Source of the DNA: Luteolibacter flavescens
Lineage (GTDB): Bacteria > Verrucomicrobiota > Verrucomicrobiia > Verrucomicrobiales > Akkermansiaceae
DNA: 64,000 bases
Direction of reading: 5' to 3'
Assembly (NCBI RefSeq): GCF_025950085.1
Contig: NZ_JAPDDS010000006.1
Coordinates: forward strand, 305,749-369,748
Positions within the stretch are counted from its first letter, which is position 1. Each line of letters begins with the position of its first letter. Below, piece by piece: positions 1-64,000 of the stretch. A program made the position numbers and the translations under genes. A model generated the notes under the pieces. The model had not been told where the DNA came from, searched no databases, and was given only the letters and a program-made list of their open reading frames with translations.

Positions 1-512
1 CTCTTGTAGAGGACGAAGGGGCGGTCCGACAGTTCCAGCTCCATTACGGCATCCTCCTTGTACATCGTCTTCAGGCGATACTTCTCGGGATGCACGAGGA
101 ATGGCTCGGGATCGGTCTCGGCTTCTTCCGGGTGGTCGATGATTTCCTCGCGGAAATAGCGCTCGTCGAGGTGCCGGATCGAGTCGTTCCGGTGCGGGCG
201 CTTCTTCTTCATCAGCCGCGTCTTGTGCTTCCGCATGCGACGTGCGATCTTGTCGATAGTCTCGTCGATGGCGGCGTACATGTCCTGCCCTTCCGTGTGA
301 GCCTCGATCGTGATGTGATTGGCGCAAAATAGGATGATTTCCGCGATGTGGCGGTTTTTCTGCACGTCGAGAATGGCCTTCGCTTCAATGATGCGCGGAT
401 AGTCGAGGTGGAGCCCCTCGATCTTCTTGTGGGCGTAATCGCGCAGCGAATCGGTCACGGATTCATGACGGACGGTAACCGTAATGGGCAGGTTCACGTT
501 TGCTGTTTGCAT
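1..512 (-). CDS. hpf: Ribosome hibernation-promoting factor, long form (partial)
   Basis: The protein starts at the ATG complementary to 510-512 with MQTANVNLPITVTVRHESVT and runs off the left edge, so its C-terminus is missing. The N-terminal 100 residues have the HPF/YfiA look (ITVTVRHESVTDSLRDYAHKKIEGL, then VQKNRHIAEIILF and DMYAAIDETIDKIARRMRKHK). A charged linker follows, and then the start of the second domain typical of long HPF (YRLKTMYKEDAVMELEL). Long HPFs dimerise 70S ribosomes into inactive 100S particles in stationary phase. It is the last visible gene of a minus-strand series that starts with the RNA-repair genes. I cannot tell whether it shares their transcript. Confidence 0.9.
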   Translation of the reverse strand, partial: MQTANVNLPITVTVRHESVTDSLRDYAHKKIEGLHLDYPRIIEAKAILDVQKNRHIAEIILFCANHITIEAHTEGQDMYAAIDETIDKIARRMRKHKTRLMKKKRPHRNDSIRHLDERYFREEIIDHPEEAETDPEPFLVHPEKYRLKTMYKEDAVMELELSDRPFVLYK

Positions 513-698
513 GGTCTGGTCTCCTGTTTGTTGGTGGGTGAAAGGACGGCAGTTTCATCCGCCCTATCCACCTAGCAGGTTGGACCATGTCTGGCGATTT
601 TGCCACCCACTTCTTGTGGAAAACGCGGCATCGTTTGCATGCGGCATCCCTCCCGGCATGTGCGAGATTCCCGTCGCTGACGCGGATTTCACTGAGGA

Positions 699-1352
699 TC
701 AGTCGCCAGCGATGGCGGTGTCCAGATCCGTCACTTTTTCCACCACCGCCCCAGCCCCGGCTTCGAGGAGAGCAACCGCGTCATGATAGCCCCAGCCGAC
801 CATGATGGCCGGGATGCCTGCCGCGCGGGCCGTATCGAGGTCCACGGTGGAGTCGCCGATGAAGCGGCAAAGCTCCGGAGCCATGTCCCAATGGCGGGCG
901 ATCTGGAGCGCTGCATCCGGGTGTGGCTTGCGCGGCGTGTCCGCCCGCTGGCCGAGGACGAGATCGAAGGAAACGCCGGGGAAAACCCGTTGTACGATTT
1001 CGACAGTGAAGGGATGCGGCTTGTTGGAAAGAATCGCCATCCGGTGGCCCGTTGCTGCGAGCCGGTCGAGGCACTCCGGGATGCCGTCATAGGGCATGGT
1101 GCCGTCCGGCCACGTGAGCGCGTAGTCATCCTTGAAAGCGCACTCGACGGCCAAGATGTCCTCGTCCGCCGCGCCCTCCGGCGTGGCGCGGCGCGCGAGC
1201 TCATATGAGCCATTGCCGATGAAGCGCCGCACGTCGGCCACCGTGTGGATGGGGTGGCCGCAGCGCTCCAGCGCACGATTCAGCGAAGCGGCGATGCCGG
1301 GGAGGGAATCGATCAGGGTTCCATCGAGGTCGAAGATCAGGCCGGGCTTCAT
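699..1352 (-). CDS. HAD-family phosphatase, phosphoglycolate phosphatase-like
   Basis: A 217-residue HAD hydrolase. Motif I is at the N-terminus (FDLDGTLIDS, residues 7-16; the first Asp is the expected nucleophile). A helical cap follows, then motif II as SNK (about residue 109), the motif III Lys in RKPHP, and motif IV as GDSTVD. This arrangement and length are typical of Gph/PGP-type phosphatases (2-phosphoglycolate) and of related beta-phosphoglucomutase-like enzymes, so the exact substrate is uncertain. It follows rtcA on the same strand, separated by about 120 bases that contain an inverted repeat pair. A role in RNA repair is possible but nothing in the sequence shows it. Confidence 0.85.
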   Translation of the reverse strand: MKPGLIFDLDGTLIDSLPGIAASLNRALERCGHPIHTVADVRRFIGNGSYELARRATPEGAADEDILAVECAFKDDYALTWPDGTMPYDGIPECLDRLAATGHRMAILSNKPHPFTVEIVQRVFPGVSFDLVLGQRADTPRKPHPDAALQIARHWDMAPELCRFIGDSTVDLDTARAAGIPAIMVGWGYHDAVALLEAGAGAVVEKVTDLDTAIAGD

Positions 1353-1362
1353 CGCGCGCGGA

Positions 1363-1475
1363 TGAAAGTGGCTGCGGCATCCTGCCGCAAGCCTTCATCA
1401 GCCATGGCCGCCCGTCCCTGTCCTTGTTTCCCGGGACAGGGATAGGCATGCGGTAAGATGCCGCTGCCACTTTTC
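1363..1475. repeat. Composite REP-like palindrome pair between the HAD gene and rtcA
   Basis: Two copies of a short palindromic element face each other: AAAGTGGCTGCGGCATCCTG at 1365-1384 and its inverted counterpart (GATGCCGCTGCCACTTTT) ending near 1475. Between them is a second hairpin, GTCCCTGTCC...GGGACAGGG. The same core occurs at 10887-10983, 41405-41432 and between Y RNA units. Confidence 0.75.
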
Positions 1476-2490
1476 AGGCAGCCCCTACCTCGATCAACTT
1501 CGTGCCCCGACCACCATCGGAGACGTGGAATTTCACCGGCAGGAATTTCTCGATCACCGCGATATTCGTCGGCACATGCGAGTCCGGCGACATCGCGAGG
1601 ATGCGGCCTTCCCCGGCGAGCGCCATGGGCAGGAGCAATTGGTCCGCGAGGTGCCGTCCGACCGGAGCGCCGCAACCGATGAAGTCCAGCATCAGCTTCG
1701 CCGCACGATGTCCCACCTTCTCCGCGGAGACGCCATGCTCACCGATGGCGCTGGTCATTTCGCGGATGCCGGTGAATTCACTCTCGACGTGGCAGGAAAC
1801 CCCGGCACCCGGCCCGGGCTCGCAATTCTCCACGGCGGCATCCTTGCAGGGAAACGACTCCAGCGCGGCATCGAGCATCCGCCCGGCGATGGATAGCGGC
1901 AGGTGCCGTGTGATCACGCGGATGCGCGTGCCGGTCGGCTCGCCACGGGCTGTTAGATCCATAGGCGCGAGCTTCCCGCAGGGGTGGATGGTGGTCGTGA
2001 TTGCGCCTCCTCCGGCCGGGGCAAATCCCACGCTCTCCAGGGACAACTCCGCTCTCGCGCCGGCTCTGGCGATGGCGGGCAGGAAGACGCGGTCGAGGAA
2101 ATCGAAAGGCGGGGCCATGGGATTGTGCGTGCCGCCCTCCAGCCGCAGGGTGCTCGGTCCGTCCGCATGGAGGAGCGCGGGCAGCAGCGTCTGGAAGAGC
2201 AGCGAGGTGCTTCCCGCGGTGCCGATGGCGAATTGGTACGATCCTTCTCGTACTTTCCCCGCGCGGAAGACCAGCTCGGTCGAGCGGATCTCCGCACCGT
2301 CCGCGGTGCCGCCGGAGATTTCGCAGGCGGCCTTCACGCACGTCAGGTGCTGGCGCATCAGTCCCGGCTTCTGGCGCTTGCCGCGGATATTCGTCATGCG
2401 GAATGGCTGGCCGGTCACCATCGCCAGCGAGAGCGCGGTACGCAGCATCTGCCCGCCACCGGCGGAGCCATCGAGTTGGAGGGGTTTCAT
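1474..2490 (-). CDS. rtcA: RNA 3'-terminal phosphate cyclase RtcA
   Basis: Converts RNA 3'-phosphate ends to 2',3'-cyclic phosphates through an RtcA-AMP intermediate. I place the start at the ATG complementary to 2488-2490, because MKPLQLDGSAGGGQMLRTAL is the family N-terminus and gives 338 residues, the usual size. A longer in-frame extension upstream runs through a repeat and is probably not translated. Visible motifs are DGSAGGGQ (residues 6-13), RGKRQKPGL, GTAGST, the long GGGTH/NPMAPPFDF-type segment, and GRHLADQLLLPMAL near the C-terminus, whose His is the expected adenylated residue. It is the last rtc gene of the minus-strand repair operon, about 150 bases after rtcB. Confidence 0.95.
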   Translation of the reverse strand: MKPLQLDGSAGGGQMLRTALSLAMVTGQPFRMTNIRGKRQKPGLMRQHLTCVKAACEISGGTADGAEIRSTELVFRAGKVREGSYQFAIGTAGSTSLLFQTLLPALLHADGPSTLRLEGGTHNPMAPPFDFLDRVFLPAIARAGARAELSLESVGFAPAGGGAITTTIHPCGKLAPMDLTARGEPTGTRIRVITRHLPLSIAGRMLDAALESFPCKDAAVENCEPGPGAGVSCHVESEFTGIREMTSAIGEHGVSAEKVGHRAAKLMLDFIGCGAPVGRHLADQLLLPMALAGEGRILAMSPDSHVPTNIAVIEKFLPVKFHVSDGGRGTKLIEVGAA

Positions 2491-2518
2491 GTCAGGGGAA
2501 AAGTGGCTAGGCTGAAAA

Positions 2519-2637
2519 GTAGCTGGGGCATCTTGCCCCAGTCCGTTCCGGGGGCGTCTCGCCCCCGGAATTCTGCATGCTTGAGAGAAGGAGGCGAGAC
2601 GCCTCCTCAACGGACTGGGGCGGGACGCCCCAGCCAC
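2519..2637. repeat. Nested inverted repeats between rtcA and rtcB
   Basis: The outer arms AGCTGGGGCATCTTGCCCCA and (GGGGCGGGACGCCCCAGCC) are inverted relative to each other. Two hairpins lie inside, CCGGGGGCG...CGCCCCCGG and AGGAGGCG...CGCCTCCT. The outer arms resemble the REP-like core seen elsewhere in the window. In the operon transcript this would fold into a stable structure that could slow 3'-5' decay or lower rtcA expression relative to rtcB. Confidence 0.7.
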
Positions 2638-2642
2638 TCGCT

Positions 2643-4115
2643 TCAATCGTCGGCAGCGGCCTCGTCCTTGATCACGAAGCGGGCCTGCAGCTTTGCCACC
2701 GTCTCGGCGAGTCCGGCGGACTCGACGCTACGCAGCACCTCGGGGAAGTCCTTGTAGGCATCGGGTGCCTCGTCGATCGGATACTTCCGGCAGTTCGAGA
2801 GGATGTCGTGCTTGTCGAAGTCGGAGTCCACGGCCCGCTGGTCCAGCGTGCGCGCCGCGTGCTTGCGGCCCATGCGCCGGCCTGCGCCGTGGTTCACGGA
2901 CCATGCGGTCTTCTCGGCACCGGCCTTTGCGACCATGACCACCGAGCCGTCGCGCGGATTTCCTGGCAGCAGGATCGGGTGGCCGGTCTTTGCAAAGGGC
3001 GTCCCCGCGAGCGAGAAGTGTCCGCCCGGGATGGCCCGGGTCGCGCCCTTGCGGTGGACCCATGACTTCTGGCCGTCGACGATTTCCTCCCGTGCGATAT
3101 TGTGCGAGATGAAATAGACGAGCTGTCCCTTCGCCCCGGGCAGCACTTCCTGGAAGGCCTCGAGGACGAGGGCATTGATCAAGAGGTGATTCACCGTCGC
3201 GAAGTTCGCGCCGAGAGCCATGTCGTCGAGATACGCATCCGCCTCGGGGGTCCCGAGCGGGGCGTAAACGAGCTGCTTGTCCCCGGCCGGGAAGGGCGTG
3301 CTCCAGGTGCGGAACTTCTTCTCCAAGTCCCGGAATTGTCCCTGCGCGAGCAGGTTCCCGAAGCCGCGCGATCCGCAGTGGCTGAGGAATGACACGTGGC
3401 CATCCTTCAGGCCGAAGCCGTCCGCGGTCGGCCGCTGTCCGGTCACCCGCGTGATCTCGCACTCGCCGAAATGGTTTCCACCACCGTAGGATCCGAGCTG
3501 GCCGATCTTGTCGGCGAAGTTCCGGATGCGTCCCTCCGCGAGGATGAAATCGAGGCGAGTATGAAGGGCATCGTAGGTCCCGTCATGGCCGTGGTGAGTG
3601 GAGTCCTCGCAGCGGAGCGCCCACTCCGGAGGGATCCCGAGTGCCTGGCACACGCGTGCGGTCGCGCCCTCGGTCACCGCGGGGATGCCGGTGAGCTCGT
3701 CCACGTGGCGACCCTTCTTCACGGACCGCTGGCCGCGGCCCGCGCCGGTCGGCGTGCGCTCGACGATGGCATTGATCAGGGCGCGCCGGGTCGCCTTGTC
3801 CGCGATCGCATCCTCGGGGATATCGAGCTGGAGCAGCGACATGGAGCACTTGATATCCACGCCCACCGGGCCCGGATAGATGTGGGTCGGCGAGACCATC
3901 ACGCAACCGACCGGTGCACCGTAGCCGGCGTGGCCGTCGGGATTCAGGATCACATCGGTGACGCCCGGTGCCATGCGCGAATTCACCGCCTGGTCCAGAC
4001 AGATCTGGTCAAAGGAATCGCGGATCGCTTCGGTGCCGACCACCGTGATCGGCTTGCCTTTGTCACCGGGGAGCGGGATGAAGCCGAGGGCTTCGTCGGT
4101 CTTGTGGATGGTCAT
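2643..4115 (-). CDS. rtcB: RNA-splicing ligase RtcB
   Basis: A GTP- and Mn-dependent ligase that joins 2',3'-cyclic-phosphate or 3'-phosphate RNA ends to 5'-OH ends. The protein is 490 residues. Metal and active-site residues are recognisable: D87 and C90 in GVDIKC, H215 in GGGNHFGE, H246 in SHCGSRGFG, H338 in SHNIAREE, and the His that is guanylated, H409 in SVNHGAGRRMGRKH. Length and motifs indicate a complete, active enzyme. It starts 4 bases after the stop of the small membrane-protein gene upstream, so it is translated within the same operon as rsr and the Y RNAs. Its first 25 coding bases are nearly repeated at the start of that upstream gene. Confidence 0.97.
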   Translation of the reverse strand: MTIHKTDEALGFIPLPGDKGKPITVVGTEAIRDSFDQICLDQAVNSRMAPGVTDVILNPDGHAGYGAPVGCVMVSPTHIYPGPVGVDIKCSMSLLQLDIPEDAIADKATRRALINAIVERTPTGAGRGQRSVKKGRHVDELTGIPAVTEGATARVCQALGIPPEWALRCEDSTHHGHDGTYDALHTRLDFILAEGRIRNFADKIGQLGSYGGGNHFGECEITRVTGQRPTADGFGLKDGHVSFLSHCGSRGFGNLLAQGQFRDLEKKFRTWSTPFPAGDKQLVYAPLGTPEADAYLDDMALGANFATVNHLLINALVLEAFQEVLPGAKGQLVYFISHNIAREEIVDGQKSWVHRKGATRAIPGGHFSLAGTPFAKTGHPILLPGNPRDGSVVMVAKAGAEKTAWSVNHGAGRRMGRKHAARTLDQRAVDSDFDKHDILSNCRKYPIDEAPDAYKDFPEVLRSVESAGLAETVAKLQARFVIKDEAAADD

Positions 4116-4119
4116 GGTG

Positions 4120-4476
4120 TTAGGAAAAGAGGATATGAAGCAGCCGGTAGAGGCCGAACAGTGCGAGCAGCGGAATCAGAATGAAGAACAGAGATACCAA
4201 TGCGAAAACTATCAGTCTCTCCCGAAAGGGGGTGTTCGATGCAGGTGAGGGTGTTGATTCGGAGATCTTTAGCTGGGTCAAGTTGACCTGGTCTCGGGTG
4301 ATCCGAAGCGAGTCAGAACTTCCAGCCAGCAACTGGTCGATGGATTGTTGAAGTAATGCGAATCCCTCCTGGTTTCCGATGATCCCGTCTTCACCTTCCA
4401 CTTCATCAAGAGCCAGCCACGGAGAAGGGGACGGGAGACTGACGTCTGTCGCTCCGTCGGTCTTGGGAATGGTCAT
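4120..4476 (-). CDS. Small hypothetical protein with a C-terminal membrane segment
   Basis: 118 residues with no recognised family. A mostly polar N-terminal 85 residues is followed by one hydrophobic segment (LIVFALVSLFFILIPLLALF, about residues 89-108) and a short tail, so it is probably tail-anchored or single-pass. Its start codon overlaps the stop of the preceding CPCC gene (ATGA). It ends 4 bases before rtcB, so it is firmly inside the operon. The first seven residues, MTIPKTD, nearly repeat those of RtcB (MTIHKTD), and the DNA matches too. This suggests a local duplication of the rtcB start when the upstream genes were inserted. Confidence 0.6.
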   Translation of the reverse strand: MTIPKTDGATDVSLPSPSPWLALDEVEGEDGIIGNQEGFALLQQSIDQLLAGSSDSLRITRDQVNLTQLKISESTPSPASNTPFRERLIVFALVSLFFILIPLLALFGLYRLLHILFS

Positions 4477-5252
4477 GGGATGGATGGAAAGGGAAAGGGG
4501 TGGGGGAGCCAGTCGGCCCAGCCATTGGCCAGTGCTTTTTCAGCGTCGTCCCGATAGGAGTCGCCCAGGGCGACGAACTTCAGGTAGGCAGCGACAGCTT
4601 GGTGTTGTTGTTTGTTGAGGAGGAGAAATGCGTGTTCGTAGTAGCCGGTGGAGCGGGGGCCATCGTCGAGTCCATAGAGCAGCATGTCCGAGTGGGAGAA
4701 GTCCGCGTATTCTGACTCGGCCCAGAGCTGGAGCGAGGATCTCATGAAGGCGGGCAGGTGGAACCGGATTGACCAAGGATCGAGGAATACAAGGCTGGTC
4801 CCGAGTTTCTCGATCTTCTCCTGTGGTATGTCCTGCCAGTGGACTTCGGGGTCCTTTTTTGCAGCCGCATTGAACACCTCCTCGGTGGACCAGTCGTCTA
4901 TCGCTTCCCGCTGGTGGATCGTGGTCCCTCCGTCGAGCTTCACCTTGCGGAATGCGGCTTCGATCAAATCGAGAATCCGCAGCCGTGAGTCTTCAAACGA
5001 GATCCATTCGTCAGGCCTTGCCTCCGACTCGAGCGGGGCGCGAACGAGATCCAGATGCTCCGGTTCGCATGCTCCGAATGTCGCAAAGTTTCGCTGGCCG
5101 ATGGCGAGCGAGACCTTGTTAGAGCCATTCCAGTAGGAGTCGCCAGGTGCATCTTCCCAGAAGCATACCGGGCATAGCTGCATCGTTCCACTAGCAGGAA
5201 TCGCGTAAGTGCGATTGCCGCAGCATGGGCATGGATGGAGAAGGTTGTTCAC
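4473..5252 (-). CDS. CPCC zinc-ribbon / DUF6714-type protein (paralogue 1)
   Basis: 259 residues, with a GTG start complementary to 5250-5252 that matches the start of its paralogue. The N-terminal module is a Cys-rich CPCC domain: C8, C10 and C11 in HPCPCCG, then C27 and C30 in LCPVCFWED, followed by GSNKVSLAIGQRNFATFGACE. It probably binds zinc. The C-terminal part (GGTTIHQREAIDDW, then LVFLDPWSIRFHLPAFMRSSL) looks like the DUF6714 family as I recall it. The biochemical function is unknown. It sits between the Y RNA array and rtcB and overlaps the next gene by 4 bases. About half of its residues match the paralogue at 5378-6157. Confidence 0.8.
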   Translation of the reverse strand: MNNLLHPCPCCGNRTYAIPASGTMQLCPVCFWEDAPGDSYWNGSNKVSLAIGQRNFATFGACEPEHLDLVRAPLESEARPDEWISFEDSRLRILDLIEAAFRKVKLDGGTTIHQREAIDDWSTEEVFNAAAKKDPEVHWQDIPQEKIEKLGTSLVFLDPWSIRFHLPAFMRSSLQLWAESEYADFSHSDMLLYGLDDGPRSTGYYEHAFLLLNKQQHQAVAAYLKFVALGDSYRDDAEKALANGWADWLPHPFPFPSIP

Positions 5253-5279
5253 GGGTTTCGGGTTTGAGAGGGGTCGTCA

Positions 5280-5372
5280 TGACAAGGGGCTCGGTGACAA
5301 GACGTTGGTGAAAATTCCTGCTTTGCCAACAGGCCTACCCGCCGGGCGTGGCCGGATCTGAACCGGCGGTCA
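5280..5372 (-). ncRNA. Degenerate Y RNA remnant between the two CPCC genes (copy J)
   Basis: In the minus-strand sense a perfect T-arm remains (GCCGG TTCAGAT CCGGC, 5351-5367), followed by a D-arm-like stretch TAGGCCTGTTGGCAAAGCAG and two copies of the CCTTGTC strand seen at the 3' side of the other copies. The upstream half with the GAAUGC and ACUACA motifs is missing, because the sequence there is the 3' end of the CPCC paralogue 2 gene. The bases from CCTTGTCA to the CPCC start codon match those after copy I, so this looks like the residue of a duplicated Y RNA plus CPCC unit. Confidence 0.6.
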
Positions 5373-5377
5373 AGTGT

Positions 5378-6157
5378 TCAGGGTATTGCCTGTTTCAGGT
5401 AATGCGGAACGTAAGCGTCCCATCCTCTCCTCAATCCTTTCCGAGCACAGCTAGCTTGCGAATCCTCTGCGAAAATCGCGATGAGTCGGAGAAATGCGGC
5501 AGTCGCCTCCTTCTGTTCGCGCTCTAGGATCGCGATTGATTCCCGTCGGTAGCTACATTCGGGACCTCCATCCAGTGACCAGAGAATCCCATCGATTTCG
5601 GCGTGTCCGATGTCAGGAAAGGCGGTTGAAAGAGCGTGCCTCATGAAGGCTGGCAGATAGAACCGGTAACCAAGTTTATCGAGGAAAGCCAACGACCCAT
5701 GGAATTCGGACAACTTGCCGGAGGGGATGTCTTGCCAGCGGGTTTCGGGATCCTTGTTCTCGGCCTTTTTCATGGCTTCCTCCTTTATCGGCCACCCTCC
5801 ATCGACGAGATCCATTTGGTGGAGCGTGGTTCCACCCTCGCGGGATACGTTGTGAAATGCCCGTTCGATGGAAGCGATGACCTTTTCACGGAGCGTATCG
5901 AATGACATCCACTGAGGAGAACGGGCTTCTTCGGGAGATGGTGCCCGGGTTTGGCCTTCGAAGCGGGCTTCGCATGCTCCATGGATCAGATAGTGCCGCT
6001 GAGCCTGAACCAGTGAAACCTCGTTGGATCCATTGTATGGGGACTCGCCAGGCGCATCTTCCCAGAAGCACACCGGGCAGAGCTGCATCGTTCCATTCGC
6101 AGGAAGCGCGTAGGTGCGATGGCCGCAGCAAGGGCATGGATGGAGTAGGTCGGACAC
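5378..6157 (-). CDS. CPCC zinc-ribbon / DUF6714-type protein (paralogue 2)
   Basis: 259 residues, exactly the length of its downstream paralogue, with a GTG start complementary to 6155-6157. The cysteine pattern is the same (HPCPCCG at residues 6-12, LCPVCFWED at 26-34, HGACE), as is the C-terminal pattern (GGTTLHQMDLVDGGW, then LAFLDKLGYRFYLPAFMRHAL). It starts 21 bases after the last full Y RNA (copy I), so that RNA forms its leader. Its 3' end runs into the degenerate copy J. Function is unknown. Conservation of both paralogues, including all zinc-site cysteines, suggests that both are used. Possible roles are RNA-binding accessory or regulator of the repair genes. Confidence 0.8.
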   Translation of the reverse strand: MSDLLHPCPCCGHRTYALPANGTMQLCPVCFWEDAPGESPYNGSNEVSLVQAQRHYLIHGACEARFEGQTRAPSPEEARSPQWMSFDTLREKVIASIERAFHNVSREGGTTLHQMDLVDGGWPIKEEAMKKAENKDPETRWQDIPSGKLSEFHGSLAFLDKLGYRFYLPAFMRHALSTAFPDIGHAEIDGILWSLDGGPECSYRRESIAILEREQKEATAAFLRLIAIFAEDSQASCARKGLRRGWDAYVPHYLKQAIP

Positions 6158-6178
6158 GGGTTTCGGATTTGAGAGGGA

Positions 6179-6302
6179 TCATCGTGACAAGGGAGCGAAG
6201 ACATTTGCTAGCGCGTCTGATTCCGCCACGGGCCCGGAGGCCCGGCGGGATTGGATACCCGCATGATCTAGCCCACTGTAGTCCTCACGGCATTCACGAT
6301 GA
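6179..6302 (-). ncRNA. Y RNA with tRNA-like module, copy I
   Basis: The basal stem TCATCGTGA/TCACGATGA (9 bp) closes the RNA. Above the internal loop the second stem GTGAGGAC/GTCTTCGC leads to ACTACA. The module contains a T-arm-like hairpin (GCGGG/CCCGC, loop TATCCAAT, 6245-6262), a closed acceptor-like hairpin CGGGCC TCCG GGCCCG (6229-6244), and TGGCGGAATCAGACGCGCTAG, which resembles the D-arm of a leucine tRNA. The T-loop lacks the usual TTC, so tRNA mimicry is weaker here than in copies D, G and H. It lies 8 bases from copy H and just upstream of CPCC paralogue 2. Confidence 0.75.
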
Positions 6303-6310
6303 AAGGGGAT

Positions 6311-6436
6311 CGGCGACAAAGGATGGGTGAAACGTCCTGCTCTACCAACTGAGCTACCGGGTCGTGAGTGGCCCGGACCGGACTCGAACCGGCGACCTAG
6401 TCGATGTGAACGATGTAGTTTCACCGGCATTCGCCG
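6311..6436 (-). ncRNA. Y RNA with tRNA-like module, copy H
   Basis: Basal stem CGGCGA/TCGCCG; internal loop (ATGCC opposite CATCCTTTG); upper stem GGTGAAAC/GTTTCACC (8 bp) followed by TACA. The module in transcript order is: AGGTC, T-arm GCCGG TTCGAGT CCGGT (6377-6393), acceptor strands CCGGGCC and GACCCGG joined by ACTCAC (one A-C mismatch), TA, and D-arm GCTC AGTTGGTA GAGC (6339-6354). T-loop TTC and D-loop GG are present, as needed for a tRNA elbow. The 5' strand contains GGCGAATG, which fits the GNCGAANG Ro-binding motif I recall for bacterial Y RNAs. Confidence 0.85.
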
Positions 6437-6480
6437 GGGTGATTGTTAGAAATGGTTTCCTGGATGTTTCCGGGGGAAAT

Positions 6481-6600
6481 CCGCGACAAGGATTGGAAGG
6501 ACATTCGCCATTGCTCTACCGGGCTGAGCTACCCGCCGTGCGGGGCAGGAGTCGAACCTGCGACCAGTGGGATAAGATGTAGTCCTCCCTGCATTCGCGG
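6481..6600 (-). ncRNA. Y RNA with tRNA-like module, copy G
   Basis: Basal stem CCGCGA/TCGCGG; upper stem GGGAGGAC/GTCCTTCC with one G-U pair; then ACTACA. The module has TGGTC, T-arm GCAGG TTCGACT CCTGC (6545-6561), a shortened closed acceptor hairpin CCCGC ACG GCGGG, TA, and D-arm GCTC AGCCCGGTA GAGC (6513-6529). The GAATGC and CCTTGTCG strands are both present. About 45 bases with no clear structure separate it from copy H. Confidence 0.85.
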
Positions 6601-6607
6601 GAGTGGG

Positions 6608-6706
6608 ATGCTGACAAGGGTGACGGGACATGCTCCCGGGCCTTGCGAGCCGGGGCGGGATTTGAACCTGCGTGCTACCTGATGTAGTCCCGCCAGCATT
6701 CAGCAT
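6608..6706 (-). ncRNA. Y RNA with reduced tRNA-like module, copy F
   Basis: Basal stem ATGCTGA/TCAGCAT (7 bp), upper stem CGGGAC/GTCCCG, ACTACA, and CCTTGTCAG on the 3' strand. The T-arm is recognisable (GCAGG TTCAAAT CCCGC, four of five pairs). An acceptor-like hairpin CCCGG...CCGGG follows, but there is no D-arm: the sequence passes straight to AGCATG and the upper stem. It may be an eroding tRNA mimic or a different functional form. Confidence 0.7.
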
Positions 6707-6753
6707 GAGTGTTTGGAAACAGGAGCCTTCGGCTTGATCCGCGGCACGCGGAT

Positions 6754-6822
6754 GGAGCGCTGGCTTTAGCCGGCGAGTATTTTTCGCATGGTTGGTGACT
6801 TGCCGGCTAAAGCCAGCGCTCC
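6754..6822. repeat. 21-bp perfect inverted repeat inside the Y RNA array
   Basis: The arms at 6754-6774 and 6802-6822 are perfect complements over 21 bases and include GGCTAAAGCCAGCGCTCC on the + strand arm. They are separated by 27 bases (GAGTATTTTTCGC...). It lies between copies E and F. Each arm also contains a smaller palindrome (GGCTTTAGCC). It is unrelated to the GTGGCTnCGGCAT element that separates other units. Confidence 0.8.
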
Positions 6823-6836
6823 GATGGAGGAGAGTT

Positions 6837-6928
6837 GCCAACACGGCGGCAAGATGGGGTGGGACACGGGCGTTTCCGCCATGCGTTACCAACGAATTGT
6901 AGTCCCACCAGGCATCCGCCGTGTTGGC
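6837..6928 (-). ncRNA. Y RNA without tRNA module, two small apical hairpins, copy E
   Basis: A perfect 12-bp basal stem, GCCAACACGGCG/CGCCGTGTTGGC, and a perfect 8-bp upper stem, GGTGGGAC/GTCCCACC, flank an internal loop (GATGCCT opposite CCATCTTGC). Above them is TACAATT and then two minimal hairpins, CGTT GGT AACG and GGCG GAAA CGCC, the second with a GNRA loop. There is no T-arm. Strong compensatory pairing makes this one of the clearest folds in the array. Confidence 0.8.
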
Positions 6929-6940
6929 AGATTCGGTGAA

Positions 6941-6966
6941 GGATTTCGGCAGGATGCCGAAGCCAC
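6941..6966. repeat. REP-like hairpin between Y RNA copies D and E
   Basis: In transcript sense it reads GTGGCTTCGGCATCCTGCCG followed by AAATCC, forming a stem of TTCGGCA with TGCCGAA. It is the same core as the hairpins at 7227-7250 and 7367-7390 and the REP-like elements elsewhere in the window. Confidence 0.75.
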
Positions 6967-6992
6967 GGTCAATAGGAGACGGTGAAGAAAGG

Positions 6993-7118
6993 TGCCGACA
7001 AGGGTATGGTAGAAACGTAGCGCCGACGAGCTACCGCTGCTCCACTCCGCCCGGGGGCGGAGGCGGGATTCGAACCCGCGACCTCCGGAATGGCATGTAG
7101 TTTCTTCCGCATTCGGCA
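6993..7118 (-). ncRNA. Y RNA with near-perfect permuted tRNA module, copy D
   Basis: Basal stem TGCCGA/TCGGCA; 5' strand GCCGAATG; upper stem AGAAAC/GTTTCT; 3' strand ACCCTTGTCGG. The module is the best in the array: variable-loop-like AGGTC, T-arm GCGGG TTCGAAT CCCGC (7063-7079), a 7-bp acceptor stem CTCCGCC/GGCGGAG closed by CCCG (7045-7062), TG, and D-arm GAGC AGCGGTA GCTC (7028-7042). Order is 3' half then 5' half of a tRNA, with the acceptor ends fused and the Ro-binding stem in the anticodon-arm position. D-loop GG and T-loop TTC allow the elbow contacts. No anticodon or free CCA end exists, so it cannot be a translating tRNA. Confidence 0.9.
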
Positions 7119-7130
7119 GGGAAGTGAGGG

Positions 7131-7212
7131 CTGGCGCGGCGGCGAGAAGTGGGGAAGACGATGTGGCCATACGTAGTGGAGTTGTAGTCTTCTCCGGGCA
7201 TCCGCCGCGCAG
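7131..7212 (-). ncRNA. Y RNA without tRNA module, copy C
   Basis: Basal stem CTGCGCGGCG/CGCCGCGCCAG with one bulged C; internal loop GATGCCCGGA opposite CCCACTTCT; upper stem GAAGAC/GTCTTC; apical loop TACAACTCCACTACGTATGG followed by CCACATC. It is nearly identical to copy B, pointing to a recent tandem duplication of a Y RNA plus hairpin unit. Confidence 0.8.
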
Positions 7213-7226
7213 GCAGATTCTGTGGA

Positions 7227-7250
7227 GGCTTTCGGCAAGATGCCGAAGCC
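7227..7250. repeat. REP-like hairpin between Y RNA copies B and C
   Basis: Transcript sense GGCTTCGGCA TCT TGCCGAAAGCC, a stem of ten pairs with one bulged A. Identical to the element at 7367-7390. Confidence 0.8.
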
Positions 7251-7270
7251 ACTGTTAGAGTTAGAGGCGA

Positions 7271-7352
7271 CCGGCGTGGCGGCGAGGAGTGGGGAAGACG
7301 ATGTTGCCATACGTAGTGGGGTTGTAGTCTTCTCCGGGCATCCGCCGCGCAG
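7271..7352 (-). ncRNA. Y RNA without tRNA module, copy B
   Basis: Basal stem CTGCGCGGCG/CGCCACGCCGG with two mismatches; upper stem GAAGAC/GTCTTC; apical loop TACAACCCCACTACGTATGG then CAACATC. Compared with copy C, most differences fall in the loop and the outer 3' stem strand. The loop is too short for a T-arm or D-arm. Confidence 0.78.
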
Positions 7353-7366
7353 GCAGATTCTGTTAG

Positions 7367-7390
7367 GGCTTTCGGCAAGATGCCGAAGCC
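7367..7390. repeat. REP-like hairpin between Y RNA copies A and B
   Basis: Same sequence as the element at 7227-7250. Together with the following CAGAATCTGCC it forms the spacer of each short Y RNA unit. Confidence 0.8.
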
Positions 7391-7404
7391 ACGATTAAAG
7401 ACGA

Positions 7405-7487
7405 CCGGCGCGGCGGCGAGGAGTGGTGAAGACGTTGGTGCCATGAGCATATGGAGTTGTAGTCTTCTCCGGCATCCGCCGCGCCGG
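7405..7487 (-). ncRNA. Y RNA without tRNA module, copy A, first after rsr
   Basis: It begins 12 bases after the rsr stop codon. A perfect 11-bp basal stem CCGGCGCGGCG/CGCCGCGCCGG, internal loop GATGCCGGA opposite ACCACTCCT, and upper stem GAAGAC/GTCTTC enclose a 28-base loop with a small CCAT/ATGG hairpin. The compensatory differences from copies B and C in the basal stem support a conserved structure. Confidence 0.82.
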
Positions 7488-7499
7488 CAGATCATTCGG

Positions 7500-9074
7500 T
7501 CATGCGAGTTTCATGCGTTCGGTCAGAGGTTGGCGTTCGATCTCGCGGACCCAGTGGTCTGTCCCGTCGGCTCCCGCGGCGAATGCCGCGATGACTTCGA
7601 AGACGGAGTCGCTGAAGCCGCCGATATTGAGGATGTCTTCCCGGTCAGGGACCTGTGCCGTGGTGTTCGGCACCAGGTCGATGCAGACAAGACGGGCATT
7701 CGGATTACGAGCCTTGAGCTTTTGCCACTCGACGATCATCGCGGTTCCGCGATGGATCGGGGCATCGACCCAGGACTCATTGTCGGAAATGAAGATCACC
7801 AGGTCGGCGTCCGCCTTTTCCGCGTTCAGCCTTGCCAGCGGTGCGGAGCAGTTCGTTCCGCCTCCGCCGATGCCTGCGAGCCGGGTGGCATTCGTCATCA
7901 CGGAGTCGCGGGCATTGAGCTGGATGTCCACCACGTGGCACTCGAAGGGCAGCACCCGTGCTTCGCGGTTCTTCCGCACGAAGGCGGCAGCGACCAGCGC
8001 GGCGACGTCGATGCAGCGGACCACCGAGCTGGCACCCGGACGGTAGCCCGTCGCTGGACAACTCATGGAACCGGACACGTCCGGGCAGATCACGACCTTC
8101 CCGGCGATCTCCGGGACATTCGCGATGGCGGTTTCCATCGCATCCTGGAGGGCGTCGCGGAGGACCCCCGGCACGTCCTTGCCCGCATTCAGGAATGCGA
8201 CCAGGAGCTGGTAGGGGAAGACCCGGGCGCGCCGGACCTGCTCGGGATCCGCCAGCCGTGCGGCCAGCTTCTCCGCCATCCCGCTGAACTTGAATACACC
8301 ATGACGGGCAAAGGTATTCAGGTTCATGCGCGTGGTCTGCCACGAGGCGGCACCGGCGATGGCCGACCACTCCCGCTCCCCGAGATTGAGCGCGGTGAGC
8401 ATCTGGAAGGGCACGTCCGGCACCTCGCCCTCGCGGGAAAGCTTCCATGCCTCGTAGGCACGCAGCGTCCCGGGTAGGAGCGCGGGATCGTGGGGCTTGC
8501 CGATGAGCCATGCGTAGAAGGCCTCGCGGGTGGCATCCGCCGGGCGCGGGTGGACCATCTTCACGACATCCGCCAGCGAGGGATCGTTGCCGATCGTCGC
8601 GTTGACGAGTTGCCGTTCATTGGCCCGCTCGAGCCACTGGCGGACGAGCCGCTTCGGCGCGGAGCCCAGGGACTTCCGCCCGGTCACGCCGGAGCGCAGG
8701 ATCTGGACGAAGTTCCGGAGCATCTTCCCGTTGTCGATGACCTGCGGGAAGATCTCGGCGAGGCGGTCGAGATCGCGGGTGGCGAGCACCGCGCAGAGCA
8801 GTGCCGGCATGTCTTTCATGTGGCCCTTCCGCCGGGCGTAGAGCGCGGTCTGCGCGAGGAAATCGACATCCACCTGGCGGGCCAGTTCGAGCACGCGGTC
8901 GAGCTGCATTTCAGCCGAGGCATAGTAGGTACGGGTGAGGCATCCGGTGGCCGCTAGGCGGGCAAGCGTGGCCTTTGGCGACAATTCGTAGGCCGGGGCT
9001 CCCGCATCGTTGCGGACGGTGGCCGCAGGCAGGAGCGCGCCGCGGATCGTTTTGAAGAGGTTCTTATTCGCCAT
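7500..9074 (-). CDS. rsr: Ro60-family TROVE-domain RNA-binding protein Rsr
   Basis: 524 residues, the expected size for a bacterial Ro orthologue. Residues 30-310 form the helical TROVE ring domain (TRTYYASAEMQLDRVLELARQ near the start, then the SWQTTRMNLNTFARHGVF segment). The rest is a von Willebrand A domain with an intact metal site, DVSGSMS at 332-338, and a later GGGTNCSAPL threonine loop and FISDNESWVD. Ro proteins bind misfolded RNA ends in the ring and Y RNA on its outer face. They can tether exonucleases such as PNPase. It is the first gene of the repair operon, 28 bases after the predicted start of the sigma-54 transcript, and is followed directly by the Y RNA array. Confidence 0.96.
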   Translation of the reverse strand: MANKNLFKTIRGALLPAATVRNDAGAPAYELSPKATLARLAATGCLTRTYYASAEMQLDRVLELARQVDVDFLAQTALYARRKGHMKDMPALLCAVLATRDLDRLAEIFPQVIDNGKMLRNFVQILRSGVTGRKSLGSAPKRLVRQWLERANERQLVNATIGNDPSLADVVKMVHPRPADATREAFYAWLIGKPHDPALLPGTLRAYEAWKLSREGEVPDVPFQMLTALNLGEREWSAIAGAASWQTTRMNLNTFARHGVFKFSGMAEKLAARLADPEQVRRARVFPYQLLVAFLNAGKDVPGVLRDALQDAMETAIANVPEIAGKVVICPDVSGSMSCPATGYRPGASSVVRCIDVAALVAAAFVRKNREARVLPFECHVVDIQLNARDSVMTNATRLAGIGGGGTNCSAPLARLNAEKADADLVIFISDNESWVDAPIHRGTAMIVEWQKLKARNPNARLVCIDLVPNTTAQVPDREDILNIGGFSDSVFEVIAAFAAGADGTDHWVREIERQPLTERMKLA

Positions 9075-9112
9075 TTTGGTCGTCCGGTGGTTGCGCCGGA
9101 CGAATGAGTAAT

Positions 9113-9129
9113 GGCATGGCCCGTGCCAA
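9113..9129 (-). promoter_or_regulatory. Sigma-54 promoter of the rsr-Y RNA-rtcBA operon
   Basis: On the minus strand the sequence TTGGCACGGGCCATGCC has the -24 element TGGCACG and the -12 GC exactly ten bases after the GG, as in the sigma-54 consensus TGGCACGN4TTGC. Transcription would begin near 9102 and leave a leader of about 28 bases before the rsr start codon. RtcR, encoded divergently, is the expected activator. Confidence 0.85.
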
Positions 9130-9260
9130 GATCGCTCTTTTGGGTGTTAGATTGGCTTGTAACCTATTGATTGGTAATTGAATGAAAATTATTCTCTGAA
9201 TTTTAGAGCTTTTATGGTGAGACGATTGAGTTGTGATGAAATATCGAAAAAGATCGTGAT

Positions 9261-9276
9261 TTATCCAAATGGATAA
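9261..9276. promoter_or_regulatory. Palindrome upstream of rtcR, possible activator site
   Basis: TTATCCAAATGGATAA is a 7-bp inverted repeat with a two-base centre. It lies in the AT-rich 208-base region between the divergent rsr and rtcR genes, about 130-145 bases upstream of the sigma-54 promoter, a normal distance for an enhancer bound by a sigma-54 activator. A weaker dyad CTCT...AGAG lies at 9194-9208. The assignment rests on position only. Confidence 0.4.
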
Positions 9277-9282
9277 GCTGGA

Positions 9283-10884
9283 TTGGTGCCTGTGAAGCGC
9301 GTGATGATCGGTCTGCTGGGGACGAAGCTCGACATGGGCCTTGATCCCGGACGTTGGGACGGCTGGCGACCGAGCGTGTCGCTGTTCCAGCATGAGGATC
9401 TCCTCTTTGATCGCTGCGAGCTGCTGTCCGACGGGAAATTCGCAAAGCTCCACGAGCAGGTGGCGGAGGATGTTCGGCTGGTTTCTCCCGAGACGGAGGT
9501 CCGGCGGCACGTGGTGGACTTCGGCAGGGACCCGTGGGACCTCGCGTCGGTCTATGCGGGGCTGCACGATTGGGCGCGTGCCTACCCCTTCGACCCGGAG
9601 AGGGAGGAATACTGGGTCCACATCACCACCGGCACGCACATCATGCAGATCTCGCTCTTCCTGCTGGTGGAGGCGGGCTACCTGCCGGGGAAGCTGATCC
9701 AGACCTCGCCGAGACTCTCCGAGCGGAAGTCGAGTCCTGTCGGCCGCTATGCCGTCATCGACCTGGACTTGTCGAAGTACGATGCCCTTAGTACCCGCTT
9801 CGCCCGGGACGCGGTCGAGACCACGGACTTCCTGAAGAGCGGCATCGCCACGCGGAATGCCAGCTTCAACCGCCTGATCGACCGCATCGAGCAGGTCGCG
9901 CTGCGCTCGCACGCGCCGATCCTGCTGTGCGGGCCCACGGGTGCGGGCAAGTCCCACCTCGCGCGCCGCATCTTCGACCTGCGCAAGCAGCGTGGCGGCC
10001 TGCGCGGCGGCTTCGTGGAGATGAATTGCGCCACGCTCCGCGGGGATACCGCGGCCTCCGCGCTCTTCGGCCACGTGCGCGGCTCCTTCACCGGCGCGCA
10101 GAAGGACAGGCCCGGCCTGCTCCGCGAGGCGGATGGCGGCCTGCTCTTCCTCGATGAAATCGGCGAGCTGGGCGAGGACGAGCAGGCGATGCTGCTGCGC
10201 GCACTGGAGGACAAGACCTTCCTCCCCGTCGGCTCGGACAAGCCGGTGAGCAGCGATTTCCAGCTCATCGCGGGGACGAACCGTGACCTGCGGGAAAGCG
10301 TGGCGAGCGGCCGCTTCCGCGAGGACCTGCTGGCACGCATCCACCTGTGGACCTTCGAGCTGCCCGCGCTGCGGCAGCGGCGCGAGGACATCGCGCCTAA
10401 TCTCGACTTCGAGCTGGATCGCCATGCCCGGGCGAATGGCAAGCAGGTGAGCTTCAACAAGGAGGCGCGGCAGGCCTTCTTGAAATTCGCCGAGGCACCG
10501 GACACGGCGTGGTCCGGGAACTTCCGCGACCTGAATGCCGCCATCACCCGCATGGCGACCCTCGCCCCGCGGGGGCGCATCCGCGTGGAGGAGGTGGAGG
10601 AGGAGATCGAGCGCCTGCGCGAAAGCTGGAGACGGCCGGGAAGTACGACGGATGTCGTAGGTGAGATCCCGCTCGACGGTCTGCTGGAGGAAGACATCGA
10701 CCCTTTCGACCGCGTGCAGCTCGCCCACGTCGTCTCGGTCTGCCGGAGGTCCCGCACCATGTCGGAGGCGGGCCGCGAGCTTTTCTCCGTCTCCCGGCAG
10801 AAGCGCACGGTCACGAACGACGCGGACCGCCTGAAGAAATACCTCGCGAAATTCGGCCTCGATTTCGAGCGCTGCCGGAAGTGA
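9283..10884 (+). CDS. rtcR: Sigma-54-dependent RNA-repair regulator RtcR (CARF-AAA+-HTH)
   Basis: 533 residues from a GTG start. Residues 1-180 match the RtcR sensor (VMIGLLGTKLD, then SPETEVRRHVVDFGRDPWD, HITTGTHIMQISLFLLVEAGYLPGKLIQTSP), a CARF-type domain thought to sense RNA ends such as cyclic-phosphate RNA. The AAA+ domain has Walker A GPTGAGKS (217-224), the sigma-54 contact loop as GSFTGA rather than GAFTGA (267-272), and Walker B LLFLDEIGE (287-295). The C-terminus carries a helix-turn-helix-like segment (MSEAGRELFSVSRQKRTVTNDADRLKKYL). It is divergent from the operon it should control. Confidence 0.95.
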   Translation: MVPVKRVMIGLLGTKLDMGLDPGRWDGWRPSVSLFQHEDLLFDRCELLSDGKFAKLHEQVAEDVRLVSPETEVRRHVVDFGRDPWDLASVYAGLHDWARAYPFDPEREEYWVHITTGTHIMQISLFLLVEAGYLPGKLIQTSPRLSERKSSPVGRYAVIDLDLSKYDALSTRFARDAVETTDFLKSGIATRNASFNRLIDRIEQVALRSHAPILLCGPTGAGKSHLARRIFDLRKQRGGLRGGFVEMNCATLRGDTAASALFGHVRGSFTGAQKDRPGLLREADGGLLFLDEIGELGEDEQAMLLRALEDKTFLPVGSDKPVSSDFQLIAGTNRDLRESVASGRFREDLLARIHLWTFELPALRQRREDIAPNLDFELDRHARANGKQVSFNKEARQAFLKFAEAPDTAWSGNFRDLNAAITRMATLAPRGRIRVEEVEEEIERLRESWRRPGSTTDVVGEIPLDGLLEEDIDPFDRVQLAHVVSVCRRSRTMSEAGRELFSVSRQKRTVTNDADRLKKYLAKFGLDFERCRK

Positions 10885-10886
10885 TC

Positions 10887-10983
10887 GAAAGTGGCTCCGG
10901 CATCCTGCCGGAAGCATTCTCCATCCATGGCCGCCATCCTGTCTCAGGGTGAAGGCTTCCAGCAAGACGCCGGAGCCACTTTG
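10887..10983. repeat. Composite REP-like inverted pair downstream of rtcR
   Basis: AAAGTGGCTCCGGCATCCTG at the left faces its inverted counterpart GACGCCGGAGCCACTTTG at the right. It fills the gap between convergent rtcR and the large HEAT/CcdA gene and could act as a bidirectional transcript end. No T-run follows, so it is not a classical terminator. Confidence 0.7.
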
Positions 10984-10995
10984 CCGGCGCCACTT

Positions 10996-13900
10996 TCACG
11001 CGTGCAGCATCTTCTGCCCGAAGATGATCACCCACGCCAGCGCGACGAAGACCAGGCCCAGCGCGATCTTCACGGCGAAGGTGTGCTTCGTCTGGAAGGC
11101 GATCAGCGCATTGCTCGTCATGCCGGTGAAGGCCAGGCCGAAGATCACGATCAGCGGCACGATGAAAGCGAGGTTGTAGGCGAGCAGCCACGCGACCGCG
11201 TCCATGCGGCCCTGCTGGATGTGGTAGATGATGGGCGCGTAGACCTGGCCCGTGCACGCAAGCTCCAGGAAGGAAATTGCGAGGCCCGCGAGGAATGCCC
11301 CGATGACGAAGCGACGCGCGCGTGCGCCGGTGCGGATCACCCCGCGGATGCGGTCCTTCAGGAAGCCGGGGAGCTGCAGCGACATCTCGTCGATCTTTCC
11401 GGCACGGGCCTTCATGGCATCGCGGAAGGACAGCAGCGCGGCCACCAGGGCGAGCCCGCCGAAGATCCAGTCGAGCCACGGCTTGATTCCCGCGATGTGT
11501 TCCGTCACCTGCGCCAGCACCTTGTGAAGCACCAGACCCGCGAGGAAGTAGGCAAGGAAGACGGCGGTGATGAAGGCAGCGCCGACCATCAGCATCTCGC
11601 GGGGCGTGCGCCGTGCGATCTGGAGGTAGGAGAGGAAGAAGATGATGGTGGCAAACGCGCACGGATTGATGCCGTCGATGAGGCCCGCGAGCAGGACGAC
11701 GGGCAGGGTGAGCGCTTGGAATTTCTCCTGCACCACCTCCTGCGCGGCGGCCATCTCGGGCTTCGCGATGATGCTCCACGCATCGTCCTGTGCCTTCGAC
11801 ATCGTGGTGCTGAGCAGTCCGCCGAGCGCCTGCGGCAGGATGTCCTCGCGGATCAGGAAACCCGTCTGGCTGAAGATCGCCGGGGCGATGGTGTGCTTGT
11901 TCGACGGCACCTGGAAGCGCGAGCAAAGCGCCTGGTTCAGCAAGGTGCCGTCGGTCTCATTGATGTTGTGCCGCTCCACCTGGAGCAGCGGGAAGTCCGC
12001 CTTCACGGTTTCCAGCAACTGGCTGGCCTTGTCGCACTCCGCGCAGCCAGGCTTGTAGAAATAGATCACCTTCAGCGTTTCGCGGACGGGCTTTTCCTCC
12101 CCTGCGTCATCTTCCTCCTCGGTCTGCTGGGGTGCCGCCGCGGTCGCCTCTGCGCCTGCCACCAGCGCCGAGAAGCTGGCAAAGCCGCCGCCCTCGTCCT
12201 TCGGCGCGATCCTCGCGAGGATGTCCTGCATCTTGTCCGGCTGCACCTTCGTGGTATCGAGCGCGGCCACCACCGGCGCGAGTCCTGCACCGAGACGCGT
12301 GGAATTCTCCGCCATCCAATTCGCGACGCGGAAGGAGGCGGCCACCTCCTCCGGTTGCCTCGGGATCATCGCGGCAAATGCCGCCACGTCGATCGTCTGG
12401 CTCTGCGAGAGCAGGGCGAACATCGCCTCGAATCTCACGCATTCGTCGGGATCGGTCGCCGCCATCTTTTCCAGTGCCGCCTTGGACTCGGCGGTGAGCC
12501 GGCGCGACTGGCGCTCGTAGCTCCACGAGCTGTCATTCTTCGAGCGCGTGTCGTCAAAGCGGTGCATCCACGCGGCGCTCATGCGACCGCTCACCTCCGG
12601 CAGCACGGCGCGGACATGGGGCGACGGGTCCTCGGCGAGGAGGGCGAGATTCTGGCGAAAGGTGGCGGTGCCGTTGTTCCCCATCGCGTGCCATGCGGCG
12701 CGGCGGATCCATCGGTCCGGCGATCCCTTCGCGAGCGCGAGGACCGGCTCGGACGCCGAGGCGGGGAAGCTCTGGCGAAGGGAAATCAGCGCGAGCACGC
12801 CGAGGGGTGTCGGCGACTTCTCATCGCGGATCACGGAAAGCGCCCATGCCCGCAGCGTCGGCTGGAGCTTGCTCTGGCGCGATACGGACTCGAATTGATA
12901 ATCATAGACCTCGCTAGGCTGGAGCTTTGACTCCGGACTCGCGAGCTCTTCCAGCAACATGGAGAGGAAGGCCGGGGAGTCATCATTCGAAAGCGTGGAC
13001 CCGGCGGCTGCGCTGCGGATCTCCTCAATGGGGTCGCGGAGAAGCTGGCGGAGCAGGTCGAGTGCTTCCTTGCGCGTGGGCTCGTAGAGCTGTTCCGCGA
13101 TGGCGGCGCGCTGGGCGGTGGAGAGTTGCGGGAGCTGCCGGGAGAGGATGAGCAGGCCCCCGGGATCGCCTGCGCGAGCAAGACAGAGCGCCGCGCGGAA
13201 GGAGTGCTCGCTGCTGTCCGTGGCGATGACATTGAGCGCCTTGATAAGCTCGCCCTGCGCGCCCGGGATGACGTCCACCTTCGCAGCGGGTGCCTTCACC
13301 TGCTGGCCGGCGGCTTTGATGAAGGCGTCGTAAAGCGGGTCGAGCGTGGTCTTCTCGCCTCCGCGCGGGAGGACGCTCATGGCCTGCTGGAGCGCGGGGT
13401 CGATCTGCTTGTTGGTCGATGGCGGCAGGGCGAGCCGGTCGAGTGCGGCGGCGCGCTTCTCCGGGCTATCGGAGCGCAGTGCGGAGACCAGCACGCTGGC
13501 GACCTCGGTCGTCTTCACGCGGTCGGCGCTGGAGGAGAGGAAGCGGATGGCGGCGCAGGAGACATCCAGGTCCGGGTCATTCGCGAAGCGCATCACGATG
13601 TCGGAGAGGTCCGAGTCGGCCTCGGCCGCGCGGATCGCCGCGAGCCTCGCATCCGGCGGATAGGAGCCGAGCTTTTCCACCATCTCCGCATCGGGCGACC
13701 TGCTGAGGGCCGCATAGCCCTCCAGCACAGGGCCAACCATCCCGGCGTCGGCGAGAAACATTTCCTTCAGCTTCGCTGCAGCACCCTCCGCACCGAGCGC
13801 GGCGGATGCCTTGATCGCGCTGAAGCGGACGAAATCATCAGGGTCCGACAGCAGCTCGACGCAGCGCTCCTTTGCCTCTGCGACCTTTCGCCCCGCGACG

Positions 13901-15015
13901 AATTCCAGCGCTGCGGTGCGGACCCGCCAGCGCGGGTCGGCGAGGGCCTTCAGGATTTCTTGGTTCACCTCGGCCTGCACGCCTTCCGCCACCTTCGGCT
14001 TGCGGCCGCTGCCGCTGAACATGAAATCGTCCTCGCTGCCGCCCGCGAGCTTCAGGCACGCCTGGATCGCGGAGACGAGCAGGTCTTCATCGGCATGGGC
14101 AAGGAATGAAGAGGCGAGCTTCAGCGAGGCATCGCCGGGGATCTCCTTCAGCCGGCGGAGTGCGCCGTGGATCACATTGACGTCCGTCTCCGCCACGAGC
14201 ACGGGGCCGATGACGGGCAGGGACTGCGCCCCGCCCGCGGAAAGCATCGCATCGATCGCCGTCTCGCGGACGAGGGGATCGGCGTGCTGCAGGAAATCAC
14301 GAAGAATTGGCAGTGCGACCAGCCCGGCTCCTCGCAGGGTGCCGAGCGCCGCCAGCGTCTGGTCCCGGCTGCCAAAGGCGAGCTGCCGCGCGGTTGATGC
14401 CGCCTGCGGGCCGAGCGGGCGTGAGAGCACGATCTGGTACTGCGCTTCTCGTACTTTCGCGCGGCTGCCGGTGGGCAGGGTCGGGGAGTTCGAGAGAAAG
14501 GCCTCGAGGAATCCCACCGCGCCGAGGCCGTCCGCCTCCAGCATCCGGCGGGAGCGGGCCGATTTGTCCGCGTCATTCCCCAGCAGGTCGTGCAGGTAGC
14601 TGCGGCGCTGCTCGTCGCCGAAGAGGTCCTTTTTCGGGGCTGTGCCGGGCGCTTCGCCCGCCCATTGCTTCCAGCGTGCGAGCGGCCCCTCGTTCTCCGG
14701 GGAGTCCGGCGTGGCCCAGGGATTGAATCCGAAATCACCGCCCGCCTTTTCCTCCAGCAACTCCAGCGCCCCGAGCCGCACCGCGAGGTCCGCATGGGAA
14801 AGCAGGCCGGTGAGTTCCTCCGAGGGGAAGGGATCCAGCGCGAGGATGGCCCCGCGCACGCTGCTGCGTCCCGTGGGATCTGCCAGCAGCGGCACGGCAG
14901 ATGCCAGCGTGTCCGCCGTGGGTGGCGACGCCTTGAGTGCCTTGATGGCGTCCGCGACCGGCTCCTGGGCGGAGAGGGCGAGGGTGGCGCAGAGGAGGAG
15001 CAGCAGCGGTTTCAC
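10996..15015 (-). CDS. Exported HEAT-repeat protein fused to thioredoxin and CcdA/DsbD-like membrane domains
   Basis: 1339 residues from a GTG start with a signal peptide (MKPLLLLLCATLALSAQ). Residues 20-980 are alpha-helical HEAT-like repeats (repeated units such as DPRWRVRTAALEFVAG, DPDDFVRFSAIKASAAL, RWIRRAAWHAMG). A thioredoxin-like module follows with CAEC in YFYKPGCAECDKASQLLE. The C-terminal 260 residues are a polytopic membrane domain that begins LLAGLIDGINPCAFATIIFF, as in CcdA/DsbD electron carriers. It would pass reducing power across the membrane to an extracytoplasmic target held by the HEAT platform. It is the last gene of the minus-strand MoxR/VWA block, 21 bases after the DUF4159 gene. 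Confidence 0.8.
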   Translation of the reverse strand: MKPLLLLLCATLALSAQEPVADAIKALKASPPTADTLASAVPLLADPTGRSSVRGAILALDPFPSEELTGLLSHADLAVRLGALELLEEKAGGDFGFNPWATPDSPENEGPLARWKQWAGEAPGTAPKKDLFGDEQRRSYLHDLLGNDADKSARSRRMLEADGLGAVGFLEAFLSNSPTLPTGSRAKVREAQYQIVLSRPLGPQAASTARQLAFGSRDQTLAALGTLRGAGLVALPILRDFLQHADPLVRETAIDAMLSAGGAQSLPVIGPVLVAETDVNVIHGALRRLKEIPGDASLKLASSFLAHADEDLLVSAIQACLKLAGGSEDDFMFSGSGRKPKVAEGVQAEVNQEILKALADPRWRVRTAALEFVAGRKVAEAKERCVELLSDPDDFVRFSAIKASAALGAEGAAAKLKEMFLADAGMVGPVLEGYAALSRSPDAEMVEKLGSYPPDARLAAIRAAEADSDLSDIVMRFANDPDLDVSCAAIRFLSSSADRVKTTEVASVLVSALRSDSPEKRAAALDRLALPPSTNKQIDPALQQAMSVLPRGGEKTTLDPLYDAFIKAAGQQVKAPAAKVDVIPGAQGELIKALNVIATDSSEHSFRAALCLARAGDPGGLLILSRQLPQLSTAQRAAIAEQLYEPTRKEALDLLRQLLRDPIEEIRSAAAGSTLSNDDSPAFLSMLLEELASPESKLQPSEVYDYQFESVSRQSKLQPTLRAWALSVIRDEKSPTPLGVLALISLRQSFPASASEPVLALAKGSPDRWIRRAAWHAMGNNGTATFRQNLALLAEDPSPHVRAVLPEVSGRMSAAWMHRFDDTRSKNDSSWSYERQSRRLTAESKAALEKMAATDPDECVRFEAMFALLSQSQTIDVAAFAAMIPRQPEEVAASFRVANWMAENSTRLGAGLAPVVAALDTTKVQPDKMQDILARIAPKDEGGGFASFSALVAGAEATAAAPQQTEEEDDAGEEKPVRETLKVIYFYKPGCAECDKASQLLETVKADFPLLQVERHNINETDGTLLNQALCSRFQVPSNKHTIAPAIFSQTGFLIREDILPQALGGLLSTTMSKAQDDAWSIIAKPEMAAAQEVVQEKFQALTLPVVLLAGLIDGINPCAFATIIFFLSYLQIARRTPREMLMVGAAFITAVFLAYFLAGLVLHKVLAQVTEHIAGIKPWLDWIFGGLALVAALLSFRDAMKARAGKIDEMSLQLPGFLKDRIRGVIRTGARARRFVIGAFLAGLAISFLELACTGQVYAPIIYHIQQGRMDAVAWLLAYNLAFIVPLIVIFGLAFTGMTSNALIAFQTKHTFAVKIALGLVFVALAWVIIFGQKMLHA

Positions 15016-15036
15016 GCAGGGGGAGGCAGAGGTCGG

Positions 15037-15678
15037 TCAGTGCAGCAGCGCGTAGGCGAGGATGTTCGCGTTGATCTCCATGGAATTCTGGATCTCATTT
15101 CCGCCGCAGCAGCAGCAGCCCTCGGTGTGCGAGGTGTCATTGAGCCCGTCATTCGAGTAGACCACCACGATCTTCCCGTCGCGGAAGACGCCGCGCAGGC
15201 GGGACTCGCCGCTCGACTTCGCGAGTTTCAGGTCCTTCACGGTGAAGATGGTGCGGAAGATCTCGTGATCCATCGGGATGTCCTTCAGGCAATCGTTTCC
15301 GAAGAGCCGCTTCACCTCGCGCTGGAAGGCGCCGTCCCACGCTTCATTCGAGCATGAGGCGGAGGCGAGAAGGAAGCCGCCGTTCTCCAGGTACTTCTTC
15401 AGGTGCTCCCGCTCGTCGCCGGTCAGCGTGAAGTCGCCCTCGCCGGTCATGATGACGAAAGGCATCTTGAAGAGCTCCTCGGATGCGAGCTTCACCGGCT
15501 TGAACCGGCGCTCGGTGGCGATGGAGGTCTTCTGCTGCACGGTGGACAGGAATTCATCGCTGAAGCACCTCGAGGTCTTCGTGCCGGCGTAGATGAGGTT
15601 GCCGCATTCGACCGCGCCTTCCTTCGCGTGAAGGAGCAGCGGGCAAAGGGCCAGGGTGAGAGCGAGCAATGCTTTCAT
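15037..15678 (-). CDS. Exported DUF4159-type protein
   Basis: 213 residues with a signal peptide (MKALLALTLALCPLLLHA). The body (PFVIMTGEGDFTLTGDEREHLKKYL, ENGGFLLASASCSNEAWDGAF, then DHEIFRTIFTVKD and GRIVVVYSNDGL-type segments) matches the DUF4159 pattern, a glutamine-amidotransferase-like fold found next to MoxR/VWA operons. A cluster of four cysteines (EGCCCCGGNE) near the C-terminus is unusual and could bind metal. It lies between the DUF4175-like and HEAT/CcdA genes and is probably co-transcribed with them. Function unknown. Confidence 0.75.
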   Translation of the reverse strand: MKALLALTLALCPLLLHAKEGAVECGNLIYAGTKTSRCFSDEFLSTVQQKTSIATERRFKPVKLASEELFKMPFVIMTGEGDFTLTGDEREHLKKYLENGGFLLASASCSNEAWDGAFQREVKRLFGNDCLKDIPMDHEIFRTIFTVKDLKLAKSSGESRLRGVFRDGKIVVVYSNDGLNDTSHTEGCCCCGGNEIQNSMEINANILAYALLH

Positions 15679-15706
15679 GGCGGTATCGGATTTCGGGATT
15701 CTGAAT

Positions 15707-18475
15707 TCAGGATTCGGGGTCGAAGTATCGTTTCACGGCCTCACGGTAAGGCTCGGGGACGGATTCGGGCTCGGGTGCGGACCGGGTCTCGCGGGGAAGT
15801 TCGGAGGGCTTCATGCTTGAGGACTCGGCGGCGGTGGCGGCCTGCCTGCCCGGCGTGGTCTGGCCCTTGCCATCCGCGCTGCCGCCCATCGAGGCGGGCT
15901 CGAAGTTCATGCGCTGCGGGCCCACCACGGGCAGGTCCATCATGGAGAAGCCGGGCGCGGCATTGCCCGTGGGGCCGGTGCCGCCGCCACCCATGCCGCC
16001 GCCACCCTGGCCCTGGTTTGGCGACATGCCGGGATTCTGGCACATCAGGCCCTCCAACAGTTGCTGCATGGTCGCATTCACATCCGGGCGCGGGATGGAG
16101 AAATTCATGCACTGGCCCTGGCATGCCTGCGCGAAAGGATCGTCCTGCCGCTGCATCAGCGTCTCCAACAGGCCGCGGGCCAGCTCCGCCTGGACGAAGG
16201 CATCGTTCGCCACGCCCAACCGTCCGGCCTTCGCCCCGCTCTCCATCACCGACTGCGGGTCGGAAAGGCGGAGCGCCTCCAGGAATTGCAGCGAGGACTC
16301 GGCCAGCGGCGCGAGCGCGGGATCCGTGCACGCCTCCGCGCGCTTCTTCAATTCGCTGGCGAACTGGTCGAGCGCCTCGCGGTTCTTGTCCTGCGTCTCC
16401 GCTAGCGAAGGCAACAGGCGGCGGTTCTGGTCGTTGCCCTTGTTGATCTCCTCCGCGATGGTCCGGATGCGTTTGCTGATGGAGACCTGCGTCTGGTAGA
16501 TCTGCTGGAATTTCGCGGCCATCTCCAGGAGCTTGCCCGCCTCGGCGACGGTCTTCGCATCGTCCTGGAGCTGCTGGTGCTCCTGCTGGCGGGCACCGAG
16601 GCGGTCGCGCATCTCGCGGATCGCGCGACGCTGGTCGGCCTCGCCTCCCTTCGGGTCGAAGGCACCGAGCTGTTCCAGATTCTGCTTCGCATCCGCCGCG
16701 CCTTTCGCCGCGAGGTCCTTCAGGCGTTGCTCCAGTTCGAAGGCGGGGAAGTCATTCGCGAGCGCTTCCAGCAATTCCGCCGCCTGCTGGTGGGCCGCGG
16801 TCGCATCCTGGCGTGCCTTCTCGACCGCGGCGGGATCATTCAGGTCGGCCGCCTTGTCCATGGCATCGAGCGATTGCTTCGCCTGCTCGAATGCTTGAGC
16901 GATGGCGGCGTAGCGAGCGCCGAATTGTTCCAGCGTGGTCTTCGCGCGGATGCGGTAGGCGTAGTCGTCCTCGGAAATGATCTGCACGCGTGAGATCTCC
17001 GAGGCTCCTTGGCCGAGCAGGGATGGATTGTGGTCGGAGGCCTGCAGGAAGAGTTCGATGGTCTGGCCCGGATGCACGCCGAGTTCGGAAAGCTGGACGG
17101 CATCCGCGAAGTCGAATGCCTTGTCGCGCAGCGTTGGAGCGACGACGCGGGTGCGGTCGCGGAATCCCTCCAAGGTGCGGACGAGCTGGACCTTTGACAA
17201 CGCGTGATCGTCTTCCGCCCGCCCGGCCAGACGCAGCGTCGAGGAAGGCGTGGCGAGGAGGAATCGCGGCGGGGAGGCGAGATCGACCACGGGTGCCTGG
17301 TCGGGCAGAGCCTTCAGCCCGAGATCGAGCGGCGTGGTGGCGGGAGTGCCGCGCACGTCGCGCAGCATCGCGCTGAGCTTGCCCGGGCGGGTGGCGATCC
17401 AGCGGAAGGCGATGGCTTCCGATGAGATGATCTCGCCGGGGATCTCCTCCGGCACGGATTCGACGCCGGGCGCGGTGGCCGGAGTGAAGACGAGCGCCGA
17501 GGGGGCGAGCGGGCGATTGCTGGTGACCTCGAGCACGATCTCCGAGCCCTCGATCGCGGCGATCTCGTTCGTGTCGAGCGGCGTGGTGGCCGCCTCCCTG
17601 CCGGTGTAGGCCGGCGGGGTGATCGTTACTTTCCCCGCGAGCACCTTGGGCTGGAGCAGCAGCTCCACCGGCACCCAGGTCGAGCGAGCCTTGCCACACG
17701 CGAAGGCGATCGAGACCGGTTCGGTCAATGCGTCGAGCGTGCGGGAGAAGCGGGTGTCGGATTCGCGGAACGACGGCAAACGTAGTACTTCATCCGTACC
17801 GGGTCGGCGCACCAGCAACTCCACCGGGTGCTCCAATTCTCCTCCCGTGATTTCCACCGCCACCTCCAGCTCCCCGCCATAGACGGTGGACGGGGCGACG
17901 GGGTCGATGGCGAAGCGCAGCGGGCTCCACGGCGGGAGGTCGGCCTCGGGCTCCATCAGGCGCTGCGCCACGGTGCGGGTCGCATCCGGCGTGGCGAACC
18001 ACAGGATGCCGATGGGCAGCGCGGCGAGTGCCAGCGCCGAGGCGGCGAGCCCGATAGGTCTCCATGGGATGATGTTCGAAACGGGGATCGCGGCGAGTTC
18101 CGCGGCGGCCTCGCGATGCGAACGCTCGGCGAGGTGGCGGGCAAGCGGGGTCTCTGCCGCAGCGGGATCGAGCGTCAATGCCGCGCTGGCCGGATTGCGC
18201 GGCGAGGCGAGCAGGCGGTCCGCGGTTTCCGCCCCGCGTTTCCGCGAGAAGAGGCTGGCCTTGCCGAGTGCCGCGAGGGCCGCGAGCGAAAGTACGACAA
18301 GTACCGTAGCCACCAGAGCGGATCGCCCTGATGCCTCGAATGCGAGCCCGGCATCCGCGAGCCCCGCGCCGAGCGCCAGCAGGCAAGCCAGCGCCGCCGC
18401 GGCAAGCAGCGCTACGAGCCAGCGCCCGAAGCGCCGCCAGCGGCGGATGCGATTGAGTGAGGAGGGGAAGGTCAT
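15707..18475 (-). CDS. Large membrane-anchored coiled-coil protein, DUF4175-like
   Basis: 922 residues. Two N-terminal membrane segments (about 19-43 and 52-69) and a third near 145-165 are followed by an Ig-like, extracytoplasmic region (residues 170-480). After that comes a long charged, coiled-coil stretch (about 490-740: FEQAKQSLDAMDKAADLNDPAAVEKARQD and on) and a low-complexity Gly/Gln-rich tail. This is the organisation of DUF4175-type proteins that accompany MoxR/BatA operons. It probably spans the periplasm and scaffolds the VWA proteins encoded upstream. The role is inferred from context only. Confidence 0.65.
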   Translation of the reverse strand: MTFPSSLNRIRRWRRFGRWLVALLAAAALACLLALGAGLADAGLAFEASGRSALVATVLVVLSLAALAALGKASLFSRKRGAETADRLLASPRNPASAALTLDPAAAETPLARHLAERSHREAAAELAAIPVSNIIPWRPIGLAASALALAALPIGILWFATPDATRTVAQRLMEPEADLPPWSPLRFAIDPVAPSTVYGGELEVAVEITGGELEHPVELLVRRPGTDEVLRLPSFRESDTRFSRTLDALTEPVSIAFACGKARSTWVPVELLLQPKVLAGKVTITPPAYTGREAATTPLDTNEIAAIEGSEIVLEVTSNRPLAPSALVFTPATAPGVESVPEEIPGEIISSEAIAFRWIATRPGKLSAMLRDVRGTPATTPLDLGLKALPDQAPVVDLASPPRFLLATPSSTLRLAGRAEDDHALSKVQLVRTLEGFRDRTRVVAPTLRDKAFDFADAVQLSELGVHPGQTIELFLQASDHNPSLLGQGASEISRVQIISEDDYAYRIRAKTTLEQFGARYAAIAQAFEQAKQSLDAMDKAADLNDPAAVEKARQDATAAHQQAAELLEALANDFPAFELEQRLKDLAAKGAADAKQNLEQLGAFDPKGGEADQRRAIREMRDRLGARQQEHQQLQDDAKTVAEAGKLLEMAAKFQQIYQTQVSISKRIRTIAEEINKGNDQNRRLLPSLAETQDKNREALDQFASELKKRAEACTDPALAPLAESSLQFLEALRLSDPQSVMESGAKAGRLGVANDAFVQAELARGLLETLMQRQDDPFAQACQGQCMNFSIPRPDVNATMQQLLEGLMCQNPGMSPNQGQGGGGMGGGGTGPTGNAAPGFSMMDLPVVGPQRMNFEPASMGGSADGKGQTTPGRQAATAAESSSMKPSELPRETRSAPEPESVPEPYREAVKRYFDPES

Positions 18476-18508
18476 GGCAATCGGATGAGAGAGATGAAGA
18501 TGGTCAGC

Positions 18509-19210
18509 TCATGAAAGCGCGGGAGAGCCCGATGAGTCCGGTTTCCTCCGCCAGATCAGATAGTTTTCGATAAAGCGCTGCTGGGTGCGGTTCAGGTTGA
18601 TCGCGGGTCTCATGCTTTTCAGGACATCGAGGCCTTCCTGTGTGGTGGTGATGCGACCGCGGTGAATGAGGAGCGCCAGGGCGAAGACTCCCGTTCTGCC
18701 GTGGCCCTGGGCACAGTGAACATAGGTGCTGCCTTCGGACACCGCCTCGATCGTCCGGCAGAGATCCTGTGGCGAAGGGATGCCCGCATCTAAGATGGGA
18801 AGGCAGCGATACGACGGATGGTCGCGGATGATGGCAGGATCTTCAAACTCAGCGGTGAGGTCCACGTAGTGCTCGAAGCCATCGGGAATCTCGCTCGATA
18901 GCAGCCGGCGGCCGACCGTCAGCTTGTCGTCGATGCGGTTGAAGGAAGGCTCTCTCCCGAGAATCCGGCAGAGGTGCCAGACGGTCCATGAGAACGCGAG
19001 GTAGGGGAGCAGGACGATCCTGTGCAGTGAAGAGATCCGTCCATCTCGCCCCTTGCCGAGTGCCCTTGCACCGGCACCTGCATACGCAATCGAAACTCCC
19101 GCGAAGCTGATCGATGTCCACGCCAGCAGAGCGCCCACGGATGGATAAACGAATGCAGCCGCTGCCATGGCGGCGCTCATGAATCCGAATGTGATCGCGT
19201 ATTTCATCAA
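18509..19210 (-). CDS. Membrane-anchored dual-specificity phosphatase
   Basis: 233 residues. Two or three hydrophobic segments occupy the first 80 residues. The rest is a cysteine-phosphatase domain with the signature HCAQGHGRTG; C166 is the expected nucleophile and R172 completes CX5R. A candidate general acid lies in LPILDAGIPSP. The substrate could be a phosphoprotein, phosphoinositide or phosphoglycerol lipid such as PGP, since PTPMT1-like enzymes have a similar layout. It interrupts the VWA operon, with short gaps of about 20-35 bases on both sides. Confidence 0.75.
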   Translation of the reverse strand: MMKYAITFGFMSAAMAAAAFVYPSVGALLAWTSISFAGVSIAYAGAGARALGKGRDGRISSLHRIVLLPYLAFSWTVWHLCRILGREPSFNRIDDKLTVGRRLLSSEIPDGFEHYVDLTAEFEDPAIIRDHPSYRCLPILDAGIPSPQDLCRTIEAVSEGSTYVHCAQGHGRTGVFALALLIHRGRITTTQEGLDVLKSMRPAINLNRTQQRFIENYLIWRRKPDSSGSPALS

Positions 19211-19232
19211 TATTTGCGGGGTCGAATGTTGC

Positions 19233-21452
19233 TCACGCGAGCCCCTGCCTGCGTCTCAGATACCACTCCAGCGCCAGCGGCACGGCGATGAGCAGGGCGA
19301 ACCACCAGCGGGTCCATGAGGGTTGCCAGATGGCTCCAGAACTGCGGGCGGTGGGAGCTTCGGGGGTGAATGATTTACTGAGGAAAGCGGGCAGATCGGC
19401 GGGAGCGATGAGGCTGCCGCCGGTGGCGTCGGCGAGCGATCCGAGGAAGACGGGATCGGCGGCGAGGTTGTCGCTTTCCAAAGGCGGCGCGGGCACCAGA
19501 TAGCTCGCCTCCGGGGCGGGCGGGGCCTTCTCTCGGGGATCGACCACGCTGAGCTTCCACGCGCCCGGTGCATCCGGCGTGAAGGAGGCGCGCCAGTGCG
19601 GGTGGCCGCCGGGATCCGGATAGGCGGCGGGCTGGAGGTCGGTCGGCTTGCCCTCCGGCGAGATGATACGCAGCACCGGCGATGGCACGGTGCCACTGCC
19701 GCGATAGGACATCGACACGCTGACCGCGTCACCGGCGCGTCCGCGGAGCGAGGGCAGGCGCAGCGAAAAATCCTGACCGGGCAGGAACTCGGAATACGAG
19801 GCCATCCACTGGATGAGCTGCGTCCAGAAGTCCTCGTACATGTTTCCCAGTTCACGGGCCTCGGGATAGAAGTCCCATTTCCACAAGCCGTCGCCATTCA
19901 CCAGCCCGCACACGCCCTGGCCGTAGCGGCGCACCAGCAGCGAGGGGATGTCCTTCGAGAATCCGCTGCCGCTCTCATCGCGGCCGCTGGCGAGCACCCG
20001 CGTGAAGGGCTTCACCATGGAGATCTGGCGCGCGTCCTTCAGCGTCGGCAGTGAGGTCCAAAGCGACGCGGAGGCCGGTGGCAGTGCCTCTCCGAAGAGA
20101 CCGGCAGCCTCACCGTCCGCGGCTGGCAGGAAGCGGAAATCACCGACCGTGGTCGAGGCCCACGTGACCGGCTCCAGAGCATCCAGTCCGGGCAGCGTGC
20201 CCGTCACCGGCTTGCCCCGGGCAAAGAGGACCGCACCCCCGCGGTCGCGCACATAGCTGCGCAGCGCCTCCAGCCGCGAGGGCGTGAGGAAGGCATCCAC
20301 GTTCTTGCCAAAGATCACGAGGTCGTAGCGCGAGAGCTCGTCCAGCGTTTCCGGAAAGACCGCCTGCGGCGTCTCGGTCGGCTCCGCCTCGCCGGAGTCG
20401 ATGCGGAAGTAGCGCTCGTCCGAAAGCCGGTGAACCGAGTGGACCTCCATCTGCGTCTGCTGGCGCAGGAGCTGCGCGAGGAACTTGCTATCCCAATACG
20501 GCGCACCCTCCGCGAGGAAGACGCGCGTCTTCGACTCCAGCAGGCGGATATTCACGTGTCCGCGGTTGTTGCCGGGATTCGTCTCCTCGGGCAGTGCCGC
20601 GGTCTGGATGCTCCAGCGCGCGCTCGCAGCCGGGGCATCGACCTCGAAGACCGCGAATGCCGTCTTTCCGGGCAGCACTTCCACATTGATCGTGGCCAGC
20701 GGCTTGCCGGCTTCGTCGATCAGGTTCACGTCCGGCTTCTGCGGGCCCAGGCCGTCCGCTTCCACCGCGATGGGGATGCGCGCCTTCTGCCCTTTGAAAA
20801 CGGTCACCGTCGGCCGGGTCACCCGCACCACCAGATCGCGCGGAGGAATCCCGGCCCCGATGGCGATGGCGTGGAATGGAGTCTTCCGCGAACGCAGGCG
20901 CAGCGCCAGCGACTCCAGCTCGGCATCCGAGGGCTGGGCGGTCTGGCGGCCATCGGTGAGCGCGAGCACCCCGGCGAAGGAATCGCCTGCGGAGGCCGCC
21001 TCTTCCACCAGTCGCTTCAGAGAGCCATGGAGGTCCGAGCCCGTGCCGACGGGCGCTCCCATCTGGGACAGCTCCGCGATGGCAGGCGCGGCGACGGTGT
21101 CGAAGGGATGATAACGCACCGGCACTTCCTTCGGCACCAGCTTGGCGAGCGTCTCCGCATGGGCCTTTGCTTCATCGGCGCGGCTGCCCTCTTCCGCGGG
21201 CTGCGCCATGGAGGCGGACTGGTCCAGCAGCACGAGCCACGGGCGCTCGCGGTCCTCGGTCGGTCGGACCCATTTGCCGGGATTCAGCAGCAGGGCGCAC
21301 ACGGCGGCGACGCCCAGCATGCGCAGCAGCAGCAGCGTCGCGCGCCTGCCTGTCGGCAGACCGGCCGAGCTGCGCCAGGACAGCCAATCGGCCAGCACCA
21401 GCGCCAGCGCGAGCAGGGGCAGCAGGATGGAAAGTGGAAGGGGAGGATTCAC
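19233..21452 (-). CDS. VWA-domain membrane protein of the MoxR operon
   Basis: 739 residues from a GTG start (MNPPLPLSILLPLLALALVL). Two N-terminal membrane helices, then a von Willebrand A-like domain with the metal-site sequence DQSASMAQP (about residues 76-84), then a glutamine-amidotransferase-like region (RYDLVIFGKNVDAFLTPSRLEALRSYVRDRGGAVLFA). A last membrane helix lies near the C-terminus (WWFALLIAVPLALEWYL). This is the BatA/BatB-like architecture common in Planctomycetes and Verrucomicrobia. It likely works with the upstream BatA-like protein and MoxR. Confidence 0.75.
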   Translation of the reverse strand: MNPPLPLSILLPLLALALVLADWLSWRSSAGLPTGRRATLLLLRMLGVAAVCALLLNPGKWVRPTEDRERPWLVLLDQSASMAQPAEEGSRADEAKAHAETLAKLVPKEVPVRYHPFDTVAAPAIAELSQMGAPVGTGSDLHGSLKRLVEEAASAGDSFAGVLALTDGRQTAQPSDAELESLALRLRSRKTPFHAIAIGAGIPPRDLVVRVTRPTVTVFKGQKARIPIAVEADGLGPQKPDVNLIDEAGKPLATINVEVLPGKTAFAVFEVDAPAASARWSIQTAALPEETNPGNNRGHVNIRLLESKTRVFLAEGAPYWDSKFLAQLLRQQTQMEVHSVHRLSDERYFRIDSGEAEPTETPQAVFPETLDELSRYDLVIFGKNVDAFLTPSRLEALRSYVRDRGGAVLFARGKPVTGTLPGLDALEPVTWASTTVGDFRFLPAADGEAAGLFGEALPPASASLWTSLPTLKDARQISMVKPFTRVLASGRDESGSGFSKDIPSLLVRRYGQGVCGLVNGDGLWKWDFYPEARELGNMYEDFWTQLIQWMASYSEFLPGQDFSLRLPSLRGRAGDAVSVSMSYRGSGTVPSPVLRIISPEGKPTDLQPAAYPDPGGHPHWRASFTPDAPGAWKLSVVDPREKAPPAPEASYLVPAPPLESDNLAADPVFLGSLADATGGSLIAPADLPAFLSKSFTPEAPTARSSGAIWQPSWTRWWFALLIAVPLALEWYLRRRQGLA

Positions 21453-21480
21453 GGAAAGAATGCCGGGCGATCAGTTCGGT

Positions 21481-23472
21481 TCAATTCAGTGCTGGCTTCG
21501 GTGCGGGCCGGAGACCGGCGATGACGCCCTCGGTGAGGAGCAGGAGGAGGGCGGCGGCGATGAGCCAAGGCCACAGCGGGAGCCCTTGGTCGAGCGCGGC
21601 GCGGCGGGCGATGTCGCTGTTCGCCACGGCGGGACCCGCCGATGGCGGCGTGTCCAGCGGGCGGAGCAGGGATTCACTCTCGGGGAAGGGGACGGCGATC
21701 AGGTGGACCGGCTGGTCCGAGACGAGCCAGCGATGAATGCCGGGCACCGCGGGCGCGGGGGATTGCCAGGTCGCGCCATTCGCGAGGATTTCCGGGCGGC
21801 TGCCATCGGGCGACTCGAGGACCGGGGTGGCAGCCGTGTCCGCAGAGGGATTCGTCCACGAGATCACTCCGCCGGGCTCGACGGTGAAGGCCTCGGCGGT
21901 CTGGCGTGGCATCAGGTGCAGCAGCAGCTCCGCGAATGCAGGCAGGAATGCGGGCTCGCGCGACCACGTGGAAGCGGCAGGGTCCAGCGAGAGATTGCTC
22001 ACCAGCAGCGGCCGGTCCTTCGCCTCGATCAGTGCGGGCTTGCCGTCGGAAAAGCTGGCGATGGTCGTGGCGGATTCCGATGGGGCGATGCGGAGGCGCT
22101 GGCGGAAGCGGCCACCGAGCGGATTCCCGAATTCACCGCCCGCGAAGAGCTTGAAGGCCGCGTGATCCCCCGCCGGAGACGCTTCCCAGCCCTGGTCGGA
22201 GGACTCCAGTCCCAGCGGTCCGGACTCGGCGGCAGCCCCGCCGAGCAGTGCCTCAACGGAGGACGCGGGGCAATCCGGCGACGCATGTACGATGACTGCC
22301 GTACCATTCGCGGCGATCTCGCGGAGCCGGTCGGCGGCGTCGCCTGTCCAGCCCGGGATGTAGAGGAATTCGGAAGGAGGCAGCTTCTCCAGATCCACGC
22401 CCGGCACGGCATCCAGCCACGGCACGGCGCGCGCGACCTGCTCCAGCGTCCCGGAGGCAGCATCGCCTTCCGGTGCCGCGATCGCCAGGCGCAGCGACTC
22501 CCGCACGCGCACCACGGCGTGGCGGCGGTCGTCACCGGGGAAGCCATCGGCATCGATCTCCGCGGTCAAGGGCATCAGGCCGGAACTGGCGCAGCGCACG
22601 GAGAAGGCCGCCTCCGCCTCGCCCTGCGGCGGCAGATCGAGCGGTTGGGACTGGCGCGACCCACCGGCATCCAGCGTGAGGGAAATGCGGCGCGCCTCGC
22701 GGGATGGATTTGCCACGCGGCACTGCACCACCATCTGCTGGCCGGCCACCGGCGAGGTGGGCAGGGCGACCAGCGAGGTGACTGCCAGATTTGGCACATC
22801 CTCCTTCGCTACCGGCACCATGCGGAGGTCGATGCCATCGGGGATCACGGGTGCGAAGTGCTGCCACGCGCTGGCTTGGAAGTCGGAGATGACGTGCAGC
22901 TCGCGGCGTCCTCCGGCCTCGCGGAGCTGGCGCAGCGCGAGATCGATGGCCGCATCGATGGCGCCGGGCTCGGGGCGGGCGGTCGCCTTCGCGAGTTCCT
23001 CGGTCAGGAAATCACGGTTCGGCGCGAGATCCGGGAAGACGGCATCCGGAGCCGCGTCGATCCAGATGATATTCGCGAGGTCGGGCCGCGAGGCGTCGAG
23101 GATTTCCCCGGCAGCGGCACAGGCGGCCTCGAAGCGGCTGGCAGCGCCTTCCTTCGCGGCCATCGAGGCGCTGCGGTCGATGAGCAGCACCACCGAGCGC
23201 TTCTCGCCGGGCAGTGCGGCATTCTTTGAAAGCAGCAGCGGGCCGAGGAAGGCAGCCGCCAGGGCGACCAGCGCCAGCGTGCGCAGGGCCAGCAGCAGCC
23301 AGTCCTTCGGCTTGCGGAAGCGAGAGGTGAGCCGCTGAACCTTCTTCAGGAACTCGATGTTCGAGAAGCGGTACTGCGGCGGCTTCGCGCGGGCCAGCAG
23401 GTGCACGAGCAGCGGCACCCCGGCGAGGGCGAGCAGGCCGAAGAGGGCGGGGTGCTGGAAGAAAAGGGACAA
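21481..23472 (-). CDS. BatA-type protein with N-terminal BatA and VWA domains
   Basis: 663 residues from a TTG start; the sequence MSLFFQHPALFGLLALAGVPLLVHLLAR is the typical BatA N-terminus, so I keep this start. The BatA segment continues as FSNIEFLKKVQRLTSRF plus a second helix. The VWA domain has DRSASMAAKEG (about residues 99-109) and a C-terminal membrane helix (LPLWPWLIAAALLLLLTEGVI). It lies directly downstream of the DUF58 gene. Bat proteins are linked to stress tolerance, but the biochemical role here is not known. Confidence 0.8.
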   Translation of the reverse strand: MSLFFQHPALFGLLALAGVPLLVHLLARAKPPQYRFSNIEFLKKVQRLTSRFRKPKDWLLLALRTLALVALAAAFLGPLLLSKNAALPGEKRSVVLLIDRSASMAAKEGAASRFEAACAAAGEILDASRPDLANIIWIDAAPDAVFPDLAPNRDFLTEELAKATARPEPGAIDAAIDLALRQLREAGGRRELHVISDFQASAWQHFAPVIPDGIDLRMVPVAKEDVPNLAVTSLVALPTSPVAGQQMVVQCRVANPSREARRISLTLDAGGSRQSQPLDLPPQGEAEAAFSVRCASSGLMPLTAEIDADGFPGDDRRHAVVRVRESLRLAIAAPEGDAASGTLEQVARAVPWLDAVPGVDLEKLPPSEFLYIPGWTGDAADRLREIAANGTAVIVHASPDCPASSVEALLGGAAAESGPLGLESSDQGWEASPAGDHAAFKLFAGGEFGNPLGGRFRQRLRIAPSESATTIASFSDGKPALIEAKDRPLLVSNLSLDPAASTWSREPAFLPAFAELLLHLMPRQTAEAFTVEPGGVISWTNPSADTAATPVLESPDGSRPEILANGATWQSPAPAVPGIHRWLVSDQPVHLIAVPFPESESLLRPLDTPPSAGPAVANSDIARRAALDQGLPLWPWLIAAALLLLLTEGVIAGLRPAPKPALN

Positions 23473-23506
23473 GCGATTCGGGGGAGTGGGAGATTCAGGA
23501 GGGGGC

Positions 23507-24385
23507 TCAGTGCCGCAGCCGGTCCAGCAGGGTGAAGTAGGACTCGGTGGTGGGGATCAGGCAGTAGTCGGCACGGCGCGAGGCGGCGAGGGAGCGCAGC
23601 GAGCGGACGTGCTGCTGGATGTGCTCCTTCCACGCCTGGCTGAGCGACTGCGGGTGAACGACCATGCGCTCGCCCGTCTCCATGTCCACGAAGCGCGCGA
23701 GACCGCGGTCGCCCAGGTCGAGCTCCGATGGATCCAGCAGATGAAACAGATGCACGCGGAAGCCGCGGTGCAGGTAGGGATTCAGCGCTTGGAAGAGCTC
23801 GGCGGGATCGCAGAAGAAATCCGAGAGCAGCACCAGCGTGCCGCGGCGCTTCAGCAGCGGATTCGCACGGCGCAGTGCCTCGATGATCGACGTGCCATTC
23901 CCCGGCTGGTTCCGCTCCAGCGTGGTCAGCAGTTCGTTGAGGTGCTTGCGGGTCGAGCCGGGCGGCAGGAACTTCCGGACGCCGTCGTCAAACATCGTCA
24001 GCGAGACGCGGTCGTTCTTCGAGATCACCAGCCACGCGAGGCATGCGGCGAAGAAGGAGGCATACTCCAGCTTCGTGAGGCGTTCCGAATCCTCCGGGAA
24101 TCCCATCGAAGCGGAGCAGTCCATGAAGAGATGGCACTCCAGGTTCGTCTCCTGTTCAAAGGTGCGGAGGAAGAGCTTGTCATTCCGCGCGAAGACCCGC
24201 CAGTCCACCTGCGAGAGCGGATCGCCCGGAGTGTACTGGCGGAACTCATGGAACTCGATCGACGAGCCCCGCTGCTTCGACCGGTGGCGTCCGGACAAAT
24301 AGCCCTCCACCATTGCCTTCGCTCCGAACTCGTAGTTCTTCAGTCGGCGGATGTCTTCGGGCTTGAGGTATTTGTGGGCGGACAT
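23507..24385 (-). CDS. DUF58-domain protein
   Basis: 292 residues with the DUF58 core (RGSSIEFHEFRQYTPGDPLSQVDWRVFARNDKLFLRTFEQE) followed by a VWA-like half with DCSASMGFPED at about 108-118. It lacks N-terminal membrane helices, so it is the short cytoplasmic form. It sits 39 bases after moxR, and MoxR and DUF58 proteins are near-constant partners. Confidence 0.88.
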   Translation of the reverse strand: MSAHKYLKPEDIRRLKNYEFGAKAMVEGYLSGRHRSKQRGSSIEFHEFRQYTPGDPLSQVDWRVFARNDKLFLRTFEQETNLECHLFMDCSASMGFPEDSERLTKLEYASFFAACLAWLVISKNDRVSLTMFDDGVRKFLPPGSTRKHLNELLTTLERNQPGNGTSIIEALRRANPLLKRRGTLVLLSDFFCDPAELFQALNPYLHRGFRVHLFHLLDPSELDLGDRGLARFVDMETGERMVVHPQSLSQAWKEHIQQHVRSLRSLAASRRADYCLIPTTESYFTLLDRLRH

Positions 24386-24424
24386 GGGAGAGGTGCCGGG
24401 TGACCAGTGAAAGCTGAAGCCGGA

Positions 24425-25414
24425 TCAGAGCGACGCCGCGAGCTTTGCCACGATGCTATCGACGGTGATGCCTTCCCCGGTCGCGTTGTAGTTCGCGATC
24501 ACCCGGTGGCGCAGGATGGGCAGGGCGAGGGTGCGGACCTCGTCGATGGACGCGGTCGGCTGCCCGCGCAGCAGTGCGAGCGCCTTCACCGCGCGGGCGA
24601 GGCACTGCGATGCACGCGGGCCCGCGCCAAAGGAGACGTAGTTCTTCACGTCGGCGGTGGCGTGCTCGGAGTCCGGGCGGGTGGAGTGGACCAGCTTGAG
24701 GATCGCCTTCACCACGGAGTCCGGCAGCGGGATATCGTGCGTGGCATCCTGCAGGTCCATCACGCCCGCGGCATCCAGCAGCGGCTGTGCCTCGGGCATG
24801 CCGCGGCCGGTGGTGCGCAGCACGATCTCCTCCTCCTCGGCCATGGTCGGGTAGCCGATGCGCAGCTCGAAGAAAAAGCGGTCGAGCTGGGCTTCCGGCA
24901 GGGGATATGTGCCCTCGTGCTCGATGGGATTCTGCGTGGCGAAGACGGTGAAGGGCTCTTCCAGCCGGCGCGTCACGCCATTCACGGTGACCTGCTTTTC
25001 CTGCATCGCCTCCAGCAGCGCGGCCTGCGTCTTCGGCGGCGTGCGGTTGATTTCGTCCGCCAGGATCAGGTTCGCGAAGATCGGGCCGGGTGCGAACTTG
25101 AACTCTCGCGAACCGTCGTCCGAGGTCTGCAGGATCTCCGTGCCGACGATGTCCGACGGCATCAGGTCCGGCGTGAACTGGATGCGCTGGAACTTCAGGC
25201 CGAGGATGCGCCCGAGCGTGGAAACCAGCAGCGTCTTCGCGAGGCCGGGCACGCCGACGAGCAGGCAGTGGCCCTTGCACAGCAGCGAGGTCAGCAGTTG
25301 CTCGACGATTTCTTCCTGGCCGACGATGACGCGGCCGGTCTCGCGGCGGATGGCGGCGGCGCGTTCCTGCACCTGTTCCCAGCGTGCGGCGGGTTCTTGA
25401 GTGGCGGTGGACAT
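24425..25414 (-). CDS. MoxR-family AAA+ ATPase
   Basis: 329 residues. Walker A is GVPGLAKT (about 54-61), Walker B LILADEINRTPPKTQAALLEAM, sensor 1 FATQNPIEHEGTYPLPEAQLDRF. All are typical of MoxR proteins, which act as chaperone-like ATPases for VWA partners. It starts the downstream series DUF58, BatA, VWA, phosphatase, DUF4175, DUF4159 and HEAT/CcdA, all on the minus strand with gaps mostly below 40 bases. Confidence 0.93.
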   Translation of the reverse strand: MSTATQEPAARWEQVQERAAAIRRETGRVIVGQEEIVEQLLTSLLCKGHCLLVGVPGLAKTLLVSTLGRILGLKFQRIQFTPDLMPSDIVGTEILQTSDDGSREFKFAPGPIFANLILADEINRTPPKTQAALLEAMQEKQVTVNGVTRRLEEPFTVFATQNPIEHEGTYPLPEAQLDRFFFELRIGYPTMAEEEEIVLRTTGRGMPEAQPLLDAAGVMDLQDATHDIPLPDSVVKAILKLVHSTRPDSEHATADVKNYVSFGAGPRASQCLARAVKALALLRGQPTASIDEVRTLALPILRHRVIANYNATGEGITVDSIVAKLAASL

Positions 25415-25442
25415 GAGAGAGGAGGGGATCGGGTTGTGAGGT

Positions 25443-28400
25443 TTATTCTTCGGATTCGTCGTCTTCGGAGTCGCCCTTGCCGAGCTTCTCCGCGTCTTCG
25501 CGCGTCAGGACGGCGGCCATGAAGTAGGCGCGCCCCACCGACTTGGAGGCGAAGTGCTTCTTCAGCGATTCGATGGCAGAGGAGTCTCGGTCTTCCTGCG
25601 GCAGGGCTTGCACCTTGCCGTCCTTCACTGCCCAGAAATCAGCCGCCTCCTGGGTCGCCACCATCGCGAGGACGTCCGCGTCCTCGAAGCGCTCGAACCA
25701 CTGCGCGAGGCTCTGGAGAGCGTAGTCGGAAGAAAAGGAGTCCGGGTCGTTCTTCCGCGCTGCGGAGCAAAACATGCCGAGGCCGGTGGGCATGCTGTAG
25801 TATGCGACAGTTGTTCCCGAGCGGTCCTTCGCCTCGGTGGCCAGCTTTTCGGCGAGCTTCACCAGGTCATCGGCCTCGACCTTGTCGCCTTCCTTGATCC
25901 CCAGCGCCGCGAGCAATGCGGGATCGTGGGGCTGGGCGGGATTGTAGGGCCGTATCTCTACGATCCGATCGCGGACCTCCATGATGCCGGACGGTGCGGG
26001 AGAGTCTTCGTCGAATTCACCAGTCCAGTTTCCCACGGCAATCCGCTCCGCGACACCGAGCGACTTGATGGATGCGGGGATCTCCGCAGCAGGCAGACCG
26101 GCGAGCTTCGTGGTGATCTCGGTCGAGCGGGCCTCCTCCACGTCTTCCGCATCCGGCCATGCAATCGGCTCCTTGCCCCCGGTCCAGGCGTCCACCCGCT
26201 TCTTGATGAAGGCGAAGGGGGTATCGGGAGCCTCGCAGAATTGGAGATAGATATTGAGGTATTCGCTGGTCTCCGGATGGGCGGCGACTTCCAGGATCAT
26301 GTAGCTGGCATCGCCCATCTTGGAGCCGCCGTATCCCTGCACCCATGAGGCGAAGCGATGCTTCGGAGGAAGCGGGTCGGACTTCGCGATGAGAGGACGC
26401 CAGAGGTCGATGACGTCCTTTGGCAGGGTCTTTTCCTTGGCGAGCGATTGTCCTCTTCCTCCACGGTATGCCCGGCTCAGCAGGATCTGGTGCAGGTCCA
26501 GCCATTGCTCCGGTGTCGCCTTTGTTTCGACGGCGGCGACGGCCTTCAGGCAGTCTTCCAGTGGTGCGCCCATCATCGACGTGCCAAGCGATGCCATCGG
26601 TTGATCGCCATTGATCTGTCCATTCTGCGACGGCTCCTTCAGCGCTTCGGCGATTAGGTCGTCCAGCGAGACCGCTCCGACTGAGATGGAGAGCTTCTTG
26701 AGATACTTCTCCACCGATCCCGCGGCGCGGATGCGGTACACTCCGGAGCTGCGCGCATTGCTGAGGTCCACGCCATCCAGTTCGCGGGTCACGGCCTTGC
26801 TGTAGCCGTCGAAGAATGCCCGCGCCTCGGTCTTCCGCTCGGCCAGATAGGACTCCACCACGGCGGAGTAGTCCGATGGCTGGTCGGAGCCCAGTGCGAG
26901 CTTTTCGAATGCCTGCCGCGATTCGTCATCACCACCGGCCAAGTAGTTCGCCGCCTCCATCCGCTGCCTCTCGTCTCCCTCGCGGGTGAAAATGACGGCC
27001 AGCTCGATCGGGGATTTCTCGCGGTTCTTCTTCCAGAAATCCACCGCGGCGTCGCGCAGGATGATGGGGTCCGTTTCGCCGGAATCATCCGACCGGGGAA
27101 TCGTGGACGAGATCACCGAGCGGGCGATTTCACCGCGGCTCTTCGGGCGATCCAGCCTGTCGTAGATTTCCTGCGGCTCGTCATCCTCATCGATGCCGTA
27201 GGACGTCGAGTAGCTGGACTCGGTGCGCACGGGCACCAGCGTCGGGTCATCCGCCACCGCGGCGAGCGCGATCAGCCCGTCCATGCCCATTGCCTGGAGA
27301 TCGCTCACGGGCCCTGACATGGGCCGGGAATCGCCGGGCTTCCTTTCCGGGAGGATCCAGATCCCGCCGCGTCCCGTCGCCATGCCCGTCATGGCACCCT
27401 GGCGGCGCATCGCTTGCAGGAATTCGGCCCGATGCTCCGCGGGAATGCCCGAGAGATCCATGCCATCCGGCAGTTGGATGTCGTCCCCTTCCGGAGCGGT
27501 CTGCGCCTCCAGGAATTTCCCGAGCGCTGCCACGGCCTCCGGCTTCAGCGTGATTCCGGGCAGGGTGGGGGCGGGCGGGAGTTCCCCGGCCACCCGCTTG
27601 TCCAGCGCGGGCATCAGCAGGGCGATCCCGGTGGCATCGCCCCAGCCACGCGGATACTTTTCCAGCAGCGCCTTCAGGGCATCGCGATAGGCTTTCCAGT
27701 CCTGCGATTCGAAGAAGTTGTCGTTGATCCCGATAGCTTCCAGCGACGCGAGGTAGCCGACCGCCGCATCGACATTCCGCGTCGCATCCGGGAATGCCGC
27801 GAAGACCGCCGCCGCGAGGCGGTTGCCCGCATCGGCATGCCCCGTCGCATGGAGCTGGGCGGCGAAGATCAGGCAATGCGCGGGCACCGACAGCACGTCC
27901 GAGTCATATTCCAGCCGCTCGATCAACCGGTCGATGACGCTCTGTTTTCCCAGCGCCTCGATCAGACGCTTCACGTCCTCCTCCACGGTGATGCCCGGCC
28001 TCGCTTGCTTTTCCTTCTTCGGCTGGCTGGCCGCGTGATTGCGCATCATGCGCTCCAGCAGCCCGGGGCTTGCGTTCTCTTCCGGCGCGGCAGCTTCTTC
28101 CTCGCCGTCCGGCTCGATCTCGATGATCTCGCTGGTGCCAAAGCCGATCCACCGCGGCTTATCGCCCGGGAGTTTCCATGCGCCGCCCTGGAGCTTCACC
28201 CCGAGGCTCTGGAATTCATAGGGCATGTCGATGGACTCCGAGACATCTTTCGGAGCCCTCACCCAGGTGGCTCCCTTCATGTCCGGCAGACCGAGGGTGG
28301 CCAGGCGTGACAAGCCATCGCTGAAGTCCGCCGCGGGTGTCGCCGGTGCCGCCTCCTCCGTGACCCCGGCGGGCGGAGGCGTGGAGGGTTGCTGCGCAGC

Positions 28401-28448
28401 CAGGGGCCAGGGCAGCATCAGTGCGGCGAGCGTGATTTCGGGGCGCAT
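25443..28448 (-). CDS. Large exported hypothetical protein
   Basis: 1001 residues with a short signal peptide (MRPEITLAALMLPWPLAA) and a Pro-rich mature start. I recognise no family. The chain is mostly helical and rich in Ala, Asp and Glu, with an acidic C-terminus (GKGDSEDDESEE). It lies 28 bases upstream of moxR on the same strand, so it probably heads or belongs to the MoxR operon and may be a periplasmic client or scaffold. Its start is 128 bases from the terminator that ends the GH109-type gene. Confidence 0.6.
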   Translation of the reverse strand: MRPEITLAALMLPWPLAAQQPSTPPPAGVTEEAAPATPAADFSDGLSRLATLGLPDMKGATWVRAPKDVSESIDMPYEFQSLGVKLQGGAWKLPGDKPRWIGFGTSEIIEIEPDGEEEAAAPEENASPGLLERMMRNHAASQPKKEKQARPGITVEEDVKRLIEALGKQSVIDRLIERLEYDSDVLSVPAHCLIFAAQLHATGHADAGNRLAAAVFAAFPDATRNVDAAVGYLASLEAIGINDNFFESQDWKAYRDALKALLEKYPRGWGDATGIALLMPALDKRVAGELPPAPTLPGITLKPEAVAALGKFLEAQTAPEGDDIQLPDGMDLSGIPAEHRAEFLQAMRRQGAMTGMATGRGGIWILPERKPGDSRPMSGPVSDLQAMGMDGLIALAAVADDPTLVPVRTESSYSTSYGIDEDDEPQEIYDRLDRPKSRGEIARSVISSTIPRSDDSGETDPIILRDAAVDFWKKNREKSPIELAVIFTREGDERQRMEAANYLAGGDDESRQAFEKLALGSDQPSDYSAVVESYLAERKTEARAFFDGYSKAVTRELDGVDLSNARSSGVYRIRAAGSVEKYLKKLSISVGAVSLDDLIAEALKEPSQNGQINGDQPMASLGTSMMGAPLEDCLKAVAAVETKATPEQWLDLHQILLSRAYRGGRGQSLAKEKTLPKDVIDLWRPLIAKSDPLPPKHRFASWVQGYGGSKMGDASYMILEVAAHPETSEYLNIYLQFCEAPDTPFAFIKKRVDAWTGGKEPIAWPDAEDVEEARSTEITTKLAGLPAAEIPASIKSLGVAERIAVGNWTGEFDEDSPAPSGIMEVRDRIVEIRPYNPAQPHDPALLAALGIKEGDKVEADDLVKLAEKLATEAKDRSGTTVAYYSMPTGLGMFCSAARKNDPDSFSSDYALQSLAQWFERFEDADVLAMVATQEAADFWAVKDGKVQALPQEDRDSSAIESLKKHFASKSVGRAYFMAAVLTREDAEKLGKGDSEDDESEE

Positions 28449-28510
28449 CTATGGGGGACTTAGACGGAGAACGCCTTTCACGGAAGATTCTTTGCGTGAA
28501 AAATAGATAT

Positions 28511-28542
28511 AAAAAGAGACACGGCCCGCAAAGGCCGTGTCT
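28511..28542 (-). terminator. Rho-independent terminator after the GH109-type gene
   Basis: In minus-strand sense AGACACGGCC TTTGCG GGCCGTGTCT forms a 10-bp stem and is followed by CTTTTTAT. It lies 34 bases after the stop codon of the oxidoreductase gene and isolates it from the operon further down. Confidence 0.85.
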
Positions 28543-28575
28543 TTGTCCCTACAATCGATGGATATGTGATGCGTT

Positions 28576-29970
28576 TCAGCCCACCACGGCCAGCGGCTTG
28601 GTGTCCTTCCAGCCGCCGCGCGTGAAGTCCGGGAAGTCCTGCGGCATGCCATCTTCCTTCACGGATTTTTCACTGAGCGGCGCGACGGAGGACCAGTAGC
28701 AGCCCTCGTACACGTTCTGGTCGAGCGGCTCGCCCTTCCGCAGGCACTCGATGATGCGGTAGAGCATGAGGAAATCCATGCCGCCGTGGCCGCCCATCTT
28801 CTTGGAAAGCTCGCCCATGCGCTTGAAGAGCGGGTGCTCGTACTTCGAGGCGATGGCTTCGAATTCCTCCGAGTCCGTCCACTCGTGGTAGCTCTTCGTC
28901 ACGCCCTCGATGGCCATGCCGTTCGGGAAGCCCTTCAGCGTGCCGAGCGTACCTTGGATCAGGTTGTGGCGGGAATACGGGCGCGGGGAGGTCTCGTCCC
29001 ACTGCACCATTACGGTGCGGCCCAGCGTGGTCTTGATGATCGAGGTGTTGATGTCCGCGCAGATGTAGTCGAGTGTCTTGAACTCGGGCTTGGTCAGGTT
29101 CGTGGACTTCTGCGCATAGAGATTGCGGCCCTTGGCGGGAGAGCCGAAGGCGACGAGGCGGCGGAAGTTGTCCTCGCCGCGGGCCAGGCTCATGTACTGC
29201 GCCACCGGGCCGAGGCCGTGGCACGGGTAGAGGTTTCCATTCCGCCGCGCGTAGTGGAGCGTGCGCCAGGAGCCGGTGGAGTCACCGCCTTCCATCTGGC
29301 TGCGCAGCTCGTGGATGTAGGCGGCCTCGCCGTGGAGCAGCTCGCCGATCACGCCTTGGCGGACCATGTTCAGGTAGAGCAGTTCCTCGCGGCCGTAGTT
29401 CACATTCTCCATCAGCATGCAGTGGCGGCCGGTGGATTCGGAGGTGTTCACGATTTCCCACATCTCCTCGATGGTCAGGGCGAGGGGGATCTCGACGAAA
29501 GCGTGGGCTCCGGCCTTCATCGCGGCGATCGCCTGCGGGGCGTGGAGTTCCCACGGGGTGGCGATGAAGACGGCATCCGGCTTGGTTTCCGCCAGCATCT
29601 TCCGCCAGGCATTCTCATCCCCGGAGTAGGAGCGGGGCTGGTGGCCCTTCGCTGTCACGGCGTCGGTGGAGCGCTTCGCGCGGCCTGCATCCAGATCGCA
29701 GATGCCGACGACTTCCACGCCCTCGATCACCGCGAGCTGGGTGATGTGGCCGGACCCGCGGGCACCCACGCCGATGATGGCGACCCTCACCTTGTCCAGC
29801 TTCGGCGCTGCGAAGTCTCCCATGTACTTCGCGCCGGAGGGGCGGGACGGGGCACCCTGGGCGCCGGCCATGCCGCCTGCCGCCGTGATCGCGGCTCCGA
29901 TTCCACCGAGGGTTCTGAGGAAACTGCGTCGCCCGGTGGCGGAAATTGTCACTTTTTCGTCGGGGTGCAT
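28576..29970 (-). CDS. Tat-exported Gfo/Idh/MocA oxidoreductase of the GH109 glycosidase type
   Basis: 464 residues. A twin-arginine signal is clear (GRRSFLRTLGGIGAAITAAG, residues 13-32). The Rossmann core follows with GVGARGSGH. The middle and C-terminal parts closely follow the GH109 pattern: IPLALTIEEMWEIVNTSEST, GRHCMLMENVNYGREELL, LLHGEAAYIHELR, GSWRTLHYARRNGNLYP, HGLGPVAQYMS. GH109 enzymes use NAD to cleave alpha-N-acetylgalactosaminides by an oxidation-elimination route. Related exported Gfo/Idh proteins have other sugar substrates, so specificity is not proved. It stands alone with its own terminator. Confidence 0.82.
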   Translation of the reverse strand: MHPDEKVTISATGRRSFLRTLGGIGAAITAAGGMAGAQGAPSRPSGAKYMGDFAAPKLDKVRVAIIGVGARGSGHITQLAVIEGVEVVGICDLDAGRAKRSTDAVTAKGHQPRSYSGDENAWRKMLAETKPDAVFIATPWELHAPQAIAAMKAGAHAFVEIPLALTIEEMWEIVNTSESTGRHCMLMENVNYGREELLYLNMVRQGVIGELLHGEAAYIHELRSQMEGGDSTGSWRTLHYARRNGNLYPCHGLGPVAQYMSLARGEDNFRRLVAFGSPAKGRNLYAQKSTNLTKPEFKTLDYICADINTSIIKTTLGRTVMVQWDETSPRPYSRHNLIQGTLGTLKGFPNGMAIEGVTKSYHEWTDSEEFEAIASKYEHPLFKRMGELSKKMGGHGGMDFLMLYRIIECLRKGEPLDQNVYEGCYWSSVAPLSEKSVKEDGMPQDFPDFTRGGWKDTKPLAVVG

Positions 29971-30113
29971 GTTTTTGATGTCGCTGGAATACGATTGGGT
30001 TACCGGAATCTCTTTCGCGTGACAACCCCGGGACCCGTCGGAAGTTTGCGATTTTGGGTGGCGAGGATTTCGCGTGGCGGACGGGCGGAAGCCGTGCAGC
30101 TTGTTTGCGCATC

Positions 30114-30566
30114 ATGAAGATCGACGGCATTTTCGGCTGCTATGAGAAGACCCGCGGCATGTTCTACTTCGCGCGCCTGTGCTCGAAGATCCGCCTGCAC
30201 GCGGAGGGCCGGCTGCCGGAGGATTATTACGACATGCTCGGCCACGGCTTCGACGGACGCACCTGCCGCTACCTCGGCGTGACCTACGAGGCCGTCCGCG
30301 AGCAGGTGCTCTCGGGAAAGTCGAATGAGGAAGTGCTCGACTGGTGCCACGCGCAGGGCCGCCATCTGAACGCGGAGGAGCTGCTCATCTACAACAGCTT
30401 CATGAGCAAGCGCGGCTGGCGCGACGATGAGACGGATGAATTCATCCCCGCGCAGATCGGCAACTACGGCCTGCCCGCGGACTGCGGCGCGGTGACCGAC
30501 TTCGACCTCATCGAGATGGACGAAGGCCGCTGGTATCCGGACCAGTGGAGGGATGCGTGGAAGTGA
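30114..30566 (+). CDS. DUF5069-family protein
   Basis: 150 residues starting MKIDGIFGCYEKTRGMFYFA; I prefer this ATG to one 60 bases upstream, because the family starts near here. Conserved features are KIRLHAEGRLPEDYYDMLGHGFDGRTCRYLGVTYEA and the later NSFMSKRGWRDDETDEF, as in DUF5069 proteins, which are common in Verrucomicrobia. No catalytic motif is evident and the function is unknown. Confidence 0.8.
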   Translation: MKIDGIFGCYEKTRGMFYFARLCSKIRLHAEGRLPEDYYDMLGHGFDGRTCRYLGVTYEAVREQVLSGKSNEEVLDWCHAQGRHLNAEELLIYNSFMSKRGWRDDETDEFIPAQIGNYGLPADCGAVTDFDLIEMDEGRWYPDQWRDAWK

Positions 30567-30608
30567 GAAGGGCGTTGCCCGATTTCAGGTTTGGGTTACC
30601 CTGCGGCC

Positions 30609-30833
30609 ATGGCCACCCTCAGTGAATTGGAGCCTCAGGTGCTTGCCCTTTCGGAGCGTGAGCGTGCGACGCTTGCTTCGCGGCTGCTCTCCTCGCTTCC
30701 AGCGGTCCTCGACGAAGAGGACGACGGAGTCGCTGAGGCTTTGAGACGGGAACGCGAGGCGGAGCTAGACCCATCGCTCTGTATTTCTTTCGAGGAGTTT
30801 GAGAGGGGGCTTTCTCGTCTTCGTGGGCGATGA
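30609..30833 (+). CDS. Antitoxin of an addiction module (putative addiction module component family)
   Basis: 74 residues (MATLSELEPQVLALSERERATLASRLLSSLP, then an acidic tail). The pattern L-x-L-s-x-x-E-R-a-x-L-a-x-x-L-L-x-S-L is that of small antitoxins paired with ParE/RelE toxins. The stop overlaps the toxin start (ATGA), which indicates translational coupling. Confidence 0.8.
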   Translation: MATLSELEPQVLALSERERATLASRLLSSLPAVLDEEDDGVAEALRREREAELDPSLCISFEEFERGLSRLRGR

Positions 30834-31123
30834 AGGTTTCGTTTCATCGGCGGACTCAAAATGATGTATGGGGTGTAATCCGCCATTATGAGGACGAAGC
30901 GGGACAGAACTTGGCAGATCAGTTTTATGCTGAATTCGTCGCCAAGGTCGGAATTGTGGCCGCGAATCCAAAAAGGTGTCACGTCGACGCTTCGGGACTG
31001 CGCCGATGCAATCTCGACCGATTCCCTTATCACTTCCTGTTCAAGATCCGAAGCGACGACATTTTCATCCTCGTTCTCCGGCATAATCGAAGGCACCCGG
31101 GCTATGGCCTCAATCGGACTTAA
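30830..31123 (+). CDS. ParE/RelE-family toxin
   Basis: 97 residues: MKVSFHRRTQNDVWGVIRHYEDEAGQNLADQFYAEF at the start and FPYHFLFKIRSDDIFILVLRHNRRHPGY at the end, the standard ParE/RelE beta-sheet signature with basic C-terminal residues. The target (gyrase or mRNA on the ribosome) cannot be told from sequence. Its 3' end overlaps the start of the following lipoprotein gene by 20 bases, so toxin transcription would read into that gene. Confidence 0.85.
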   Translation: MKVSFHRRTQNDVWGVIRHYEDEAGQNLADQFYAEFVAKVGIVAANPKRCHVDASGLRRCNLDRFPYHFLFKIRSDDIFILVLRHNRRHPGYGLNRT

Positions 31124-32123
31124 AGTCGCATTGGCGGCTTCCGCCTTGCTCCTCTCCTCTTGCCAGACGCTCCAGTTCTACACCCAGGCGGTGGGCGGGC
31201 AGATGGAGATCTTGCACAAGAGCCGTCCCAACGGGCCGATTATCGCCTCGCCGGACACCGATCCGAAGCTGCGGAAGCAACTCGTCGCGGTGGAAGGCAT
31301 CCGCCGCTTCGCCAGCGAGCATCTTTCGCTGCCCGGCCACGACAGCTACGGGAAGTATGCGGATCTCCAGCGCGAGCACGTGACGTGGACGCTCTACGCC
31401 GCGCCGGAATTTTCACTCGAGCCGAAGCGCTGGTGGTATCCCACCCTGGGCAAGCTCGACTACCGCGGCTTCTTCAAGGAGAGCGATGCCGAGGCACTGG
31501 CGACCGAGCTCCGCGGCGAGGGCTTCGACGTGCAGGTCGGCGGCGTGGATGCCTACTCCACGCTCGGCTGGTTCCACGATCCGGTGCTGAATACCTTCGT
31601 CCACTCCGCCGACGTGGACCTCGCCGAGCTGATCTTCCACGAGCTGACCCACCGGAAGTACTTCCGCGGGGGCGCGACCGTTTTCAACGAGTCCTTCGCC
31701 AATGCCGTCGCCGAGGAAGGCGTGCGCCGCTGGCTGAAGCATGAGGGCCGGACTGCGGACCTGAAGAAATTCGAGGCCCGCCTGATCCGACGCGCGGAGT
31801 TCTACGACCGCATCGAGTGGACGCGCGCGGAGCTGGAAAAGCTCTACGCCTCCGACCTGCCACCGGAGGAAATGCGCCGCCGGAAATCCGCGATCTTCGC
31901 CGACCTGCGCGACCGCTTCCGCGAGCTGCGCCGCAGGTGGGGTGGCCGCGGCCTGGAGTGGTGGCTGACGCGCGATATCAACAACGCCGACCTCGTCTCG
32001 CTGCACACCTACCAGAAGCACGTCCCCACCTTCCACAAGCTGCTCGCGGACTGCGGTGGCGATCTCGATGTCTTCTACAAGCGGGTAAAGAAGCTCGAGA
32101 TCCCCGAGGAAGAGGACGAGTGA
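31104..32123 (+). CDS. Putative aminopeptidase lipoprotein
   Basis: 339 residues from ATG 31104 with a lipoprotein signal (LALAASALLLSSC-type end at SSCQ). It has a zinc-protease HELTH motif at residues 179-183 in LAELIFHELTHRKYF, followed by NESFANAVAEEG, whose Glu may be the third ligand. This is the pattern of the predicted aminopeptidase family (Pfam Aminopep), usually membrane-anchored and of unknown substrate. The length is typical. Confidence 0.8.
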   Translation: MASIGLKVALAASALLLSSCQTLQFYTQAVGGQMEILHKSRPNGPIIASPDTDPKLRKQLVAVEGIRRFASEHLSLPGHDSYGKYADLQREHVTWTLYAAPEFSLEPKRWWYPTLGKLDYRGFFKESDAEALATELRGEGFDVQVGGVDAYSTLGWFHDPVLNTFVHSADVDLAELIFHELTHRKYFRGGATVFNESFANAVAEEGVRRWLKHEGRTADLKKFEARLIRRAEFYDRIEWTRAELEKLYASDLPPEEMRRRKSAIFADLRDRFRELRRRWGGRGLEWWLTRDINNADLVSLHTYQKHVPTFHKLLADCGGDLDVFYKRVKKLEIPEEEDE

Positions 32124-32140
32124 CGTGACGCGCGGCCCGA

Positions 32141-32893
32141 TCAGGTCGCGAGATCGACGAAGTGACGGCGCGAGGAAAGCAGGTGCTTGCGCATCGCCTC
32201 GGCGGCCTTGTCGGGCATGCCGGCCTCGATGGCATCGAGGATTTCATTGTGGCCGGAGATCACCGGCGTGGACCAGTCGCCGTCGCCACGGTTTGCCTGG
32301 GCGTAGGCGATGCAGCGCTTCTCCAGCGCGCCGAGCAGGATCGAGTAGATCCGGTTCCCCGACCCGCGGGCGATGGCGAGGTGGAAGGCGATGTCCGCCT
32401 TGCTGAATTTGTCCTTCGTCCCGCGCGCCTTGTCCATCGCGTCCACAATGCGCCGCAGCTCGCGGATGACCTGCTCGCCCGCGTTCTTCGCGGCGAGGCG
32501 CGCGCACTCCGTTTCGATCAGGATGCGGAAGTCGATCAGCTCCAGGAAATCGCTCTCCTCGGCGAGCACCGAGTAGCTCTCCACCGCGCTGCCCAGCGAC
32601 TCCAGGCTGGGATCGGCGATGTAGGTGCCGCTGCCCTTCAGCGTGCGCAGCAGGCCGCGGCCGCGGAGCTGCTGGATCGCTTCCCGAATGACCGTGCGGC
32701 TCACCTTGAAGCGCTCGCAGAATTTCTCCTCGGACGGCAGCCGCTCGCCGGGCGGCAGCTTGCCGGCCAGGATTTCCTGCTCGAGTTCTCCGGCGATCTG
32801 GGCGCTGCGTCGTTGCACGTCAGGACGGTAGAACGTCCGCCGCATGGGCATCCAGTGGAAACGGGGCGTGCGACCTGACATGAGAATCCGCAT
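32141..32893 (-). CDS. GntR-family transcriptional regulator, FadR subfamily
   Basis: An N-terminal winged helix (IAGELEQEILAGKLPPGERLPSEEKFCERFKVSRTVIREAIQQLRGRGLL) and a C-terminal FCD ligand domain (FRILIETECARLAA, AFHLAIARGSGN, HNEILDAIEAGMPDKAAEAMRKHL) whose His residues normally bind metal and acid ligands. The first 17 residues are probably untranslated; MPMRRTFYRPDV is a more likely start. It is divergent from gluconokinase, so it may control sugar-acid use. Confidence 0.9.
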   Translation of the reverse strand: MRILMSGRTPRFHWMPMRRTFYRPDVQRRSAQIAGELEQEILAGKLPPGERLPSEEKFCERFKVSRTVIREAIQQLRGRGLLRTLKGSGTYIADPSLESLGSAVESYSVLAEESDFLELIDFRILIETECARLAAKNAGEQVIRELRRIVDAMDKARGTKDKFSKADIAFHLAIARGSGNRIYSILLGALEKRCIAYAQANRGDGDWSTPVISGHNEILDAIEAGMPDKAAEAMRKHLLSSRRHFVDLAT

Positions 32894-33050
32894 GTCCGCT
32901 TTACGTTCGGTGATATTCCATCGGATGAACTGCGGAAACTCCGCCGCTCCAGCAGATTTCGGGAAGTTGCCATACAGATTTCCGGTTTCCAGGATTCCGC
33001 CTCACGTGTTCTTTGAACTCCCGCCAATTTGCGGCATCGTCCCGCCCTTC

Positions 33051-33527
33051 ATGAGAATCGTCATCGCAGGCGTCAGCGGCAGCGGGAAGACCACCATCGG
33101 CATGCTGGTGGCGGACAGGCTCGGCTGCGAATTCGCGGATGCCGATGGCTTTCACCCGCCGGAGAACATCGCGAAAATGAGCGCCGGTATCCCGCTCGAC
33201 GACAGTGACCGCGAGGGTTGGCTGGAGGCGCTGGGGGAATACATGGCGGGTCGCGAATCCATCGTGCTCGCCTGCTCGGCGCTGAAGAAGAAATACCGCG
33301 ATCACCTCCGCGGACTCGCCGGTCCGGTCCGCTTCTGCGTTCTCACCGCTGGGCGCGGGCTGCTGGAGGAGCGCCTGTCCACCCGCGAGCACTTCATGCC
33401 GGCGAGCCTGCTCGATTCGCAATTGGATACGCTGGAGCTTGGCGAGGATGTAGTCGTCATTGAAAATGCCGCTGCTCCGGAGGAGGTTGCCGAGCGATTG
33501 ATCGCGGGCCTTCCGGACAAGGGCTGA
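33051..33527 (+). CDS. gntK: Gluconokinase
   Basis: 158 residues from ATG 33051. P-loop GVSGSGKTT (residues 7-15), then CEFADADGFHPPENIAKM with the conserved DxDxFHP, GIPLDDSDREGWL, and ACSALKKKYRDHLR, all diagnostic of GntK, which phosphorylates gluconate to 6-phosphogluconate. No gluconate transporter lies next to it. Confidence 0.93.
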   Translation: MRIVIAGVSGSGKTTIGMLVADRLGCEFADADGFHPPENIAKMSAGIPLDDSDREGWLEALGEYMAGRESIVLACSALKKKYRDHLRGLAGPVRFCVLTAGRGLLEERLSTREHFMPASLLDSQLDTLELGEDVVVIENAAAPEEVAERLIAGLPDKG

Positions 33528-33627
33528 GAGGGGCACCGGCACCGCGCGTTTCCTGCGGTCTTCTTCCCGAGGATACGCGGCATTTGCCGCAAGCCATGCG
33601 TGGTCGCCCTCCCGCCCGCCCGGCACA

Positions 33628-36123
33628 ATGGCGGGGATGAAAGCCAGCGCCAGCGCTAGCACCTGCGTCTGCGACCACTGCGGCACCGCCTTCACACCGA
33701 CGGTCCGGGGTTCGGAGGATCGGGCTCGCGACCGCTATTGCTGCCGCGGCTGCGAATACGTCGCCACGCTGATCCGCGACCAGGGATTCGACCGCTACTA
33801 CGATCTCAAGCAGGACGTCGCCACCGCCCCCGTCCGCAGCCGACCCTTTGAGGATCATGATTTCGCATGGCTGCGGCCGCTTGTTGACGCGGCAGAGGCA
33901 CGCGAGGGAAATGATGCCGCGCAACTCGACTGCGCCATCGAGGGCATCTCCTGCATCGGCTGTGTGTGGCTCATCGACCGGCTTTTCGAGCGTCACGACG
34001 GTGCCATCCGTGCCGCGGCAAATCCCGCCAATGGTCGCCTCCATCTGGAGTGGCAGCGCGGGTCCTGTGATGTCGGTGCCTATTTGAAAGAGCTCGCGTC
34101 CTTCGGCTACGTCGCCGCACCCGCCGCCGCGGGCAGCCGTGACACCTCTCCGGAGCGCCGCGGTCTCGCCGGGCGCATGGGCCTCTGCGGGGCCTTCGCG
34201 TTGAATGCCATGGGCTTCTCGCTGCCCACCTATCTCGGCATGCCGGCGGACTTCGAGTTCGCCGGGCTCTTCCGCCTCATCGCCTTCACCTCGGCCACGC
34301 TGGCCATGCTCGTGGGCGGAGGATTCTTCATCTCCCGCGCCTGGCGGGCGCTTCGGATCGGCACGCTGCACATCGACTTGCCCATCGCGCTTGGGCTCAT
34401 CGCCGCCTATCTCGGGTCCATCGCCGGTTGGGCCGCGGGGGAGGAGCGGCTGCTCTACTTCGACTTCGTCGCCACCTTCGTCTTCCTCATGCTGCTGGGC
34501 CGCTACGTGCAGACCGCGGCGGTGGAAAAGAACCGCCTCCGGCTCGTCCGCCGCTCGCCGCTGCCGGAGTCGGTCAGGTCGGGCGATGCCCTGCTTCCCA
34601 TCTCCTCCCTCCAGCCGGGCACCCGCTTCCAGCTCGAGCCGGGGAAGGCGCTGCCGGTCTCCGCTTGCCTCAGCGACGGTACGGCGGAGGTCTCGCTGGA
34701 GTGGATCCATGGCGAGGCGGACCCCGTCATCCTGCATCCCGGCTCGCGGCTGCCCGCCGGGGCCATCCTGCTCGGCCGCAGGCCCGTCACCGTCACCGCG
34801 GATGAAACGTGGGCCGACTCGCTGATCTCCAAGCTGGTGGCGGATGCTTTCGGAGACCGCGGCTCTCCCGTCTTCCAGCGGCTGCTGAAAATTTACCTGG
34901 GTGTTGTTCTTGTGACCGGTGTCGCCGTCTTCGCCTTCTGGGCGATGGGCGGCGACGCCCGCACGGGACTCCAGGCGATGATCTCGGTCTTCGTGGTCTC
35001 CTGCCCCTGCGCCCTCGGCGTGGCCGTGCCGCTCGCGGACGAGTGGGCGGCGGCCCGCCTTGCCCGTGCCGGGGCCTTCGTCCGTCGCGCCAGCCTCTGG
35101 CCCCGCCTGCGCCGCGTGAAGCACGTCGTCTTTGACAAGACGGGCACGCTCACGCTCGAGCGCCCGCTGTTAGAAAATCCCGCCGCCGTCGATGCCCTGG
35201 GCGATCACGCCGCGCTCGCGCTCGCCCGGCTCACCCGCGGCTCGCTGCATCCTGTCTCGCGCACCTTGTTGGAAGCTCTGGGAAATCGCGGCCAGCGCCT
35301 GCTGGAAGCCCTCGGCCCTGTCGAGGTGACGGAGATCCCCGGCCAAGGCGTCCGCGCAACGATGGAGACGGGCGAGTGGTTCCTGGGAAAAAGCAGCCAG
35401 CGCCAGGGCACAGAGCTCCGCCACGATGGCTCGCTCATCGCCGCCTTCACCTTCAGCGATGCCCTGCGGCCCGGTGCTGCCGACGCGCTCCGCCACCTTG
35501 AAAGGCGCGGCCTATCCATCCATATCCTCTCCGGGGATTCCCCGCTGAAGGTGGCCAGCCTCGCCCGCTCGCTCGGCCTGCCCTACGATCAATCCCACGG
35601 CGGCCTGAGCCCGGAGGAAAAGTGCCGCGCCGTGCAGGCGCTCGACCGCCAGGACACGCTCTACGTGGGCGATGGTGCGAATGACTCGCTCGCCTTTGAC
35701 GCGGCCTTCGTGACCGGCACGCCCGTAGTGGACCGCAGCCTCCTGGAGTCGAAGTCGGACTTCTACGCGCTTGGCTCCTGCCTTGCTTGGCTGCCGGAGG
35801 CCTTTGCCGCGGCGGATGCCCGCGCGCACGGGGTCCGCCGGGCATTCATCTTCGCTCTTTCCTACAATCTCGTCGTGGTCGCCCTGTCCGCCACGGCCCA
35901 CATGAGCCCGCTTCTCGCCGCAGTGCTGATGCCCCTGAGTTCGGTGGTTTCCATCCTGCTCGTCGCATTTCGCACCCGTATGATTGAACTCCACAGAACC
36001 CACGATTATGGTCGCGATGTTATCCGAAAAGAAGAAGGTTCCCCCTCGCGTCTCCGTTTCTCGTCCCGCACCCGTCATGAGCCAAAGTCAGGCGACCAAG
36101 CAGTTCGAAGCCACCTTGCATGA
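33628..36123 (+). CDS. ccoI: Copper-transporting P1B-type ATPase, CcoI/FixI-like
   Basis: 831 residues. The N-terminus has a Cys-rich metal site (CVCDHCGTAF, then YCCRGCEYVATLI) and a heavy-metal domain with C109 and C112 in ISCIGCVW. Membrane helices follow. The ion-path motif is SCPCALG (C458, C460), the phosphorylation site D503 in DKTGTLT, and the hinge GDGANDS. This N-terminal organisation marks the CcoI/FixI/CtpA group, which exports copper for cytochrome oxidase assembly. No cco genes are in the window. The last 40 residues are hydrophilic and read into the next gene. A start at 33637 is also possible. Confidence 0.9.
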   Translation: MAGMKASASASTCVCDHCGTAFTPTVRGSEDRARDRYCCRGCEYVATLIRDQGFDRYYDLKQDVATAPVRSRPFEDHDFAWLRPLVDAAEAREGNDAAQLDCAIEGISCIGCVWLIDRLFERHDGAIRAAANPANGRLHLEWQRGSCDVGAYLKELASFGYVAAPAAAGSRDTSPERRGLAGRMGLCGAFALNAMGFSLPTYLGMPADFEFAGLFRLIAFTSATLAMLVGGGFFISRAWRALRIGTLHIDLPIALGLIAAYLGSIAGWAAGEERLLYFDFVATFVFLMLLGRYVQTAAVEKNRLRLVRRSPLPESVRSGDALLPISSLQPGTRFQLEPGKALPVSACLSDGTAEVSLEWIHGEADPVILHPGSRLPAGAILLGRRPVTVTADETWADSLISKLVADAFGDRGSPVFQRLLKIYLGVVLVTGVAVFAFWAMGGDARTGLQAMISVFVVSCPCALGVAVPLADEWAAARLARAGAFVRRASLWPRLRRVKHVVFDKTGTLTLERPLLENPAAVDALGDHAALALARLTRGSLHPVSRTLLEALGNRGQRLLEALGPVEVTEIPGQGVRATMETGEWFLGKSSQRQGTELRHDGSLIAAFTFSDALRPGAADALRHLERRGLSIHILSGDSPLKVASLARSLGLPYDQSHGGLSPEEKCRAVQALDRQDTLYVGDGANDSLAFDAAFVTGTPVVDRSLLESKSDFYALGSCLAWLPEAFAAADARAHGVRRAFIFALSYNLVVVALSATAHMSPLLAAVLMPLSSVVSILLVAFRTRMIELHRTHDYGRDVIRKEEGSPSRLRFSSRTRHEPKSGDQAVRSHLA

Positions 36124-36991
36124 GCGGCTGAAGCAGTCCGATCTCTTCAAGGTCTATCAGGACGCCTTTCGCACCGCCACCGGCCTGCCGTTGCGGCTCG
36201 TGGGGGCAAATCCCGAGGACTGGTGTCTGGATGACCAGTCGGTGAACCGCAGTCCCTTCTGCGAGGTGCTGAATCTCTGCAAGAGCGCCTGCCACGCCTG
36301 CGTCGATACGAACCGGCGGCTGATCGAGGAGGCCAGCGTGAAGGGCCCGTCGAGCTGCCACTGCTTCGCCGGTCTCACCGCCTCCGCCGTGCCGGTGAAG
36401 CTCGGCGCGGCTGTGGTCGGGTATTTGAAGACCGGCCAGGTCTTCTCCCGCACGCCGACCGAGGAAGACTTTGACCGCCTGCTCGGCAGCCTCGGCCGCA
36501 AGACGCTGGACGAGAAGACACAGGGCGTGCTGCGCAGCACCTACTTCCAGACCCGCTCCGTGGAGCCGGAGCGCTACGCCAGCATGATCACCCTGCTGCA
36601 CAGCTTCGCCGAGCAGCTCAGCCACCACGCCGAGTCCCTCGCCATCATCGAGGAAGGCAGCGAGCCCGCCGCGATCGCGAAGGCACGCCGCTACATCCAC
36701 TCGCACCTCGACGAATCCCTGCCGCTCGGTGCCGTGGCCCACGAGGCCGGCCTGAGCGAGTCGCACTTCTGCCGCCTCTTCAAGGAAGCCACCGGCCTCA
36801 CCCTCACCGACTATGTGAACCGCTGCCGTGTCGAGGCTGCCAAGCGCGAACTTCTCAAGCCCGAGAAGCGCGTCTCCGAGATCGCCTTCGAGGTCGGCTA
36901 CCAATCGCTCTCCCAATTCAACCGCAGCTTCGCCCGGATCGTCGGCACCTCGCCGACCCTCTGGCGGAAAGAGAAATTCGCCGAGGCGTGA
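36077..36991 (+). CDS. AraC-family regulator with PocR sensory domain
   Basis: 304 residues from ATG 36077; an in-frame ATG at 36008 is an alternative. Residues 10-170 form a PocR-type domain (SDLFKVYQDAFRTATGLPLRLV, then FCEVLNLCKSACHACVDTNRRL, CFAGLTASAVPVKLGAAVVGYLKTGQVF), with a cysteine set that may hold a metal or redox group. The C-terminal 100 residues are the AraC double helix-turn-helix (LGAVAHEAGLSESHFCRLFKEATG, ISEIAFEVGYQSLSQFNRSF-like). The start lies inside the end of the ATPase gene in another frame. Confidence 0.88.
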   Translation: MSQSQATKQFEATLHERLKQSDLFKVYQDAFRTATGLPLRLVGANPEDWCLDDQSVNRSPFCEVLNLCKSACHACVDTNRRLIEEASVKGPSSCHCFAGLTASAVPVKLGAAVVGYLKTGQVFSRTPTEEDFDRLLGSLGRKTLDEKTQGVLRSTYFQTRSVEPERYASMITLLHSFAEQLSHHAESLAIIEEGSEPAAIAKARRYIHSHLDESLPLGAVAHEAGLSESHFCRLFKEATGLTLTDYVNRCRVEAAKRELLKPEKRVSEIAFEVGYQSLSQFNRSFARIVGTSPTLWRKEKFAEA

Positions 36992-37010
36992 GGCGACGCC
37001 ATCCGCGGCA

Positions 37011-37460
37011 TCATCGCTTCTTCACCGGCCCCGCATAGTCCTCGTGCTGCGGGCCGCGGGCGTAGATGTCCAGCGGCACGCCCTTGCGCTCCTTCAGCAT
37101 CATCGCGTTGAAACGGGCCATGTAGGACTCGGCGAGCGGGATGTGTTTCCCGTAGCTGCCACCCATGCCCTGCCAGGTCACGTCGTAGCGGTCGTGCTCC
37201 TTGGCATGCCCGGCGACTCCGGGGATCCAGTAGTCCTTGGTGTCGTAGATCGCGAGGCCGAGCAGGCGGTATTCGCCCTTTGCAACACGGGCGCGCACCT
37301 GCGGCGCGGGATCGCTTTCCATCCACTCGACGAAGGCGCGCTCGTTCATCGAGTCGCTCGCCTGCTTCAATCCCGGAAGCCGGGACGCCTGGTAGATGGG
37401 ATTCCCGCAACCGGTGATGAGGCAGGCGGCTGCGAGGGCGATCGTGTGACGGAGGTTCAT
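37011..37460 (-). CDS. Small lipoprotein of unknown function (1)
   Basis: 149 residues with a lipobox (LITGCGNPIY; Cys18). No known family is recognised. It is followed upstream, after a single base, by a second small lipoprotein on the same strand, so the two are probably co-expressed. Confidence 0.65.
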   Translation of the reverse strand: MNLRHTIALAAACLITGCGNPIYQASRLPGLKQASDSMNERAFVEWMESDPAPQVRARVAKGEYRLLGLAIYDTKDYWIPGVAGHAKEHDRYDVTWQGMGGSYGKHIPLAESYMARFNAMMLKERKGVPLDIYARGPQHEDYAGPVKKR

Positions 37461-37461
37461 T

Positions 37462-37860
37462 TTACCAGGTGAAAGGGTGCTCGCTTTCCCATTTCGAGAT
37501 CAGCTTTTGGTCCGCCGGTCGTTGCGGGTCGAGCTGTCGGAAGAGTTCCTTCTGCCGGGTGCCGCCGAGGGTGTTCTCACCGGTCCAGCGGCCTTGGTCG
37601 AAGTAGAAGGTCTTCGCGCCGGGGTAGTCATCGCGGGTGGCGAAGTAGTAGCGATATGCGGTGGCCGCCGGCGGGCCTTCCTTGTGAGGAGCGTCCGCGT
37701 GAAGAATGCGTCCCGGCTGGCCCAGCGCTGCCACCAGGCTTTCCGGCGTGAGCGACTTCCGCTCGATCCCGGCAAAGGGCTCCGTGTGCCGGTAAGGGTC
37801 CACACCGCATCCACACGCCGCCATCGCGAGACAGATGAGAAGAAGCCGCCGGAAAATCAT
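37462..37860 (-). CDS. Small lipoprotein of unknown function (2)
   Basis: 132 residues from the ATG complementary to 37858-37860 (MIFRRLLLICLAMAACGCGVD, lipobox at residue 16-18). The middle (SLTPESLVAALGQPGRILH and TKTFYFDQGRWTGE-like stretch) resembles small outer-membrane assembly lipoproteins such as SmpA/BamE, but the match is weak. A much longer frame extends upstream without a credible start and overlaps the MYG1 gene. Confidence 0.6.
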   Translation of the reverse strand: MIFRRLLLICLAMAACGCGVDPYRHTEPFAGIERKSLTPESLVAALGQPGRILHADAPHKEGPPAATAYRYYFATRDDYPGAKTFYFDQGRWTGENTLGGTRQKELFRQLDPQRPADQKLISKWESEHPFTW

Positions 37861-38019
37861 GAGTCGGGAAGTGTGCTGGAGATAGGCTGAGGGGAGGCCG
37901 CCGGGAGGCAATCGAAAATCCCTCCGCTCGCCCCTCTCTCCGGGGCCAAAATTGCCGGTCATCCCGGGATTGCCTGATCGCCGTGCGGCCCTATGGTCGC
38001 CGGCTTTCCACCACCGACC

Positions 38020-38877
38020 ATGGCCATCGCTATCGAACGCATCCTCACCCATCCCGGCGGCTCGCATAAGGACGAACTCCTCGCGTGCAGCCTGCTGGCC
38101 GCCGTCCATGGCGTGGAAATCGTGCGCCGCGAGCCGACCGAGGCGGACCTCGCCGATCCCGCCACCGCCGTGGTCGACGTGGGTGGCCAGCATGATCCGG
38201 CGCTGAACAACTTCGACCACCACCAGTTCCCCGCGGACCATCCGCCGGTCTGCGCGCTGACGCTTGTCCTCCAGCACCTCGGCATCTACGAGGATGCTCG
38301 TACTTTCTGCGATTGGCTGGAGCCCGCCGAGTGGTTCGACACCCGCGGGCCGAATGTCACGGCGAAGTGGCTGGGCATCGACCGCGACACGCTGGCAAAG
38401 CTGAATTCCCCCGTGGATGTCACGCTGCTCCGCCGCTTCGCGAAGGCCTCCCGCCTCGCCCCCGGCGACGTGATCTACGAGATGATGCGGATGACCGGCC
38501 AGGATCTCATCGACTACGTACGCTCGCTGCGCCAGCGGCTCGATTTCATCCGGGACCACGCCGAGCTGTGGACCGTGGCGGGGCAGGAGATCGTCTTCCT
38601 TCCGCGCACGGAGCCCATGCCGGACGAGCCGTCCGCGGGCATCGGCCGCTACCTGCAATCCATCGGCAAGGACAAGACGGTCGCCGCGCTCATCTACCCG
38701 GACCGCCGGGGCAGTGGCTATGGCCTGTCGCGGAACAACGACCACCCGGCCTTCGACTTCACCCGCATCGAGAGCGAGGCGGATGTCCACTTCGCCCATG
38801 CCCGCGGCTTCGTCGCGAAGACCTCCGCCGCGGAGATCGAGCGCCTGAAGGCCCTGCTCGAAATCGCGCGGGCCTGA
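38020..38877 (+). CDS. MYG1-family (UPF0160) protein
   Basis: 285 residues from ATG 38020. The start of the domain reads RILTHPGGSHKDELLACSLLA and then VVDVGGQHDPALNNFDHHQF, with the His/Asp residues that ligate metals in DHH-like phosphoesterases. Later conserved pieces are DWLEPAEWFDTRGPN and YPDRRGSGYGLSR. Human MYG1 has been described as a 3'-5' RNA exonuclease; the bacterial proteins are uncharacterised as far as I know. Confidence 0.82.
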   Translation: MAIAIERILTHPGGSHKDELLACSLLAAVHGVEIVRREPTEADLADPATAVVDVGGQHDPALNNFDHHQFPADHPPVCALTLVLQHLGIYEDARTFCDWLEPAEWFDTRGPNVTAKWLGIDRDTLAKLNSPVDVTLLRRFAKASRLAPGDVIYEMMRMTGQDLIDYVRSLRQRLDFIRDHAELWTVAGQEIVFLPRTEPMPDEPSAGIGRYLQSIGKDKTVAALIYPDRRGSGYGLSRNNDHPAFDFTRIESEADVHFAHARGFVAKTSAAEIERLKALLEIARA

Positions 38878-38881
38878 GCGG

Positions 38882-39793
38882 CTACGCGGCCGGACTGCCG
38901 GGCAGCACGCGATCCAGCAGCGCGATCAGCCGCTCCCGCAGTGGGGCGGCTTTCGCGGCGAGGCGGGCCTGCTCCTTTTCATACTCGCGGCGTCCTTCCG
39001 GCGTCTCGATGCGCACGGGATCGAGCCCGAAGCCGGAGAGGTCGTAGGGGCTCGCGCGCATGTCTAGGTCGCGCAATTCCATCGCCTGCTCGAAGCAATC
39101 CATCAGCAGGTCGGAGCCGGCCCACGGCATCGCCTTGAATGCCCACTTGTAGAGATCCATGTTCGCATGGATGCACGCCGGTTGCTCGAAGTCATGGCGC
39201 TCGAGCAGCGTCGGCTGCAGGCGGTTCAGCGGCAGGGCGTCGCTGTGAAAGAAGCGGAAGGCATCGAAATGCGAGCAGCGGATCGGGCGCGACTCCACCA
39301 GCGTGTCGATCTCTTCCTGCGGCAGGCGCAGGCCGGTGGTCATGCCGTGGCGGACCTCCGTGCCGCGATAGACCATCGCCCACTCGTGCAGGCCGTGGCA
39401 GGCGAAGTTCGGTGCGCGGTCGCGGGTCGCGGCGAGCAGCTCGCGCATCCATCGCAGCCGCGCGAGTTCCTTCGCGCCTGCCAGGAGAGGATCGGCGAAG
39501 ACGAGCCCGCCCTCGATCCGGTAGGGCTCCTTTTTCCAACAGGCGGGCAGGGGCGCGGCTTCGCAGGCCAGTGCGGTGCCCGCTTCAGGGTGCCACTCCT
39601 CCAGCTTCGCGAAGGAGAAGGGGTAGTAGGTGAAAAGGAAGTCCTCCACCGGGTGGGCCTTGCGCGCGGCACGGCGGCGCAGCGCTGGCACCGTCCAGCG
39701 CTCGGCCCGGGCGCGATGCCGCGCGGCCCGCTCCTGCCATTCGCTGGCGGAGAGGGTGCTGGTGATCACGGTCGTGGCGGTCGCAGGAGCCAT
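38882..39793 (-). CDS. Conserved protein often labelled 3-methyladenine DNA glycosylase
   Basis: About 303 residues if it starts at the ATG complementary to 39791-39793 ([20 protein letters not shown]). It belongs to a conserved family with [40 protein letters not shown] and [12 protein letters not shown]. Databases often call it 3-methyladenine DNA glycosylase, but no helix-hairpin-helix or MPG-type motif is visible, so I treat the function as unknown. It is divergent from ruvB. Confidence 0.65.
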
Positions 39794-39896
39794 CGGCGGG
39801 GAAGGGAAGCACGGGCGCGGGGAAATCACCAGTGCGCGAAAAAAGGTGTTCATTCGACCTCTGTCATGGTCTGTTCGCGGGGCACCGCTGGATCGC

Positions 39897-40922
39897 ATGA
39901 GCGAGAATTTCTACCAGAAGACCACCACCGCACCGACGACCTCCTACGATGTCTCGCTGCGGCCGCCCGTGTTTTCCGAGTTCATCGGGCAGGAAAAGGT
40001 GAAGGACCGCCTGCTCCTCATGGTGGAGGCCGCCCGCCAGCGTGGCGACGTGCTGGACCACGTGCTGCTCTCCGGCCCGCCCGGCCTGGGGAAGACCACG
40101 CTGGCAAACATCATCGCCCGCGCCACCGGCTCGCAGCTCCACGTGACCTCCGGCCCGCAGATCGAGAAGGCGGGCGACCTCGCCGGCGTGCTGACGAATT
40201 TGCAGAAGGGCGACGTGCTTTTCATCGATGAGATCCACCGCCTGCACCCCGCCATCGAGGAATATCTCTACCCCGCGATGGAGGATTTCCGGCTCGATAT
40301 CATCATCGACTCCGGCCCGTCGGCCCGCTCGATCCAGCTCAATCTGCCGCGCTTCACGCTCGTCGGGGCCACCACGCGCTCCGGGATGCTGACCGCGCCG
40401 CTACGCTCGCGCTTCGGCCTGGTGAATCGCCTCGACTACTACACGCAGGAGGAACTGGCGCAGATCATCGAGCGCTCCGCCGGGCTGCTGGATATCCCGG
40501 TGATGCGCGAGGGCGCGCTTGAGGTCGCCGCCCGCTCCCGCGGCACCCCGCGTGTGGCAAATGCGCTGCTGCGCTGGGTGCGCGACTACGCGCAGGTGAA
40601 GAGCGACGGCACCATCACCGGCCCGATCGCCGATGCCGCGCTGGCGATGATCGAGATCGACGCGCAGGGCCTCGATGAAATGGACAAGCGCATCCTGGAG
40701 GCGCTGATCTACAAGTTCAATGGCGGCCCGGTCGGTGTGGGCTCGCTGGCCGTGGCGGTCGGCGAGGATGCGGCCACCATCGAGGAAGTTCACGAGCCTT
40801 TCCTGATCCTGCAGGGCTTCCTCCAGCGCACGCCCCGCGGTCGCGTGGCCCTGCCCGCTGCCTACGCGAAGATCGGTGCGAAGATGCCGCCGCCCGCGGA
40901 CGGGCAGGGGATGCTGCTGTGA
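39897..40922 (+). CDS. ruvB: Holliday junction branch-migration helicase RuvB
   Basis: 341 residues. [19 protein letters not shown], Walker [10 protein letters not shown], Walker [24 protein letters not shown], sensor [18 protein letters not shown] and the C-terminal winged helix with [16 protein letters not shown] are all standard. RuvB drives branch migration with RuvA. ruvA and ruvC are not adjacent. Confidence 0.97.
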
Positions 40923-40976
40923 GGCAGGCCACTATGACCTTTCCCTCCGGCTTCTCAGGCTCTAGCTTTCCCGCGG

Positions 40977-41402
40977 ATGTCCGAGATCGTTGCCCAGACC
41001 GTTGACCGATGCCGTGCCGCAGGCCTGCGGAGGACGAAGGCATTGGAAGAGCTCATCACCACGCTCATCGAGTCCCAGCGGCCGATGACCCTGGGCGAGC
41101 TGGCGACCTCCCCGCGCATGCGCGACCAGTGTGACAAGGCCACCGTCTTCCGCCTGCTCCAGCGCCTCGCGGAAAAGGGCATCGCCCGCCGCCTGGGCCT
41201 GCACGAGCGCGCCGCCTACTTCACCCTGCTCATCCCCGGTCGCCACGCCGACTACCTGATCTGCACGGAGTGCGGCAGCATCGAGTCAGTGAAGGCCCCG
41301 TGCCCGGTCCACGAGCTGGAGGACGAGATCCGCCGCAAGACCGGCTTCAAGAACCTCTACCACGAGCTGGAATTCTTCGGCACCTGCCCCGCCTGCGCAT
41401 GA
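40977..41402 (+). CDS. Fur-family transcriptional regulator
   Basis: 141 residues. Winged helix in residues 12-75 (GLRRTKALEELITTLIESQRPMTLGELA, DKATVFRLLQRLAEKGIARRL), then the dimerisation half with HADYLICTECGSIE and FFGTCPACA, giving two CxxC pairs for a structural zinc. It could be Fur, Zur or PerR; the metal sensed cannot be assigned. Confidence 0.88.
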   Translation: MSEIVAQTVDRCRAAGLRRTKALEELITTLIESQRPMTLGELATSPRMRDQCDKATVFRLLQRLAEKGIARRLGLHERAAYFTLLIPGRHADYLICTECGSIESVKAPCPVHELEDEIRRKTGFKNLYHELEFFGTCPACA

Positions 41403-41404
41403 TC

Positions 41405-41432
41405 GACCGTGGCTGCGGCATCCTGCCGCTAG
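41405..41432. repeat. Solo REP-like palindrome
   Basis: CCGTGGCTGCGGCATCCTGC followed by CGCTAGCC, the same core as the elements at 1363, 6941, 7227, 7367 and 10887, here as a single copy between the Fur-family gene and a small membrane-protein gene. Confidence 0.65.
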
Positions 41433-41462
41433 CCTCCGCAATCCTGCCTTTCCATCCCTTGC

Positions 41463-41702
41463 ATGAATCGCCTCATCCGCATCGCCCTGACCCTCTTCGC
41501 CGCGGCGAGCCTTCTCATCGTCCTCGTTTCCAAGCGGCTGGAAAATGCCCGCAACATGATCGGCGGCAATCCCGAGTCGGAGATCCAGATGGCCTACCTC
41601 GGCATCGGCATCGCAGGTGCCATGCTGATCATCGGCCTCGGGCTCATCATCACTGCCGTCATCCGCTCGAAGAAGGCCCGGAAGTCCGGCGACCATGGAT
41701 GA
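41463..41702 (+). CDS. Small two-helix membrane protein
   Basis: 79 residues with membrane segments at about 5-23 and 45-68 and a basic tail (SKKARKSGDHG). No family is recognised. It ends 8 bases inside the following recombinase gene, so the two are probably translationally coupled. Confidence 0.55.
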   Translation: MNRLIRIALTLFAAASLLIVLVSKRLENARNMIGGNPESEIQMAYLGIGIAGAMLIIGLGLIITAVIRSKKARKSGDHG

Positions 41703-42591
41703 TCCGCTGGAGAGCGACTTCCTGAAATTCATGGAAGTCGAGCGCAGCGCCTCGCCGCGCACGCTGGCGAACTACCAGCTCGCCCTCGCCGCCTGCCGCG
41801 AGTGGCGTGGCGAGGGATTCCCCGGTTGGCGGGAGCTCGGTGCGGATGACTTCCGCCGCTGGCTCTTCGAGATGATGAAGTCCGGCCTGTCGAAGGCGAC
41901 CATCCGCCTGCGCTTCGCCGCGGTCCGCTCGTTTTACAAGTTCCTCGTCCATCGCCGCGGCCTGCCGAGGAGCCCGGTGGTCGAGGTGCAACTGCCGAAG
42001 CCAGAGAAAAAGCTGCCCGTGGTGCTCACGGTCGCGCAGATCGACGAACTGCTCGCGCTGCCGCTCCAGGTGCAGCCGACGAAGCTGACCAAGCCATGGA
42101 TGCCGCTGCGCGATGCCGCCATCCTGGAGCTTTTCTACTCCTGCGGGCTGCGCATCTCGGAGCTGCGCGGGCTGGACGTGCGGGATGTCGATTTCCTCGG
42201 CGAGACCGTGCGCGTCATGGGCAAGGGCGCGAAAGAACGCATCGTGCCCGTCGGTGGTCCGGCCCTCTCCGCCCTCCAGCGCTACCTGCGCGAGGCGGTC
42301 ATCACGAATGGCCCGATCTTCCTCGGAAAGAACCGCACGCGGATCACCCAGCAGGCCATCGACCTGCTTTTGAAGAAGTATCTCAAGCTCAGCTCGATCC
42401 CCTTCAAGGTCTCGCCGCACAAGCTCCGCCACAGCTTCGCCACGCACCTGCTGGATGCCGGGGCGGACCTCCGCTCCGTGCAGAGCCTGCTCGGCCATGC
42501 CTCGCTCTCCACCACGCAGATCTACACGCACGTGACAAAGGAGAGGCTGCGCGACGCCTACGATCAGGCGCACCCGCGGGCGAAGTCCTAG
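41695..42591 (+). CDS. xerD: Tyrosine recombinase of the XerC/XerD family
   Basis: 298 residues. The N-terminal SAM-like domain (FLKFMEVERSASPRTLANYQLALAAC) is followed by the catalytic domain with R153 in YSCGLRISELRG, Lys in GKGAKERIVPV, HKLRHSFATHLL (His and Arg), LGHASLSTTQIYTHV and nucleophile Y277. This is the housekeeping Xer type that resolves chromosome dimers at dif. No dif-like site or integrated element was noticed near it. Whether it is XerC or XerD is uncertain. Confidence 0.88.
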   Translation: MDDPLESDFLKFMEVERSASPRTLANYQLALAACREWRGEGFPGWRELGADDFRRWLFEMMKSGLSKATIRLRFAAVRSFYKFLVHRRGLPRSPVVEVQLPKPEKKLPVVLTVAQIDELLALPLQVQPTKLTKPWMPLRDAAILELFYSCGLRISELRGLDVRDVDFLGETVRVMGKGAKERIVPVGGPALSALQRYLREAVITNGPIFLGKNRTRITQQAIDLLLKKYLKLSSIPFKVSPHKLRHSFATHLLDAGADLRSVQSLLGHASLSTTQIYTHVTKERLRDAYDQAHPRAKS

Positions 42592-43547
42592 ATCTTCTTC
42601 CTCACCACCTGGCCGCCGGATCGCTCGGCGAGGGTCGCGATGAGGTTCGGCACCTTCTTGTCCAGTGTGTGGACGTATAGCTTCGTCTTTTGGGCGAGCA
42701 GCTTCTTGCCGAGTTGGATGATGTTCTCCTCGCGGGTGTCGTCGTCGAAGTCGCAGAACCAATACAGCGCATCGGTTTTCATCAGATCCACCATGCACTC
42801 CAGCGCGGCGGGGGCATCCCTCGTCCAGCGGATATAGGTGGAGTGCGGCAGGTCTTTCGTTGTCGGCACCTTCGGGATGTGGCGGTCCGGAGTGAATGGA
42901 TTCACGCCGTCCACCGGCGCGGCATAGTACCATGGACAGGCTGCCACCTTTGTCAGGGCGCAGCCATCCACCTCGACGAAATAGGCGGATGAGAAATCCC
43001 GGGTGATCTCCTTCCGAAGCGGATCAAGGTACGGCTTCATGCTGCGGCTGGAGTCCAGCACCACGGTCAGGCGGGCGGCGGAGATGGTGGAGTCGTAGAT
43101 GCGCCCCTCCCGTGCCACGGCTTCATCGGGATCGTCCTTCCATGCTGCGGCAGCCACGGCCTCGGCAGCGGCGAGCGAGGCCCGCACCCGCTCAAACTCG
43201 GTCAGGCAAGTCGTGATGTGTTCTTCCGCCGCCTTGTCGGAGAGGCGGCCCTCGGCAAAGCGCTCGAAGATTCGCTGACGTTTCTTGTCCTCCGTGGTCG
43301 CCATGTAATCATACTCCAGCTTGAAGGCGGTGCCTCCGGCATTGCCGAGCGTTGCGGCGCGCTTCTTGAAGTTCGCCTTCAGCCAGTCGAAGAGCAGTTG
43401 GGTATATTCCGCGATGCTCTCGTCATCCCACTTCCCGCGACCCTCCGCTGCTTTCGCGGTGGTTCCTGAGAAAAGGGTGGCGAAGGAGGTTGCGCCGAGC
43501 GTGCGGAGGCATTCGCGGCGGTTCACGTTCCTGACATGTTTGATCAT
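42588..43547 (-). CDS. Exported VWA-like hypothetical protein
   Basis: 319 residues from the ATG complementary to 43545-43547; a TTG start six bases upstream is possible. The N-terminus NRRECLRTLGATSFATLFSG looks like a Tat signal. A VWA-like core has LTVVLDSSRSMKPYLDPL, with D-x-S-x-S of the metal site, and YWFCDFDDDTREENI. It converges with the Xer gene, and the stop codons overlap. Function unknown. Confidence 0.65.
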   Translation of the reverse strand: MIKHVRNVNRRECLRTLGATSFATLFSGTTAKAAEGRGKWDDESIAEYTQLLFDWLKANFKKRAATLGNAGGTAFKLEYDYMATTEDKKRQRIFERFAEGRLSDKAAEEHITTCLTEFERVRASLAAAEAVAAAAWKDDPDEAVAREGRIYDSTISAARLTVVLDSSRSMKPYLDPLRKEITRDFSSAYFVEVDGCALTKVAACPWYYAAPVDGVNPFTPDRHIPKVPTTKDLPHSTYIRWTRDAPAALECMVDLMKTDALYWFCDFDDDTREENIIQLGKKLLAQKTKLYVHTLDKKVPNLIATLAERSGGQVVRKKI

Positions 43548-43604
43548 TGGCAATCCGGTTACCGATTCTTGAGCGAATTGTCGTCTGCACGCCTCCGGCT
43601 GTGA

Positions 43605-44522
43605 TCACTTCCTCGCGTCCTGCGCCTCGCGCTCAGATCGTTGCACCTCGCGCTGCCGAGAGATGTCTTCCTGTTGTTTCACGAGGTTAAGGGCCTTTTC
43701 TTTCCACACACCGTCGAGGTGGTTCGCCCAGGCTTGTGCATTCTCGAAATCTTGGGACTCAGCCACCTTCTCGACGAGGTGCAGCACCAGATTGTTGCGA
43801 AATTCGGAATCCGGCAGCTCGCGGAGGTAATCGGAGGCGTCAACCGGGTCGTTGTATATCCAACTCGAAATAATGTCCCTCGCAGCAGCTGTTCCAAATG
43901 ACTTGTCCTCGATGTTGGGAATCAAAGCCAGCCCCTCGCGAAACCCGATCTGTTGGGCCGCAGCCGAGGCAATGTCTTCGTAGTAATATGGACTGACATT
44001 CTTCGCAGGTGCGGCAAGCAATGTCTTGTAGGCTTCTAACACCAAGTCGGGTTGAGCAACCAGAGCTTCGGAAAAGTGATAGATCAGAATGCCTCTCATG
44101 GTGCCCTCGGTTTCAAGTGCCTCAATATTGGCTGCTAACTCAGGATGGGCCCCGGAACGGTATGCTTCGACCACGGCTTTGGTGAAGGCGATCTGTGTTT
44201 CCGTGGATGCTTTCTTGGTCTGAAGTGCTACCTCGTGAAGAAAAGTCTGGTCGGACGGGAAGGCCTCAAGCAGCAGCTTGAAAGCGAGGCATGCCTCGTC
44301 AGCCGTTTTGGTCTTATTCGCGGAATCCACCGTCGCCATGATCCGCTTCTTCTGATATTCAGACACAACGGGCTGCTTCGGCTTCGAGACCCGGACCTGG
44401 GGTTTCTGAACAGAGCTTTCGCTGTCTACCGGAGACGCGTTCTCTCCCTTCCGGCACGACACCATTGACATCGTTATGTAGACGGCGAAAAGAGCTGGGA
44501 ATGGGAGAGCAGCAATCCTCAT
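43605..44522 (-). CDS. Hypothetical lipoprotein, helical
   Basis: 305 residues with a signal ending SMVSCRKGENAS (Cys23, likely lipidated). The rest is alpha-helical and resembles TPR-like packing (EACLAFKLLLEAFPSD, SWIYNDPVDASDYLRELPDSEFRNNLVLHLVEKVAE), a style common to Verrucomicrobial proteins with repeated D-P-x-x-A-x-x-W-L units. Its base composition is less GC-rich than its neighbours, which may mean recent acquisition. Function unknown. Confidence 0.6.
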   Translation of the reverse strand: MRIAALPFPALFAVYITMSMVSCRKGENASPVDSESSVQKPQVRVSKPKQPVVSEYQKKRIMATVDSANKTKTADEACLAFKLLLEAFPSDQTFLHEVALQTKKASTETQIAFTKAVVEAYRSGAHPELAANIEALETEGTMRGILIYHFSEALVAQPDLVLEAYKTLLAAPAKNVSPYYYEDIASAAAQQIGFREGLALIPNIEDKSFGTAAARDIISSWIYNDPVDASDYLRELPDSEFRNNLVLHLVEKVAESQDFENAQAWANHLDGVWKEKALNLVKQQEDISRQREVQRSEREAQDARK

Positions 44523-44717
44523 GAATTAAACACAGTTAAAGTCTTTCGATCAATTGAGTCAGGCTGCCGCTGCGGTTGCTCGTTTGCGGGGAGGGAATCG
44601 AAGGGGGGAGAAAGATTCATGAGGGGAAGATACGAGAAAGTTCGCATCCCGCTGTCAAGCAGGCCGGGCGGCTCCGTGTGCCGTTTGACGGCGGGGCTTC
44701 TGCGGCGATGATGCCTC

Positions 44718-45653
44718 ATGGCGGAAAGACTTCACGATCCTTGGCTGGTCGCCGTGTGGCCCGGCATGGGCACCGTGGCGATGGGAGCGGGATACTATCT
44801 CATGGCAAAGCTCGGGATGCACCTCTGGGAGGAGCTTCCCGCGCGGGATCTTTTCGAAGTGGACCACGTGGACGTAAAGGACGGCCTCATCCAGACCGCA
44901 CCGCTGCCGCGCAGCCGGCTCTTCCTGTGGAAAGATCCGAATGAAAAGCACGACCTGATCGTCTTCATCGGGGAGGCCCAGCCTCCGGCGAAGAGCGCGC
45001 AGATCTGCCACCAGCTCATCGACCTCGTGCGGCCCCTCGGCGTGACGCGCGTCTTCACCTTCGCCGCGATGGCCACCGGCCTGCGACCGGGCGAGCATGG
45101 CCGGGTCTTCGGTGCGGCCATCGACCGCGGCACGCTGGACCGCTTCCGCGATCTGGATCTCACGGTGCTGGAGGGCGGACAGATCAATGGTCTGAATGGC
45201 GTGCTGCTCGGCGTGGCCGCGGAGAGCGGCATGCAGGGCGGCTGCCTGCTCGGCGAGATGCCGCAGCTTTTTTCCCAGCTCCCGTATCCGAAGGCCTCGC
45301 TCGCCGTGCTAGAGTTCTTCGCGACGCTCGCGGGGATCAAGATCGACCTCACCGAACTGGAGTCCCACGCGCAGGACGTGGAGGACAAGCTGGAGACCTT
45401 CCTGAGCCGCATCGAGCAGGCGATCCATCAGGTCGAGGGCGCGGGCGAGTCCGCCATCCCGGCGCTGGATGCCGACGAGGAGGACGAGAAGAAAAAGCCG
45501 AAGCTCTCCGCGGAAGATCGCCAGCACCTCGAGCAGCTCTTCACCGAGGCAAAGGCGGATCGGGCCCGCGCCTACTTCCTGAAGCAGGAGCTTGATCGCC
45601 TGAAGGTCTTCCGGGATTTCGAGGACCGCTTCCTGGATCTCTTCAAGAAATGA
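44718..45653 (+). CDS. PAC2-family protein with a C-terminal coiled coil
   Basis: 311 residues. The PAC2 fold is visible: LHDPWLVAVWPGMGTVAMGAGYYLM, HDLIVFIGEAQPPAKS, VTRVFTFAAMATGL and INGLNGVLLGVAAESGMQGGCLLGEMP. PAC2 is related to eukaryotic proteasome assembly chaperones and occurs in bacteria with unknown role. The last 100 residues are charged and probably coiled coil (VEDKLETFLSRIEQAIHQVEG, then LEQLFTEAKADRARAYFLKQELDRL). No proteasome gene is nearby. Confidence 0.82.
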   Translation: MAERLHDPWLVAVWPGMGTVAMGAGYYLMAKLGMHLWEELPARDLFEVDHVDVKDGLIQTAPLPRSRLFLWKDPNEKHDLIVFIGEAQPPAKSAQICHQLIDLVRPLGVTRVFTFAAMATGLRPGEHGRVFGAAIDRGTLDRFRDLDLTVLEGGQINGLNGVLLGVAAESGMQGGCLLGEMPQLFSQLPYPKASLAVLEFFATLAGIKIDLTELESHAQDVEDKLETFLSRIEQAIHQVEGAGESAIPALDADEEDEKKKPKLSAEDRQHLEQLFTEAKADRARAYFLKQELDRLKVFRDFEDRFLDLFKK

Positions 45654-45722
45654 CGGCCCGGTCCGGCGATGCATGCCAATAACGGGATTGCCGGTCCATC
45701 GCCTGTCCGCGAAGCTCCACGC

Positions 45723-46448
45723 GTGCGCAGCATTCTCATCACCGGCGGCAATGGCGGGCTCGGCTCCGGCATCGGTCGCTATTTCCTCGAAAAGGATCCC
45801 GAGGCCAAGGTGTGGCTCGGCGTCCGCAGCAACCGCTCCACCGCCGAGGCGCTGGAGGCGGAGTTCCCCGGCCGCTGCGCGCTCATCGATCTGGAGGTCA
45901 CCTCGAAGGAAAGCTGGGAGACCGCAGTCGCCACCATCACCGAGACGGATGGCCGCCTCGACGTGCTGGTGAACAATGCCGGCCTCCACCGCGATCACCT
46001 GCTCGCCACCATGCCGGACGAGGTGTGGTCATCGGTGATCTCAGCGAATCTCGATGCCGTCTTCCTCGGCTGCCGCGCGGTCATCCGCCCGATGATGGGA
46101 CAGCGCTTCGGACGCATCATCAATATCTCGTCGCTTAGCGCGATCCTGCCGCCGCTCGGCCAGACGAACTACGCCGCGGCGAAGGCGGGCGTGGTCGCTC
46201 TTACCCAGACGCTCGCGAAGGAAGTCGCCCGCGCCGGCATCACCGTGAATGCCATCCTCCCCGGCTACATCGCCACCGAGGCGCTGGCGCACATGGATGA
46301 GGATGCTGCAAAACGCGCGAAGGCAGGCATCCCCATGCGGCGCTTCGGCACCCCCGCCGAGGTGGCATCCGCGGTGCTGTTTCTCGCTTGCCACGATGCG
46401 GGCTACGTCACAGGGTCCGCCCTGAAAATCGACGGCGGCATTTTCTAA
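45723..46448 (+). CDS. Short-chain dehydrogenase, FabG-like 3-oxoacyl-ACP reductase
   Basis: 241 residues if the GTG at 45723 is the start (VRSILITGGNGGLGSGIGRYF); an ATG at 45669 adds 18 residues. The NAD(P)-binding TGGNGGLG, NNAG, ISSLS (Ser), YAAAK (Tyr, Lys) and a C-terminal TGSALKIDGG are all FabG-like. The next gene, 13 bases away, encodes an acyl carrier protein, which supports an acyl-ACP substrate. Confidence 0.88.
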   Translation: MRSILITGGNGGLGSGIGRYFLEKDPEAKVWLGVRSNRSTAEALEAEFPGRCALIDLEVTSKESWETAVATITETDGRLDVLVNNAGLHRDHLLATMPDEVWSSVISANLDAVFLGCRAVIRPMMGQRFGRIINISSLSAILPPLGQTNYAAAKAGVVALTQTLAKEVARAGITVNAILPGYIATEALAHMDEDAAKRAKAGIPMRRFGTPAEVASAVLFLACHDAGYVTGSALKIDGGIF

Positions 46449-46461
46449 CAAGTTAAGACTC

Positions 46462-46722
46462 ATGGCTCAAGGCGCGGAACTCCGGCAAAAGATCAAGGAA
46501 GTGATGGTCGAGGAATTGATGCTCGACTTCGATGCGGCGGAGATCGGCGACGAAACCGCGATCTTCGGTGCCGGTGGACTGGGGCTGGATTCCGTCGATG
46601 CGCTGCAGCTTGTCGTCGCCATCGAGAAGCATTTCGGCCTGAAGATCGCCGACGCCGAGAAGGCGAAGGGCGTGCTCCAGAGCGTGGAGACCATTGCGAA
46701 GGCGATCGAGGAGAAGGGTTGA
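46462..46722 (+). CDS. Acyl carrier protein
   Basis: 86 residues with the phosphopantetheine site S44 in GLGLDSVDALQLV. Helices I to IV are evident. It is more divergent than a housekeeping AcpP (DSLD is normal there, DSVD here), so it may be dedicated to a special lipid made with the adjacent FabG-like enzyme. Confidence 0.9.
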   Translation: MAQGAELRQKIKEVMVEELMLDFDAAEIGDETAIFGAGGLGLDSVDALQLVVAIEKHFGLKIADAEKAKGVLQSVETIAKAIEEKG

Positions 46723-46759
46723 GCCCGTTCCTGTCAGCTTCCGGGGGAAAGGGCCCGCG

Positions 46760-47764
46760 ATGAAAAAGTGGCTGCTCTTCCTCGCGAAGCTCGCCTTCAC
46801 CGTCGCGTGCCTGTGGTGGGCGCTCTCCGGGCAGAATCTCCAGGAGTCCGCGACCTTCTGGCCAAAGGATCCGGAGTGGTCCTGGGCGCTCGCTGCCATC
46901 GCTCTCGGCGGTGTGACCGTCTTCCTGTCCGCCTTCCGCTGGTGGATGCTGCTGCTGGCGCAGGGCATCCCCGTGACGCTGTGGCGGGCCACCCAGCTCA
47001 CGCTGATCAGCGGGCTCTTCAATCTCATGGGCGTGAGCAGCGTCACCGGGGATGCGGCGAAGATCTTCCTGCTCATCCGCGATCACCGGGAGCAAAAGCT
47101 GGCCGTGACCATGTCGGTGCTGGTGGATCACCTCGTCGGCCTGGTCGCCATGGCGCTCACCTTCTTCGCCGTCACCGCGACGAGCTTCCGCGCGGTGGAG
47201 TCGCAGAGCGAGCTGGGCGAGACGGCCATCAAGTTCGGCTGGGTCTATTTCAGCGGCGGGCTGGCGATGATCGCCCTGATGTGCGTGGTGGCCAGCCCGT
47301 GGGTGAACGAGCGCATCCACCGGCGCGTGACGAATCCCCGCATCGTCCGGATGAAGCAGATCCCGGACGTGTACGATGTCTTCCGCAAGAAGTGGAAGCT
47401 GGTGCTGCCCGCCCTCGTGTCGAATCTCGTGATGCTGCCGCTTTACTACGCCACCTTCTGGTGTGGCGTGCAGTTCGTCGGCAGCGATACCGGCTTCATG
47501 TCCGTCTTCGCCGCCATGCCGGTGGTGGATGCCGCCAGCGCGATGCCGGTCTCGATCTCGGGCATCGGCGTCCGTGAAATCGCGCTGAAGACCCTGATGA
47601 GCGACCTCGTGGGGCTGGAGCCGGGCATCTCCGTGCTCGGTTCGCTGGTCGGATTTGCCACCGGAACGCTGTTCTGGGCATTTGCCGGCGGTTTGCTATT
47701 CTTGCGCCCGTCCAACCGGACATCGATGAAGGAAATCGAGGAAACCACCCAGTCGGAGGCATGA
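46760..47764 (+). CDS. Polytopic membrane protein of the LPG-synthase transmembrane (UPF0104) family
   Basis: 334 residues from ATG 46760. About eight membrane helices and the family motifs RWWMLLLAQG, LISGLFNLMGVSSVTGDAAK, VLVDHLVGLVAMAL and PVSISGIGVREIAL. These proteins resemble the membrane half of lysylphosphatidylglycerol synthase and are thought to flip or modify lipids. It lies between the acyl carrier protein and patatin genes and overlaps the latter by 4 bases. Confidence 0.85.
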   Translation: MKKWLLFLAKLAFTVACLWWALSGQNLQESATFWPKDPEWSWALAAIALGGVTVFLSAFRWWMLLLAQGIPVTLWRATQLTLISGLFNLMGVSSVTGDAAKIFLLIRDHREQKLAVTMSVLVDHLVGLVAMALTFFAVTATSFRAVESQSELGETAIKFGWVYFSGGLAMIALMCVVASPWVNERIHRRVTNPRIVRMKQIPDVYDVFRKKWKLVLPALVSNLVMLPLYYATFWCGVQFVGSDTGFMSVFAAMPVVDAASAMPVSISGIGVREIALKTLMSDLVGLEPGISVLGSLVGFATGTLFWAFAGGLLFLRPSNRTSMKEIEETTQSEA

Positions 47765-48657
47765 GCGGCATGCCACCGGAGCCCGGCCACGATCCGGGAC
47801 TGGCAGTCTGCTTGTCCTCGTCGTTCTTCGGCTACTATGCCCATCTCGGCCTGCTCGGCGCGATGGAGGAGGCGGGCTTGCGCCCCGGCCGCATCGCGGG
47901 CGCTTCCGCCGGTGCGCTGGCGGGCGGGCTATGGGCGGCGGGCCTGCGCGGCGCGGCGCTGGAGCGGGTGATCTACGATTTCCATTTCCGCCGCGCGTTC
48001 TTCGATCTCGGCGCCTTCTACCGCTGGCCCGGTATTTTCAGCGGCTTGGCCGGAGCGGGCCTCCTGTCCGGCGTGCGGATCCGGCGCTACCTGCGCCGCG
48101 TGATCGGCGAGCTGCGCATCGAGGATCTGGACAGCCCGCGGCTGGAAATCGCCGTCGCGAATATCACGAAGGGCTGCAGCGAGGTCCGCACGCGCGGTCC
48201 GTTGATCGATTTCCTCATCGCGAGCTGCGCGGTGCCTATCCTCTTCCAGCCGCAGCGGATCGGCGGCGAGGAATTCCTCGATGGCGGCGTGGCAAATGAG
48301 ACGCCATTCGACCACTGGCTGGACGATCCAGCCATCCACACCATCGTCGTCCACCGCATCCAGCATTCCTCCTGCATGAAGGGCCTGCCGTGGCGCACGC
48401 CGGGCGGAATGATGGGGGAGTGCCACCGCGTGGTATCGGGCGAATTGCTCCGCCGCCGCACCGAGGACGCCATGGCCGCGGGGAAGCAGCTCATCTTCCT
48501 GGAAACCGCGCATGATCACCCCGGGCTGCTGCACGGGGGGAAATCCCGTACCTTTTTCGCCGCCGGAGCCGCCACTTTCCGTCAATCCTCGCTCTGCACG
48601 CCCGTTCCACGGGTGGCGCGAGAAATTCCCCTTTCCCCCGCGGAGAGGGCGTCCTAG
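47761..48657 (+). CDS. Patatin-like phospholipase
   Basis: 298 residues. The catalytic dyad is visible: S49 in GASAGALAGG (GxSxG) and D174 in FLDGGVAN. The oxyanion region is divergent (LSSSFFGYYAHLGLL rather than a GGG box). Patatins release fatty acids from lipids. It starts within the stop of the LPG-synthase-type gene (ATGA), so they are coupled. Confidence 0.83.
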   Translation: MSGMPPEPGHDPGLAVCLSSSFFGYYAHLGLLGAMEEAGLRPGRIAGASAGALAGGLWAAGLRGAALERVIYDFHFRRAFFDLGAFYRWPGIFSGLAGAGLLSGVRIRRYLRRVIGELRIEDLDSPRLEIAVANITKGCSEVRTRGPLIDFLIASCAVPILFQPQRIGGEEFLDGGVANETPFDHWLDDPAIHTIVVHRIQHSSCMKGLPWRTPGGMMGECHRVVSGELLRRRTEDAMAAGKQLIFLETAHDHPGLLHGGKSRTFFAAGAATFRQSSLCTPVPRVAREIPLSPAERAS

Positions 48658-48670
48658 CGTCCCGCCAGAC

Positions 48671-49684
48671 ATGAGCGGCTGCCACGGACCCCAGATGAAA
48701 ATGGACCCCGCGCTCCACCAGGACAAGAAACCGTCCTGGATCAAGGTGCGCTTGCCCAACAATCCGGTTTTCTGGTCCACCAAGTCGCTGATCACCGACC
48801 TCAAGCTGGTGACCGTCTGCGAGGAGGCCCAGTGCCCGAACCGCTGGGAATGCTGGGGCCAGGGTACCGCGACCTTCATGATCGCCGGTGAGAAATGCAC
48901 CCGCGCCTGCGGCTTCTGCGCCGTGAAGACCGCCCGCCCGGATGCGCTGGAGAGCGACGAGCCTTACCGCGTGGCCGAGGCCACCCGCCGCATGAAGCTC
49001 CGCCACGTGGTCATCACCGCCGTGGCCCGCGACGATCTCCGCGACGGCGGTGCCGAGCACTTCCAGCAGACCATCGAGGCCGTCCGCGCGATGAATCCCG
49101 GCATCGTCATCGAGGTGCTGGTGCCCGACTTTAACGACCGCGACTGGGCGCTCGAGATGGTGATGCAGGCCCGCCCGCACATCTTCAACCACAACCTGGA
49201 GACCGTCGAGCGGCTCACCCCGCTGGTCCGCTCCCGCGCCAAGTACCACCGCAGCCTCGCGGTGCTGAAGAAGGCGAAGGCCATGGTGAATGGCAAGGTC
49301 GCCACCAAGAGCGGCATCATGCTCGGCCTCGGAGAGACCCACGACGAGATCCTCCGAGCTATGGACGATCTCCTGGAAGCCGACGTGACCGTGCTGACCA
49401 TGGGCCAATACCTGCGCCCGACGCCGCGCCACCTGCCGGTGGTTGAGTACGTGGAGCCCGCCGCCTTTGACAATCTCAAGCAGATCGCCATCGCGAAGGG
49501 CTTCCGCCACGTCGCCAGCGGTCCGCTCGTCCGTAGCTCCTATCATGCCGCGGACTTCCGTCCGGAGCTCGATATCATGGACGAGATCGACAAGGCCGCA
49601 CCGGCCCGCGGGCTCGACCTGCAACCGGAAGACCTCCCCATCCCGGCCGCCAAGCCGGCGCTGGTGAAGGCCTCGGTCGCCTGA
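48671..49684 (+). CDS. lipA: Lipoyl synthase LipA
   Basis: 337 residues from ATG 48671. It has the auxiliary cluster motif CEEAQCPNRWEC and the radical-SAM cluster motif CTRACGFC (C76, C80, C83). Later conserved pieces are ARDDLRDGGAEHF, FNHNLETVERLTP, KSGIMLGLGE and TMGQYLRPTPRHLPV. It inserts two sulfurs into octanoyl groups on lipoyl domains. lipB is not seen nearby. Confidence 0.97.
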   Translation: MSGCHGPQMKMDPALHQDKKPSWIKVRLPNNPVFWSTKSLITDLKLVTVCEEAQCPNRWECWGQGTATFMIAGEKCTRACGFCAVKTARPDALESDEPYRVAEATRRMKLRHVVITAVARDDLRDGGAEHFQQTIEAVRAMNPGIVIEVLVPDFNDRDWALEMVMQARPHIFNHNLETVERLTPLVRSRAKYHRSLAVLKKAKAMVNGKVATKSGIMLGLGETHDEILRAMDDLLEADVTVLTMGQYLRPTPRHLPVVEYVEPAAFDNLKQIAIAKGFRHVASGPLVRSSYHAADFRPELDIMDEIDKAAPARGLDLQPEDLPIPAAKPALVKASVA

Positions 49685-49702
49685 TCCCCCGATCCCGATC
49701 TC

Positions 49703-50146
49703 ATGACGCGCCGCAAGGCCCTTGCCATGGGATGCGGCATCCCGTTGTTGGTGCTGCTCGCGGTCATCGGCCTGCTGGGTCATGGCATGTTCGGACAGAA
49801 CTTCCACCACGCGGTGGATGTCCCGGAGCATTCATTCGCGCCAGCGGGAGCGACCTCCATCGAGGTCTTCGAGGCCCGCAACATCAGCGGCGTGGTCTGC
49901 GTGACCTATCGGGTGAGCGAGGCGGATTTCCGGAAGTTCGCTGCGGAGAAAAGCTGGCCACTATCGGAAGGAACCGGGCCGGTCATGGTGAGACTTCCAT
50001 CCGCCGACTATCCCCGCGCGACCCGGCTGATCGGGGAAAAGAGTGCCTATCTCCACTACGAGAAGCGGCATCCGAACGGGGGAGGCATCTTGGTGCATTT
50101 CATCCCCTCCGAATCGAGGGTCTACATTGATAAGAGCAACCGCTGA
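49703..50146 (+). CDS. Hypothetical protein with an N-terminal membrane anchor
   Basis: 147 residues; a hydrophobic segment at about 12-30 (GIPLLVLLAVIGLLGHGMFG) and a soluble remainder without known motifs. It follows lipA by 18 bases. Confidence 0.6.
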   Translation: MTRRKALAMGCGIPLLVLLAVIGLLGHGMFGQNFHHAVDVPEHSFAPAGATSIEVFEARNISGVVCVTYRVSEADFRKFAAEKSWPLSEGTGPVMVRLPSADYPRATRLIGEKSAYLHYEKRHPNGGGILVHFIPSESRVYIDKSNR

Positions 50147-50226
50147 CCTGATGGTCTCAAGAAGGGCGGGATTGACCTGATGGGCCGACCCTGCTAGGGG
50201 AAGTTTGTTCCTTCTCTCCCCCTCCC

Positions 50227-51015
50227 ATGAGAGCCACCCCTCGTCTCACGGCGCTGCTGCTTGCGGCGTTTTCCGCGCCCCTCGCGGCGCAGGTCATCAA
50301 TATCGACTTCGACGAAAGCGCGATTTCCCCGGTATTCTCCGGGCTCGCTGCCGCTCCCGATCCCTCCGGCACTGCCGCGGTGTGGAACCAGATGTATGGC
50401 AGCGGGAATGCCGTCCTCGTAGCCTCGGGCCTGCGGAACTCCGCGGACGAGGTCACAGGGGTCGGCATCAGCCTGGGCATCAATGGCAGCTACACCAGCA
50501 CCGCCGGACAGCAGGAGAATGGCGGGGCGAGCCTGGTCTATCAGAACCTGATGGCGGACTACGTCTTCCTCTCCGCGCCGACCAATCTCGAGGTGATGAC
50601 CCAATACGGCGCCATCACCGGGCTCGATCCGCTGAAGCTCTACGACATCTATCTCTACGCCCAGGGGAACAATTTCAGCGGCCAGTATTCCGACGGCCAG
50701 AACGCCCTCATCACGATCAACGGCGTCTCGAAGCAGACCTCGTGGGACGGCGTCATCGGCGGCAACGGCCTTTTGGCCGAGGGCATCGAATACGTGAGAT
50801 TCTCCGTGCTGCCGGATCCCACGGGCAGAGTGGACTTCAGCTACGCGAATGTCGTGGCCGGGGTGAATGCCACGACCGATCTCGATGGCATGAGCTCGCG
50901 GTTCGCGGCGATCAATGCCATCCAGATCGTGGACGTCGCGGCGGTGCCTGAGCCTGCCGTGACGATGCTCGGTGCCATCGGCCTGCTGGCATTGCTTCGT
51001 CGCCGCAGGCCGTGA
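50227..51015 (+). CDS. PEP-CTERM exported protein
   Basis: 262 residues with a signal peptide (LTALLLAAFSAPLAAQ) and a C-terminal sorting tag VPEPAVTMLGAIGLLALLRRRRP: the PEP motif, a hydrophobic stretch and an Arg tail, recognised by exosortase. The mature part is rich in Asn, Gly and Ser with no known enzyme motif. Such proteins are surface or matrix components in Verrucomicrobia. Confidence 0.88.
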   Translation: MRATPRLTALLLAAFSAPLAAQVINIDFDESAISPVFSGLAAAPDPSGTAAVWNQMYGSGNAVLVASGLRNSADEVTGVGISLGINGSYTSTAGQQENGGASLVYQNLMADYVFLSAPTNLEVMTQYGAITGLDPLKLYDIYLYAQGNNFSGQYSDGQNALITINGVSKQTSWDGVIGGNGLLAEGIEYVRFSVLPDPTGRVDFSYANVVAGVNATTDLDGMSSRFAAINAIQIVDVAAVPEPAVTMLGAIGLLALLRRRRP

Positions 51016-51027
51016 CCGCGGCGTGCC

Positions 51028-51702
51028 TCACTCGGTCTTCGGCTTCTTCGGGCGGAAGTGCTCGTTGATCTTCGTCTCCGTCTCGCGGTCGATGATCATG
51101 GAGCTGGAAAGGTCCGTCGCCAGATTGCGGGCCGAGGCGATGTCGGTGTCGTTCGGCGTCGCATTTTTGTTGTCGAAGGGGCGCAGCTCGAAGTTCGGCA
51201 CGACCTTCTCAAGGCCGGGCGAGATGGCGGGATCGATCACGCAGATGATGGCCGTGCGCGCGGGAGTCTCGGGCAGGTCGCCTCTCCGCAGGGCGGCGAC
51301 TTCCTTCGGCCCGGCGAGCATGCCGAGTTGCTCGGCATGGAGGTAGCCTCGCATCAGGGTTTCGCGGGCCAGCTTCTCGCGCGACGGATAGTTCTCGAAT
51401 TCCTCACCGGCACCGGGGTCTTCCTTTTTCGTGCCGAAGACGGTGTCGAAGAACACGGTCGGCTCCACGCCCAGCTTCTTCGCGTCGTCGATGATGGCGA
51501 TGCTGCGGAGGAAGGTCGTGCGAGCGTCCTTCTCGGTCATTGCCCGGTAGAAGGATGCCTCGGAGACCTGCGCGCGCATTTCCGCGACGAGCTCGTCCTT
51601 CCGGGTCTCGCGCTTGTGGTAGCGGGACACGTAGATGAAGGTCACGAAGGCGAGCAGGCCGTAAACGGTCCACTTCAGAATGGCGGCTACACGGGGGTCC
51701 AT
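51028..51702 (-). CDS. Hypothetical membrane-anchored protein downstream of pilT
   Basis: 224 residues from the ATG complementary to 51700-51702. One N-terminal membrane helix (AILKWTVYGLLAFVTFIYV) and a charged cytoplasmic or periplasmic body. Its start overlaps the stop of the PilT-like gene (ATGA), so it probably works with it. No family recognised. Confidence 0.65.
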   Translation of the reverse strand: MDPRVAAILKWTVYGLLAFVTFIYVSRYHKRETRKDELVAEMRAQVSEASFYRAMTEKDARTTFLRSIAIIDDAKKLGVEPTVFFDTVFGTKKEDPGAGEEFENYPSREKLARETLMRGYLHAEQLGMLAGPKEVAALRRGDLPETPARTAIICVIDPAISPGLEKVVPNFELRPFDNKNATPNDTDIASARNLATDLSSSMIIDRETETKINEHFRPKKPKTE

Positions 51703-52802
51703 CAGGTCCAGATTGATTTTGGTTTTTTCGCTTCGGCCGGTTCGGGCGGAGTGTCGAAGTTCCGCTTCTCGCGGCAGTGGAAGAGTGCTTCCTCGCGGGT
51801 GATGTAGCCGCTGTCGAGCAGGCCGCCTATCGATTGGTCGATGGTGCGGTTGCCGTCCTTGAAGCCGATCTCCATGAGGCCGACGAGCTGCTCCAGCTTC
51901 CGCTCGCGGATGCACGCGCGGATGCCGTGGTTCGCGCGCAGCACCTCGGAGGCAAGCACACGGCCCTGGCCATCTGCCCGCTGGATGAGGCGCTGGGAAA
52001 CGATGGCCTCCAGCACGCCGGCGAGCTGTGTCACCACTTGCGCCTGCTGGTCCGGCGGGAAGACATCGACCAGACGGTCCACCGACTGCGGCGCATCCAC
52101 CGTGTGCAGCGTGGCCAGCACCAGGTGACCCGTTTCCGCCGCGGTCAGCGCGATGCGGATGGTTTCCAGATCCCGCAGCTCGGATACGACGATGACGTCC
52201 GGGTCCTGCCGCAGTGCCTGGCGCAGGGCGATGGGGAAGCCGCGGGTGTCGCTGCCGATCTCGCGCTGCTTGATCAGGCAGCTCGCATGGGAAAAGACGA
52301 ACTCGATGGGGTCCTCGATGGTGACGATCACCCCGGAGCGGTTCTCGGAAATCCGCCGGATCATCGCGGCGAGCGTGGTCGATTTGCCGGAGCCGGTGAT
52401 GCCGGTCACGAGCACCAGCCCGCGGCGCAGCGTGCAGACATCGTGCACCACGGCATGGTGGCCCAGTTCACCGAGTTCCGGGATGTGCTCCGGGATGTGG
52501 CGAAAGGCGGCCTCGTGCGATCCGCGCGCGATGTAGACATTGCCACGGAAGCGGCCCACGCCTTCCAGGTGCAGCGCGTAGTCCAGCTCCAGGTTTGCCT
52601 CCAGCGCCGAGCGCTGCGCTTCCGAGAGCGTGTCGAGGATCAGCCGGCGCGTCGTGTCGGGATCGAGGAGGAATTCCTCCAGCGGCACGAGATTTCCCCC
52701 CACGCGCGCGGCGGGCGGCGCCCAGGCGGAGAGGTGGAGGTCGGAGCCGCCCAGCTCGACGGCTTGGCGGAGGTAGTCGGTGATTTCGCGGACCTGGCTC
52801 AC
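51702..52802 (-). CDS. PilT/PilU-type ATPase (1)
   Basis: 366 residues. Walker A GITGSGKSTT, Asp box IVTIEDPIEFVF, Walker B ALRQDPDVIVVSELRDLETI and His box TGHLVLATLHT are all present, along with FPPDQQAQVVTQLAGVLEAIVSQRL and the LGGSDLHLS N-terminus. These are retraction motors of type IV pili. The usual VGEMRD is VSELRD here. It lies 23 bases downstream of a second, more divergent PilT-like gene. Confidence 0.9.
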   Translation of the reverse strand: MSQVREITDYLRQAVELGGSDLHLSAWAPPAARVGGNLVPLEEFLLDPDTTRRLILDTLSEAQRSALEANLELDYALHLEGVGRFRGNVYIARGSHEAAFRHIPEHIPELGELGHHAVVHDVCTLRRGLVLVTGITGSGKSTTLAAMIRRISENRSGVIVTIEDPIEFVFSHASCLIKQREIGSDTRGFPIALRQALRQDPDVIVVSELRDLETIRIALTAAETGHLVLATLHTVDAPQSVDRLVDVFPPDQQAQVVTQLAGVLEAIVSQRLIQRADGQGRVLASEVLRANHGIRACIRERKLEQLVGLMEIGFKDGNRTIDQSIGGLLDSGYITREEALFHCREKRNFDTPPEPAEAKKPKSIWT

Positions 52803-52825
52803 GGGATTGGTTCTTTTGTAGGAAA

Positions 52826-53887
52826 CTAGGAGATCCCCCGCATGGCGCGATCAAAATCCTGCGGTCGGTCGGTGGCCGTGCGTGCGACGGCGGGGTCGAT
52901 GATGCCCTGCTGGGCCGCGGCGATGAGGTAGCGGAGGAAGGAGCAGCCTTGTGAATCGTCGCACTTGTTCAGGTGGTCCTTCAGGTCGTCGTAGCTGGCC
53001 TCGGCAAGCCACTTGCGGGTGATGGCCTCGTTCTGGAAATACTCCAGCACGGCGATCACCCCGCCATCCAGGCGCGGCAGGAGCTGCTGGGAGATGGCCC
53101 CGATGAGCTGGTGGGACAACAGGCTCAGCGCCCCGGCATTGCTGGAGTCGCTCATGATGCGGTTCAGCCGCTCCATGGCCACCGGCACCCCGGCGACGCC
53201 GGAGCCGTGCAGCGTGGAAATGACAAGGTGGCCGGTCTCCGCGGCCCGCAGCGCGGCGAAAGCGGACTCCGCATCGCGGATCTCGCCGAAGAGGATGATG
53301 TCCGGATTCTGCCGGAGCGCGGCCCGCAGCGCGATGTGGAAGCTCTCCGTGTCCCGCTTCACCTCGCGCTGGGAAAACCACGCGCGCTTGTTTTCAAAGA
53401 GATACTCGATGGGGTCCTCGATCGTCACGATGTGCCGCTGGTGGTGGCGGTTCACCCACTCGAGGCAGGCGGCGATGGTCGTGGATTTCCCTGAGCCGGT
53501 CGGCCCGCTCACGATGATGAGGCCGGAGCGGCGCTCCATCCATGACGCGAGGATGTGCCCGGGCAGGCCCAGCTCCTCGAAAGAAGGGATCTCCTTCTTG
53601 ATCGGCCGCATCACCACGCCGAGACGTCCTAGCGTGCGGTAGCCATTGACGCGCAGGCGTCCCACGTCCTCCACCTCGAAGCTGGAGTCGCCGTCATTGT
53701 CAGTTTCCGGATTCATCCCGCAGGACTGCCAGATATCCGCCACGTCCTCCGAGGTGACGGGGCCACCGTGGGCGATGATGATCTCGCCGTCTCCCCGCAC
53801 GCGCGGTCGCTCGCCCTCGATCAAGAACACATCGCTGGCACCGCCGGTGAAGGCATTCTGGATCAGGGCGCGGATCTCGGGACTCAT
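52826..53887 (-). CDS. PilT-type ATPase (2), divergent
   Basis: 353 residues with GPTGSGKSTT, IVTIEDPIEYLF, ALRQNPDIILFGEIRDAESA and TGHLVISTLHGSG. The N-terminus (TGGASDVFLIEGERPRVRGDGE) is a shortened PilT N-domain. The LLSHQLIGAISQQLLPRLDGG segment replaces the usual C-terminal PilT pattern. Two PilT paralogues side by side without other pilus genes suggest a specialised motor pair, such as PilT with PilU. Confidence 0.87.
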   Translation of the reverse strand: MSPEIRALIQNAFTGGASDVFLIEGERPRVRGDGEIIIAHGGPVTSEDVADIWQSCGMNPETDNDGDSSFEVEDVGRLRVNGYRTLGRLGVVMRPIKKEIPSFEELGLPGHILASWMERRSGLIIVSGPTGSGKSTTIAACLEWVNRHHQRHIVTIEDPIEYLFENKRAWFSQREVKRDTESFHIALRAALRQNPDIILFGEIRDAESAFAALRAAETGHLVISTLHGSGVAGVPVAMERLNRIMSDSSNAGALSLLSHQLIGAISQQLLPRLDGGVIAVLEYFQNEAITRKWLAEASYDDLKDHLNKCDDSQGCSFLRYLIAAAQQGIIDPAVARTATDRPQDFDRAMRGIS

Positions 53888-53994
53888 GGGAAGAAACTAA
53901 CAGGACCCCGCCGGGGGAGGGGAAGGGGGAAATCGTGATATCCCATCAAACCCCGCCGGTGGCGAAAGTTGCCGCCGTCCGCCGTGTCACGGCG

Positions 53995-54624
53995 TCACTT
54001 CATCAGGTAGCCGGTCGTGTCCGGCGTGAAGATCGCGGCGTCCACCTTTGCATTGATCTTCGAGTCGGAGAAGACCGTGCGGATCCGCGACTTGTCCTCC
54101 AGTTCCAAGTCCAGCGCGCGCAGCTCGTGGTTGCGGGTGTCGATGTCCAGGAACATCCACGACACGTGCTTGCGCATGGTCTTGTCCTTCGGCCGCACGG
54201 TGAGCTGGTAGATCGCGCCGCTCATGCGGGACTCCACCAGCTCGAAGGTCGCCTGGAAGCCCGCGAGATCGCGGAAGGCCTCGTCGGAGAGCAGGGTGAA
54301 CTGCCGCGCTTCCGGTGATGCGGTGTCGATCTTCTTGCCGCGCTTCTTCGCCACATCGAGCAGCGTCATCGTCTTGCCATCGGAGGCGGCGAGCGTCTTC
54401 ACCGGGTTGCCGAGTTCCCAGCACAGTTTGCCCGGCCGCACCATGCGCATGCGACCGGGGGTGGTGACGGGCTTCTTCAGCGAGGGCAGCTTGCGCTCCT
54501 GCACGAAGTTCGTGTCCAGGCTCTGCAGGTTCTTCTGCCTGCCGATCCAGGTTTCGAGCGGCTTCAGGTCGAGTTCCGCCCGGGCGAGCGAAACGAGGGA
54601 CAGCAGGACGAGCAGGGCGCGCAT
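53995..54624 (-). CDS. LolA-like outer-membrane lipoprotein carrier
   Basis: 209 residues from the ATG complementary to 54622-54624 with a signal peptide (MRALLVLLSLVSLARA). The start of the mature protein and the pattern LQSLDTNFVQERKLPSLKKPVTTPGRMRMVRPGKLCWE match LolA-type carriers that ferry lipoproteins or glycolipids across the periplasm. Longer frames upstream overlap the next gene and are unlikely. Confidence 0.78.
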   Translation of the reverse strand: MRALLVLLSLVSLARAELDLKPLETWIGRQKNLQSLDTNFVQERKLPSLKKPVTTPGRMRMVRPGKLCWELGNPVKTLAASDGKTMTLLDVAKKRGKKIDTASPEARQFTLLSDEAFRDLAGFQATFELVESRMSGAIYQLTVRPKDKTMRKHVSWMFLDIDTRNHELRALDLELEDKSRIRTVFSDSKINAKVDAAIFTPDTTGYLMK

Positions 54625-54701
54625 GGTCGGGGAGCGGAGTGCCGGGTGAGATGATAGTTCCAGATGCCCGCGGGAAGCAGGCAGCAAGCAGGCGAGACGG
54701 G

Positions 54702-55073
54702 TCAGTCCTTCTTCGCGGTGTAGTCGAAGACGAAGGCCTTTTCGAGCAGCGGCTTGAGCTTCGCGCCGAATTCCTTGTGGGCCGGGTGCGGCAGGTAGGC
54801 CTCCAGCGCGGCCTTGTCTTTGAAGGTGACGAAGAAGCAGTGGGTGAAGCCGTCGTTGAGCTTTTCCACGCTCTCGCTGGTGCCCCATTCATAGCCCTTG
54901 ATGCTGTCGATCTTCTTCGGCAGCTCGGCGAAGGCCTTCTCGATCTCCTTCACCTGCTCGGGCGTGGCCTCGGGCTTGAACTTGAAGAAGACGACGTGGC
55001 GGAACTCGTTTTCAGCGACAGCGGCGGTGGCTAGGGCGGCGGACATGACGGCGGTGAGAAGGGCTTTGGCCAT
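54702..55073 (-). CDS. Exported Dabb (A/B-barrel) protein
   Basis: 123 residues with a signal peptide (LTAVMSAALATAAVA) and a Dabb domain: FRHVVFFKFKPEATPEQVKEIEKAFAEL and HCFFVTFKDKAALEAYLPHPAHKEF. These small dimeric barrels are often stress-induced. No catalytic residue is evident. Confidence 0.83.
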   Translation of the reverse strand: MAKALLTAVMSAALATAAVAENEFRHVVFFKFKPEATPEQVKEIEKAFAELPKKIDSIKGYEWGTSESVEKLNDGFTHCFFVTFKDKAALEAYLPHPAHKEFGAKLKPLLEKAFVFDYTAKKD

Positions 55074-55140
55074 GGCAGGATGCTCCGGCGAGCGAGGGGA
55101 GCTGTCAAACTCCGGAAACCCCGGAAATCGAGAACGTCAT

Positions 55141-56370
55141 TCATGCCCTTAGCCGCCGCACCGAGGTGACGAGCAGCGGCAGGCACACCAGGGCGACCGG
55201 CCACAGGGTGTGCAGCGGGGCGGGGTCCGCACCTGCGGAGAGGCGGTCGATGGCGAGGCCGATGAGCGGTGCCCAGATGGCGGCGGCGAGCGAGCTGGCC
55301 TGGGACTCGATGCTGAGCACGGTGGCGGCGCGCTTCTCCTCGCCATCGCGGTCGAAGCGTCCGATGTGGATGGGCCGCCAGAGATTCTGCAGGATGCCCA
55401 GGGCGATGAAGACGAGCACGGCCAGCCAGCCGATGCCGAGGAAGAGCGACAAGCCGAGCGCCATCATGGAAATCGCGCACATCCACATGAGCCGCGAGAT
55501 GGCCGGCTCCGTGCCGCCGCGCCTTTCCTCGAAGCGATGCGCGGAGCGCGATGCCCTGCTGGAGAGGATGTGCAGCGCGGCATAGGCGATGCCGCCGAGT
55601 ACGGCGGTGCGCTGCTCGCCGGTCATCGCGAGGTGCACCGGTAGCGCGACGGCGAAGGCCTGCACCACAACCTGCAGGTAGTCCTTCACCACGGAATAGC
55701 TTCCCTCCACCGACACGCTGTCGGCGATGAGGCGGCGGATGGAGGACTTCGCGACGACTTCCTGGAAGCCATCCCGCAGGTGCCGCCACGCCTGGCGCAG
55801 TCCGCCGCCGCGCGGGATGCCCTCGTCGAGCGCCGCGGGGTAGGTGGCGAGATTCACCAGATTCAGCGCCGCGGGGATCGCGCTGAGCAGGAAGACGGTG
55901 GAGAAATTCCCCGTGAAGAAGACCAGCGCCGCCGCGATGAGCGAGGAGAGCGCGGAGCCCATCTTCGACCACGAGCGGGTGTAGCCATACACCTTTGTCC
56001 GCTCGCCCTCGCGTCCCTGCTCGCGCAGCCACGAGTAGATCAGCGCCTTGTGCGTGCCATCGCGGAAGGCATCCGCGGTGCCGTAAAAGACCATCGCGCC
56101 GACCAGCATCCAGGTGTCCGAAGCGAAGCCGAGCACCAGGTAGGAGACCACGTAGCAGGCCATGCTGGCGATCATGCAGCGGCGCCGCCCGATCGCGTCC
56201 GCCAGCGCGCCGGAGGGGATCTGGCTGAGATTCCCCGCGATCTCCCGCACCGCGATGAGCCCGCCGATGCCGAGGAAATCCATCCCGCGCTCCCGCAACG
56301 CCAGGATGAGGAAGGCCTCGAAGAACCGCAGGTTTTTCAGAAAGCCGTAGAGGGAAAAGCGGGCGATCAT
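55141..56370 (-). CDS. Major facilitator superfamily transporter
   Basis: 409 residues with about ten to twelve membrane helices. The motif A-like loop GALADAIGRRRCMIASM lies after helix 2 and the central loop is long and charged. It starts MIARFSLYGFLKNLRFFEAF. The substrate is unknown. Confidence 0.82.
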   Translation of the reverse strand: MIARFSLYGFLKNLRFFEAFLILALRERGMDFLGIGGLIAVREIAGNLSQIPSGALADAIGRRRCMIASMACYVVSYLVLGFASDTWMLVGAMVFYGTADAFRDGTHKALIYSWLREQGREGERTKVYGYTRSWSKMGSALSSLIAAALVFFTGNFSTVFLLSAIPAALNLVNLATYPAALDEGIPRGGGLRQAWRHLRDGFQEVVAKSSIRRLIADSVSVEGSYSVVKDYLQVVVQAFAVALPVHLAMTGEQRTAVLGGIAYAALHILSSRASRSAHRFEERRGGTEPAISRLMWMCAISMMALGLSLFLGIGWLAVLVFIALGILQNLWRPIHIGRFDRDGEEKRAATVLSIESQASSLAAAIWAPLIGLAIDRLSAGADPAPLHTLWPVALVCLPLLVTSVRRLRA

Positions 56371-56487
56371 GCGGACGGCCTTGTTTTCGACGATTGGCGG
56401 CAGAGTTCAATGCCGCGGTGATCGTGAAGAGGTCATCTTCATGGGATTGGCTTGAACTCCTTCATCGGGGCGGCCAACTCTTGAGTT

Positions 56488-57186
56488 ATGGTTAGCCAGA
56501 CTCCTCCCATGCCTTCTTCCGAACAGCGGACCCCGGGTCTTGCGATTGCCAGCGTGATCTGTGGCCCGCTCGGTATCTTCACCGCTGGATTGAGCGGTAT
56601 CGCCGCGGTCATCACCGGCCACATGGCGCTCTCCGCGATCAAGCGTTCCGGAGGGCGGCTGAAGGGCACGGGCCTGGCCATCACCGGCCTCGTCACGGGC
56701 TACCTCACGATCCTCATCCTGCCGATCGCGATCCTCGCGGGTCTCACCGCGCCGGTATTCTTGAAGCAGCGCCAAAGGGCGGACCTCACGGAGACGATTC
56801 AGAATGCGAGGCAACTGCACATTGCGTTCATCGCGTTCGACGGCGAATACGGTTCGTTTCCTTCGGACGAACTTGCCAGGGAATTGCCCGAGTTCTCCGG
56901 GCTCACCGGTCCGAGGGTTTTGGAGCAGCTTGAGGTTTCGGGGATGGTGGATGACCTGGACCGTCTGCTCGCGGCAAAAGCAGCGCCGGGATCGAAGTGG
57001 TACTACTTTCCTCGTATGAGCTCGTCGGGCAAGCCCGAGCCGCGATTGCTGATGGGACCCATGATCGGCGACAGATACGCCACCCTTCGTATTGATGGAT
57101 CCGTGAAGGCGGAACCTCCAACGTCATTGTCACCGTCAGATCTCACTGGTTCGGTGGAGATCCCGGTGCCGCAGAGAAGTCGCTGA
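56488..57186 (+). CDS. DUF4190-domain membrane protein
   Basis: 232 residues. The N-terminal region has the DUF4190 pattern (LAIASVICGPLGIFTAGLSGIAAVITGHMALSAIKRSGGRLKGTGLAITGLVTGYL) with two helices, followed by a pseudopilin-like stretch (QRADLTETIQNARQLHIAFIAFDGEYGSFPSDEL) that resembles DUF1559/type II pseudopilin proteins. An ATG at 56509 is an alternative start. Confidence 0.78.
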   Translation: MVSQTPPMPSSEQRTPGLAIASVICGPLGIFTAGLSGIAAVITGHMALSAIKRSGGRLKGTGLAITGLVTGYLTILILPIAILAGLTAPVFLKQRQRADLTETIQNARQLHIAFIAFDGEYGSFPSDELARELPEFSGLTGPRVLEQLEVSGMVDDLDRLLAAKAAPGSKWYYFPRMSSSGKPEPRLLMGPMIGDRYATLRIDGSVKAEPPTSLSPSDLTGSVEIPVPQRSR

Positions 57187-57255
57187 CCTGACGCTCCAAA
57201 CACGCCCCGCAGTTCCAATCGCGTCCTCGCGAAAACAGGCGATGATGCGCGGCAA

Positions 57256-57654
57256 ATGGAACGTCCGCAAACGCACAGCAAGGTCATCGGATACCTGCTC
57301 TGGATTTTCGGTGTCACAGGTGCCCACCGCTTCTACTTCGGCCGCCCGATCACCGGTGTGATCTGGTTCTGCACGCTCGGCCTCTTCGGCATCGGGTGGC
57401 TGATCGACCTATTCCTCATCCCCGGCATGGAGCGGGCGGCGGCGCGGAAGTATGCCACCGGTCCGGTCGATTACTCGGTGGCGTGGATCCTCCAGACCTT
57501 CCTCGGTGTGTTCGGCATTCACCGCTTCTACATGGGCAAAGTCTGGACCGGCCTGCTGTGGATGTTCACCGGCGGCCTCTGTCTGATCGGCTATCTCTAC
57601 GACTACTGCACGCTGAACGGACAGATCGACGAGAAGAACCGGGCCGGCGGCTGA
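57256..57654 (+). CDS. TM2-domain protein, two copies
   Basis: 132 residues with two TM2 units: GYLLWIFGVTGAHRFYFGRP followed by GIGWLIDLFLIPGM, and AWILQTFLGVFGIHRFYMGK followed by GLCLIGYLYDYCTLN. The GxHRFYxG signature occurs in both. TM2 proteins are small membrane proteins of unknown role; here the unit is duplicated in tandem. Confidence 0.88.
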   Translation: MERPQTHSKVIGYLLWIFGVTGAHRFYFGRPITGVIWFCTLGLFGIGWLIDLFLIPGMERAAARKYATGPVDYSVAWILQTFLGVFGIHRFYMGKVWTGLLWMFTGGLCLIGYLYDYCTLNGQIDEKNRAGG

Positions 57655-57706
57655 CGAAGCCCGCGGGGATGTGAAACTACGGCACCTCCAGTAGATGCCG
57701 TTTTGC

Positions 57707-60274
57707 TCACTCCTCGTCCCAGACGAAGTGCTCCAGCTTCAGTGCCTTCGCCCGCTCGGCAGCGGCCGGGGCACCGGGGCTGGCGAGCTTCTTGTGCATC
57801 TCCGCCACGCCGATGGCGGCTTCCCAGCGTTGCGCGCTTTCGAGCAGTGTGAGCGCGCGAACGCCGCAGCGGTCCACCCAGCGCCAATCGGACGGGGCTT
57901 GGCGAGTGGCGGCTTCCAGCACGGAGAAATACACGTCGAGTGCCTCTGCCTCGCGCTTCTTGGTCGGCAGCTTCGGATCGGGCAGTTGCTCCAGCACGCG
58001 GCCGCGCAGGTACTCGATCTCCGGGCGATCCATCGAGTCCGCGGACAAGTCGGCCAGCAGGGTCTCGTAGATCCTCAGCGCCTGCGCCAGCGGCGCGGGA
58101 TCGGTGCCCGCGCTGTTGTAGAGCGCGTCTCCCAGTTCCAGGCCCACGCGGAGCCGCAGGGGATGATCCTTCCGCATCTCCTCGAACCACGGGAGCAGTT
58201 CCTTTGCGGCATCGGCGGGGCCGAGCGCACGGGCTTTCATCAGCCTGGCCGTGTCGGCGAGGGCTCCCTTGTTCCCGATCACCTTGTCGAAAAGCACCAG
58301 GCTCTCCCGCTTGGCTTCCGGCGTGGTGACCAGTGCGGACGAGCGTGCGGCCAGCAGCAGGGCTGCCTCCGCCTGTGGTGCCGCGGGTGCATCCGCGGCC
58401 AGCTTGGCGAGTTCCAGCCGTGCGTCATTGAAGTCGCCGTTCTCGTAGTAGGCATTTCCCAGCTCGAAGCGGAATTCATCCTTCCGCGGATCATCGGGAA
58501 AGCTGGCGAGGAAATCCTTCGCGAGAGCGACGGCATCCGCCCAGCGGTTCTCCCGTCCGGCGATCTGGATGCGCGCCATGGCCAGCGCGGCGGGCGGCAG
58601 CTCTCCCGCCTGCTCAGGCGACAGGCTGTCGAGCTGCGCAATGGCGAATGCGGTGTCCGGCGGCGTGCCTTCCAGCGCGGCCAATGCCGCTGCCAGCCGG
58701 GCCTCCGGCAGGCGCGGGTGATCCGGGTGGGCAAGGATGAAGCGGTCCAGCGAGGCGAGAGCCGTGGAGTCGCGCTGCGAGGCGAGGAAGAGCGATTGCT
58801 CCAGCTCCAGCTCCGTCTTCACGCTGCGCGGAGCCTTCGGATCAGCGGCGATTTTTTGGAAAGCGGGCAAGTCCCCCGCGGCCAGCCGCGAGATCGCGCC
58901 ATTGATGGTGGCACCGCGCCGGGCGTCTCCGTCCAGCAGGTCCGCCGCCTTTGCGGATTCGCTGGCGGCCAGCGCGTGGTCACCTGCGGCGAAGGCGCTG
59001 GCAGCCGCGGAGATCGAGGCTTCGGCCCGCAGGACGGGTGCGCTATTGCTGCCGTCGAGCGCGCTCAGGGCGGCGGCGGCCTGCTCGTTCCGCCCGTCGG
59101 CCAGGTCCCAGCGGGCATTCTCCAGCAGGGCGCGCTCGGCCAGCGGGTGCTCCGGATAGTCGAGCCGCAGACGGGTCAGGAGGCGTCGTGCCTGGTCCTT
59201 CGAAGGTGTGGATCCCTCGCGTCGAAGGCCGAGCGCGAGGTAGTAGAGCGCCTGGGTGGCCAGTTCGTCCTCCGCCACCGGGGCGGCGGGCCACACGCCC
59301 GTGCTGCCATTGCCCGCATTGATCACCGCGGGCACCTTGATGACCGGCGGCGGACACCACTCGCGCAGGCGCGTGAGAATCACATCATCCGCGTCCGGGG
59401 TCTCCGGGAGGCAATCGAGCAGGGCGGGGAAGGCCATGCCGATCTTCGGCGAATCACGCTCGTCCTCGATGAAGGCGATCAGCCCGTCGGTCGCGGCCTC
59501 GCGGTTCCCTCCGGCGAGCTGGGCGCGGGCCAGGCCCACGGCGGCCTCGGTCCGGTAGATCTTGAAGGCCGGGTCATCGCCCGCCTTCGCCATGAGCGCG
59601 GAGAAGATCCCGGTAGCGGCGACGTGCTCGCCTTTTTCCAGTTGGGCGCGGGCGCGAAGCAGTTCCGCACGGGCGCTCTGTCGCGGGGACATGCGGGCAT
59701 TCAGCGGCGGGATGGCGGTCAGCGCCTCCTCGGCACGCCCGCGGGAAAGCAGGATGTCCGCGCTTTCCAGCCGGGCGCGCAAGGCGGTGGCTGCGTCGCG
59801 GTCCTTCGCCAGCACGGCCAGCGCATCGAGGGCGGCATTCTGGTTTCCCAGCGCCTGCAGCAGTGCCGCTCGGGTGAAAAGCGCCTCGCGAAAATGCGGA
59901 GCTGTCGGGGCGATGGCGTCACCGTCCAGCAGTGTCAGCGCCTCCATCAGCCGGCCATCGGCCGCCAGCGCTTGGCCTTTCCAGAAGGGAATCTCGGCAT
60001 GGCCTTCCAAAGCCGGATCCTCTAGGATGGACATTGCTTCACCCGCTTCGCCGGCGCGGATGCGGGTCTCCGCCAGTCTCAGCAGGATGGTCTGGCGTCC
60101 GGCGGCATCCAGATCCGGCGTCTCCAGCGCGGTCTGGAAGCGGGTGGCGGCCACCTCCCACAGCCGGGCTGAGAGCGCGTCCAGACCTTCCTTGTAGGCA
60201 GGGATCGATGCGGGCTTCGGGGCCGCGGAAAGCATCGTCACCAGTGGCAGGACGAGCAGGGTGCGGCGGAACAT
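57707..60274 (-). CDS. Large exported TPR-repeat protein
   Basis: 855 residues with a signal peptide (MFRRTLLVLPLVTMLSAAPK). The chain is built of helical repeats of the TPR kind (ATRFQTALETPDLDAAGRQTILLRLAETRIRAG; KDEFRFELGNAYYENGDFNDARLELAKLAADAP). Probably a periplasmic scaffold. It lies 54 bases downstream of the NtrC-type regulator gene on the same strand and may be co-transcribed with it. Confidence 0.75.
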   Translation of the reverse strand: MFRRTLLVLPLVTMLSAAPKPASIPAYKEGLDALSARLWEVAATRFQTALETPDLDAAGRQTILLRLAETRIRAGEAGEAMSILEDPALEGHAEIPFWKGQALAADGRLMEALTLLDGDAIAPTAPHFREALFTRAALLQALGNQNAALDALAVLAKDRDAATALRARLESADILLSRGRAEEALTAIPPLNARMSPRQSARAELLRARAQLEKGEHVAATGIFSALMAKAGDDPAFKIYRTEAAVGLARAQLAGGNREAATDGLIAFIEDERDSPKIGMAFPALLDCLPETPDADDVILTRLREWCPPPVIKVPAVINAGNGSTGVWPAAPVAEDELATQALYYLALGLRREGSTPSKDQARRLLTRLRLDYPEHPLAERALLENARWDLADGRNEQAAAALSALDGSNSAPVLRAEASISAAASAFAAGDHALAASESAKAADLLDGDARRGATINGAISRLAAGDLPAFQKIAADPKAPRSVKTELELEQSLFLASQRDSTALASLDRFILAHPDHPRLPEARLAAALAALEGTPPDTAFAIAQLDSLSPEQAGELPPAALAMARIQIAGRENRWADAVALAKDFLASFPDDPRKDEFRFELGNAYYENGDFNDARLELAKLAADAPAAPQAEAALLLAARSSALVTTPEAKRESLVLFDKVIGNKGALADTARLMKARALGPADAAKELLPWFEEMRKDHPLRLRVGLELGDALYNSAGTDPAPLAQALRIYETLLADLSADSMDRPEIEYLRGRVLEQLPDPKLPTKKREAEALDVYFSVLEAATRQAPSDWRWVDRCGVRALTLLESAQRWEAAIGVAEMHKKLASPGAPAAAERAKALKLEHFVWDEE

Positions 60275-60328
60275 GCGGGGACCGTAGCGTGCGGCTGTAC
60301 CGATGGCCAGCGGTGAGTGGACCCGGAG

Positions 60329-61741
60329 TCAGCGGCTGGACGACTCCAGCGAGCTGATGTGGTTTTCCGCCAGCAGCTTCCGCAGCTCGGGGGCATCCAG
60401 TCCCAGCATGGCGGCTGCCTGCTTGATGTCCCCGGATTGCCGCTCCAGCGCGCGCGTGGCCAGGCCGGTGGCGAGCCAGTGCACGGCGTTTTCCCCGGCA
60501 GGCACGGCATCCAGCAGGCGGTCGAGCGATTGCTTCAGCGGGCCTTTTTCCTCGCCCGGTGCCGCTGCCAGCGGGATATCCGCGGGCAGGAGGACGGTGG
60601 AGGAAGCCAGCGCGCACGCACGGGCGATGGTGTTTTCCAGCTCGCGGACATTGCCCGGCCAGCGGTGGGCCTGCAGCGCGGCGATCGCTTCCGCCGAGAG
60701 ACGGATGCGTGCCATGCCATTCTTCCGCGTGATGCGCTGGAGGAAGAACTCGGCCAGCAGCGGGATGTCCTCCGCGCGCTCGCGCAGCGGCGGCAGGCGG
60801 ACTTCCACCACATTCAGCCGGTAGTAGAGATCCTCGCGGAAGCGACCGGCGGCCACCTCGGCGGAGAGGGTCTTGTTCGTCGCTGTCACGATGCGGACAT
60901 CGCCGCTCAGCGTCTCATTCGACCCCACGCGGGAGAAGGTTCCATCCTGCAGCACGCGCAGCAGCTTCACCTGCACGGACAGTGGCATGTCGCCGATCTC
61001 GTCGAGGAAGAGCGTGCCGCAATCGGCCTGCTCGAAGCGGCCCGCGCGGCGAGCGATCGCCCCGGTGAAGGAGCCCTTCTCATGGCCGAAAAGCTCGCTC
61101 TCCAGGAGATTTTCCGGGATCGCGCCGCAATTGATGGCGATCAATTCCTGCTGGCGGCGCGGCGAGTATTCGTGGATGGCCTTGGCCACCAGTTCCTTGC
61201 CGGTGCCACTCTCTCCGGTGACCAAGACAGGCGCATCCGAGCGCGCGACGCGGCCCACGATTTTGAAAACATCCTGAAGGGCGCGCGAAACGCCGATGAT
61301 CTTCACCCGGCCATCCAGCGCCGGCATGTCAGCGGCGGGCTGCTCAGCGGAGCGGCGGTCCTCCACGATCTGGAGCGCGCTCTCGATCACCGGCCGCAGC
61401 TCGAAGGGAAGCGACTCCTTCCGCATCACATCGTGAGCACCGCGCTGGGTCGCCTCAATCACCTGCCCGGTGCTGGGGAAGCCTGCGGTCAGCACCACCA
61501 GCGTATTAGGGGAACTCTGGCGGACCCGGGAAAGCAGCTCTAGGCCGTCGTAGGGCTGGAGCTGGATGTCCGCGATCACCACGTCCACCGTGGTCTTCTC
61601 CACCACCTTCACGGCATTGTCCGCATTGTCGCAGCGCAGGATGCGCAGGTCGTTCGCGGTCAAATGCTTCGTGGCCCACTCCAAGAAGTCGTGGTCCTGA
61701 TCGACAAGTAGGATCGTTTTTTCCGGTGACGACTCGGACAT
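60329..61741 (-). CDS. NtrC-type sigma-54-dependent response regulator
   Basis: 470 residues. Receiver domain with acidic pair (DQDH, residues 14-17), phosphoacceptor D58 in VVIADIQLQ, and a Lys in MRKES. AAA+ domain with Walker A GESGTGKE, ELFGHEKGSFTGA (GSFTGA loop) and LFLDEIGDMP. The C-terminal Fis-type HTH is SGDIKQAAAMLGLDAPELRKLL. No sensor kinase is adjacent. With RtcR this is the second sigma-54 activator in the window, which implies that the genome has rpoN. Confidence 0.93.
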   Translation of the reverse strand: MSESSPEKTILLVDQDHDFLEWATKHLTANDLRILRCDNADNAVKVVEKTTVDVVIADIQLQPYDGLELLSRVRQSSPNTLVVLTAGFPSTGQVIEATQRGAHDVMRKESLPFELRPVIESALQIVEDRRSAEQPAADMPALDGRVKIIGVSRALQDVFKIVGRVARSDAPVLVTGESGTGKELVAKAIHEYSPRRQQELIAINCGAIPENLLESELFGHEKGSFTGAIARRAGRFEQADCGTLFLDEIGDMPLSVQVKLLRVLQDGTFSRVGSNETLSGDVRIVTATNKTLSAEVAAGRFREDLYYRLNVVEVRLPPLRERAEDIPLLAEFFLQRITRKNGMARIRLSAEAIAALQAHRWPGNVRELENTIARACALASSTVLLPADIPLAAAPGEEKGPLKQSLDRLLDAVPAGENAVHWLATGLATRALERQSGDIKQAAAMLGLDAPELRKLLAENHISSLESSSR

Positions 61742-62003
61742 GGGCTAGAACGAAAGTGTGCCCGGCCCGGCGGGGAGCGCAAGCAACGGGTGAGTCACGC
61801 ACGCTTGTTCGGGAGAAAACGCCATCTCGCCCGAAGCGAACACCGGCCGCGAAAAGGGGTTGCGTAAAAATACTTGCGGGAAGTGCCTCTGCGGGAGCGA
61901 GTTCTGGTGAAAATCGGACAAAATTTCTAACATTTGCCCTTGATTGTAAAATAATCTTTATGAACCGGGGGTGATTTGAGATGCGCGGCTCGCTGTCTCA
62001 CAA

Positions 62004-62582
62004 ATGAAAGTCATCTCCTATCACACACTTACGACTGCGGCCGCGGCGCTCCTCCTCGCCTCATGCGGACCGAAGCTCGACTCCACCACGGTGCTCATGT
62101 CCACCGTACCGGTCACCAAGAGCGATGGTAGCCTCGCCGGCACCATCCACTCCCAGGTGAATTCCTATCGTCAGTCAAAAGGCCGGGAAGTGCTCCAGCG
62201 TCACGCCGGGCTCGACCGCATGGCCCAGCAGCACTCGGAATTCATGCGTCGGAACCGCGGGAAATTCAGCGGGAAAAACGCGGCGGCAAACATCAGCCAC
62301 TACGGCTTCGAGGAGCGTGCGTTGAATGCGCAGCGCACCATGAAGATGAGCAATGTGGCGGAAAACATCGCCACCTGCAGCGGCAGTCATTCGAGTGCCG
62401 CAAATACCCTGGTCGGTGCCTGGAAGAATTCCTCCAGCCACGACAAGAACATGCGCGGCAAATGGAGCACCACGGGTATCGGCGTCGTGGTCGACAAGGA
62501 CGGCACCGTCTTTGCCACCCAGCTTTTTGCCACGGAGAGCCATTCTCATATGGCCTTGACCGACCGCATGCGCCAGTTCTGA
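62004..62582 (+). CDS. CAP/SCP-domain lipoprotein
   Basis: 192 residues. Lipobox LLLASCGPK (Cys20). The CAP/SCP (PR-1-like) fold is evident from INSYRQSKGREVLQRHAGLDRMAQQHSEFM-like sequence, NVAENIATCSG and the C-terminal KWSTTGIGVVVDKDGTVFATQLF. Extracellular CAP proteins bind lipids or act on the cell wall; the precise role is unknown. The gene has an AT-rich 262-base upstream region. Confidence 0.85.
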   Translation: MKVISYHTLTTAAAALLLASCGPKLDSTTVLMSTVPVTKSDGSLAGTIHSQVNSYRQSKGREVLQRHAGLDRMAQQHSEFMRRNRGKFSGKNAAANISHYGFEERALNAQRTMKMSNVAENIATCSGSHSSAANTLVGAWKNSSSHDKNMRGKWSTTGIGVVVDKDGTVFATQLFATESHSHMALTDRMRQF

Positions 62583-62586
62583 GCGC

Positions 62587-63210
62587 ATGCCAGATACCAC
62601 CCTCGAATCCGCCCTCCGCGCCCGTGGCCTGATGATGGTCGCGGGTGTGGATGAGGCGGGAAGGGGCCCGCTCGCCGGACCGGTGTCCGCCGCGGCGGTG
62701 ATCCTGCCGCCCCGGTGGCGATGCAAGGGGGTGGATGACTCGAAGAAGCTCACGCCGGCGAAGCGCGAGCAGCTTTATGAAAAGGTAACCACCGATAGCC
62801 GGGTCATCTGGGCGGTGGCTTTCGCCGAGGTCGAGGAGATCGACCGCATCAATATCCTGCGCGCCACCCACGCCGCCATGGCCCGCGCGGTCGAAGCTCT
62901 CTCCTGTGCCGTGGACCATTGCCTCATCGACGGCCTGCCGGTGCCCTCATTCCCCTGGCCGCACGATGGCGTGGTGAAGGGCGACGGCAAATCGCTCTCC
63001 ATCGCCGCAGCGAGCGTCATTGCCAAGGTCTCGCGCGACCGTCTGATGCTGGAGATGTCGCGAGAGTTCCCGGAATACGGCTTTGAGAGGCACATGGGAT
63101 ATGGCACAAAGCAGCACCTCGCCGCGTTAGAACGCCATGGGCCTTGCCGCCATCATCGCCGCTCGTTTCAGCCCGTCGCTCAATTGTCGCTGCCGTTTGG
63201 CCCGGCGTGA
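62587..63210 (+). CDS. rnhB: Ribonuclease HII
   Basis: 207 residues. Catalytic acids D22 and E23 in VAGVDEAGRGPLAGP, Asp in the VDHCLIDGLP segment, and GDGKSLSIAAASVIAKVSRDR. It removes RNA from RNA/DNA hybrids, including single ribonucleotides. It starts four bases after the preceding stop. Confidence 0.96.
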   Translation: MPDTTLESALRARGLMMVAGVDEAGRGPLAGPVSAAAVILPPRWRCKGVDDSKKLTPAKREQLYEKVTTDSRVIWAVAFAEVEEIDRINILRATHAAMARAVEALSCAVDHCLIDGLPVPSFPWPHDGVVKGDGKSLSIAAASVIAKVSRDRLMLEMSREFPEYGFERHMGYGTKQHLAALERHGPCRHHRRSFQPVAQLSLPFGPA

Positions 63211-63577
63211 CGGCACGGCCATCGGCTCCGCCGCCATCGGAGTCATGGGTGAGCGTATCGCCCGGGCATGGCTCACGGCCAGCGGGGCGAAGGTCCTCTA
63301 CCGGAACTTCCGCGCGCCCCGTGGCGGCGAAGTGGACATCGTCGCCCGGCACGGGAAGTTGCTGCTCTTCACCGAGGTGAAGACCCGCCGCGCCGGTGGC
63401 ATGGGCCGTCCGCTTGATGCCGTGGACCGGGAAAAGCAGAAGCTCATCGAGCGCGGCGCGAACGAATGGCTGCGTCTGCTGGGCACCCGCGAGATCCCAT
63501 GGCGCTTCGACGTCATCGAGGTCATCCTCACCGAAGGCGAGAAGCCCATGGTCCGCCGCGTCGAGAACGCCTTCTGA
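63137..63577 (+). CDS. yraN: YraN-family (UPF0102) endonuclease-like protein
   Basis: 146 residues if it starts at 63137, overlapping rnhB by 74 bases in another frame; an ATG at 63245 gives 110 residues but cuts off the start of the domain. The nuclease-like core GERIARAWLTASGAKVLYRN, GEVDIVARHGKLLLFTEVKTR (E-x-K) and the tail are typical. rnhB-yraN is a common gene pair. Confidence 0.87.
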   Translation: MGLAAIIAARFSPSLNCRCRLARRDGTAIGSAAIGVMGERIARAWLTASGAKVLYRNFRAPRGGEVDIVARHGKLLLFTEVKTRRAGGMGRPLDAVDREKQKLIERGANEWLRLLGTREIPWRFDVIEVILTEGEKPMVRRVENAF

Positions 63578-64000
63578 AATGGTCGGGCTGATGCGGCCCG
63601 CACAAGGGTGGTTCGCAAGCATAGTGGTCCGCATCGCTCCGCGTGCGGTTCACCGGTCCAGGAAGCAACCGGTGAAGCCCTCTCTATATAAGAGCGTAGG
63701 GCGGCGCCTCCCTCAGCGCCGCACCCCGCCGCAAATCGGCACCGCAGGCCTCTATATAGAAGGTAGAAGGGGATCCCGACCCTCCAGTGGGCCGAAAAGG
63801 CCCCTCAAAGCGGTCTTTCCGTGGTGCTGATGCTGCCGGTTTGCCCCTGAATCCGCCCCAATTCATCCTCCGTGGCGGAATGGTCGCGAAAAACTTCGCG
63901 GTCGATTTTGTTGAAAAACAACAGCTTAGCTCGGGATCGGGAAGAATCTTCAAAAAACCGTCACGAAAGATGTTGACCCACGGGGGTCGGGCGGTCTAGG
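63578..64000. other. Noncoding right end, 423 bases
   Basis: No credible gene is present. Two similar motifs, CTCTATATAAG at about 63682 and CTCTATATAGAAG at about 63752, flank a GC-rich stretch. Further right an AT-rich zone (TTTTGTTGAAAAACAACAG near 63908, then TTCAAAAAACCGTCACGAAAG) precedes TTGACC at 63973-63978 and TCTAGG at the end. The last part could be a strong promoter for an operon beyond the window. Confidence 0.35.

Follow-up and report, generated by a model that had tools for sequence, protein, structure and literature searches.

The closest described counterpart of the locus studied here is found in Salmonella, where the operon rsr-yrlB-yrlA-rtcB-rtcA is reported, in those parts of two papers that deal with it, to be under sigma-54/RtcR control (PMC9879122, PMC7790460). 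In the corresponding portion of the latter paper, RtcR is described as a sensor of tRNA fragments with a 2',3'-cyclic phosphate and YrlA as an RNA that is left uncut by nuclease, its tRNA-like domain being proposed to serve as a competitive inhibitor (PMC7790460). A circular permutation of the tRNA body is described in part of a report on the YrlA structure (6CU1; PMC11472068), and Deinococcus radiodurans has a machine of Rsr, Y RNA and PNPase in which, according to a passage of PMC7790460, the Y RNA tethers the partner.

As far as the cited parts of the Salmonella descriptions go, the locus in the window (the whole 64,000-nt stretch of DNA that was analysed) resembles that operon in gene order and sigma-54/RtcR control and has its tRNA-like units in the last position, as YrlA is last before rtcB in Salmonella; it differs in having nine Y RNAs instead of two, plus extra CPCC/DUF6714 genes. 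On the minus strand, rsr (7500..9074) encodes a Ro60-like TROVE/vWA RNA-binding ring protein (Pfam vWA_Ro60, 1.6e-18; TROVE, 1e-5), residues 16-501 of which match D. radiodurans Rsr (2nvo_A, 2.5e-26); its NCBIfam Rsr match is below the cut-off (98.8 vs 900). This Rsr homologue, together with Y RNAs that would tether partners to it, is what the locus has in common with the Deinococcus machine; the many different outer modules within one array set the locus apart. The same strand carries rtcB (RNA ligase, 2643..4115; Pfam RtcB, 1.2e-98), rtcA (RNA 3'-phosphate cyclase, 1474..2487; Pfam RTC, 5.2e-75; above the NCBIfam cut-off), two CPCC/DUF6714 protein genes (copy 1, 5378..6157; Pfam PF14206, 6.4e-20, and PF20461, 2.5e-23; copy 2, 4473..5252, assigned by Pfam, its alignment with copy 1 having 123 identities and 131 differences) and a 118-aa open reading frame (4120..4476), for which a search of Pfam and NCBIfam found no family.

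Divergent from these genes, rtcR (9283..10884, plus strand) encodes the sigma-54 activator (NCBIfam RNA_repair_RtcR, 774.6 bits, above the cut-off of 650), and a sigma-54-type promoter-like site (TGGCAC-N5-ATGC; 9114..9128, minus strand) lies upstream of rsr. With rtcB, rtcA and a divergent rtcR in place, the locus has the make-up of an RtcR-controlled RNA-repair operon, the promoter being assigned by sequence pattern only; among the 104 loci for which sufficient sequence was available, 73 show this pattern in the 300 nt that precede rsr, against 0.2 expected from shuffling. Between 4200 and 9400, no sigma-70-type promoter was found (shuffled mean, 1.4), and one of the five terminator-like sites there (shuffled mean, 4.5) is on the array strand, inside rsr. 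The nine predicted Y RNAs are likely transcribed together with rsr and rtcBA in a single RNA-repair transcript, which, by analogy with the Salmonella work, cut tRNA may induce through RtcR. A role in processing or termination was weighed for a hairpin in the spacers, GTGGCTTCGGCATC.TGCCGAAA, and rejected, the hairpin being a REP-like repeat found at 35 places across the genome with at most two mismatches, four of them exact (control, 0).

The Y RNA units lie on the minus strand at 6178-7485, between rsr and rtcB, beginning, as modelled, 14 nt from rsr, with the 3' remnant of a further unit at about 5288-5378. An earlier note on this DNA had read nine units with a shared two-stem fold and one remnant here, and had named a GNCGAANG-type motif as a known feature of the stem of bacterial Y RNAs. 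Its coordinates were correct, the count is borne out by a model built here (R1; a second is R2) and, for the remnant, by alignment to U8, and AUGC and CUACA strands can be read from the sequence in all nine units. The interiors of the units, which it had taken for loops, are another matter: in five units they include tRNA-like parts, which fall into at least three types.

Four units are plain hairpins without T, acceptor or D arms (type S, short units; Salmonella YrlB is a short form as well): U1 (7407..7485; R1 65.3 bits, training sequence), U2 (7273..7351; R1 59.1 bits, outside training), U3 (7133..7211; R1 62.0 bits, training sequence; absent from the R2 matches) and U5 (6840..6925; Rfam YrlA 27.1 bits; R1 58.6 bits, outside training). 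U2 is a recent tandem copy of U3, the two forming a 128-nt repeat with 92% identity. U6 (6605..6709; type M) is a mini-form with a somewhat decayed T-arm/acceptor-like part and without a D arm (Rfam 31.9 bits; R1 43.4 and R2 63.2 bits, outside training). The remaining four, all of them R2 training sequences, are permuted tRNA bodies with T, acceptor and D arms, in which the Y stem replaces the anticodon loop: two are of the class-I elongator type (type I; U7, 6477..6604, Rfam 79.4 bits, above the cut-off of 69, R2 109.2 bits; and U8, 6307..6440, Rfam 68.5 bits, just under the cut-off, R2 116.6 bits), one has an initiator-type D arm (type F; U4, 6989..7122, Rfam 54 bits, R2 99.2 bits), and one has a leucine-type D arm (type L; U9, 6178..6303, Rfam 36.8 bits, R2 80.0 bits). 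YrlA (RF02553, 6CU1) likewise consists of a Y stem that bears a circularly permuted tRNA body, to judge from the part of the structural report cited above; the differences are that the initiator- and leucine-type units of the window fall below the Rfam cut-off and that leucine-type units of relatives add a variable-arm hairpin. The U10 remnant (5288..5378, minus strand; R2 15 bits, E 0.13 over 5288-5402) is the 3' part of a unit and, by alignment, a decayed copy of U8 (score of 65, vs 44 for U7, 34 for U6, 30 for U9 and 28 for U4). It is separated from the array proper, which ends at 6178, by CPCC/DUF6714 copy 1.

Using cmscan, Rfam YrlA matched six of the nine units (U4 to U9) at E <= 0.01, all on the minus strand, with U7 alone above the cut-off. 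R1 matched all nine (worst E, 9.4e-6) and R2 all except U3, and the three units in neither training alignment (7273-7351, 6840-6925 and 6605-6709) are those given above with R1 scores of 59.1, 58.6 and 43.4 bits. Searched against its own 5.9-Mb genome, with 150 of 2369 first-look candidates scored, R1 gave nine matches at E <= 0.01, every one inside the array. ARAGORN called no tRNA in the 64,000-nt window.

The covariation that the earlier note had expected among units was found as well. Among 45 tRNA-like units, changes on both sides were seen in 23 of 28 pairs, with a covariation score of 0.590 (shuffled, 0.190), and among 40 short units in 12 of 15 pairs, with a score of 0.649 (shuffled, 0.214); none of 500 shuffles reached either score, while the bare count of 12 both-sided pairs in the short units was reached by 20 of 500. 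In the Y stems of the short units (n=40), which the descriptor demanded, 7 of 8 and 5 of 7 pairs covary, with an A-U/G-C exchange of 20 to 20. Since the descriptor used for unit selection required both Y stems plus the AUG and ACNAC strands, and since members of the tRNA-like set had to score 28 or more with their D half against the genome's own tRNAs, pairing in the Y and D stems is partly built in; pairing in the T and acceptor stems played no part in selection, and covariation is strong there too.

These data bear on the notion that the tRNA-like pieces are not working RNAs but defunct bits of tRNA genes that became trapped between two genes. The genome-wide REP-like hairpins in the spacers and the decay of the remnant would suit such an origin, but compensatory change in every one of the five helices of the tRNA-like units, slots and order that are conserved across the genus and a YrlA match (E <= 0.001) in every one of the 35 family genomes that have rsr leave it with a negligible probability. 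Conversely, rsr is present in all 28 family genomes whose YrlA match exceeds the cut-off, and the 42 of 77 family genomes with a match at E <= 0.001 that are without rsr (at E <= 1e-40) all have matches below the Rfam cut-off; the same holds for the control genomes, 6 of 14, in which a match was seen. Taken together, Rfam, covariation, genome-wide uniqueness and position (rsr, array and rtcBA with divergent rtcR and a sigma-54-type site) support the array as predicted Y RNAs in an RNA-repair operon, as the earlier note had held.

To which tRNAs the outer modules correspond is visible in the D arm, because the T halves match other tRNAs (U4 is closest to an Asp and U9 to a His tRNA, with fMet and Leu both outside the top five) and because the whole body of U4 leads for fMet by only 2 points (60, vs 58 for Pro). 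The D half of U4 scores 40 to fMet (next, 27). An A11-U24 pair in the D stem is a hallmark of initiator tRNAs, which also have a mismatch at the first acceptor pair. U4 shows the former, its D stem being GAGC/GCUC, with GAGC found in only one of the genome's 47 tRNAs, the initiator; as judged by eye, it lacks the latter, its acceptor closing with a G-C pair. For the D half of U9, the five best matches are the five Leu tRNAs, to which the D stem GCGG is limited (5 of 47), and 11 other family units have a leucine-type D arm by the same D-arm score. Ahead of the T stem, an additional hairpin of 4 bp or more is present in 10 of 12 leucine-type, 6 of 77 class-I and 1 of 12 initiator-type units (at least 3 bp: 11 of 12, 27 of 77 and 2 of 12, respectively); U9 is without the long variable arm that most type L units keep. 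These counts come from a replacement script in which the T anchor and the 5-nt window were changed, an earlier version having misplaced the T stem in some units (at least 3 bp, L 8 of 12 and I 8 of 80; at least 4 bp, L 0 of 12 and I 4 of 80).

Types and order are kept in relatives. Across the genus, the order S-F-I-M-I-I-L is supported by 434 concordant versus 23 discordant pairs of reciprocal best hits, and 267 of 268 reciprocal best pairs are of the same type. Of 38 arrays in the host family, 15 have an initiator-type D stem (GAG[CU]/[AG]CUC or by score) and 12 have a leucine-type D arm; types F and L are absent from 23 and 26 arrays, respectively, some of which are cut by contig ends. When the D arm was masked, the nearest relative from another genome was of the same type for 26 of 27 initiator- or leucine-type units, a number reached in none of 2000 label shuffles (mean, 4.95; maximum, 14). 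The F unit of one family locus (L037) is doubtful, having no F neighbour.

The earlier note had also taken an array of this length next to rsr to be undescribed. Long it is, but a long Y RNA array beside rsr is not unique to this genome: another species of the genus likewise has nine units, three further family loci have eight, and, outside the family, 65 of 66 untruncated rsr loci have at least two and 46 have four to seven. While a plain dosage array, in which copies merely raise the amount of Y RNA available to Rsr and module differences reflect drift, was our first idea, we lowered it once D arms and order proved type-specific. The U2/U3 duplication (92% over 128 nt), the decayed copy U10 and a family array size that ranges from 2 to 9, partly via contig ends, all fit redundancy; drift, however, would not be expected to preserve base pairing in D stems of the initiator and leucine types or an additional hairpin in the variable arm, and same-type best pairs in kept order speak against it as well, so that we consider this explanation unlikely.

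The reading that we lean towards is an ordered set of Y RNAs in which the shared stem docks Rsr and the differing outer modules bring different tRNA-handling partners. Separate RNAs would be released from the transcript, each would dock on Rsr by its Y stem, as predicted, and the outer module (plain hairpin, T-arm/acceptor mini-form, or class-I, initiator or leucine permuted tRNA body) may select the partner. With the Y stem attached at its anticodon loop, a tRNA body looks like a tRNA opened at that point yet offers no loop for cleavage, and could therefore dock on tRNA-binding enzymes uncleaved, and since relatives keep the order, the row is likely a conserved adaptor set linking Rsr to tRNA handling in RNA repair.

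The same architecture could instead mark the tRNA-like units as decoys that resist cleavage and draw off anticodon nucleases specific for particular tRNAs, with types F and L widening the range of nucleases soaked up. Some toxins cleave initiator or leucine tRNA, which counts for such decoys, yet anticodon nucleases mostly read the anticodon loop, and this is precisely what the units lack. The Y stem in its place in U4 and U7 to U9, the RNA-repair operon and the competitive inhibition proposed for Salmonella YrlA in the cited part of PMC7790460 are consistent with decoys, which we nevertheless judge quite improbable. Alternatively, as YrlA-type units are tRNA bodies open at the anticodon, these look-alikes of anticodon-opened tRNA might act on RtcR, RtcB or RtcA and so give feedback on sensing or repair; with units that lack a free end bearing a cyclic phosphate at the anticodon, and with the units of other phyla, in which the tRNA body is opened at the D loop, not fitting, this seems highly improbable.

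More speculatively, and with considerable doubt on our part, Y RNAs may amount to a tRNA-identity code in place of one common tether: bacterial Ro operons would specify a set of RNAs, each resembling a tRNA of chosen identity (initiator, class-I elongator or class-II leucine, with a Ro-docking stem for the anticodon loop, or D-loop-open in other phyla), by which the Ro ring might meet, shield or triage specific tRNAs and enzymes during mending by RtcB. Distinct mimic types in fixed slots across the genus are natural variants of the tRNA-like domain with an internal control, the Rsr stem being constant while the outer module varies, and the purpose of the domain thereby becomes testable unit by unit. 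This suggests that Ro proteins serve several tRNA-related partners, not one.

In a search of the phylum, R2 matched 69 of 387 genomes at E <= 1e-5, 12 of them with matches below 1e-20; the remaining matches, at 3.7e-9 or weaker and many covering the tRNA-like middle only, were not accepted as Y RNAs. About 6 model matches in loci outside the family sit away from the array. The arm parser is overly strict where loops have decayed; it recognises no T arm in 24 of 175 units from the family and in 87 of 265 from outside it. Outside the family, the class script made one F call, in L080, which is false by its own scores (class-I, 38 vs 19), and nine L calls, of which those read are D-loop-open forms. 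Isotype calls besides F and L mostly have leads of 4-8 points and are not claimed; larger leads were seen for Arg in L037 (42 vs 28) and for Pro in L029 (44 vs 34.5).

On the minus strand, nine Y RNA units stand in tandem (window 7485 to 6178) between rsr (7500-9074, minus), the gene for the Ro60-like protein Rsr, and a CPCC/DUF6714 gene (5378-6157, minus). The YrlA model of Rfam (RF02553), with which the earlier note had proposed scanning the region, matched six of the nine units in a covariance-model scan. Two models built in this analysis, R1 (training set of 40 short units, including 2 window units) and R2 (45 tRNA-like units, including 4 window units), matched nine and eight, respectively, with U3 as the exception for R2 (units numbered U1 to U9 from rsr towards rtcB). 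When R1 was applied to the own genome (5.9 Mb) at E ≤ 0.01, with 150 of 2,369 first-look candidates scored, the nine array units were found and no others. The nine units and one remnant described in the earlier note were confirmed; the remnant, U10 (~5288-5378, minus), represents the 3' portion of a unit, has U8 as its closest match, and lies between two copies of the CPCC/DUF6714 gene (4473-5252 and 5378-6157). Since the end of U9 and the start of the CPCC gene recur at U10, beside the second CPCC gene, as an 87-nt repeat (87%), duplication of a block comprising the last Y RNAs and the CPCC gene is likely, after which some of its RNAs would have been lost.

In 8 of 38 family loci (window, L009, L017, L019, L022, L023, L026 and L042), CPCC/DUF6714 genes are placed between the Y RNAs and rtcB, and L022 has one further unit downstream of the gene. 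A 118-amino-acid frame (4120-4476, minus) lies between the CPCC gene, whose end it overlaps by 4 nt, and rtcB; a family search with this frame gave no match. Three spacers of the array carry a REP-like hairpin (6944-6966, 7230-7252 and 7370-7392), found at 35 places in the genome with up to two mismatches (control, 0) and belonging to the repeat that contains U2 and U3. The U5/U6 spacer (6754-6822) holds a 25-nt inverted repeat around GCTGGCTTTAGCCGGC that resembles a second repeat element.

The units fall into five types: plain hairpins (S; U1 to U3 and U5); a T arm with closed acceptor and without D arm (M; U6, somewhat decayed, the form being clear in L013 and L017); a tRNA body of class I in which the Y stem takes the anticodon position (I; U7 and U8); a body of this same build but with the initiator D stem GAGC/GCUC (F; U4); and a tRNA body with a leucine D stem (L; U9). 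Of the 47 different tRNAs encoded by the own genome (from 48 matches), a single one has a GAGC D stem, namely the one marked as initiator by our script from its first base C, and GCGG is restricted to the five Leu tRNAs. The D half of U4 reached 40 to the initiator (next best, 27), and the five best matches to that of U9 were the five Leu tRNAs (37 versus 24). As counter-evidence, the T halves were nearest to Asp tRNA (U4, 50) and His tRNA (U9, 33), the whole bodies scored 60 for fMet versus 58 for Pro tRNA (U4) and 41 for Leu versus 34 for His (U9), and U9 lacks the long variable arm; the resemblance is thus modular. Single units with an Arg-like (L037 2357-2490; 42 versus 28) or Pro-like D half (L029 5191-5310; 44 versus 34.5) are perhaps further mimic types. 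Mini-forms resembling a tRNA top half were seen at L013 2672-2774, L017 2704-2808 and in units outside the family (e.g., L069 7810-7911); among the 175 family units 20, and among the 265 outer units 35, were parsed as T arm plus acceptor without D arm.

For comparison, rsr was found at E ≤ 1e-40 in 35 of the 195 Akkermansiaceae genomes searched, own genome included, and regions were taken from the other 34, L041 and L042 being array-bearing contigs with little or no rsr. We added 80 named rsr loci, the best 80 of 241 confirmed relatives, dropping 8 as duplicates of family loci and assigning L046, L049 and L050 to the family by Rsr identity and title. The resulting family set comprises 38 loci, the window included, with 175 units, 2 to 9 per locus, some cut by contig ends. 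Type F was present in 15 of these loci (nine via score and six more via the D-stem rule GAG[CU]/[AG]CUC, the assignment in L037 being doubtful) and type L in 12. With the D arm left out, the nearest neighbor in another genome was of the same type for 14/15 F, 12/12 L and 80/80 class-I units (107 units compared); 2,000 label shuffles within loci gave on average 4.95, and at most 14, same-type neighbors for the 27 F and L units. Thirteen loci are from the own genus; their unit strings read SSSFSMIIL (window), SSSFIMIIL, SSFIMIIL (twice), SFIMIIL, SIMIIL, SFIIL, SIIIL, SSFIILI, SFII, SMMI, II and IL. Comparing whole units, type was identical in 267 of 268 reciprocal best pairs, and order was kept in 434 matched-unit pairs versus broken in 23. 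The array is an old ordered set, overlaid by recent local copying (U2/U3).

In class-II tRNAs, the long variable arm lies just before the T stem. At this same place, 10 of 12 L units carry an additional hairpin (≥4 bp, in most cases closed by a GAAA loop), the exceptions being U9 (no hairpin) and L009 (3 bp). Such a hairpin was found in 6/77 class-I and 1/12 initiator-type units, the T stem having been located in 77 of 80, 12 of 15 and all 12 L units; an earlier version of the script had given a weaker contrast than the final one.

A descriptor scan that required the two Y stems together with short sequence anchors gave two matches in 296,792 shuffled bases (single-base shuffles, pieces up to 5 kb) versus one to eight in each of 104 of 115 loci, 8 duplicates being counted in. 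Of the listed units, 40 of 47 short and 43 of 102 long ones went into the alignments, the latter together with two window units; the long list had additionally been selected by a D-half score of ≥28 to own tRNAs. As descriptor and score selected for them, Y-stem and D-stem pairing is partly built in. Covariation, which the earlier note had proposed to test, was seen in the 45 tRNA-like units, with two-sided changes in 3/5 pairs of the T stem (the remaining two invariant) and 5/5 of the acceptor stem, neither selected for, and in 3/4 of the partly selected D stem. Paired cells amounted to 96.2% for the actual structure versus 36 to 46% for slid structures.

In Salmonella, fragments of tRNA bearing a 2',3'-cyclic phosphate activate RtcR, and rsr-yrlBA-rtcBA is transcribed via sigma-54 (PMC7790460, PMC9879122). 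Like that operon, the window carries the same genes and a matching sigma-54-type promoter site, known by its pattern and starting 54 nt before rsr. According to a review (PMC8394870), the YrlA stem holds Rsr, and the tRNA-like part of YrlA binds PNPase and is modified by DusA and TruB. Here, cut tRNA would switch the operon on, and the nine Y RNAs would be excised from its transcript, each docking on Rsr through the common stem and selecting partners through its outer module. The retention of different modules at set places speaks for separate roles. The papers listed by our literature search, with the primary YrlA papers outside its range, included none on initiator- or leucine-type Y RNAs or on Y RNA arrays this long, an earlier mention of multi-copy arrays being possible.

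The 69 remaining loci belong mostly to other phyla, three bearing Verrucomicrobiota names, and 66 offered at least 600 nt after rsr. Counting units over the first 3 kb behind rsr (R1 at E ≤ 1e-3 or R2 at E ≤ 1e-4, with overlapping hits merged), these 66 arrays hold one (1 locus), two (9), three (10), four (21), five (20), six (3) or seven (2). As almost all counts exceed one, Y RNAs generally come in tandem in this sample, which consists of close Rsr relatives and is rich in Burkholderiales, so that the shares do not stand for all bacteria. The length that the earlier note considered undescribed is the top of the range seen, and family locus L009 also has nine units. The initiator D stem GAGC/GCUC followed a T arm in 11 loci, none of them from outside the family; the class-I stem GCUC/GAGC was found at 144 of 241 T arms.

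Circular permutation of YrlA has already been published (PMC11472068). In some outer units, the tRNA-like body seems to have its opening in the D loop rather than in the anticodon loop, and a short loop closes the anticodon stem. Against doubled tRNAs, the alignment started and ended in the D loop for 17 of 265 outer and 0 of 175 family units, one each in L060, L063, L069, L076, L078, L081, L089, L090, L091, L093, L094, L103, L104, L108, L113, L116 and L119. A strict structural script called 9 of the 265, three in common with the alignment set, and was still positive on a shuffled upstream part in 5/45, 13/275 and 4/750 trials. The D-loop-open unit of Pelomonas relatives (e.g., L069 8067-8212) is of leucine-like form and has a long variable arm.
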